A DNA stretch of 34,455 bases from Verrucomicrobiota bacterium. GTDB taxonomy: Bacteria; Verrucomicrobiota; Verrucomicrobiia; Limisphaerales; JAKPVM01. The notes under the pieces are model-generated. The model did no database searches and was not told where the DNA came from. It saw only the letters and a list, made by a program, of their open reading frames with translations. A program made the translations under genes and the position numbers. Position 1 is the first letter of the stretch. The number at the start of each line of letters is the position of its first letter. The stretch spans positions 1 through 34,455 of the forward strand of contig JAKPVM010000153.1 in the NCBI GenBank assembly GCA_029572555.1, in the 5' to 3' direction. Positions 1 through 34,455 of this stretch are shown here, in pieces.

Positions 1-2
1 CG

Positions 3-158
3 ATAACAAACAAACGGTATCAAATTGAATATGCTGACACTCTTGAATCTAACTGGTTGACCAATACAGTCCTTACAGGCAACGGGGGAAAACTGAACAT
101 AACAAACTCGGTCAACAGTCCTAAACAAAGATTCTTCAGAACAAGAGTCCTGAATTAA
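3..158 (+). CDS. C-terminal end of a large exported protein (partial, 5' end outside window)
   Basis: An open frame runs from the left edge to a TAA at 156-158 and encodes about 51 residues. It reads YQIEYADTLESNW near its start, then a Gly/Asn/Thr-rich strand region, and ends RFFRTRVLN. A 'Y-x-I-E-Y-(A/T)-D-(S/T)-L-x-x-x-W' strand followed some 30 residues later by '(R/Q)-F-(Y/F)-R' at the very end is typical of the last beta-sandwich domain of long secreted proteins in Verrucomicrobiota and Planctomycetota. The rest of the gene lies outside, so the function cannot be read. The gene converges on argF with only 16 bases between them and no obvious terminator hairpin. The frame is clear; the family assignment rests on motif resemblance. 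Confidence 0.6.
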   Translation: MTNKRYQIEYADTLESNWLTNTVLTGNGGKLNITNSVNSPKQRFFRTRVLN

Positions 159-174
159 ACCGATTAAGAAATTT

Positions 175-1125
175 TTAAAGCGTAATCCAGCGAAGGATTG
201 ATTTTTGGGTGTGTAGCCTATTTTCGGCTTGTGTAAAAATAGCATCTGCATTGGCTTCAAAGGTCTCTTCATCAATTTCTTTTCCCCTATAAGCGGGGAG
301 ACAATGCATTACTGGTGCACCTTTTTTAGCCAAAGCAACAACAGATTTATTAACCTGATAAGGAGAAAGCTGATTGATTCGCGTTTCTAATTCAGCCTCT
401 TTTCCCATTGATACCCATACATCTGTATATAATAAATCTGCATCTTTGGCTGCTACATCTATCAAATCTGTTAGAATAAGGCGCGACCCAGATGGGAGTT
501 TGAAGACTTTAGTATGGTTATCTGACTTTTCTTCTACGGCGCCACTACGGATAAGCGTATTTTTCTTTGGTTGAAAATTTGCAGGAGAAGCGATTGCGAG
601 ATTAAATCCCAATTTTGACGAAGCGAACAACCATGAATTTGCAACATTGCTTGAACCATCACCAAAGAACGCCACAGTTTTCGCGTAAATTGGTTCGCGG
701 ATTTCCTGAAAAGTAAAGATATCGGTGAGAATCTGGCAAGGATGTTCGTCATCTGTTAGCGCATTTATTGTCGGAATGTTTGAGTAGGCGGCGAATTCCT
801 CGACTTCTTGTTGGGCGTAAGTTCTGATGATAGCACCGTGAACCATACGGCCAAGTACACGCGCTGTGTCTTTTATTGGTTCACCTCTGCCGAGTTGAAT
901 ATCCTTAGCATTGAGAAAAATTACGTCAGCGCCTAACTCTCTTAATCCGACTTCAAATGAAACACGTGTTCTGGTTGAGGATTTAGAAAACAAAAGTGCC
1001 CATACCTGATTTTTTAGAAATAGGTCAGTTTCTTTGCCGCGGTTTTTTTTAAACAACATTGTGTTGTTCAGTATGTATTCCATATCACTGCGGTTTAGCT
1101 TTTCTAATGACAATAAATGCTTCAT
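175..1125 (-). CDS. argF: Ornithine carbamoyltransferase
   Basis: A 316-residue cytosolic enzyme that makes citrulline from ornithine and carbamoyl phosphate in arginine synthesis. All family signatures are present. The carbamoyl-phosphate loop S-T-R-T-R is at residues 50-54, HPCQ at 128-131, the ornithine-binding DVWVSMG at 235-241, and the catalytic HCLP at 274-277. The D-x-W-x-S-M-G motif separates ornithine from aspartate carbamoyltransferases and from the acetylornithine/succinylornithine variants. Length is normal for the family. The start ATG (1123-1125) gives MKHLLSLEKL, a standard beginning. No other arginine gene is adjacent: the gene stands alone on the minus strand, with an AT-rich 329-base gap upstream that separates it from the divergent hydrogenase-maturation operon. 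Confidence 0.96.
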   Translation of the reverse strand: MKHLLSLEKLNRSDMEYILNNTMLFKKNRGKETDLFLKNQVWALLFSKSSTRTRVSFEVGLRELGADVIFLNAKDIQLGRGEPIKDTARVLGRMVHGAIIRTYAQQEVEEFAAYSNIPTINALTDDEHPCQILTDIFTFQEIREPIYAKTVAFFGDGSSNVANSWLFASSKLGFNLAIASPANFQPKKNTLIRSGAVEEKSDNHTKVFKLPSGSRLILTDLIDVAAKDADLLYTDVWVSMGKEAELETRINQLSPYQVNKSVVALAKKGAPVMHCLPAYRGKEIDEETFEANADAIFTQAENRLHTQKSILRWITL

Positions 1126-1454
1126 TTTTTTGTTTAATATCAGTTATTAAAATAAATAATCCTTAAATTTAGTCCAGACAAGTAAATGCTTCTTATAACT
1201 GAAGTTTTACATAAAATTATAAAAGTTCAATTTTAAATTGCTATGATTTGAAAAATATTTTCGATAAGTCAGCAATGAAATACATAATAAATGCAAAAAA
1301 TGTTGGTTATATGACAATACTTGTTTAGCAATGTATTTTATTTGAATAACATTATTTATAGATATTAATTACTATGTTAGTGCAGAATAAAAGATTTTTA
1401 AGACAAAAAATTTTATATACAATTGGGTAAATTAATTTATCAGGTTAATTTGGA
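1126..1454. other. AT-rich divergent intergenic region (argF / hydrogenase maturation operon)
   Basis: These 329 bases are very AT-rich and hold no convincing gene; the longest ATG-initiated frame I find is under 20 codons. The region must contain the promoters of both flanking transcription units. One possible sigma-70-like site facing the hyp genes is ATGACA (1311-1316) and TATTTT (1334-1339), 17 bases apart. Chance matches are frequent in such AT-rich DNA, so it is only a candidate. I see no riboswitch-like structure. Confidence 0.45.
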
Positions 1455-1946
1455 ATGATGATGAGTTTTGATGGTAAAAAAACGATAGTATTGGGTCTTG
1501 GCAATGATATCCTTTGCGATGATGCAATAGGAATAAAGGTTGTTCAAAATCTGTCTCAAACAGAAAAACAGTGCGAAAATGTGGACTTTAAACAGACTTG
1601 CGAGATGGGACTTGCCTTGCTTGATTATATAGTCGGTTATGATTCGTTAATTATTATAGATTCGATTAAAACAGGCAAAGCGTTACCGGGTACCGTGTCA
1701 GAAGTTGATATTGATAATGTTACCTCTGCTGGAATAACTTCGCCTCATTTTCTCGGTGTTAGGGAAACGATTGAACTCGGGAAAAAGTTAGGTCTTAAGG
1801 TGCCGGAGACAATTCATATTTTTGTTATTGAAGTTGAAGACCCTTATACGGTGTCGGAGAATTTATCGGAAACATTACAAAAACAGCTGGATAATATTGT
1901 AAAATCTATAAAAGAAAAACTTTGGGGTTTGGTTAACTATGTATAA
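1455..1946 (+). CDS. [NiFe]-hydrogenase maturation endopeptidase (HyaD/HycI/HoxW family, peptidase A31)
   Basis: A 163-residue protease that removes the C-terminal tail of the hydrogenase large subunit after nickel insertion. The N-terminal G-L-G-N-D...D-D-x-x-G motif (residues 14-26) is diagnostic. Candidate nickel-sensing acidic residues lie in that motif and at D69 (IIIDS), and the conserved histidine is H98 (SPHFLG), matching the Glu/Asp/His triad of HybD and HycI. Three in-frame ATGs (1455, 1458, 1461) can serve as start, and there is no clear Shine-Dalgarno. It is the first gene of a co-directional run with hypF 33 bases downstream. Which hydrogenase it processes cannot be told, since no hydrogenase structural gene is in the window. 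Confidence 0.9.
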   Translation: MMMSFDGKKTIVLGLGNDILCDDAIGIKVVQNLSQTEKQCENVDFKQTCEMGLALLDYIVGYDSLIIIDSIKTGKALPGTVSEVDIDNVTSAGITSPHFLGVRETIELGKKLGLKVPETIHIFVIEVEDPYTVSENLSETLQKQLDNIVKSIKEKLWGLVNYV

Positions 1947-1979
1947 AAGTTTTGTTTGCAGTCAAAATCGATTTTGTTG

Positions 1980-4331
1980 ATGAATCTTTTTCCAAAAAGC
2001 GAAGGTATTGTTGGCAATAAGAAAAAACGGCTGAAGATTGACATTAACGGTGCTGTTCAAGGGGTGGGGTTTCGTCCATTTGTTTATCGTCTTGCTACGG
2101 AATTAGGATTAACAGGGTGGATTATTAATAACGAAAATGGTGTTGGGATTGAGGTTGAAGGTCAAGTTGATGCCCTGAATAAATTTGTTGAACAATTACA
2201 GACACATAAGCCAGAAAGAAGTATAATATCTTCTATAAAAGGTGAAGTTTTTGAACCTGTTGGTCATAACAAGTTTGTTATAATGAATAGCGTTGTTGGG
2301 GGAGAAAAAACGCTTGCTATTCAACCGGATATTGCAACTTGCAAAGATTGTTTATCTGAAATCTTTGATTCAAGAAACCGCAGGTATTTATATCCGTTCA
2401 CCAATTGCACAAATTGTGGACCAAGGTTCAGCATAATTGAGTCGGTACCTTACGACAGGGAAACCACCACAATGCGGGATTTTAAGATGTGTCCTGACTG
2501 TGAAAAGGAGTATAATGACCCCGCCAATAGACGGTATCATGCCCAACCAAATGCCTGTCCTGTTTGCGGACCGCATATTGAGTTATGGAATACAGAGGGG
2601 AAGTTATTAAAAAAATTTAATGACGCCATAACAACAGCTGTTGAGGAAATTCTTAAACGTAAGATTGTTGCGGTGAAGGGAATAGGAGGTTTTCATTTGA
2701 TAACACTTGCCGAAGATGAAAAGGCTGTTTTGCGGTTAAGGAGGTTAAAACATAGGGAGGCAAAACCATTGGCTTTAATGTTCCCATCAATTGAAAGTGT
2801 AAAAGGTGGGTGTGTTTTAAGTGATGTTGAAGAAAATCTACTGTTGTCGCCTGAATCACCGATTGTTTTGTTGAAAAGAAAAGATGATATTAATATTGCC
2901 CCATCAGTGGCGCCCAAAAATCCATATCTTGGAGTAATGTTGCCATATACGCCACTGCACCATATCTTGATGAGGCTTATTGGCAAGCCGATAGTTGCAA
3001 CAAGTGGAAATAGAAGCGATGAACCAATCTGTATTGATAACAAAGAGGCGGTTGAACGACTTGGCAATATTGCGGATTTTTTTCTTGTTCATAATCGCCG
3101 AATTGTAAGGCATATTGACGATTCAGTAGTTGCGGTTTTTAATGGTGAACCAGTCGTGTTGAGGCGGTCAAGGGGATATGCGCCGCTGCCTGCGGAAATA
3201 AATGCTCAAACCGAGCCAGTTCTTGCTGTTGGTGGGCATTTGAAAAACACGGTGGCGTTTGCTTTTGGAAACAAAGTTTTTATCAGTCAGCATATTGGAG
3301 ATTTGGAGACATACCAGGCATACCTTGCATTTAAACGTACCACGATTGATTTACCGCAAATGTATGAGAAAAAAGCCACTGCAATCGTTTGCGACCTTCA
3401 TCCCGATTATCTTTCCACTAAATTTGCCGAAGATACCGGATTGCCTTTATTAAAAGTCCAACATCATTATGCTCATATTCTTTCTTGTGTGGCTGAAAAT
3501 AAAATAGATTATCCTGTGCTTGGCATTGCTTGGGACGGGACCGGGTATGGAGTTGATGGCACGATATGGGGTGGCGAATTTTTGTTGGTTAATCGCGGCG
3601 AGTTCAGACGAGTGGCGTATTTAAGGCAATTTCAATTACCCGGTGGAGATTTGGCTATAAAAGAACCTCGTAGGTCGGGATTAGGTGCGCTTTATGAAAT
3701 TTATGGAGACTCTGCGAACCCGAAAATACCAACGTTCCAATCGTTTTCTGAGAATGAACTAAAAATAATACATAAAAGGCTTAAAGATGGCGATGCCTTT
3801 CCTCTAACGTCAAGTGCAGGACGGTTGTTCGATGCCGTAGCATCAATCATAGGACTGAGACAAATTTGTAAATTTGAAGGACAGTCGGCGATGGAACTGG
3901 AGTTTGCTATTGGTGATTGTATAATAGATGAGGAATATCCAATATCAATTGTTGAAAATATTAAATATGAGAAAGGTGAACCAGACAAAAATAAAGAGAT
4001 GAAATTTTTAAATCTAATGCTTGACTGGAGACCGTTATTGGAATCTATAATTAAAGACTATTTTACTGGTAGAAGTATTAGTGAAATTTCTATTAAGTTT
4101 CACAATTCTTTGGTAAAACTTATGATAGAGGTTGCCAAAAGAGTTGGTGAAAAAAAGATTGTGTTAAGCGGTGGCTGTTTTCAGAATCGTAATTTGACAG
4201 AGCGCGCAAAGAAAAAACTGAGTGAGTGCGGATTTAATGTTTATTGTCATCATTCAGTGCCGCCGAATGATGGTGGGATAGCGCTGGGACAAGCCTTAGC
4301 TTTTAGTGAAGGGCTAACAAAAGGAAAGTGA
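1980..4331 (+). CDS. hypF: Carbamoyltransferase HypF
   Basis: HypF converts carbamoyl phosphate to a thiocarboxamide on HypE, the source of the cyanide ligands of the [NiFe] active site. Domain order is complete: an acylphosphatase domain (about 17-100, with GAVQGVGFRPF), two C-x2-C-x18-C-x2-C zinc fingers (Cys 121/124/143/146 and 171/174/193/196), a YrdC-like domain (about 210-390), and a Kae1-like domain containing the metal-binding histidines of VQHHYAHIL and the nucleotide-binding GIAWDGTGYG. At 783 residues from the ATG at 1980, length is normal. An in-frame TTG at 1956 would add 8 residues. Neither start has a good ribosome site; I chose the ATG because the acylphosphatase domain follows it at the usual distance. 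The stop at 4331 is two bases from hypC. Confidence 0.95.
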   Translation: MNLFPKSEGIVGNKKKRLKIDINGAVQGVGFRPFVYRLATELGLTGWIINNENGVGIEVEGQVDALNKFVEQLQTHKPERSIISSIKGEVFEPVGHNKFVIMNSVVGGEKTLAIQPDIATCKDCLSEIFDSRNRRYLYPFTNCTNCGPRFSIIESVPYDRETTTMRDFKMCPDCEKEYNDPANRRYHAQPNACPVCGPHIELWNTEGKLLKKFNDAITTAVEEILKRKIVAVKGIGGFHLITLAEDEKAVLRLRRLKHREAKPLALMFPSIESVKGGCVLSDVEENLLLSPESPIVLLKRKDDINIAPSVAPKNPYLGVMLPYTPLHHILMRLIGKPIVATSGNRSDEPICIDNKEAVERLGNIADFFLVHNRRIVRHIDDSVVAVFNGEPVVLRRSRGYAPLPAEINAQTEPVLAVGGHLKNTVAFAFGNKVFISQHIGDLETYQAYLAFKRTTIDLPQMYEKKATAIVCDLHPDYLSTKFAEDTGLPLLKVQHHYAHILSCVAENKIDYPVLGIAWDGTGYGVDGTIWGGEFLLVNRGEFRRVAYLRQFQLPGGDLAIKEPRRSGLGALYEIYGDSANPKIPTFQSFSENELKIIHKRLKDGDAFPLTSSAGRLFDAVASIIGLRQICKFEGQSAMELEFAIGDCIIDEEYPISIVENIKYEKGEPDKNKEMKFLNLMLDWRPLLESIIKDYFTGRSISEISIKFHNSLVKLMIEVAKRVGEKKIVLSGGCFQNRNLTERAKKKLSECGFNVYCHHSVPPNDGGIALGQALAFSEGLTKGK
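4321..4327 (+). promoter_or_regulatory. Shine-Dalgarno that sets the hypC start
   Basis: AAGGAAA lies inside the last codons of hypF, six bases before the ATG at 4334. An upstream in-frame GTG at 4328 would overlap this site and would place two residues before the Met-Cys of HypC. HypC needs its cysteine directly after the initiator methionine, so the ribosome site and the family rule agree on 4334. Confidence 0.7.
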
Positions 4332-4333
4332 TT

Positions 4334-4579
4334 ATGTGTTTGGCGGTGCCGGGTAAAATTATAAGCGTTAATGGAAAAGACTCCTTAGAAAAGGCTGGAA
4401 AGGTAAGTTTTGGTGGTGTTATAAAAGAGATTAACCTTGCTTATGTTCCAGAGGCTTGTGTTGGAGACTATGTAATAGTTCATGCAGGTTTCGCAATAAG
4501 CAAAGTTGATGAGGAAGAAGCAGAAGAGGTTTTTAATTATATTAAACAAATAAGCCAATTAAACGGAAAAGAAAAATGA
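4334..4579 (+). CDS. hypC: Hydrogenase assembly chaperone HypC/HybG/HupF
   Basis: An 81-residue chaperone that, with HypD, carries the Fe(CN)2CO unit and delivers it to the hydrogenase large subunit. The N-terminus is the invariant M-C-L-A-V-P-G; Cys2 is the functional ligand once Met1 is removed. The small OB-fold body continues with GGVIKEINL and the conserved VGDYVIVHAGFAI, then a helical tail (DEEEAEEVFNYI). It starts two bases after hypF and its last codons overlap the nifJ start in an ATGA arrangement (4576-4579), so translation of the two is probably coupled. hypA, hypB, hypD and hypE are not in the window. Confidence 0.95.
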   Translation: MCLAVPGKIISVNGKDSLEKAGKVSFGGVIKEINLAYVPEACVGDYVIVHAGFAISKVDEEEAEEVFNYIKQISQLNGKEK

Positions 4580-7500
4580 GTGCAAAGGAATATATAACTA
4601 TAGATGGAAATGAAGCGGTTGCCAATGTAGCTTACCGCTGCAATGAAGTAATGTGCATTTATCCAATCACGCCTTCATCAAATATGGGTGAATGGTGCGA
4701 CCAATGGTCGTCAGAAGGAATACCTAATCTTTGGGGGACAATTCCGCAGGTAATAGAGATGCAGAGCGAAGCAGGTGCAGCGGGGGCAGTTCATGGGTCT
4801 TTACAGACAGGGGCTTTGACCTGCACCTTTACAGCATCTCAGGGGCTCCTTTTAAAAATTCCTAATATGTTTAAGATTGCGGGTGAACTCACTCCGACTG
4901 TTTTTCACATTTCTGCAAGGACACTTGCGACACACGCACTTTCAATCTTTGGAGACCACAGCGATGTGATGTCAGCAAGGAGCACAGGGTTTGCATTAAT
5001 TAGTTCTGCTTCTGTTCAAGAGGCAATGGATTTTGCCCTTATCGCACAGGCGTCAACGCTTGAATCAAGGATCCCATTTTTACACTTCTTCGATGGTTTT
5101 CGCACGTCGCATGAGGTTTCAAAAATTGAAATGGTTACCGAAGATGTAATGCGGCAAATGATTAATGAAGATTTTGTGATTGCGCATAGGATGAGAGCAA
5201 TGAATCCTGAACACCCGGTATTGCGTGGCACAGCACAAAATCCTGATGTGTTTTTCCAGGCAAGAGAAAGATGCAATCCGTTCTATCAAAAATGTCCGGA
5301 AATTACTCAAAAAGTAATGGATAAATTTGCTGCAATAACTGGCAGACAATATAAACTTTTTCAGTATGTAGGTGTTCCTGATGCAGAGCGCATCGTAATT
5401 CTTATGGGTTCTGGTTGTGAAACTGCTCATGAGACTGTTGAATATCTTACTGCGCGCGGTGAAAAGGTAGGTGTTTTAAAGGTACGACTTTATCGTCCGT
5501 TTGATGTTAAAAAGTTCTGTGAAGCGCTACCACCGACAATTGAGAACATAACCGTTCTGGATAGAACGAAAGAAGCAGGAAGTGCTGGTGAGCCATTATA
5601 TCTGGATGTTGTAGCGGCACTCAACGAGGGGCTTTCAAATGGGTGGTGTAGTTTAAAGAAAATGCCAAAAGTTATTTGTGGACGTTATGGACTTTCCTGT
5701 AAGGAATTTACCCCTGCAATGGTAAAGGCTGTTTTTGATAATCTTAAACTGGAAAATCCAAAGAACCATTTCACAGTTGGAATTACAGACGACGTTACAA
5801 ATACAAGCCTTGAATATGATTCGGAATTTTCAACGGAGGCAGACGATGTCGTGCGTTCTGTGTTCTATGGTCTTGGTTCAGATGGAACGGTTGGCGCAAA
5901 TAAGAACTCAATTAAAATAATTGGTGAAAACACCGACCTTTATGCACAGGGGTACTTTGTGTATGACTCTAAAAAGGCTGGTGCCGTAACTATTTCACAC
6001 CTGCGATTTGGTCCCAGATCAATAAGGTCAACATATTTGATAGACAAAGCGAATTTTGTTGCCTGTCATCAGCCTGTATTTCTGGAACGATATGATATGC
6101 TTAAACAGCTTGTGCCGGGAGGAACATTCCTTCTTAACACCCCTTATAGCAAAGATGAAATATGGGACAAATTGCCACGCCCGGTTCAGCAGTCATTAAT
6201 TGAGAAAAAGGCAAAATTTTATGTAATTGATGCTATTTCTGTGGCGCGGGCAACCGGTATGGGAAGCCGTATTAATACAATTATGCAGACCTGTTTCTTT
6301 GCCCTTTCTGGGGTTTTGCCAAGAGAAAAGGCAATTACGGAGATTAAAAAGAGTATCAAAAAGACTTATGGTCGTAAAGGTGAAGATATTGTGCAGAAGA
6401 ATATCGCGGCTGTTGAACACACGCTTGCTAAGTTATTTGAAGTTCAGGTGCCGGATAAAGTTACGAGTACGATTGAATTACCACCACCATTTTCTGCTGA
6501 GGCGCCTGAAGAAATTAAAAGCACGCTCGGTGTGATATATGGGAATCGGGGTGATGAGTTGCCAGTAAGCGCCTTTTCTCCTGATGGGACATTCCCCACT
6601 GCAACAGCAAGATATGAAAAACGTAATCTTGCCCTTGAAATTCCAGTATGGGATGAAAAGACCTGTATTCAATGCGGCAAGTGTGTTGTTATTTGTCCGC
6701 ATGCAGCAATCAGAATGAAGGTTTATGCTTCCGAACATCTGAAAAATGCGCCACCGACATTTAAATCAACAGATGCGCGTGCCCCTGAATTTAAAGGATT
6801 AAAATATACCTTACAGGTTGCACCAGAAGATTGCACGGGTTGTATTTTATGTATAGAAGTTTGTCCTGCACGAAACAAAGTTGAGGCTAAGCTCAAGGCA
6901 ATAAATATGCAACCACAACCACCGCTCAGATTACAGGAGCGAGAAAATTGGAAGTTCTTCCTTGATATTCCGGATTATGACAGACGAAAACTAAAAGTTA
7001 CTCAATTGCGCCAACAACAAATAATGACACCATTGTTTGAATTTTCAGGCGCCTGTGCCGGATGCGGTGAGACGCCATATCTTAAACTAATGTCTCAATT
7101 ATTTGGCGACAGAGTTGTTGCTGCGAATGCGACCGGTTGTTCGTCAATTTACGGTGGCAATTTGCCGACAACACCCTGGAGTGTTAATAAAGATGGCAGA
7201 GGTCCAACCTGGAATAACTCACTGTTTGAAGATTCGGCTGAATTTGGTCTCGGTTTCAGAGTATCAATTGATAAACAGCGAGACCTTGCAATCCAGTTCT
7301 GTAAAAAGTTAGCCAACGTCCTGGGTGATGATTTGGTTACCGGAATAATTAATGCCGACCAACGAGATGAGTCCGGAATTTATGAACAACGTCAACGAGT
7401 AGCGGCATTAAAACAAAAACTTGCAAGTTCTCAGTTGCCGGAGGCAAAGATGCTTTTTGCTCTTGCTGATAGTCTAATACGACGTAGTGTATGGATTATT

Positions 7501-8190
7501 GGTGGTGATGGATGGGCTTATGATATCGGTTATGGTGGACTTGACCACGTTCTTGCAAGCGGTAAGGACGTTAATATGATTGTCCTGGACACCGAAGTTT
7601 ATTCTAACACTGGCGGTCAGATGTCAAAATCGACCCCGCGTGGAGCAATAGCCCGTTTTGCTGCTGGCGGTAAACCTATGGCTAAAAAAGACCTTGGTCT
7701 TATGGCTATGAGCTATGGAAATGTTTATGTTGCCAGCGTCGCTATGGGTGCCCGAGATGAGCATACGTTAAAGGCATTTATAGAGGCTGAGTCATATCCG
7801 GGTGTTTCTTTGATTATTGCATATTCACACTGCATAGCCCACGGAATTGACCTTGATCGTGGTTTGGGAGCGCGACAACAAAAACTCGCAGTTGATTCAG
7901 GACAATGGTTGCTTTATCGCTATGACCCACGCCGGGTTGAACGTGGAGAAAATCCGCTCCAATTAGATTCACCTCCACCAAAGATAAAATTGGAAGAATA
8001 TTTAATGACAGAAATAAGATTCAAGATGTTGACTAAAACAAAACCCGAAGAAGCAAAACGATTATTCTATCTTGCTCAAAAAGATGTAGAAGCCAGATAC
8101 AGATTTTATCAATACCTTGCACAACGGGATTTTAAGACGGCAATGGTTCAAAGCACCGAACAAAAGGCTTCAGTGGAGACACAATTATAA
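4576..8190 (+). CDS. nifJ: Pyruvate:ferredoxin (flavodoxin) oxidoreductase
   Basis: A single-chain 1204-residue enzyme that oxidises pyruvate with CoA to acetyl-CoA, CO2 and reduced ferredoxin. The N-terminal domain carries YPITPSS (about 29-35). An inserted 2x[4Fe-4S] ferredoxin domain has C697-x2-C700-x2-C703-x3-C707 and C753-x2-C756-x2-C759-x3-C763. The C-terminal thiamine-diphosphate domain has GACAGCGE, the GGDGWAYDIGYGG motif and TEVYSNTGGQ. The third cluster's cysteines, 827, 830, 855 and 1086, have the same spacing (3, 25, 231) as residues 812, 815, 840 and 1071 of the Desulfovibrio africanus enzyme. It overlaps hypC by four bases and is followed 24 bases later by the DHOD-like gene. 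It implies anaerobic, oxygen-sensitive pyruvate metabolism. Confidence 0.97.
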   Translation: MSAKEYITIDGNEAVANVAYRCNEVMCIYPITPSSNMGEWCDQWSSEGIPNLWGTIPQVIEMQSEAGAAGAVHGSLQTGALTCTFTASQGLLLKIPNMFKIAGELTPTVFHISARTLATHALSIFGDHSDVMSARSTGFALISSASVQEAMDFALIAQASTLESRIPFLHFFDGFRTSHEVSKIEMVTEDVMRQMINEDFVIAHRMRAMNPEHPVLRGTAQNPDVFFQARERCNPFYQKCPEITQKVMDKFAAITGRQYKLFQYVGVPDAERIVILMGSGCETAHETVEYLTARGEKVGVLKVRLYRPFDVKKFCEALPPTIENITVLDRTKEAGSAGEPLYLDVVAALNEGLSNGWCSLKKMPKVICGRYGLSCKEFTPAMVKAVFDNLKLENPKNHFTVGITDDVTNTSLEYDSEFSTEADDVVRSVFYGLGSDGTVGANKNSIKIIGENTDLYAQGYFVYDSKKAGAVTISHLRFGPRSIRSTYLIDKANFVACHQPVFLERYDMLKQLVPGGTFLLNTPYSKDEIWDKLPRPVQQSLIEKKAKFYVIDAISVARATGMGSRINTIMQTCFFALSGVLPREKAITEIKKSIKKTYGRKGEDIVQKNIAAVEHTLAKLFEVQVPDKVTSTIELPPPFSAEAPEEIKSTLGVIYGNRGDELPVSAFSPDGTFPTATARYEKRNLALEIPVWDEKTCIQCGKCVVICPHAAIRMKVYASEHLKNAPPTFKSTDARAPEFKGLKYTLQVAPEDCTGCILCIEVCPARNKVEAKLKAINMQPQPPLRLQERENWKFFLDIPDYDRRKLKVTQLRQQQIMTPLFEFSGACAGCGETPYLKLMSQLFGDRVVAANATGCSSIYGGNLPTTPWSVNKDGRGPTWNNSLFEDSAEFGLGFRVSIDKQRDLAIQFCKKLANVLGDDLVTGIINADQRDESGIYEQRQRVAALKQKLASSQLPEAKMLFALADSLIRRSVWIIGGDGWAYDIGYGGLDHVLASGKDVNMIVLDTEVYSNTGGQMSKSTPRGAIARFAAGGKPMAKKDLGLMAMSYGNVYVASVAMGARDEHTLKAFIEAESYPGVSLIIAYSHCIAHGIDLDRGLGARQQKLAVDSGQWLLYRYDPRRVERGENPLQLDSPPPKIKLEEYLMTEIRFKMLTKTKPEEAKRLFYLAQKDVEARYRFYQYLAQRDFKTAMVQSTEQKASVETQL

Positions 8191-8214
8191 CAATTAAATA
8201 GGAAAGGAATATAT

Positions 8215-9210
8215 ATGGATATTACAACAACTTATATCGGAATGAAGTTGCGCTCGCCGCTGGTAGTTTCTGCTTCGCATCTCGGCGATAGCATTGAAGG
8301 TCTCAAGAAAATCGAAGATTGTGGTGGTGCTGCTGTTGTTCTCCATTCGTTATTTGAAGAACAATTGCGGCTTGAAGCGTATGAAATTGACCACCATCTA
8401 ACTCACGGTACAGAGAGCTATCCTGAGGCATTGTCTTATTTCCCTGAGCCGCAGGAATTGCTAATTGGACCGGAGGTTTATCTGGAACATATTTCAAAGG
8501 CAAAAAAAGCGGTGAAGATGCCGATTATTGCAAGCCTTAATGGTTCTACCGTTGGCGGATGGACAAAATATGCCAAAAAAATGGAGGAAGCTGGTGCCGA
8601 CGCGATTGAATTGAACATATATAATATCCCGACAGATATGGGTTTGCCTGGTTCTGAAATTGAAAAGACTTATGTTGAAATATTGGCATCAGTAAAGTCC
8701 GCTGTTAAGGTTCCTGTGGCTGTAAAATTGAGCCCATACTTCAGCAATATGGCTAATATGGCAAAACGATTGGTCGATGCTGGCGCTGATGGATTAGTTT
8801 TGTTTAACAGATTTTATCAACCTGATATTGACCTTGAACAGTTAGAGGTAGTACCGAATATATTATTAAGCACACCTATGGAAATGCGGCTGCCATTGCG
8901 CTGGATTGCAATTCTTTATGGAAGGTTGAATACAAGCCTTGCGGCAACGAGCGGTATTCATAGTGCTACCGATGTAATCAAAATGATTATGGTTGGCGCT
9001 GATGTCACAATGTTGTGTTCCGTGCTTATGCGCTATGGTGTTGAACAATTAGTCAAAATTGAACGGGATATGATACAGTGGATGCAGGAGCATGAATATG
9101 AATCTGTATCTCAAATGAAAGGGAGTATGAGCCAGAAGAGTTGTCCTGATCCAAGCGCATTTGAACGCGCTCAATATATGAGGGCGCTTGCAACAACAAA
9201 AACGTTGTAA
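8215..9210 (+). CDS. Dihydroorotate dehydrogenase-like flavoprotein, NifJ-associated
   Basis: A 331-residue TIM-barrel protein of the dihydroorotate dehydrogenase superfamily. Visible family features are the N-terminal T-x-Y-I-G-M-x-L-x-x-P-x-V-x-S-A strand, ASLNGSTVGGW, the FMN-side strand VKLSPYFSN, and AATSGIHSATDVIKMIMVGAD near the phosphate-binding end. The usual catalytic loop N-x-S-C-P-N is replaced by NIYNIPTD (about 134-141), so no Cys or Ser base is evident and true dihydroorotate oxidation is doubtful. Its place directly after nifJ suggests a link to pyruvate or ferredoxin metabolism; this is inference. The start at 8215 follows a strong AGGAAAGGA (8200-8208). A hairpin terminator closes the operon 29 bases after its stop. 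Confidence 0.85.
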   Translation: MDITTTYIGMKLRSPLVVSASHLGDSIEGLKKIEDCGGAAVVLHSLFEEQLRLEAYEIDHHLTHGTESYPEALSYFPEPQELLIGPEVYLEHISKAKKAVKMPIIASLNGSTVGGWTKYAKKMEEAGADAIELNIYNIPTDMGLPGSEIEKTYVEILASVKSAVKVPVAVKLSPYFSNMANMAKRLVDAGADGLVLFNRFYQPDIDLEQLEVVPNILLSTPMEMRLPLRWIAILYGRLNTSLAATSGIHSATDVIKMIMVGADVTMLCSVLMRYGVEQLVKIERDMIQWMQEHEYESVSQMKGSMSQKSCPDPSAFERAQYMRALATTKTL

Positions 9211-9239
9211 TCTCTGATAAAAAAGAAAGTATAATCTTA

Positions 9240-9269
9240 ACGGACGTTGAAAAACAACGTCCGTTTTTT
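9240..9269 (+). terminator. Rho-independent terminator of the hyp-nifJ operon
   Basis: A perfect 10-bp stem (ACGGACGTTG at 9240-9249 and CAACGTCCGT at 9255-9264) with an AAAAA loop is followed by TTTTT up to 9269. It lies just after the DHOD-like gene and overlaps the stop of the convergent dsbD gene by a few bases. The tract on the minus-strand side is much less U-rich, so it should act mainly on plus-strand transcription. Confidence 0.9.
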
Positions 9270-11370
9270 ATTGTGCAGCTTTATTTAAGGCGTCAAGTAC
9301 GATAGATGGGGTTAAAACCTCAGGCAATACTATAGGCTCGGACGGGTTGTTTTTAGGATATACAAGAACAAGAGGAACACCAGCGCGATTATATTTTTTA
9401 AATTCAACCAGGATTCGTTCGTCTTTCAATGTGTAATCAGCAATGAATGCAACAGCGCCAATCTCCTTTAATTTTTGGCTTACAGATGGTATGTCGATGC
9501 TTGTTTTGTAATTAGCCTTGCAGGTCAAACACCAATCGGCTGTAAAATCTACAAACACAATTTTTCCATCTTTGATGGCATTGTTGACGGCTTCCGGGCT
9601 CCATAATTGCCAGTTGATACCATACTTAGACGGGTGTATAGAACTTGTTTTTAATTGTTCAGGATGTCGCCAATTGAGTTCGTATTCAAGCGCGTATAAA
9701 TATCCTCCCACTATTAAAATTATAGGAATAATTAAACCGGAAAATATTTTTGAACTTCGTTGATAGAATTCGCCAAATAACCAGAACGCTAAACTTAAAA
9801 TGAGAAGGAAAATTTCGACCCATACTGTTTCACTTCCGTAATGAGCAAACAAAATGGAAACCAGCCATATTGCAGTTGCAAGCATTGGAAAGCCCATTAG
9901 TATTTTAAATCTCTCCATCCATTTACCCGGTCGCGGCAGGATTTTTGAAGTTGAAGGGATTAAACATATCCCGAGGTATGGCAATGAAAGGCCGAGTGCT
10001 ATGGAAAAAAATATTGCGAAGATTTTCAAAGGTGGCTGTGTAAAGGCATAACCAAGAGCGGCGCCAAGAAATGGGGCGGTGCAGGGTGTTGCTAAAATTA
10101 CTATGAGTGCGCCGTGAAAAAAACTGCCGGATAGGCTCTGTTTTGAAGCCAACGTCGCCGCTTTGTCGATTGTTTTCCCACTTATAGAAACCTCAAAAAG
10201 ACCAAATAAATTTAAGGAGATAATTGTTACAAGAGTTGTAATAAGTACTAAAAATATTGGGTTTTGAAATTGTATTCCCCATCCGGCGAATTTACCTGTT
10301 GCTTGAACTAGTACAACAAAAGTTGCAAGAATTAAAAGTGATATAACAACGCCGATTGTAAATGCAATTCCACTTAACCGAATTTTAGCCGGCGATTGCG
10401 TAGAATTATTGATAAAACTGAGCACCTTTAATGATATTACAGGTAGCACACAGGGCATAAAGTTAAGGATTATTCCACCAAAAAACGCAAGGTAAATTGC
10501 AACCCAAAATGACATTTTATTCCCAGCGCTGGCAATTGAGTTTATTTGTGAAACAACAGGGATATTTTTGATTTCGCAAGCATTGCGTCCATCTGGAAGA
10601 TTTGAAGAAAATATAAAAACTCCACCGATTTGTGTTGGCAACGTTTTTTGAAGTGTAGCATTCTTTTTAATTCTAAATTCGTTATTGTCTAATTTTTCGA
10701 TTACGGTTGAAGTTTCAATATCAACAGATTCATCAGGATACGGAAAAAAATCTGAAATTGTAAAAGGAGACTTAACAATTAAAACGAGTTGGTATTTATT
10801 TTCTTCATTTAGTTTTTCCCACTTTGCTTTTATTTGCAATGTTATGTTTGTTGTTGGAATTCTTTTTTGCCATTTGCTTAATAGTTCTGCATCAGGCGAT
10901 TGGGCACTAATTGTTCCAATAATAATTTTGTTCTGGACGGTTGCTGAGGCAGGACGACAAATCTCTTTGCACTCTAACCATTCAACATTGGCTTTTAATT
11001 CATACTCGCCAGGTGGTAGATTGCTGGATATTTTTATTGGAAATATGAGGACAGTTTCTTCTTCTAAAACATAAGAGGTAACGCCACCGACCGTATGTTT
11101 AACGGGCGTAGGATACAATATTTCACCCGGTTCAAATCCTTTTGGGAATGAAAAACTTGTTTTTATCGGCGCACCTGACTCGCCCGGATTTACCCAGTAT
11201 GTATGCCAAGCGGCTGGAAGTTTTATATGGATACCGCCTAAAACTGTTTCGTTTCCTGTGATAGATTTATAATTTAACAGCAGGTTTGCTGTTGATTCTG
11301 AAGCCTTTAAATCAAGACTTAAAAACATTAAGACTATCGCAACAAAAAAACGCATATTTTTAATATGCAA
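9268..11370 (-). CDS. Protein-disulfide reductase DsbD-like (thiol:disulfide interchange)
   Basis: A 700-residue membrane protein that moves electrons from cytoplasmic thioredoxin to periplasmic thiol proteins. In order: a signal segment (residues 6-22), a periplasmic N-terminal domain with the C-x3-C pair C134/C138 in ECKEIC, a central multi-span CcdA-like region (about 285-570), and a C-terminal thioredoxin domain with C614-L-T-C617. The membrane cysteines are C307 (NFMPCVLP) and C430 (ATPCTAPF), 123 apart, close to the 122 of E. coli DsbD. All three cysteine pairs are therefore intact. The N-terminal half resembles the ScsB/DsbD-alpha variant more than the short E. coli form. A second start at Met6 (11355) is possible. 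It stands alone, converging on the nifJ operon terminator. Confidence 0.92.
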   Translation of the reverse strand: MHIKNMRFFVAIVLMFLSLDLKASESTANLLLNYKSITGNETVLGGIHIKLPAAWHTYWVNPGESGAPIKTSFSFPKGFEPGEILYPTPVKHTVGGVTSYVLEEETVLIFPIKISSNLPPGEYELKANVEWLECKEICRPASATVQNKIIIGTISAQSPDAELLSKWQKRIPTTNITLQIKAKWEKLNEENKYQLVLIVKSPFTISDFFPYPDESVDIETSTVIEKLDNNEFRIKKNATLQKTLPTQIGGVFIFSSNLPDGRNACEIKNIPVVSQINSIASAGNKMSFWVAIYLAFFGGIILNFMPCVLPVISLKVLSFINNSTQSPAKIRLSGIAFTIGVVISLLILATFVVLVQATGKFAGWGIQFQNPIFLVLITTLVTIISLNLFGLFEVSISGKTIDKAATLASKQSLSGSFFHGALIVILATPCTAPFLGAALGYAFTQPPLKIFAIFFSIALGLSLPYLGICLIPSTSKILPRPGKWMERFKILMGFPMLATAIWLVSILFAHYGSETVWVEIFLLILSLAFWLFGEFYQRSSKIFSGLIIPIILIVGGYLYALEYELNWRHPEQLKTSSIHPSKYGINWQLWSPEAVNNAIKDGKIVFVDFTADWCLTCKANYKTSIDIPSVSQKLKEIGAVAFIADYTLKDERILVEFKKYNRAGVPLVLVYPKNNPSEPIVLPEVLTPSIVLDALNKAAQ

Positions 11371-11373
11371 TAA

Positions 11374-11589
11374 TTTCTAACTTTTTCCATCACAAATAAA
11401 CGGATTATAATTATTGGGTGCAATTATGTTATTTTTGACACAGGTGTATATCCAATGAATTGGGCTTGGCCCGATGAGAAGGTTTCAGAGAAACATACCC
11501 AGGAAAAACAGGGGATTCATCCTGAAATACCATCGCAAACAGTTAAACCTGACGACGAAGACAAGCACGGCTTGCTTAATATAAAATAG
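11374..11589 (+). pseudogene. Apparent remnant of a metallo-beta-lactamase-fold hydrolase gene
   Basis: A short open frame between dsbD and the GH116 gene ends at TAG 11587-11589. Its first in-frame ATG is at 11455, giving only 44 residues. The frame is open further upstream without a start and reads NYVIFDTGVYPMNW, which resembles the beta-strand 'hhhhDTG' of lactonase-type metallo-beta-lactamase-fold proteins. The HxHxDH zinc motif that should follow is absent: the frame stops shortly after HGLLNIK. The start of dsbD abuts the left end. I read it as an internal fragment left after deletion on both sides. The alternative is a genuine 44-residue charged peptide. The resemblance rests on one short motif, so confidence is low. 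Confidence 0.35.
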
Positions 11590-11644
11590 TAAGTTAATAC
11601 AAAAAATACTTTATGTATTTTGTGTGGTTTATTAAAATTTCACT

Positions 11645-14236
11645 ATGCCACATAATAAAAGAAGTCAAAGTAATTCAATTCCACGACGGGATTTTATAAA
11701 GTATACCGCAACTTCGGCTGGGGCATTAGGCGTTACCTCTGCTTTTGGCGGAGTGTATAGTGCGAGTGCATCAGAGGTTTCAGCCACAAAATCAATCAGT
11801 AAATCCGGTGGAGGTAGAAAATTTAATGATGAATATTTTGATGATTACTTAAATAGGGTTGCCTTTCCGATGGGTGGTATTGGCGCCGGTATGATTTGCC
11901 TTGAAGGAACTGGCGCTCTTTCCCATTTCTCAATTCGTAATCGTCCGTCAATATTTAATGAACCCTGTGTTTTTACCGCAATTTGCATAAAGGGAAATCC
12001 TAATGTTGCTCGGGTGGTAGAAGGACAGGTGCCTAAATGGAAAATTTTTGGAATGCCGGGTACTGGAAACGGTGCCGGTGGTACAAGTTATGGTTTTCCA
12101 AGATTTAGAGAGGCATCGTTTCTTGCAAGATTTCCATTCGGCAAAGTGTTCCTTTCAGATAAAGATATCCCGCTGGGCGTAGAAATAACAGGGTGGAGTC
12201 CTTTTGAACCATTAAAACCAGATGATTCAAGTCTACCTTTGATTGGGCTTGAATATAAATTTACAAACAATTCAAGAAAAACAATTGATGCAGTGTTTTC
12301 TTTTAATTCAAAGAATTTTATGGTTAGTGGCCAAAATGAGCAGGCTATTAAGCCAATTAAAGGTGGCTTCCTTTTATGGGGTGGGGCGCCAAAAGACCGT
12401 CCGTGGGACGAAGGAAGTTTTGCGGTTTTCACTGATGAACCTGAAACAAAGGTCAATTATGCCTGGTTTAGAGGCGGGTGGTTTGATGCAATGACAATTG
12501 CATGGAAGGATATTCAAGAAGGAAAATGTTTTAATAGAGAACCAATTAAAGATGGCTCGCCATCGCCGGGTGCAACTCTATTTGTCAGTTTAAAAATTCC
12601 ACCAAAAAAATCTAAAACTGTTGTTTTGAAAATTGCCTGGTTTGTTAAAGATACTAATATTCGGGAGGGTAGGGATTTGCCCGGTATCCCTGAAAATCCG
12701 GGAATGCCTAAATATTATCGTCCCTGGTATTCAACGCGTTTTACGGATATTAATGAGTTGTGTGATTGGTGGCGCTCAAACTATGACCGCTTGAAAGAAG
12801 GCGCACAAAGGTTTAGTGATTGTTTTTACTCTTCTACATTGCCTCAGGAAGCAACAGAAGCCGTGGCTGCAAATTTGACAATACTAAAATCTCCAACTGT
12901 TTTAAGACAACACGATGGCAGACTTTGGTGTTGGGAGGGGTGTGGAGACAATAATGGTTGTTGCTCAGGGAGTTGCACGCATGTTTGGAATTACGCTCAG
13001 GCAATCCCAAATCTATTCCCTTCGCTGGAAAGGAGTTTAAGAGAAACTGAGTTCTTTGTATCGCAAGATTTAAGAGGACATCAGGCATTCAGGAGTGGCT
13101 TGCCAATAAGACCTATCGTCCACGATTTCCATGCCGCCTCCGATGGCCAGTTGGGTGGTATTATGAAAGTTCATCGGGAATGGAAAATTAGCGGCGACAA
13201 CGATTGGCTGCGAAAAATTTGGGATAAAGTAAAGGCAAGTTTAAATTACTGTATTAATGAGTGGGATCCTAATAAAAAAGGGTGTCTTGAAGAACCGCAC
13301 CATAATACTTATGACATTGAATTTTGGGGACCGGACGCTATGTGCACGAGTTTTTATCTCGGCGCTTTAAAGTCCGCAATATTAATGGGTAAAGCGCTCG
13401 GCGATGATGTCTCTGAATACGAGAAGATTTTAGAAAATGGTATAAAGGTGATGGAGAACGATTTGTTTAATGGAGAATATTTTATACAAAAAATTAAATG
13501 GACAAATTTAAGGGCAAAAAATCCTCTGGATGTGAAAAGTTTTGGAGGTGGTTACTCGCCGGAGGCACTTGAACTATTACAAAACGAGGGACCAAAATAT
13601 CAGTATGGTTCGGGGTGTTTATCCGATGGAGTGCTTGGATGTTGGATGGCTCTTATGTGTGGTGTTGGTCATATAATAGACAAACAAAAGGTGGCAAGCC
13701 ATTTGTTATCGGTTTATAAATATAATCTTAAAAGGGATTTAACAGACCACGCAAATCCTCAAAGACCGTCTTATGCTTGTGGAGAGGAAGGCGGTTTATT
13801 GCTGTGCACCTGGCCAAAGGGCGGTCAGTTGTCGTTGCCATTTGTGTATTCTAACGAAGTCTGGACAGGCATAGAATATCAGGTCGCTTCGCATTTGATA
13901 ATGATGGGATATGTTAAGGAGGGGTTGGAGATAATCCGGGTATGCAGGCTGCGATATGATGGGAGATTTCGGAATCCGTTTAATGAGTATGAATGCGGGC
14001 ATTGGTATGGCAGAGCACTATCTTCATATTCGTTGGTTCACTCTTTTGCAGGGGTTAGATACGATGCTGTGGAAAAAGTGCTATATTTAGAGCCTTCAAT
14101 CAAAGGAGATTTTCAGACATTTTTATCCACGGCAACCGGTTATGGTCTTGTTGGGGTAAAGAAAGGTCGCCCATTCTTGCAGGTAAAATGTGGCGAGATT
14201 GATTATAAGGAAATTCGCTACAAACCGATTAAATAA
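11645..14236 (+). CDS. Tat-exported glycoside hydrolase family 116 protein (beta-glucosidase/glucosylceramidase-like)
   Basis: An 863-residue protein with a twin-arginine signal (S-I-P-R-R-D-F-I-K, about residues 11-19, then a hydrophobic Ala/Gly stretch). The N-terminal beta-sandwich begins with FPMGGIGAGMICLEGTGAL, the hallmark of the GBA2/GH116 N-domain. The C-terminal (alpha/alpha)6 domain contains HHNTYDIEFWGPDAMC. By analogy with GBA2 and TxGH116, the nucleophile should be a glutamate just before it (E549 in CLEEPHHNTYD) and the acid/base the aspartate in LSDGVLGCW (D661). Family members cleave beta-glucosides, beta-xylosides or related substrates; which one applies here cannot be read. 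No good ribosome site precedes the ATG. The DUF1638 gene starts five bases after its stop, suggesting one transcript. Confidence 0.9.
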   Translation: MPHNKRSQSNSIPRRDFIKYTATSAGALGVTSAFGGVYSASASEVSATKSISKSGGGRKFNDEYFDDYLNRVAFPMGGIGAGMICLEGTGALSHFSIRNRPSIFNEPCVFTAICIKGNPNVARVVEGQVPKWKIFGMPGTGNGAGGTSYGFPRFREASFLARFPFGKVFLSDKDIPLGVEITGWSPFEPLKPDDSSLPLIGLEYKFTNNSRKTIDAVFSFNSKNFMVSGQNEQAIKPIKGGFLLWGGAPKDRPWDEGSFAVFTDEPETKVNYAWFRGGWFDAMTIAWKDIQEGKCFNREPIKDGSPSPGATLFVSLKIPPKKSKTVVLKIAWFVKDTNIREGRDLPGIPENPGMPKYYRPWYSTRFTDINELCDWWRSNYDRLKEGAQRFSDCFYSSTLPQEATEAVAANLTILKSPTVLRQHDGRLWCWEGCGDNNGCCSGSCTHVWNYAQAIPNLFPSLERSLRETEFFVSQDLRGHQAFRSGLPIRPIVHDFHAASDGQLGGIMKVHREWKISGDNDWLRKIWDKVKASLNYCINEWDPNKKGCLEEPHHNTYDIEFWGPDAMCTSFYLGALKSAILMGKALGDDVSEYEKILENGIKVMENDLFNGEYFIQKIKWTNLRAKNPLDVKSFGGGYSPEALELLQNEGPKYQYGSGCLSDGVLGCWMALMCGVGHIIDKQKVASHLLSVYKYNLKRDLTDHANPQRPSYACGEEGGLLLCTWPKGGQLSLPFVYSNEVWTGIEYQVASHLIMMGYVKEGLEIIRVCRLRYDGRFRNPFNEYECGHWYGRALSSYSLVHSFAGVRYDAVEKVLYLEPSIKGDFQTFLSTATGYGLVGVKKGRPFLQVKCGEIDYKEIRYKPIK

Positions 14237-14241
14237 AGTAT

Positions 14242-14997
14242 ATGTATATAAAAGTTATTGCGTGTGAAATTTTTTTCAGGGAACTGTGTTATTGTGCAGC
14301 GCATTCTAAAAATATTATTGATATTGAATTTTTAGAACAGGGGTACCACGATACACCGCAAATTGGTTTTAAGGAGATACAGAAACATATAGACCTTGTG
14401 CCAGCCAATAAATATGACGCAATAGTGCTTGGTTATGGGCTTTGCAGTAAAATAACCGCTGGGATTGTGTCGCGTTATACAAAGATTGTAATTCCGCGCG
14501 TTCATGATTGCATCGCAATTTTTCTTGGCTCAAACCAACGTTATAAAAAGATGTTCGAAGAAGAATCCGGCACTTACTATTACACCTCTGGATGGATTGA
14601 ATGTGTTGAAAGACGCGGCGGAATGACCAATCTAAATGGATTTTTGCTCCCAGCAAATGCCACTGAGGGATTTAACGCCGCATTATCTAAATTAGAAGAA
14701 AAATATGGAAAGGAAAATGCGCAGTATCTCATCTCAGAACTTGCAGCATGGGAGAAGTTTTACTCAAAGGGTGTATTGATAAATTTTGAATTTGCAAGAC
14801 ACCTGAAACTTGATGAAAAGGTCAAGAAAATCTGCAAGAATCGAGGTTGGGAATATGATGAGATAGATGGCGATATTAGTTATCTTCAACGGCTTTTAGA
14901 TGGTGATTGGAATGAAGAAGATTTTCTGGTTTTAGCACCGGGAGAAAAAGTAGTATCATCTTTTGATGAAAAAATTATAGATAAAAAATTGGGCTAA
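14242..14997 (+). CDS. DUF1638 domain-containing protein
   Basis: A 251-residue probably soluble protein matching the DUF1638 pattern: an N-terminal strand KVIACEIFFREL, then YDAIVLGYGLC (58-68), IPRVHDCIAIFLGS (84-97) and GTYYYTSGW (110-118). Several Cys/His positions recur in these motifs (C8, C68, H88, C90), which would suit a metal or cofactor site. No function is established for the family, and none can be deduced here. It starts five bases after the GH116 gene and ends 23 bases before the next glycosidase, so it is probably cotranscribed with secreted carbohydrate enzymes, although it has no export signal itself. Confidence 0.85.
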   Translation: MYIKVIACEIFFRELCYCAAHSKNIIDIEFLEQGYHDTPQIGFKEIQKHIDLVPANKYDAIVLGYGLCSKITAGIVSRYTKIVIPRVHDCIAIFLGSNQRYKKMFEEESGTYYYTSGWIECVERRGGMTNLNGFLLPANATEGFNAALSKLEEKYGKENAQYLISELAAWEKFYSKGVLINFEFARHLKLDEKVKKICKNRGWEYDEIDGDISYLQRLLDGDWNEEDFLVLAPGEKVVSSFDEKIIDKKLG

Positions 14998-15020
14998 TTG
15001 ATTTAAAATTATAAATATTT

Positions 15021-17378
15021 ATGAACATAAAATTCGATATTTCAAATGGGTTAAGAGCATTAATTTTTGTTTCTGCATTAATGGTTTCGTATTCTCTTAA
15101 TTGCCAACTCCCGCCATTGGTTTTTCCAGAAGGCGCGGGTGTAAATATCCATTTTACACGTGGCAACACGAATGATTTGGATATGATTGCTAATGCTGGT
15201 TTTAAGTTTATTAGAATGGATTTCTCCTGGGGCGGAACAGAACGAAGAAAAGGTGAATACGACTTTTCTGCTTATGATGAATTGACTGCTAATTTGGAGA
15301 AACGAGGGTTGCGGGCGATATATATTTTTGATTATTCAAATGGATTGTACGAAGATACGTATGAAGTAAATGAGGGCGGCAAGGTAAGAAAAGAGGTTGC
15401 GTCTCCTCAGAAACCGGAAAGCGTTGTTGCCTTTGCGCGCTGGGCTGCGGAAGCCGCAAAACATTTCAAAGGAAGAAAAATTGTCTGGGAAATCTGGAAT
15501 GAACCGAACATTTTTTTCTGGAAACCAAAACCGGATGTTCAAAAATATATCACGCTTGCAAAAGCAACGATAAAAGAGGTAAAGGCTGTGGATCCAGACG
15601 CAATTATAATTGCGCCTGCGTCTTCGGAGTTCCCCTGGAAATTTCTTGAAGAGATGTTTAAAGCAGGGTTGATAGAAGGACTCGATGGCATAAGCGTTCA
15701 CCCTTATAGAGGACGTCCACCTGAAACGGTAGATGCCGATTATGCTCGTTTAAGAAGTATGATTGAAAAATATGCCTCTCCTGCAAAAAGAAATATCCCA
15801 ATTATAAGCGGTGAATGGGGATATGCTACACATACAAAAGGCGTTTCCCTTGAAACGCAGGCTGCTTATATTGTCCGACAACAATTGGTAAATTTAATGA
15901 ACAATGTGCCAATATCAATCTGGTATGATTGGAAAAACGACGGGACGAATCCGGATTATAACGAAAATAACTTTGGCACTGTAACCCACGACCTGCGTCC
16001 AAAGCCATCGTATATTGCAATGCAAAATGCAACTAAATTGTTAAACAGTTGCAAACTCGTTCGTAGATTAAACCAAAATAATCCTGATATTTATAACCTT
16101 TTATTCAATAACGAGAAAAAAGAACAAAAATTGGCGATATGGACGGTCGGAAAACCCGAGACTATTGACATAAGATTGGGGTTAAAATCCGAAAATGAAG
16201 TTAAAATATATTTATGGGACGGGACGCCAGTTAAGCCTGAGTTGGTGGACGGTGTATTAAAAATTCAAGTTACTCAAATGCCTCAATATATTTTACTTTT
16301 AACGAAAAGCCGTGAATTAACAGCCGCTGGCGCATGGGAAATAGAGCGACCTTTGAATACCATTGTCGACGCCGGTGGAAATAAACCGTTTCAATTGCCA
16401 GTGATAATTAAAAATCCTTTTGATTTTCCTGTTTCTGTAAATCTTGCATATAAAATTTTGGATAATGTGGAAAACCGCGCAGTTAAATTGTCCGCTGGCA
16501 AAAGCGAAAAGATAGTTTTTAAAACAGATATAATTAGACAGGATTTAGAGATTCAAAAGGGTGAACTGGTAGTTGAATATCGGCAATTGAACGGCAATAA
16601 TGAATTACTCGGCAGATGGACTGAGGATTTTAACGTCTCAATTTCAAACCTTATAAAATTTGAAATTGCACCATTGCAAAATGGCGTAAGAGTAATGATA
16701 GAAAATTCTTATAAGTCCAGATTGGTAGGTACTTTAAATGCTGGAAAATATAGCAAGTCAATTTCTATCACCGAAGATAAACAATATCTGGATATACCAG
16801 TTGCTTCTATGTCTGAATATGTTGGGGTTTCTTTCATTGATAAATCAAAAAGAGAGATTGCAAAGATACGAGATACAAAATTTGTACGTCTTAATTTTGA
16901 AAATATCAAAGCCTATCTTGATGGCGATTCAAAGGTGTCTGCAAAATTGAATTTAACAGATGATACTGAACCCAACAGCCCTTTTGAAAATGTGAAGTCT
17001 CTGGAATATGCATTTGAAAGTGGTTGGAGGTTTATCAGGATTGTCGGTGTGGGTGGAAAGACATTAATAGAAGGAAAACCGGTTGGATTCGGCGTATGGG
17101 TTTATGGGGATAACTCATCAAATATTTTGCGGATGCGTGTCATTGATTATCAGGGGCAAACCTTTCAACCAAATGGACCGGCAATTGACTGGAATGGTTG
17201 GAAGTGGGTAAAGTTTAACCTTGCTGATTTATCTACTGCTGGACATTGGGGCGGTACAAATGACGGTATAGTTCGGGGAGATTTAAAACTGGATACCCTT
17301 CTTATTCTTGATGGAGGTGGAAAGAAAACCTCCGGTAAGATTAAGTTTTGCGGTTTTAGCTTAATTTGTGAAAAATAA
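15021..17378 (+). CDS. Secreted clan GH-A glycoside hydrolase with C-terminal beta-sandwich domains
   Basis: A 785-residue protein with a Sec signal peptide (hydrophobic stretch about 11-26). A TIM barrel (about 33-345) shows the clan GH-A pair: acid/base E161 in WEIWNEPN and nucleophile E265 in ISGEWGY, 104 residues apart. GISVHPY and SIWYDWKNDG fit the barrel's later strands. After the barrel come Ig-like or FN3-like segments (about 345-600) and a final domain rich in Trp and Gly (about 640-785: ESGWRFIRI, DWNGWKWVKF), probably carbohydrate binding. It resembles GH5/GH39-type endoglycanases or xylosidases; family and substrate are not resolvable by eye. It is the last gene of the GH116-DUF1638 run and converges on the roadblock gene at 17407. 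Confidence 0.82.
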   Translation: MNIKFDISNGLRALIFVSALMVSYSLNCQLPPLVFPEGAGVNIHFTRGNTNDLDMIANAGFKFIRMDFSWGGTERRKGEYDFSAYDELTANLEKRGLRAIYIFDYSNGLYEDTYEVNEGGKVRKEVASPQKPESVVAFARWAAEAAKHFKGRKIVWEIWNEPNIFFWKPKPDVQKYITLAKATIKEVKAVDPDAIIIAPASSEFPWKFLEEMFKAGLIEGLDGISVHPYRGRPPETVDADYARLRSMIEKYASPAKRNIPIISGEWGYATHTKGVSLETQAAYIVRQQLVNLMNNVPISIWYDWKNDGTNPDYNENNFGTVTHDLRPKPSYIAMQNATKLLNSCKLVRRLNQNNPDIYNLLFNNEKKEQKLAIWTVGKPETIDIRLGLKSENEVKIYLWDGTPVKPELVDGVLKIQVTQMPQYILLLTKSRELTAAGAWEIERPLNTIVDAGGNKPFQLPVIIKNPFDFPVSVNLAYKILDNVENRAVKLSAGKSEKIVFKTDIIRQDLEIQKGELVVEYRQLNGNNELLGRWTEDFNVSISNLIKFEIAPLQNGVRVMIENSYKSRLVGTLNAGKYSKSISITEDKQYLDIPVASMSEYVGVSFIDKSKREIAKIRDTKFVRLNFENIKAYLDGDSKVSAKLNLTDDTEPNSPFENVKSLEYAFESGWRFIRIVGVGGKTLIEGKPVGFGVWVYGDNSSNILRMRVIDYQGQTFQPNGPAIDWNGWKWVKFNLADLSTAGHWGGTNDGIVRGDLKLDTLLILDGGGKKTSGKIKFCGFSLICEK

Positions 17379-17406
17379 ATTATTTGTTGACTGATATCAT
17401 CGCGGA

Positions 17407-17979
17407 TTATTTTTTTAAATCAGTAGAATTGGGGTCATTTCCTTTTTCGTTTGCTTTAAATAATTGTTGATGCACTTCGCTGGTTTTTTCTGTTGCAGAA
17501 TGTGGTACCTTCTTAAAAACTACTGTTGCGTCAACTGCATTTAAATCTACAAGGTCGAATTTAAGTGTAGGTGCACGTTGTCTAGCAATTTTTATTTGGT
17601 TAGCAATTTTAGGAATAATAATTGAAGCATAATACTTAATAGCACCCGCACTTATGGCTGATTTATAGACTACAACAAGAATTAAATCTTCATCAATTTC
17701 AAGCATCATTGTGCTAAATTTTTCGCCTTGTTGTGACATTCCTGTAATTCTTGTTTCATTTAATAAGTTTGCCAGATAAGCAGATGCATTGTATGCATTT
17801 GAAGCAAGAGTTGAAATTATCTGAGTATCAAATTTTGCTGTTTCGCCGCGTTCGTGAATTAGATAGCCAGATTTTTCAACAATCAATACAAGCGAAGCAT
17901 CAGTTGCTGAAATAAAGTTGTTAATGTGCACATCAAATTCTTTGACATCTTCAACGCATATTTGTGGGAAATTACCCAT
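17407..17979 (-). CDS. Roadblock/LC7 domain protein (MglB-like)
   Basis: A 190-residue protein whose first roughly 130 residues form a roadblock/LC7 fold: helix, then the strand pair ASLVLIVEKSGYLIHERG, a long helix, and the strands TMMLEIDEDLILVVVY. MglB proteins of this fold are GTPase-activating partners of MglA. The C-terminal 60 residues are a basic then polar tail without a recognisable domain. It is the third gene of a minus-strand operon, eight bases after the MglA gene, which strongly supports a partnership. Whether it is an active GAP or a scaffold cannot be read from sequence. Confidence 0.85.
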   Translation of the reverse strand: MGNFPQICVEDVKEFDVHINNFISATDASLVLIVEKSGYLIHERGETAKFDTQIISTLASNAYNASAYLANLLNETRITGMSQQGEKFSTMMLEIDEDLILVVVYKSAISAGAIKYYASIIIPKIANQIKIARQRAPTLKFDLVDLNAVDATVVFKKVPHSATEKTSEVHQQLFKANEKGNDPNSTDLKK

Positions 17980-17987
17980 ATAAAGTA

Positions 17988-18599
17988 TTACTTACGTGCC
18001 ATTTCATTTATATATTTATGCAATAGCAATTTGCTTATAGCGTTTAGAGTTTCGAAAACGCCTTCGCATTTAGTTGCTATTGACGGGAAAGCAGGGACTC
18101 TTACTTCTCTGTTGTTCAACAGATATTCCATATATTCAATTGGCGCGATATCGGGTAAATCGCGTTTGTTGTATTGGAGTACATACGGAATGTCATCAAA
18201 ATTAAGTTTTAAAGTTTTTAAGTTGTCTATCAGATTTTGAAAACTTTCAATGTTTTCAGCCATTTTGTCGTATTGAGAATCTGCAACGAACACGATTCCA
18301 TCTACTCCTCTTAATACAAGTTGCCTTGTTGTGTTATAAATGACCTGTCCGGGAACGGTATATAATTGGAATTTAGTTTTATATCCCTTGATTGTCATTG
18401 CCTCAAGGGGGAAGAAATCAAAAAACAGAGTTCTATCTGAACTTGTTGCCAGTGAGACCATCTTTCCTTTGTTATCAGGTCTTGAGACCTGTATATTTGC
18501 ATGGACTTGTTCTAAATTTGTTGTTTTACCACATTTTGCCGGACCGTAATAGACGATTTTCAGCTGTAATTCTTTTGTTGCTTGATTAAGTATAGCCAT
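17988..18599 (-). CDS. mglA: MglA-type small Ras-like GTPase
   Basis: A 203-residue GTPase of the bacterial MglA family, a nucleotide-dependent polarity switch that in Myxococcus and Thermus works with MglB. The P-loop G-P-A-K-C-G-K-T-T is at 19-27. The switch II motif is T-V-P-G-Q (81-85), with Thr where Ras has Asp, a mark of MglA. LRGVDGIVFVADSQ (96-109) and the guanine-specificity motif N-K-R-D (144-147) follow. No lipid-anchor site or transmembrane segment is seen. It sits between two roadblock genes with eight-base gaps on both sides. No pilus motor or gliding genes are in the window, although a pseudopilin is encoded 5 kb away. Confidence 0.93.
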   Translation of the reverse strand: MAILNQATKELQLKIVYYGPAKCGKTTNLEQVHANIQVSRPDNKGKMVSLATSSDRTLFFDFFPLEAMTIKGYKTKFQLYTVPGQVIYNTTRQLVLRGVDGIVFVADSQYDKMAENIESFQNLIDNLKTLKLNFDDIPYVLQYNKRDLPDIAPIEYMEYLLNNREVRVPAFPSIATKCEGVFETLNAISKLLLHKYINEMARK

Positions 18600-18607
18600 A
18601 ACGTTAA

Positions 18608-20206
18608 TTAATTTTTATTCTGTTTAACAAGTTCATTTACTATTTCCTGTAATTGAATGCTTGGTGGAAGTGCTTCACTTCTTTTTCCTAAAACGACGAA
18701 ATAAATATTTTCGCTTACACAGACAAAAATTTTAGTGTCATTGCATTCAAAAGTTAGATTTGTTAAAGAACCTAATTGGAACTCTGATGTAAGACCTGAA
18801 ACCCGAGAAAATATTTGTGGCAATAATGCAGCAAATACATCAGGGTTGAAATTATCAGGTAATTTATAAGCTACTGGTAATCCTTCTTTCAACGAAATCA
18901 TTGCACCGTTTATTCCGGGTAAATTCATTGTGCATTGAATGACTTCATTAGGTGTCCATTTTGTTTTGCCTGGTTTGTCAAATAACTCACTTAAAGATTT
19001 TACCTCATATTTTGTGGACGGTTTTTCCTTTGGAATAACTTCTTTTTCTAGATGGAAATCTATACTGGGTTGAATTTGTGATGCTAATTGTGGTTGTTGA
19101 ATGCTTTCATCAGGTTGTTGTAATGGTTTTGTTTTTTCTTCAATTGATTGAACAGATTCGGATGCCATTCGCAGCGGGGTTGCTTCTGCCGATTTTGAAC
19201 TTTCCGATGTCACTGCTGTGAAAATGTCCGGAATAGTATCGATTAATGTGAGCGTTTTTTTGGGTGCAGATATTGTAACTTTTGACAAAAATAATGGCGC
19301 AATTACTTTTAATGGAATTTCGAAAGTTATATCAGGACTTGAAGGCGTAGATTGGGGTAGGGGAGAAAGCCATGAATAAATTTTTCCCCAACTATATATA
19401 ACTTTTCCACTTTTTATCAATGGTTCTAATTCTTTTACCGGTATGTTAATTAATGACTCGGAAAGTTTTAATGTCTGGATTTGTTCCACTATTTCAGGCT
19501 TTAAGTATGAAATCAATGAATTGAGTTTTATACTTATAACATTTAGTGGTTCTTCTGGTGTTGTTACGGCAGGTTGTTTTTGAACAGGCTCTTCTGGTGG
19601 TTTAAGTTGTTCTTGTTTTTCAGGTATGATTGGTTTTTGTTGTGATAAATCAGACACTCCAGTTGTTTCAGATATTTTAGCGCTTATTGGTTTAACTTTG
19701 TTATCTACTTTTTGCCCGCCAAATATATCGGTTATTTCATCCGGAACTGTTTGTTCCTTTTTTGACTGTATTTTAAAGTGAGAAGCACTTAATTTAGGGA
19801 TTATTTCTTTTAACGGAAGATAAACGATTTCATTGTCAAGGGAGTAATTTGTCGAAAATATTCCCGGTGGAGACGTTTTTTTTAACTCGCCAAATGTTAT
19901 TTTAACAGCACCAGTTTGAATCTGTGGTAATATTTTTTCAACAGGAATTTTAAATGTCTCAGATGAAGATGGCTTTTTAATTATTTCGGCTTTAAGTTTG
20001 TCTGAAAATCCTAAAATAATACTACTAATTGCAATGCTAATAGAATCTTTATATGTCTCTATGGTTGGCTGTTGTTCTTTATCTGATTTGTTTATTACTA
20101 ATGGCCGGTTTTTTGATTTATCAGAGGTAACTATACTATCTATAGGTTCTTTTCTTTGCGGCTCTTCAACCTTTTCTGTAAATATTTTTTTTAGGAATTT
20201 AAACAT
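18608..20206 (-). CDS. Two-repeat linker protein with C-terminal roadblock/LC7 domain
   Basis: A 532-residue protein, first gene of the MglA operon. Three parts are visible. Residues 54-163 and 222-330 are two copies of a roughly 110-residue module: each has a helix/strand start (SISIAISSIILGF, VISIKLNSLISYL), then '(K/N)IPV(E/K)(K/E)(I/L)xPxIxxG(A/K)V' with a W/F-G-x-(L/I) turn, then an '(L/I)PLKxIxP' strand, and an 'IPDIF'-like end. Proline/glutamine-rich linkers separate the modules (164-221, 331-400). Residues 416-530 are a roadblock-like domain (GINGAMISLKEGLPVAYKLP, TNLTFECNDTKIFVCVSENIYFVVLG). No membrane segment is seen. Function is unknown; a scaffold or regulator binding MglA is inferred from operon and domain. 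Confidence 0.8.
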   Translation of the reverse strand: MFKFLKKIFTEKVEEPQRKEPIDSIVTSDKSKNRPLVINKSDKEQQPTIETYKDSISIAISSIILGFSDKLKAEIIKKPSSSETFKIPVEKILPQIQTGAVKITFGELKKTSPPGIFSTNYSLDNEIVYLPLKEIIPKLSASHFKIQSKKEQTVPDEITDIFGGQKVDNKVKPISAKISETTGVSDLSQQKPIIPEKQEQLKPPEEPVQKQPAVTTPEEPLNVISIKLNSLISYLKPEIVEQIQTLKLSESLINIPVKELEPLIKSGKVIYSWGKIYSWLSPLPQSTPSSPDITFEIPLKVIAPLFLSKVTISAPKKTLTLIDTIPDIFTAVTSESSKSAEATPLRMASESVQSIEEKTKPLQQPDESIQQPQLASQIQPSIDFHLEKEVIPKEKPSTKYEVKSLSELFDKPGKTKWTPNEVIQCTMNLPGINGAMISLKEGLPVAYKLPDNFNPDVFAALLPQIFSRVSGLTSEFQLGSLTNLTFECNDTKIFVCVSENIYFVVLGKRSEALPPSIQLQEIVNELVKQNKN

Positions 20207-20409
20207 TGCTTAAATTCTATATAAAAAATCAACTGTTGTAAAGATTTAATAAATTTAAAATTAGCTATCAATTCAGATTTGGGAATTTTATTTGAAACTT
20301 GTTGAAATTTGAGAATTGCTTAAAATTGAATATATTAATATTGTTAAAATGGACTTTTTTATGTAATATAATTTCATATAAATTCACGGCTTATCCGATT
20401 GTCGAATAA

Positions 20410-21990
20410 ATGACAAAAATTTTAAAAACTTTGCTATTAATTTTAATGGCTGCATTTGCAGGATGCGGCTCCGGGTCGCAGACATCAACAACAGCAACAA
20501 ATTTAACTTCAGGAGGTACTGTGAAAAGTGAAGCATTAAAAGTTCGGGAACCTGCGGTTGCAGGTTTATTTTATCCGAGAACACCATCGTCCTTAAGCGA
20601 AATGATTGATAAGTTATTAAAAGACGCACCTGATTTCAATATATCGGACTTAAGGGCGATAATTTCACCACACGCCGGGTATGTCTACTCTGGTCCGGTT
20701 GCGGCTTACGGTTATAAACAAATCATCGGAAAGAATTATAAAACAGTGATAATCCTTGCTCCGAGCCATTATGCTTGGGTTAGGGGTGCATCAGTTTGTG
20801 GTGCAGAGGTTTACAGAACCCCACTTGGAGATGTAAAAATTTCTCCAAAGGCTTATGAACTTGCCAAAAAACCGCCTTTTGTACCGGAGGCTCCGGCAAG
20901 GGTACAAAGGCCGGGATGGTATTCAGAGGCTTCACGAACAGCACCATCGTACGGTCAGGATACACCTCATACATGGGAACATTCTGATGAGGTTCAGGTT
21001 CCATTTTTACAAAAGGTTTTAAAAGATTTTGAGTTAATACCAGTTATTGTTGGTGAGTGTGACACAGAACAGGCTGCAAAAGTGTTAAACGAATTTATAG
21101 ATGAAAAGACCTTAATTGTCGTTAGTTCAGACCTTAGCCATTATCTACCTTATGAAACCGCAAAATCAGTTGATAATCAATCCATAAAGACAATATGCAA
21201 TCTTGATTTAAGTAGGATTGAGAAAGAAGAAGCCTGCGGGAGATTGCCAATCGCGATCCTAATGCATATTGCAAAAATGCACGGATGGAAACCACAACTT
21301 CTTAATTATAGGAATAGTGGCGATACAGCCGGTGATAAAAGCGCGGTTGTGGGATATTCTTCCATTGCATTTGTTGGAAAATTAGGCGGCACAAAAAATG
21401 ATGTTCAATCAAAATCATCGTCTTTAACAGATGAACAGAAGAAATTTTTGTTAAAGTTAGCGCGTAATACAATAAAAGCGGCAAGCAGAAGAGAGCCGTT
21501 GCCAGTAGTGGATGAGAAAAATTTGGATGAAAAATTAAAAGTCAAAACGGCGTGTTTTGTTACCTTGACAAAAGGCGGTAATTTGAGGGGATGTATAGGG
21601 CATATTTCGGCGATTGAACCACTTTATAAAGCAGTGATTGAAAATGCACAAGCCGCTGCAATGTATGACACTCGCTTTGAACCGGTTAAATATGATGAGG
21701 TTAATAATATTGAAATAGAAATTAGCATATTAACAGAGCCTAAAGAGTTAAATTATAATTCTGCTGAAGATTTGTTAGCAAAATTAAGACCGGGAGTTGA
21801 TGGTGTAATATTGAATATTGGTGGACGACGATCAACCTTCCTTCCGCAAGTGTGGGAACAATTACCTAACAAGGTTGATTTTTTAAATCATCTTTCATTA
21901 AAAGCAGGATGCTCACCGAGTGAATGGCGAAACCCTGAAACTAAAGTTTATATTTATCAGGTAGAAAAGTTTTCGGAGTCCGATTTTTAG
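20410..21990 (+). CDS. Lipoprotein fusing MEMO (AmmeMemoRadiSam protein B) and AMMECR1 (protein A) domains
   Basis: A 526-residue fusion. Residues 1-19 form a lipoprotein signal (basic start, hydrophobic core, FAGC with C19), followed by a Ser/Thr linker. The MEMO domain (about 46-325) keeps the putative iron ligands: H88 (SPHAGY), H120 (APSHYAW) and C276 (EACGRLP). H88 and H120 are 32 apart, as are H49 and H81 of human MEMO1. An insertion of about 30 residues (155-188) precedes EHSDEVQVPFL. The AMMECR1 domain (about 338-525) has LRGCIGH (392-398). The biochemical role of this widespread pair is unsettled, and the radical SAM partner is not in the window. The lipid anchor implies action outside the cytoplasm. 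Confidence 0.92.
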   Translation: MTKILKTLLLILMAAFAGCGSGSQTSTTATNLTSGGTVKSEALKVREPAVAGLFYPRTPSSLSEMIDKLLKDAPDFNISDLRAIISPHAGYVYSGPVAAYGYKQIIGKNYKTVIILAPSHYAWVRGASVCGAEVYRTPLGDVKISPKAYELAKKPPFVPEAPARVQRPGWYSEASRTAPSYGQDTPHTWEHSDEVQVPFLQKVLKDFELIPVIVGECDTEQAAKVLNEFIDEKTLIVVSSDLSHYLPYETAKSVDNQSIKTICNLDLSRIEKEEACGRLPIAILMHIAKMHGWKPQLLNYRNSGDTAGDKSAVVGYSSIAFVGKLGGTKNDVQSKSSSLTDEQKKFLLKLARNTIKAASRREPLPVVDEKNLDEKLKVKTACFVTLTKGGNLRGCIGHISAIEPLYKAVIENAQAAAMYDTRFEPVKYDEVNNIEIEISILTEPKELNYNSAEDLLAKLRPGVDGVILNIGGRRSTFLPQVWEQLPNKVDFLNHLSLKAGCSPSEWRNPETKVYIYQVEKFSESDF

Positions 21991-22005
21991 TAAATCATAA
22001 ACTTT

Positions 22006-23070
22006 TTACATACCAAGTACATAAGCAAAAATTAATGGAGCAACTATTGTAGCGTCTGACTCAATAATGAAACGCGGAGTATTGGGGTCTAATTTTCCCC
22101 ATGTAATTTTTTCATTTGGTATTGCGCCGGAATAAGACCCATAACTTGTGGTCGAATCACTAATTTGGCAGAAATACGACCAGAACTTTGCCTTTTGTTT
22201 AAGGTCAATATTTATCAGTGGCACAACGCAAATCGGAAAATCGCCTGTTATGCCTCCACCAATTTGGAACATCCCCATTTCTCTATCTGCTGTAATTCTC
22301 TGGTAATAATCTGCAAACCATATCATATATTCAATCCCAGAGCGAATTATGGAAGGATTTTTAATTTTCCCTTTTATACAAGCAGCAGCAAATGCGTTTC
22401 CGAGTGTTGAGTCTTCCCATCCCGGCACAATTATCGGTAGGTTTTTATTGCAAGCAGCTATTAGCCAGCTTTCCGAAGGGTCAATCTGGTAATATTTTTC
22501 AAGCACACCACTATTAATTAACCTGTAAAAATACTCATAAGGGAACAATCGTTCTCCATTTTTATCTGCCTTTTCCCACTCTTTGATGATTAAATTTTCC
22601 ACCCTATCCATTACTTTTTCGGGGACACAGGTGTCTGTAACACGGGAATAACCTTCATTGAATATTCTTTGTTCGTCTTCTGGTGAGAGGTTACGCCAAT
22701 CCGGAATAATCCTATATTCTTTGTTCCCGACGAGGTTAAAGATATCTTCTTCAAGGTTTGCACCTGTGCAACAAATCAGATGGATTTTATCCTGTCTAAT
22801 CATTTCAGCAAGGAGATTACCAATTTCTGCTGTGCTCATTGCTCCTGCCATTGTCAGCATCATATAGCTTCCGTTTTCAATTTGTTTTTTCCATTCTCTG
22901 GCGGCTTCTCTGAGAATTGATGCATTGAAATGTCTAAAATTATGTTCAATAAAATTTTTAATATACCCACTTTGAACTAAACTATTATTTTCACCATTTA
23001 AAGATATTACCTTGTTTTTAGGTATTCCTTGATGTTTCTTAAGAATTTTTATTGTGGATACTGTCTTCAT
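22006..23070 (-). CDS. Deoxyhypusine synthase family protein
   Basis: A 354-residue protein, close to the roughly 370 of eukaryotic deoxyhypusine synthase. Recognisable parts are MMLTMAGAMSTAEIGNLLAEMI (NAD site region), ICCTGANLEEDIF, VPGWEDSTLGNAF, FQIGGGI and NEKITWGK. The lysine that forms the spermidine imine (human K329) is conserved as K326. The human active-site region around H288 (KHH) is instead GDF here, and the FDGSDSGARPDE loop reads TTSYGSYSGAIPNE. Bacteria lack eIF5A, so the acceptor must differ. A polyamine-transfer role such as homospermidine-type synthesis is a possibility, not a reading. It converges on the MEMO-AMMECR1 gene 15 bases away. The start is preceded by a 292-base gap. 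Confidence 0.88.
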   Translation of the reverse strand: MKTVSTIKILKKHQGIPKNKVISLNGENNSLVQSGYIKNFIEHNFRHFNASILREAAREWKKQIENGSYMMLTMAGAMSTAEIGNLLAEMIRQDKIHLICCTGANLEEDIFNLVGNKEYRIIPDWRNLSPEDEQRIFNEGYSRVTDTCVPEKVMDRVENLIIKEWEKADKNGERLFPYEYFYRLINSGVLEKYYQIDPSESWLIAACNKNLPIIVPGWEDSTLGNAFAAACIKGKIKNPSIIRSGIEYMIWFADYYQRITADREMGMFQIGGGITGDFPICVVPLINIDLKQKAKFWSYFCQISDSTTSYGSYSGAIPNEKITWGKLDPNTPRFIIESDATIVAPLIFAYVLGM

Positions 23071-23202
23071 ACTGAAATGAGTATGAGATTAAAAAAATTA
23101 TTTCAACAAAAATCTTTAATTTTTTAAAAAATATTTCGAAAAGTGTTTATTAATATATTTTTCTCCAAAAAATGAAAATTTTTTCCGGAATTTAGCAAAA
23201 TA

Positions 23203-23307
23203 ATGCGCGTGGTCTTTTATAATAGCCGATTGCCTCATAACGAAGAAATATATGGGCAGGTTTATCACTCTCGCACTCGCGAACAAATTAAAAAGTACTT
23301 AACATAA
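23203..23307 (+). CDS. Possible small ORF upstream of the pseudopilin gene
   Basis: A 34-codon frame from ATG 23203 to TAA 23305-23307 begins MRVVFYNSRL and ends EQIKKYLT. Its composition is less AT-biased than the flanking DNA and looks protein-like (Arg, His, Tyr, Gln spread evenly). The frame is open nine codons further upstream without another start. No ribosome site is evident and I recognise no family. It could be a small peptide, the end of a decayed gene, or chance. Confidence 0.2.
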   Translation: MRVVFYNSRLPHNEEIYGQVYHSRTREQIKKYLT

Positions 23308-23362
23308 AAGGAATTTGAAATAGAATAAAAATGTATTATTATTTTTAATAAAGACGTAAAAA

Positions 23363-24295
23363 ATGTTATATAGATATAAATCTATAAAAAGTTTGGTTTT
23401 TAAATGGAAATTTTCTGTTAAAGCGGGGGGATTTACTTTAATTGAATTGTTAGTTGTCGTTGCCATAATAGCAATTTTAGCGGCGTTACTTTTACCGACT
23501 ATTGGGAAAGCTAAAGAATATGGGAGAAGAATTAAGTGCATCAATAACTTGAAACAATTACAGTTGTGCTGGTTGTTATATGCGAACGATCATGAGGACA
23601 AATTGCCATTGAATAATTATGTTTACGTAGCAAGTTTTGGCACTTCGAATTGTAGTCAGAGTTTATCTAATTTGTCATGGGCTCCTGGAAATGTAAGAAC
23701 CGATATAGATCCCTCAATATTAAAACAAGGTGTTCTTTTCCAATACAATCAAGAAGTTTCAATCTATAAATGTCCATCGGATTTTAGTGTCGTTGAAACT
23801 CCATCGGGGGTCCGAACTGTTGTTCCTCGGGTAAGAAGTTACAATATGAGTATCTGGGTTGCTTGTGATGGCAATATAATTCCCTGCGAAGGTCAAAATA
23901 ATATGTATAAAAAGATAGCGATATATAGATTGAATGAAATACAATCACCATCGCCGGATAGTTTCTTTGTATTTATAGATACTCACGAAGATGCAATCAT
24001 TGACCCAACATTTGGCATTTACCCACCTGACTCGGGAAATTATTTTACATACTATAGAAATGCATGGCTTGATATTCCTGCGCAAAGACATTCAAAAGGA
24101 GCAAACATCAGTTTTGTAGATGGTCATGTTGAATACTGGAGATGGCGTTATCCTAAGGTGTTTTATACGTATGGCCAATATGCTTCACATCCCGATGATT
24201 TGAGGGATTTACGCAGGCTTCAATCCTGTATCCCGACTTATCAAGCAACTATGAAACGTGTGCAGAATCTACCCTGCGGAACAATGCCTCAATAG
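23363..24295 (+). CDS. Type II secretion/type IV pilin-like pseudopilin with H-X9-DG tail
   Basis: A 310-residue protein with a prepilin leader ending in Gly23, cleaved before F24-T-L-I-E28 and followed by a hydrophobic helix ([15 protein letters not shown]). Glu at mature position 5 is present. [21 protein letters not shown] and WAPGNVRTD, and the C-terminal H243-x9-D253-G254, are features of the large pseudopilin family expanded in Verrucomicrobiota, Lentisphaerota and Planctomycetota. It would be processed by a prepilin peptidase and stay anchored by its helix. No secretion or pilus assembly genes lie nearby, as is usual for these scattered paralogues. The first ATG gives a fairly long basic leader of 23 residues. 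The function of individual members is unknown. Confidence 0.9.
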
Positions 24296-24303
24296 TAATC
24301 TTC

Positions 24304-25560
24304 TTATCCATAGTAAGCACTAATAGTTTCTAATGCCTTAATTCTCTGAATTAAATCAGGATGAGAATAATAGACTGAACTATATAAAGGATGTGGGGAC
24401 GGATTTGAGAGATTTTTTTCAGCAAGTTTTTTCAATGCGGTAATTAAATACTCTGGTTTTTCCGATGTTTTTGAAGCAAAGGCATCTGCTTGAAACTCCC
24501 ATTTTCTTGAAAACCGGTTTAAAATTGGGAAAAACCAAAATGTGAAATTGCCTCCAATAAGAAATAATAATAAAATTGTCGGTGCTGGGTTGTCAGTGTT
24601 AAAACCAAATGACTGATAAAACCACTCACTTTTTATTAGGTAGTCCACAATAAATAAACTGATAGCGGTCGACATCAAAGAGAGAAGCAAAGTTTTAATA
24701 AAATGACCGTATTTGTAATGTCCAATTTCGTGAGCCACAACAGATAGAAGTTCGTCTTCAGAAAGTTGATGGATTAATGTATCAAAGAGAACTATTTTTT
24801 TGAATTTGCCAAAACCTGTAAAAAACGCGTTAGAATGTTTTGAACGTTTGCTTCCATCCATTACTTCAATTGATGAAACTGGGAAATTAGTTTTCTCGCA
24901 CAAAGAGAGTAATTTATCTCGTAGGTTTCCATCGGGAAGTTTCCAAAATCTGTTAAATAAAGGCATAAGGATTCTTGGAGCAATTATCATTAGGATTATT
25001 TGAATTATGGATAAGGCGATGAATGCGTAAATAGCCCATTTTGAAGAATTATAATCATAAAGGTAAATTACTAAGCCGGCAATTAAGGTTGTTAAAACCA
25101 GGGAGATTATGAAAAATTTTATGTGGTCAGTTAACCATAGTTTCAAAGTCGTTGTATTGAATTTGAACTTTTCTTCAATGCGAAATTGATAATACCAATC
25201 AAATGGGAGTTTTAATAACAAATATAAGTAACCCATTACGAATATATATAACCCCATTGCGATAGGAGATTCGTGGAAAATGTTGCGAAAAATGTCAAAA
25301 GAATAAGGCAGAATACCACTTGTTAATAAGACTATGAGGATTATTGTTTCGTAAATGAGTTCTACTTTGTTCACTTTTGATTTTTCAAGAGTGTAATTAA
25401 CAGTGAGGTTATATAGATTTTTGTCGATGAAGCCGTTTAATTCTTGTGGGGGCGACTCTTTGTGTTTTAATAAATGTCGTGTATTTAATTCCAGCAAGAT
25501 AAGCTCTGCCGTTGTTCTTGCAAGAATTACGAGGATAATTATTAATAAAATTAAGCCCAT
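24304..25560 (-). CDS. M48 family metallopeptidase, Ste24/CAAX protease-like
   Basis: A 418-residue integral membrane zinc protease. The catalytic motif H277-E-I-G-H281 lies in VVAHEIGHYKYGH, and the third zinc ligand is the Glu in WEFQADAFA. The N-terminal region has several hydrophobic spans and PFDWYYQFRIEEKFKFN, the M48 N-terminal (Ste24-type) signature; FGFNTDNPAPTILLLF also fits Ste24. Full Ste24 architecture distinguishes it from the shorter HtpX. Bacterial Ste24 homologues are not known to process prenylated proteins and probably act in membrane protein quality control. It converges on the pseudopilin gene with eight bases between stops, and its start is 212 bases from the divergent mreB start. 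Confidence 0.92.
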   Translation of the reverse strand: MGLILLIIILVILARTTAELILLELNTRHLLKHKESPPQELNGFIDKNLYNLTVNYTLEKSKVNKVELIYETIILIVLLTSGILPYSFDIFRNIFHESPIAMGLYIFVMGYLYLLLKLPFDWYYQFRIEEKFKFNTTTLKLWLTDHIKFFIISLVLTTLIAGLVIYLYDYNSSKWAIYAFIALSIIQIILMIIAPRILMPLFNRFWKLPDGNLRDKLLSLCEKTNFPVSSIEVMDGSKRSKHSNAFFTGFGKFKKIVLFDTLIHQLSEDELLSVVAHEIGHYKYGHFIKTLLLSLMSTAISLFIVDYLIKSEWFYQSFGFNTDNPAPTILLLFLIGGNFTFWFFPILNRFSRKWEFQADAFASKTSEKPEYLITALKKLAEKNLSNPSPHPLYSSVYYSHPDLIQRIKALETISAYYG

Positions 25561-25672
25561 TTATGCCTTTAATGTAGTTTAAATAAGGACATTTATACAT
25601 AAAATATTCAGAAAAGAATAAGGGTAAATTTCGTATTTAATTATTTTAATCTAAAAATATTTGAGAACATTC

Positions 25673-25700
25673 TTGATTATTGGTGAGAAATAGTTAATAA
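25673..25700 (+). promoter_or_regulatory. Candidate sigma-70-like promoter of the mre operon
   Basis: TTGATT (25673-25678) and TAATAA (25695-25700) are separated by 16 bases, about 70 bases before mreB in the 212-base gap divergent from the M48 protease gene. The surrounding DNA is so AT-rich that such matches arise easily, so this is only a plausible site. A clear AGGAAAGG ribosome site follows at 25757-25764, eight bases before the mreB ATG. Confidence 0.25.
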
Positions 25701-25772
25701 AAGAATCTTGTAATATTGGCGTTTGCCATAAAAGAAATAATTGATAAATTTTAAATAGGAAAGGCAGCGTTC

Positions 25773-26801
25773 ATGTTTGAGCGTCTTAAGAGCCTGTTTT
25801 CAAACGACATAGGTATAGACCTTGGCACAGCGAACTCACTTGTGTATGTGAGAGATCGTGGGATAGTGCTCAGGGAACCTTCTGTAGTTGCCATTGAAGC
25901 CGGAACAAATAATGTTCTTGCTGTTGGCGAAGAAGCCAAAAGGATGTTGGGACGAACTCCCGGCAATATCGTTGCAATCCGCCCAATGAAGGATGGTGTT
26001 ATAACCGACTTTGAGGTAACGGAGGCAATGTTGAGGTATTTTATTCAGAAGGTTCATTACAAGAAGTTGATAGCGCCAAGGGTTGTAGTTGCTGTGCCAT
26101 CGGGGATTACCGAGGTCGAAAGACGGGCTGTAAAAGAATCTGCTACGCAGGCTGGTGCTCGGGAAGTTTATTTAATAGAACAACCTATGGCTTCAGCTAT
26201 AGGTGTAGGTTTACCCGTACATGAGCCGGTAGGAAATATGATAATAGATATTGGAGGTGGTACCACCGAGATAGCTGTTATATCACTTGCCGGAATTGTT
26301 TTCAGTAAAAGCCTGAGGGTGGGGGGAGATGAATTTGACGAAACAATAATTGCTCACATGAAACGCGCCTATAATTTGATGATAGGCGAAAGAACGGCGG
26401 AAGAGATTAAGATTCGGCTCGGATCTGCTTATCCGCTGGAACAGGAATTAACTATGGAAGTGAAAGGGCGCGATTTAAATGCTGGCTTGCCGAAGACTGT
26501 AACAATTCGGTCTGAGGAAATTCGCGAGTCATTACAGGGACCACTTTCATCTATACTTGAGACAATTAGGCTCACGCTTGAACGGTGTCCACCTGAACTT
26601 TCTGCGGATCTTGTTGACCGCGGAATTATTCTTGCAGGTGGAGGTTCTCTTTTGCGCGGGATTGATAGGTTAATAGCGGATGAAACCGGATTACCTGTTC
26701 ATATTGCTGATGATCCGTTATCAGCTGTGGTTACCGGCACCGGCAGGGTTTTGGAAGAAATAAACTTCCTCAAACGCGTCGCCACTGCTGTCAAAGGTTA
26801 A
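25773..26801 (+). CDS. mreB: Rod shape-determining protein MreB
   Basis: A 342-residue bacterial actin that polymerises on the inner membrane and guides lateral wall synthesis. The phosphate-1 loop [13 protein letters not shown] (14-26), [29 protein letters not shown], the phosphate-2 loop [22 protein letters not shown] and the adenosine motif [11 protein letters not shown] are all present. The N-terminal MFERLKSLF is the usual amphipathic membrane-binding helix. Length is standard. The start is fixed by a strong AGGAAAGG ribosome site. It heads a tight operon that runs through mreC, mreD, PBP2, rodA and rng. Confidence 0.98.
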
Positions 26802-26835
26802 TTCTTGATTCGCCACACAAATGTGTGTTGGCATA

Positions 26836-27639
26836 ATGTTCAGGAAGAAAAGTTACATAATTATTTTAGTATCACTACTGGCGTTAACAGTGATAATGTC
26901 GCTGCCGGGTAGTATTAACTCCCGTTTGAAATTGATTGCAGGAGGTATTTTTATTCCAATATTTGGGGTTTCCAGTGCATTGGATAAAACAGGAGAAAAA
27001 TTATCTAATATTGTTATTCCTGAAGAGGAGACCCGTTTTAAACTCAAACAATTAGAGGAAGAAAATCAGAGGTTGAAGATTCAGATAATGCAATTTCAAA
27101 CGGTTCTTGATGAGAATCTGTTATTAAGGTCTAACCTGAATTGGCAGGCGCGGTCTCCGTGGAAATTAAAAGCAGCTAACGTGGTTGCACGCGACCCTTC
27201 AATGTGGTGGAAAGGTGTACATATTGATATTGGATTAAAGGATGGAATCAGGCCAAATTTGCCAGTGATAACGACTGATGGTCTGGTAGGAAGAATAGAA
27301 GAATGTGCTTATACGCGTTCAGTCGTGGTATTGCTTGGGGATCCAAAATGTAGAGTTTCAGTAGTTGTCCCAGAAGCTAAGGATTGCGGAATAATTGCGC
27401 CTTCTCAAGCAGGATTTTTTAATGGTAAATATGTAGATTTGATGTATTTAACACGCGGCAACGAGTTAAAACCGGGACAGGCTGTATATACAAGTGGGCT
27501 TGGGAATATTTTCCCGGAGGGGATTTATGTGGGTAGAATTGTTGATATTAGAAGCGCCGATGGTTTGTATCTTGAAGCGCGGGTTCAGGTTGGTGCTAAT
27601 TTAAATTCGTTAAATGTAGTATGGGTGATATTGAAATGA
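26836..27639 (+). CDS. mreC: Rod shape-determining protein MreC
   Basis: A 267-residue periplasmic scaffold with a short basic start (MFRKKSY), one membrane segment (about 6-30), a coiled coil (about 62-95, rich in E/K/L with QLEEENQRLKIQIMQ), and a double beta-barrel C-terminal domain (NVVARDPSMWWKGVHIDIG; VYTSGLGNIFPEGIYVGRI). These match MreC throughout. An earlier ATG at 26821 would add MCVGI; neither has a Shine-Dalgarno. I chose 26836 because MFRKK-type starts are usual. It follows mreB by about 34 bases and overlaps mreD. Confidence 0.93.
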   Translation: MFRKKSYIIILVSLLALTVIMSLPGSINSRLKLIAGGIFIPIFGVSSALDKTGEKLSNIVIPEEETRFKLKQLEEENQRLKIQIMQFQTVLDENLLLRSNLNWQARSPWKLKAANVVARDPSMWWKGVHIDIGLKDGIRPNLPVITTDGLVGRIEECAYTRSVVVLLGDPKCRVSVVVPEAKDCGIIAPSQAGFFNGKYVDLMYLTRGNELKPGQAVYTSGLGNIFPEGIYVGRIVDIRSADGLYLEARVQVGANLNSLNVVWVILK

Positions 27640-28187
27640 ATTTTTCTTATACAATATTTTTATTAATAATTGGTTATATTATTGTGGCTCTTGAAATAAC
27701 AATTTTTGCGCAAATCAGAGGAATCACAGGATTTGATGTGGATTTATTACCAGCAGTTGTGGCTTGCATCGGACTAATTTCTCCAATTGAAACTATGTTA
27801 ATTGTCTCTTGCATAGTGGGAATTATGTATGATGCGGTTTCTTTAAACCCTTTGGGTGTAACATCATTTTCTTTAATTATACCGGGTATTATGATTTATA
27901 CTGTCCGCCATTTGTTTATGCCAAAACAATGGCAACTCCAGTTTTTGTGTGGTTTATTTGTTGGGATTATGCAACCACTAATATCATTTATTATATTATT
28001 ATCAATGAGAAGAGCGCCGTTTTTTTCGGTCGATGTGATTATGGTGATAACAGTGTCCGGATTGATTTGTGGTTTTGTTACACCGGCTATTTACAAAACA
28101 GTTAGCTGGTTAGATAAAACATTTAATTATAAAAAGGTTAATAAAAATAGTTTTAGACAGGATAGAGAAATAATTCGTGGTAAGTAA
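27636..28187 (+). CDS. mreD: Rod shape-determining protein MreD
   Basis: A 183-residue integral membrane protein with five or six hydrophobic spans and the internal pattern GIMYDAVSLNPLGVTSFSLIIPG that matches the MreD signature (G-x-x-x-D-x-x-x-x-x-P-L-G). It is a partner of MreC in the elongasome. The ATG at 27636 overlaps the mreC stop in ATGA, suggesting translational coupling. An earlier ATG at 27621 would add five residues. Sequence conservation is low in this family, so identification also relies on position between mreC and the PBP2 gene. Confidence 0.88.
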   Translation: MNFSYTIFLLIIGYIIVALEITIFAQIRGITGFDVDLLPAVVACIGLISPIETMLIVSCIVGIMYDAVSLNPLGVTSFSLIIPGIMIYTVRHLFMPKQWQLQFLCGLFVGIMQPLISFIILLSMRRAPFFSVDVIMVITVSGLICGFVTPAIYKTVSWLDKTFNYKKVNKNSFRQDREIIRGK

Positions 28188-28188
28188 A

Positions 28189-30213
28189 ATGGCAAATACT
28201 GATAAAAAAGAACAACCAGAATACCGTTTGAGGATTATAAGTTGGTTTATTGTTTCTGGCTTGTTTATGCTGGTAAGCGTGCTCTGGTATTTGCAAGTAG
28301 TTAAAGGTAAGGAATTTGCAGATGAACAAGTTTTTCAATCATCAAGGAGTGTAAGGATCCCAGCAGTCAGGGGAAAAATCCTTGATGCAAATGGAAATTC
28401 ACTTGCAGAGAGCCGTCCAAGTTATAGGCTTTGTCTCTATCTTGAAGAATTAAGTCCATTGTTCAAAAAGGCTTATTCAACTGCAATAACAAATGAAGCA
28501 CAACAAGTTCTTAAACAACACGGGCGAAGGTTATCATCTCAGGAGCGACAACTAATTGCCAGAAAGGCCAGATATTGGGCAGCAAGCAATTCTATTTATC
28601 GTGCTGGGCTTCTACTCGGACAACAAATTCAACTTAACGAAGACTATTTTGATAAGCATTACAGGGAACGGCTTGCCATACCCATGCCGATATCTGCTGA
28701 ATTAACTTCAACTCAGATGGCAATGTTTCAAGAATCGTCATACATACCACCCGGAGTAGATATTGATGTCCAGCCGTTGCGTTTTTATCCGTATAACACC
28801 ATCGCAGCGCATATCATAGGATATTTAGCAAGAAACGACCAGCCAGTGGATGGGGAAGATGCATTTTTTAATTACTTGCTCCCCGATTACAAAGGGGTCA
28901 TTGGAATTGAATGGGTCTTTGATAATTATTTAAGGGGGAAAGCTGGATATAAATCTGTTATGGTTAATAACTTAGGGTATAGACAATCTGAAAGTGTTTG
29001 GACGCCAGCCGAACCCGGAAATAATGTGGTTTTGACGATTGATGTTAAAATTCAAGAGATTGCAGAAAAGTCGCTGCGGACTGGTTTTGAAAATGTTAAA
29101 GGCGCCGTCGTCGTAATGAACCCAGAAAATGGAGATATTTTAGCCATTGCATCTTCACCTTCCTACAATCCAAATGACTTTATACCGCGGATTTCAAGCC
29201 AAGAGATGACATATCTTAATGATTCTAATTTAAGACCTATGATTAACAGAGCATCGCAGGAACGTTATCCACCGGGGTCGGTATTTAAAATTGTTACTGC
29301 TCTTGCTTGCCTTGAGTCTGGAATTAATCCTACGGAAAAGTATATTGTGCAGCCAGATCCTTCTAATCCTTCGCATGGGTGTATATATGTTGGGAATCGG
29401 AAAATAAGGGACACTGCGCCCCCCGGTGAATATGACTTGCACAGGGCATTGGTCAAATCCTCCAACTCGTATTTTATACATTGTGGATTAAAAGCTGGTT
29501 TAAAAAGAATATTAGAAATGGGAAATAGATTTTATTTTGGTAAGTCTATGGAATTGCCTACTGGACAGAGCGATAAAGGATTTTTTCCTGATGAAAATTG
29601 GATAAAAGGACAGTCTCAACGGGGCAATATATGGACAGATGGCGACACTGCAAATCTATGTATAGGGCAGGGGAGTATTGCTGTCAACCCGGTGCAGATT
29701 GCGGTATTAATTAGTGCTGTGGCTAATGGAGGTAAGGTATTTTATCCGCGATTAGTCCAGCGGATTGAACCTATGGAAATAGGAATGTCAACAGGCAAAA
29801 AATTAGAATTTTCAACGAGGACGCGAGGTTTATTGAATGTATCTAATGAACATTTGCAGTTTGTTAAAAAAGCAATGCTTGATGATGTGGAAGATATTGA
29901 AGGAACAGGAAGGGCTGCGGCAGTAACGGGGTTAAAAATAGCCGGTAAAACCGGCACCGCAGAGGTTCAGGAAGGAGCGGTAACTGTTGATAAAATCGCA
30001 TGGTTTGCTTCGTATGCGCCTTATGAATCTCCTAAATATGTTGTTGTGGTTATGATAGAAGGCGGAGTTTCTGGGGGCAGAACGTGCGCCCCAATCGCAG
30101 GACAAATTTATCGTGGAATATTGAACCTTGAAAGGATGAAACGACTAAAAGCAAGTCAACTTGCAAGTGATGATACGATTAAAACAGAATTTGCTGAAAT
30201 CGGAACGAATTAA
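28189..30213 (+). CDS. mrdA: Penicillin-binding protein 2 (elongasome transpeptidase)
   Basis: A 674-residue class B PBP that cross-links peptidoglycan during elongation. It has an N-terminal membrane anchor (about 16-35), the VRGKILDANGNSLAESRPSY pedestal motif, and a transpeptidase domain with the nucleophile in PGS364-V-F-K367, S424-S-N426, and K587-T-G. These three motifs are intact. Full length is slightly longer than E. coli PBP2 (633 residues). An in-frame GTG at 28177 inside mreD would add four residues; the ATG, one base after the mreD stop, is preferred. It is followed immediately by rodA, its SEDS glycosyltransferase partner. Confidence 0.95.
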   Translation: MANTDKKEQPEYRLRIISWFIVSGLFMLVSVLWYLQVVKGKEFADEQVFQSSRSVRIPAVRGKILDANGNSLAESRPSYRLCLYLEELSPLFKKAYSTAITNEAQQVLKQHGRRLSSQERQLIARKARYWAASNSIYRAGLLLGQQIQLNEDYFDKHYRERLAIPMPISAELTSTQMAMFQESSYIPPGVDIDVQPLRFYPYNTIAAHIIGYLARNDQPVDGEDAFFNYLLPDYKGVIGIEWVFDNYLRGKAGYKSVMVNNLGYRQSESVWTPAEPGNNVVLTIDVKIQEIAEKSLRTGFENVKGAVVVMNPENGDILAIASSPSYNPNDFIPRISSQEMTYLNDSNLRPMINRASQERYPPGSVFKIVTALACLESGINPTEKYIVQPDPSNPSHGCIYVGNRKIRDTAPPGEYDLHRALVKSSNSYFIHCGLKAGLKRILEMGNRFYFGKSMELPTGQSDKGFFPDENWIKGQSQRGNIWTDGDTANLCIGQGSIAVNPVQIAVLISAVANGGKVFYPRLVQRIEPMEIGMSTGKKLEFSTRTRGLLNVSNEHLQFVKKAMLDDVEDIEGTGRAAAVTGLKIAGKTGTAEVQEGAVTVDKIAWFASYAPYESPKYVVVVMIEGGVSGGRTCAPIAGQIYRGILNLERMKRLKASQLASDDTIKTEFAEIGTN

Positions 30214-31413
30214 ATGGATTTGGCTGATTTAAAGAAAAAAGAATCACGTTTGATGTGGTTATTGATGGTGGCTATAGCCGGATTGATGGTTATTGGCATT
30301 GCTTTTGTATATTCAGCGAGCGAGGCGAACGAAGCACTTGCTTCACTGCCTTTTTATAGACAGCGATATTTTATGCAACTCGTTTGGTATGTTCTCGGGG
30401 TTGCTTCTGCTTTTGTTGTATGTTTGGTGACATATCATACAATTGTTCGTTGGTCGTATTTAATTTACTGGGTAATGATTGGATTATTGTTTTTTGTATT
30501 AATCTTTGGAGTTAAACGATACGGCGGTACCAGGTGGCTTGATTTTGGTTTTTTCCAATTTCAACCATCTGAATTTGCTAAAATTGCCTTTATCATTGCC
30601 TTTGCAAACTATTTGAGTAGACCAATAGAGGAATTAAAAAAAACAAAGGTTTTATGTAAAGCATTAGGGATGGCATTTTTGCCTTTTATTTTAATATTAA
30701 AAGAACCAGACCTCGGCTCTGCAATTGTTTTTATGCCAGTTTGTTTGGCTATGATGTATATTGCAGAGGTGCCGACCAGATTTTTAAGAAACCTAATAAT
30801 CTTAACGGTGGCTGTAAGCGGACTATTCTTCGTTGATATTTTGTTTGCGCCACCGAATTGGCAAATTAAATTACATGATTATCAAAGACGACGATTATTA
30901 GTATTTTTTGGAAAGGATTACGCTCCAGCTGATGCTACTCCAGCTGAGCGGAAAAGACTGCAACTACAACAATTGAACGACAGTTATAATATCCGACAGG
31001 CACTTATATCTGTTGGTTCAGGCGGAATTTTTGGCAAGGGATGGAGACAGGGAACGCAAACTGCCCTTGGCTACCTCCCACGCGCAGTAGCCCACAACGA
31101 TTTTATTTTTTCTGTTATAGCAGAGGAAAGCGGTTTTGTGGGCGGTATAATAGTAGTGGCATTATATGGGGTTATTCTATTTTCGGGAATAACCATTGCA
31201 TCCAGGGCTGGCGACCAATTAGGAAAATTGATTGCCGTTGGTATTGTTGTTCTGATTTTTAGCCATGTTTTCATAAACATAGGTATGAATATCAGAGTTG
31301 TACCGGTTACGGGCATTCCGCTGCCATTAGTAAGTTATGGAGGCTCATCAGTAATCTGTTTTTTGGTCGCCGCAGGACTATTACAGAATATTTATCAAAA
31401 TCGGAGGACTTAA
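30214..31413 (+). CDS. rodA: SEDS peptidoglycan glycosyltransferase RodA
   Basis: A 399-residue polytopic membrane protein with about ten spans that polymerises lipid II with PBP2. Signatures are YGGTRWLDFGFFQFQPSEFAKI, the long periplasmic loop ending GSGGIFGKGWRQGTQTALGYLP, AHNDFIFSVIAEESGF, and the C-terminal NIGMNIRVVPVTGIPLPLVSYGGSS. The loop containing YQRRRLLVFFGKDYAPADAT is somewhat longer than in E. coli RodA. FtsW is the paralogue; the operon partner PBP2 and mreBCD argue for RodA. Its ATG follows the PBP2 stop with no gap. Confidence 0.95.
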   Translation: MDLADLKKKESRLMWLLMVAIAGLMVIGIAFVYSASEANEALASLPFYRQRYFMQLVWYVLGVASAFVVCLVTYHTIVRWSYLIYWVMIGLLFFVLIFGVKRYGGTRWLDFGFFQFQPSEFAKIAFIIAFANYLSRPIEELKKTKVLCKALGMAFLPFILILKEPDLGSAIVFMPVCLAMMYIAEVPTRFLRNLIILTVAVSGLFFVDILFAPPNWQIKLHDYQRRRLLVFFGKDYAPADATPAERKRLQLQQLNDSYNIRQALISVGSGGIFGKGWRQGTQTALGYLPRAVAHNDFIFSVIAEESGFVGGIIVVALYGVILFSGITIASRAGDQLGKLIAVGIVVLIFSHVFINIGMNIRVVPVTGIPLPLVSYGGSSVICFLVAAGLLQNIYQNRRT

Positions 31414-31415
31414 TT

Positions 31416-33407
31416 ATGAGTGATATGAACAAAAATTTTTCGAGACGACGCAATATAATTCATTTCCGTCCCAAAGGTGGAATTGGACATGGTAAATCGC
31501 CATTAAATCAATCAAACGAACAAAGAATTGAAGAGTTAGGAGATAAGGTAGAGATAGATAAAATTTTTGATAAAAAACGATATGAACGTGATATAGCAAA
31601 AAGTGAGGCGATACTATCCCAAAAAGGAGCGACCGTTACAGCTGGTAGCAAAGAAACTAACATCGAGTCTAAAAAAGAAGTTACTGAAAGAAGCAAACCG
31701 GTTGAGAACCAGCCTTATAAAATGGTTGAAATTGAAGAAATACCACCAAAAGGATTATATCAAAAAGCCACTTACGCAGTTGGAAAAATTATAAAGGGAA
31801 TATTCGATATTGTTAAGCCGCCAAACCGTGTTCATAAGGAGATAGTGATAAATGTGGAATCCCTTGAAACGAGGGTGGCTGTTCTTGAGGATGGAAAATT
31901 GGAGGAGTTTACTATTGAACGGACTAATCAAGAACGGCTTGCCGGTAGTATTTTTAAAGGTAAAGTCAGAAATCTTGAAGATGGTTTGAAAGCAGCTTTT
32001 GTTGATATTGGATATGAGAAAAACGCATTTCTTCATTATTGGGATATTGTACCAAGTAACCTTGATACATCATACGAAGTCGTAGAAAGAGAGGGTAGAA
32101 AACGGGAACGTGAAAAACCCAAGGTAACTCAAAAAGATATTCCAAGACTTTATCCAGTTGGAAGCGAAATTGTTGTTCAGGTTACAAAAGGACCAATTGG
32201 GACTAAAGGACCGAGGGTGACGACAAATCTTGTTTTACCCGGCAGGTATCTTGTATTACTTCCAAATTCTGAACAATGTGGGATATCAAGAAAAATTGAC
32301 GACACAGAAGAGCGTCAGAGACTAAAAAAGATTTTACAAAAACTTGATATTCCTGATGGAATGGGTGTGATAATAAGGACGGCTGGAGAGGGGCAGAAAT
32401 ATAGGTATTTTGTGAGAGACCTTGCATTGTTATTGGAAGAGTGGCGAGAAATCCAGCGTAAAATCACAGAAAATGAGGCTCCATGTTGTGTTTTTCAGGA
32501 GCCGGATTTGATTGAAAGAACAGTGAGAGATTTTTTAACAGATGATATTGAAAGGGTTGTAATAGATGATGTAAAGGCTTATGACAGAGTTAAATTAGTT
32601 GTGGGCAAAATATCAAAACGTTCTGTAAATAAAATTAAATATTACAATGAACCAATACCGCTTTTTGATAAGTTTGGAATTTCACGCCAGATTGAACAGG
32701 CTTTTTCGCGACAGGTCCATCTTAAGAGCGGCGGGTATATTGTCATTGATGAAACTGAAGCCCTTGTTGCAATAGATGTAAACACTGGTAAATATAAGAC
32801 AGACCCCAAAGAACAAGATTCAACTATATTAAAGGTGAACCTTGAAGCTGCTGATGAAATATGCCGTCAGCTAAGGTTGAGAAATATGGGCGGATTGATT
32901 GTCCTTGATTTTATTGATATGAAATCAAGGCGCGACCAGCAATCGGTTTATAGCAGAATGCGACATAATTTAAAACGTGACAGAGCAAAGACGCACTTAT
33001 TACCCATTTCTCCATTAGGACTGATGGAGATGACACGTCAAAGGCATTCTGAAAGCGTTCGGGCTTCAATCTATGACGATTGCCCTTATTGTGGTGGTCG
33101 TGGGATAGTAAAAAGCACTTTGACTATGAGCGTTGAAATCCAACGCAAATTAGTAGAAGTGTTGAAGAGGCGACAAAGAGATGAGCAAGATTTTAATTTG
33201 GCGATAATTGCCAATCCCGATGTTATTGAGCGAATGAAAGTTGAGGACGAAAAAATCTTTATTGAACTCGAGAAAAAATATTTCTGTAAAATAAACTTAA
33301 AATCAGATGCTGCTTGCCATTTAGAACAATATAAAATAATAAACGAAAATACAAATGAGGAACTTATGAGTTCTAAACCGCAAATGAAAGTTCCTAAATC
33401 AAACTAA
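31416..33407 (+). CDS. rng: Ribonuclease E/G with N-terminal extension
   Basis: A 663-residue endoribonuclease for rRNA and mRNA processing. The catalytic core starts with IVINVESLETRVAVLEDGKL at about residue 143, followed by the S1 domain (AGSIFKGKV, AAFVDIGYEKNAFLH). Metal-binding aspartates are D454 (AIDVNTG) and D498 (VLDFIDM), and the zinc-link pair is C556-P-Y-C559. The 58-residue distance from the second Asp to the first Cys equals that of E. coli RNase E (346 to 404). The first roughly 140 residues are a charged, low-complexity extension not found in E. coli RNase G. It starts two bases after rodA; linkage of rng to mre genes is common in bacteria. No clear terminator follows. Confidence 0.93.
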   Translation: MSDMNKNFSRRRNIIHFRPKGGIGHGKSPLNQSNEQRIEELGDKVEIDKIFDKKRYERDIAKSEAILSQKGATVTAGSKETNIESKKEVTERSKPVENQPYKMVEIEEIPPKGLYQKATYAVGKIIKGIFDIVKPPNRVHKEIVINVESLETRVAVLEDGKLEEFTIERTNQERLAGSIFKGKVRNLEDGLKAAFVDIGYEKNAFLHYWDIVPSNLDTSYEVVEREGRKREREKPKVTQKDIPRLYPVGSEIVVQVTKGPIGTKGPRVTTNLVLPGRYLVLLPNSEQCGISRKIDDTEERQRLKKILQKLDIPDGMGVIIRTAGEGQKYRYFVRDLALLLEEWREIQRKITENEAPCCVFQEPDLIERTVRDFLTDDIERVVIDDVKAYDRVKLVVGKISKRSVNKIKYYNEPIPLFDKFGISRQIEQAFSRQVHLKSGGYIVIDETEALVAIDVNTGKYKTDPKEQDSTILKVNLEAADEICRQLRLRNMGGLIVLDFIDMKSRRDQQSVYSRMRHNLKRDRAKTHLLPISPLGLMEMTRQRHSESVRASIYDDCPYCGGRGIVKSTLTMSVEIQRKLVEVLKRRQRDEQDFNLAIIANPDVIERMKVEDEKIFIELEKKYFCKINLKSDAACHLEQYKIINENTNEELMSSKPQMKVPKSN

Positions 33408-33460
33408 ATCGAATAAAAATGATCATTTTGAAAGAAGGCTTGTTGTAAGTACAAATCTTT

Positions 33461-34087
33461 TTATTGAGTTATTTGTGATGACCGTCTTTCTTTTAAACGA
33501 TTTTTTATAAAGATCCCAATTCCAATTGCCATTCCAAGAATTATAAAAATATCAATCTGATGCGAATATTTTTGAACAATTGTCCAGTGTTCACGAAGTT
33601 TCATTCCGCAAAAAAGCAGGAAACTATTCCACAATGTAGCCCCCGTGATAGTTGCGATTAAAAATGGAATAATTGGCATTTTTCCTATTCCAGCAGGTAT
33701 AGAAATAAAATGACGAACAACAGGGATAAAACGACTTATAAAAAGGGTAATTATGCCTTTTCTTGCACGGAAAAAATTTTCAGTTTTTTCAAGATCCTTT
33801 TTGTTTAGCAACAGGTATTTACCTACCTTTAAAACAAAAGGTTTTCCACCATAATATCCCATTAAATATGATGCAAGTGAACCAGTAATTGAACCAATAC
33901 TTGTAGCAATAATTGAAAACAAGAGATTCCATTTTCCATCGGCAACCTGAAATCCAACAAATGGCATAACAGCCTCGCTTGGAACCGGTGCAACCATACT
34001 TTCAAGAGCCATTAAAAGTGCCGCGCCAGCATACCCTGCTGTATCAAGGATTTTAATCGCAAATTCCGTTATAAATTCTGTAAGCAT
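33461..34087 (-). CDS. DedA/VTT family membrane protein
   Basis: A 208-residue integral membrane protein of the DedA (SNARE-associated/VTT) family, members of which act as phospholipid scramblases or flippases, including undecaprenyl phosphate recycling in some branches. Characteristic parts are ALESMVAPVPSEAVMPFVG, GSLASYLMGYYGGKPFV, FFRARKGIITLFISRFIPVVRHFISIPAG and GATLWNSFLLFCGMKL. The R-F-x-P-x-x-R and the acidic E-S-x-x-x-x-P-S-E motifs are intact. The ATG at 34087 gives the usual MLTEFITEF beginning. A TTG at 34135 would extend the frame by 16 residues, but those are polar, AT-driven and unlike the family. It converges on rng, 53 bases away. Confidence 0.9.
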   Translation of the reverse strand: MLTEFITEFAIKILDTAGYAGAALLMALESMVAPVPSEAVMPFVGFQVADGKWNLLFSIIATSIGSITGSLASYLMGYYGGKPFVLKVGKYLLLNKKDLEKTENFFRARKGIITLFISRFIPVVRHFISIPAGIGKMPIIPFLIATITGATLWNSFLLFCGMKLREHWTIVQKYSHQIDIFIILGMAIGIGIFIKNRLKERRSSQITQ

Positions 34088-34227
34088 TTTAATTATTGAT
34101 AGAGAAAAGGTTTCATTTTTTATTTTTGAATGCAATAATTTTTAAAGAATAATTAAAACTAATCAATAAAATAAATTAATAATAAATATTCACTCTCATC
34201 CCATAACTGATAAAAATCAAACCTTAC

Positions 34228-34251
34228 CCCCTGATTTTTCAGGGGTTTTTT
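34228..34251 (+). terminator. Rho-independent terminator without an adjacent plus-strand gene
   Basis: CCCCTGA (34228-34234), a TTTT loop and TCAGGGG (34239-34245) form a 7-bp stem followed by TTTTTT (34246-34251). Orientation is plus strand, yet the gene just before it (dedA) is on the minus strand and the nearest plus-strand gene, rng, ended about 820 bases earlier. It may end read-through from the mre-rng operon across dedA, or belong to a short unannotated transcript. Confidence 0.75.
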
Positions 34252-34410
34252 AACGCATTTTTAAAAATCACTTTTAGAAATGTTTATCCCTTTTCCACTC
34301 AATCATTAGCAAACAAATAACAATTGGATATATGGGTGGATATTTGTTGAATGGACACAATAATATAAACAGCTTCGTTAATCTGCAAAAGCAGTTAATA
34401 TGAAAATTTC

Positions 34411-34454
34411 TCGCAAATGTTCGCAAATATTTAAAAACGCTGATAAACGCGGAT
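34411..34454. repeat. Imperfect 10-bp tandem repeats at window edge
   Basis: Two adjacent 10-mers, TCGCAAATGT and TCGCAAATAT (34411-34430), are followed after a four-base spacer by AAACGCTGAT and AAACGCGGAT (34435-34454). Each pair differs at one position. The second pair resembles the short 'aaacgcggat/aaacgctgat' units that occur as dispersed intergenic repeats in many environmental bacterial genomes. The array is cut by the window end, so its full size is unknown. Confidence 0.5.
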
Positions 34455-34455
34455 T

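Follow-up and report, generated by a model that had tools for sequence, protein, structure and literature searches.

In a few model bacteria, cell polarity and the activity of pili are under the control of MglA switches. At the locus described here, such a switch is encoded beside two roadblock proteins of different kinds, one of which carries a duplicated domain. The window, a 34,455-nucleotide stretch of DNA, lies on contig C253 of a 3.34-Mb draft Verrucomicrobiota genome that is 82.7% complete. Three open reading frames with 8-base gaps occupy positions 17407–20206 of the minus strand and encode a 532-amino acid repeat and roadblock protein (BIG), MglA, and a 190-amino acid roadblock protein (ROB). 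The sequence-only reading of the window had described these genes as an operon, and the frames and gaps bear this out. One MglA match (17988–18599) and two roadblock proteins (BIG and ROB) were found in the whole genome. The features of the locus are as follows.

18608..20206, minus strand: BIG, 532 aa, repeat and roadblock protein; an open reading frame with relatives of the same architecture in 24/39 same-order genomes
20171..20206, minus strand: hydrophobic and basic stretch MFKFLKKIFTEK at the N terminus of BIG; candidate anchor to a membrane or a partner, conserved in 20 relatives
19718..20041, minus strand: BIG repeat copy 1, residues 56–163; family profile E 3.8e-32, AF2 pLDDT mostly >90
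19217..19537, minus strand: BIG repeat copy 2, residues 224–330; family profile E 1.8e-26, same fold as copy 1 in the full-length model
18689..18946, minus strand: BIG C-terminal roadblock/LC7 domain; Pfam 40.5 bits, Foldseek E to 1.9e-8
17988..18599, minus strand: MglA, 203 aa, group-1-type Ras-like GTPase; E 8e-61 to M. xanthus MglA, with P-loop, R56-T57, TVPGQ, and NKRD retained
18345..18359, minus strand: MglA TVPGQ switch motif, residues 81–85; from the alignment with M. xanthus MglA
17407..17979, minus strand: ROB, 190 aa, MglB-like, predicted GAP; Robl_LC7 27.5 bits, M. xanthus MglB E 5e-8

The GTPase aligns end to end with MglA of M. xanthus (194 residues, 51% identical, E 8e-61) and keeps the P-loop, R56-T57, the TVPGQ motif (T81-Q85) that had been read as its diagnostic switch, and NKRD. 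Group 1 of the MglA proteins is defined by TVPGQ in G3 and an arginine beside the G2 threonine, in a Ras-like fold (PMC4316618). Because R56-T57 and TVPGQ fit this published definition, the protein was assigned to the group-1 type. With its P-loop and NKxD motifs, it is predicted to be a GTP-binding and GTP-hydrolyzing switch.

ROB contains a single Robl_LC7 domain (residues 19–104, 27.5 bits against a Pfam cut-off of 23) and is encoded next to MglA, in keeping with MglB, and its length of 190 amino acids is slightly above the ~130–180 of that family. Its best PDB sequence match is MglB of M. xanthus (E 5e-8), and it matches the NCBIfam MglB model NF052242 (GTPaseActivMglBThm) at E 3.5e-11 and 43.4 bits, a score that does not reach the cut-off of 200. 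This specific similarity supports the earlier proposal that one of the two roadblock proteins is the GAP, and it points to ROB as the MglB-type GTPase-activating partner predicted for this MglA. In three close relatives (L047:4118-4828, L048:8372-9232, and L049:8164-9015), ROB ends in two CDGSH-type iron-sulphur motifs (Pfam was run on two of the three proteins); such a roadblock-CDGSH fusion would suggest redox control of the switch.

The second roadblock domain lies at the C terminus of BIG. Residues 421–506 match Robl_LC7 (40.5 bits, cut-off 23), and a Foldseek comparison of the modelled domain with the PDB returned Asgard archaeal roadblocks first and M. xanthus MglB next (E to 1.9e-8), which together identify a roadblock fold. 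Profile comparison of this domain with ROB gave no alignment, and the two are therefore quite different roadblocks; the description of two unlike roadblock proteins beside MglA thus held, with both above the Pfam cut-off. BIG was also considered as a second MglB and rejected on this unalignable profile, the absence of an MglB model match, and its closer structural match to archaeal roadblocks. A roadblock domain was not detected in some relatives of BIG.

The remainder of BIG is built around a ~108-residue domain present in two copies that are 28% identical. Local alignment of residues 54–163 with 222–330, the borders first proposed for a duplicated 110-residue module, scored 92, compared with a mean of 33 (SD 6) and a maximum of 68 among 2000 shuffles (z = 9.4), and a profile of the repeat family placed the copies at the nearly identical borders 56–163 and 224–330. 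The 24 BIG proteins compared within the order carry two copies each, except for two proteins with three. For the order itself, the assignment of copy types is partly circular because the profiles were trained on it. Elsewhere in the phylum, the number ranges from one to three per protein. AlphaFold predicts four beta-alpha units for a single repeat, with pLDDT >90 over most of module residues 1–85, and both copies were confidently modelled with the matching four-fold beta-alpha unit in full-length BIG. The repeat had been reported as unassignable to a known domain, and the searches agree. A Pfam scan of 111 repeat members gave isolated weak hits and no credible match, NCBIfam models run against whole BIG returned nothing of weight, a PDB sequence search found no match, and a PDB fold search with the repeat model found none at E 0.001. 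Identity with a domain in these libraries was rejected on this basis.

The linkers of BIG are rich in Pro and Gln, as had been noted on reading, and were modelled with low confidence (pLDDT about 45–60). Not picked out in that reading was a conserved MFxxxKKxF segment that forms the N terminus of BIG within the order. Across 20 relatives, M1 is invariant and F2 and K6 are nearly so. The AlphaFold model shows no helix in this segment (pLDDT about 53), and more distant BIG proteins do not fit its pattern. We infer that it is a candidate membrane or partner anchor.

The distribution of the three genes was used to determine whether they belong together. Among the 39 genomes of the same order, BIG was found in 24 by protein search and in 25 by repeat profile. 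All 23 genomes with this MglA also carry BIG, giving 23 genomes with both, two with the repeat only, and none with MglA only (P = 8e-9); in both repeat-only genomes (G028 and G036), the BIG gene is cut by a contig end. Gene order is preserved as BIG-MglA-ROB on one strand in 20/20 same-order loci with enough contig, including one (L045) in which BIG is split into two overlapping frames. Since the BIG alignment offers no conserved stretch, named genomes were scanned with MglA as the query, which recovered the same order in Pedosphaera, Limisphaera, other Verrucomicrobia, and Spartobacteria/Chthoniobacterales. BIG is divergent from MglA-ROB in Lentisphaeria and Kiritimatiellia.

In a phylum-wide set of 388 genomes, the repeat and MglA occur together in 39, the repeat alone in five, MglA alone in two, and neither in 342 (P = 1e-45). 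In G226, one of the two MglA-only genomes, a divergent BIG adjoins MglA on inspection, and G261, an apparent exception, has an MglA fragment of 102 amino acids. The BIG gene of G383 sits on a 10-kb contig that lacks MglA, and in G045, G058, G091, and G253 short stretches resembling the repeat occur at a distance from MglA. In G250, BIG lies ~1.7 Mb from the MglA-ROB pair (L212 and L213), and both are retained. The suggestion that the triad stays together in relatives is therefore borne out in the order at every informative locus, with linkage and co-occurrence extending far beyond it. Chance proximity of an unrelated gene to an otherwise ordinary MglA-MglB pair, for which nothing speaks beyond the view from a single locus, is hardly credible given a gene order conserved across the phylum and co-occurrence that includes unlinked cases, and was rejected. 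This phylum-wide association makes the triad look like a real signalling system, and BIG, MglA, and ROB almost certainly form one functional unit.

In one family of the phylum, a single domain resembling the repeat occurs in short proteins or stretches that have no MglA close by (L206:5191-5679 and L207:5311-5760, and also in G045 and G253). A Verrucomicrobiota-type module was also seen in two loci named as other taxa, L121 (Paceibacterota) and L128 (Betaproteobacteria), which are probably misassigned bins or the result of transfer.

A tree of 110 MglA sequences, constructed with a quick method and containing long branches, separated the BIG-associated MglA proteins from MglA proteins without BIG at a branch supported at 99%. 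Few members of the BIG side lack BIG, mostly at contig ends, with the exception of L124 (Armatimonadota). In loci labelled AUK196, Methylomirabilota, and Armatimonadota, the repeat protein lacks a roadblock domain, and the roadblock is encoded by a gene of its own in the MglA cluster. The occurrence of repeat and roadblock as separate genes beside MglA suggests that the two halves of BIG work together, and BIG is most simply read as a union of two parts that those lineages encode separately, through a fusion in one direction or a split in the other. Where BIG is absent (Myxococcota, Acidobacteriota, Gemmatimonadota, WOR-3, and others), MglA occurs by itself or with MglB, and additional roadblock genes are present at some of these loci; no repeat protein adjoining MglA was found in Myxococcota and the other loci outside the BIG-associated MglA group.

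Most loci in the order also share a set of genes divergent from BIG that encodes a REC-DUF4388 (PATAN) response regulator, a protein of ~100 amino acids (S100), a protein of ~130 amino acids (S130), and often UppP. The regulator, S100, and S130 adjoin BIG in about 35 loci. In the genome studied here, they form an operon on another contig, away from the triad (C2; L197:2206-4006). Every BIG-bearing genome of the order has S130, as do two others. PATAN genes near MglA have been noted earlier in the literature. No Pfam family was found for S100 or S130. S100 had been suggested by eye as a third roadblock protein, which neither profile comparison (probability 1.6%) nor Pfam supported. In G009, a genome of 57% completeness that yielded neither BIG nor MglA, the genes on C104 (L202) for S130 and the REC-PATAN regulator look fragmented, as if the system were decaying.

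We propose, with middling confidence, that the locus encodes an MglA/MglB-type switch organized by the repeat-roadblock scaffold BIG and probably acting on type IV pili. MglA would be a GTP-driven switch that cycles between GTP and GDP and has its own arginine finger, and ROB would speed GTP hydrolysis as MglB does; both roles are drawn from homology. From domain content, linkage, and co-occurrence, BIG would be the organizer, with its C-terminal roadblock domain docking into the MglA/ROB assembly, its two repeat copies binding the target or further proteins, and the hydrophobic-basic segment conserved at its N terminus holding it at a membrane or polar site, with flexible linkers between the parts. 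Input would probably come from the REC-PATAN regulator encoded with S100 and S130, and output would probably go to the type IV pilus extension ATPase PilB or to a pilus-like machine.

The role of BIG as a scaffold or cargo adaptor, also suggested in the sequence-only reading, is plausible. BIG could instead be a catalytic regulator of MglA, either an exchange factor or a co-GAP, in the manner of RomR/RomX or RomY of M. xanthus. Roadblock domains do regulate small GTPases, an obligate co-occurrence with MglA would suit a regulator equally well, and there is a precedent in RomY, in which a short domain that matched no characterized model stimulates the GAP activity of MglB (PMC9481161). Long, variable, and disordered linkers, the varying number of repeats, and sequence conservation of ~29% among relatives, compared with ~80% for MglA, are more adaptor-like, and we consider a catalytic BIG unlikely.

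Evidence on the output of the module comes from neighboring genes. In nine same-class loci outside the order, genes for a TPR-MshEN protein and PilB directly precede BIG. Among NCBIfam models, PilB (TIGR02538) scored best for the three proteins tested, with GspE models close in score. In M. xanthus, the route from MglA to pili runs through SgmX, a TPR protein that brings in PilB (PMC11580455). PilT occurs in 39/39 genomes of the order with or without BIG and is therefore uninformative on a pilus link. In G226, prepilin-like and PilC-like genes recognized by eye lie a few kb from MglA (L210:123-7082) and hint at a link to a pilus or secretion system.

The nine loci could also be taken to mean that BIG is a downstream effector of MglA-GTP, forming an SgmX-like link to PilB, with its roadblock domain only reading the GTP state. 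The TPR protein in the same loci is already an SgmX-like candidate, however, and PilB does not adjoin BIG at the locus in the window, which leaves an effector role improbable and an organizing role for BIG preferred. For the output itself, we consider a type IV pilus about an even prospect, from a neighborhood found in one lineage. It is possible, if rather doubtful, that the module is real and that it controls a process other than type IV pili, for example type II secretion, growth of the envelope, or a redox response: its neighbors in the order are the REC-PATAN regulator, S100, S130, and UppP and not pilus genes, the ROB proteins of near relatives carry the CDGSH motifs described above, and PilB and GspE models are close in score. 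The PilB model nevertheless outscores the alternatives in the proteins tested, and MglA is tied to type IV pili in M. xanthus (PMC11580455), both of which favor a pilus output.

Comparison with known systems shows which parts of the module have precedents. The statement that MglA normally has one MglB partner was too strong, since 1:2 MglA:MglB systems have been published, as has M. xanthus MglC, a second roadblock protein that binds MglB. Because of these precedents, two roadblock partners per MglA are not the new part. The module resembles the MglA/MglB/MglC-RomR module of M. xanthus in having a group-1-type MglA with TVPGQ and an intrinsic arginine, an MglB-like partner, a second roadblock protein, and response regulators as input; MglC is not described with a repeat domain, whereas BIG has one. 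The 1:2 systems comprise group 3 and a few members of group 1, with group 3 almost confined to beta/gamma-Proteobacteria and encoding an unknown protein with a predicted REC-like N terminus and winged-helix C terminus (Wuichet and Sogaard-Andersen). BIG consists of repeats and a roadblock domain instead. That 2014 survey listed Verrucomicrobia under group 5 and not group 1.

The actinobacterial conservon (CvnA-D) is likewise a compact operon, tied to two-component signalling, in which a roadblock protein and a GTPase of the MglA family are accompanied by a protein of unknown function. Its MglA belongs to a different group, it has no repeat-roadblock fusion, and its histidine kinase CvnA, with CvnC, was not found beside the GTPase in the gene tables of the window and relatives. 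In the Ragulator complex (LAMTOR1-5), an extended anchor protein links roadblock proteins and positions small GTPases at a membrane. The likeness of BIG to LAMTOR1 is put forward as an analogy only, the roadblock fold being common to both systems and anchoring by BIG a proposal.

A search of a limited literature library gave no description of the repeat domain, its fusion to a roadblock, or this Verrucomicrobiota system, and nothing relevant beyond the 2014 survey, so that the BIG scaffold, the repeat domain, and the phylum-wide system appear to be undescribed. A wider reading, which we put forward tentatively, is of an MglA system across Verrucomicrobiota whose obligate organizer is a roadblock domain fused to a new repeat of a fold not represented in the PDB, with input from REC-PATAN and S100/S130, output to PilB, and the fused parts occurring as separate genes in other phyla. 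The module would provide a second and compact setting in which to study the placement of a bacterial Ras-like switch and its coupling to a machine, with an obligate partner whose repeat is recognized by no library. Linkage and co-occurrence name six proteins for such work (BIG, MglA, ROB, the REC-PATAN regulator, S100, and S130), and three of the families involved have no Pfam model (the repeat, S100, and S130).

Two further genes lie close to the triad in the window. Divergent from BIG, positions 20410–21990 encode fused Memo and AMMECR1 domains, an ordinary neighbor that is not kept near the triad in relatives, and positions 22006–23070 encode a bacterial protein of the deoxyhypusine synthase family (Pfam DS, 145.6 bits).
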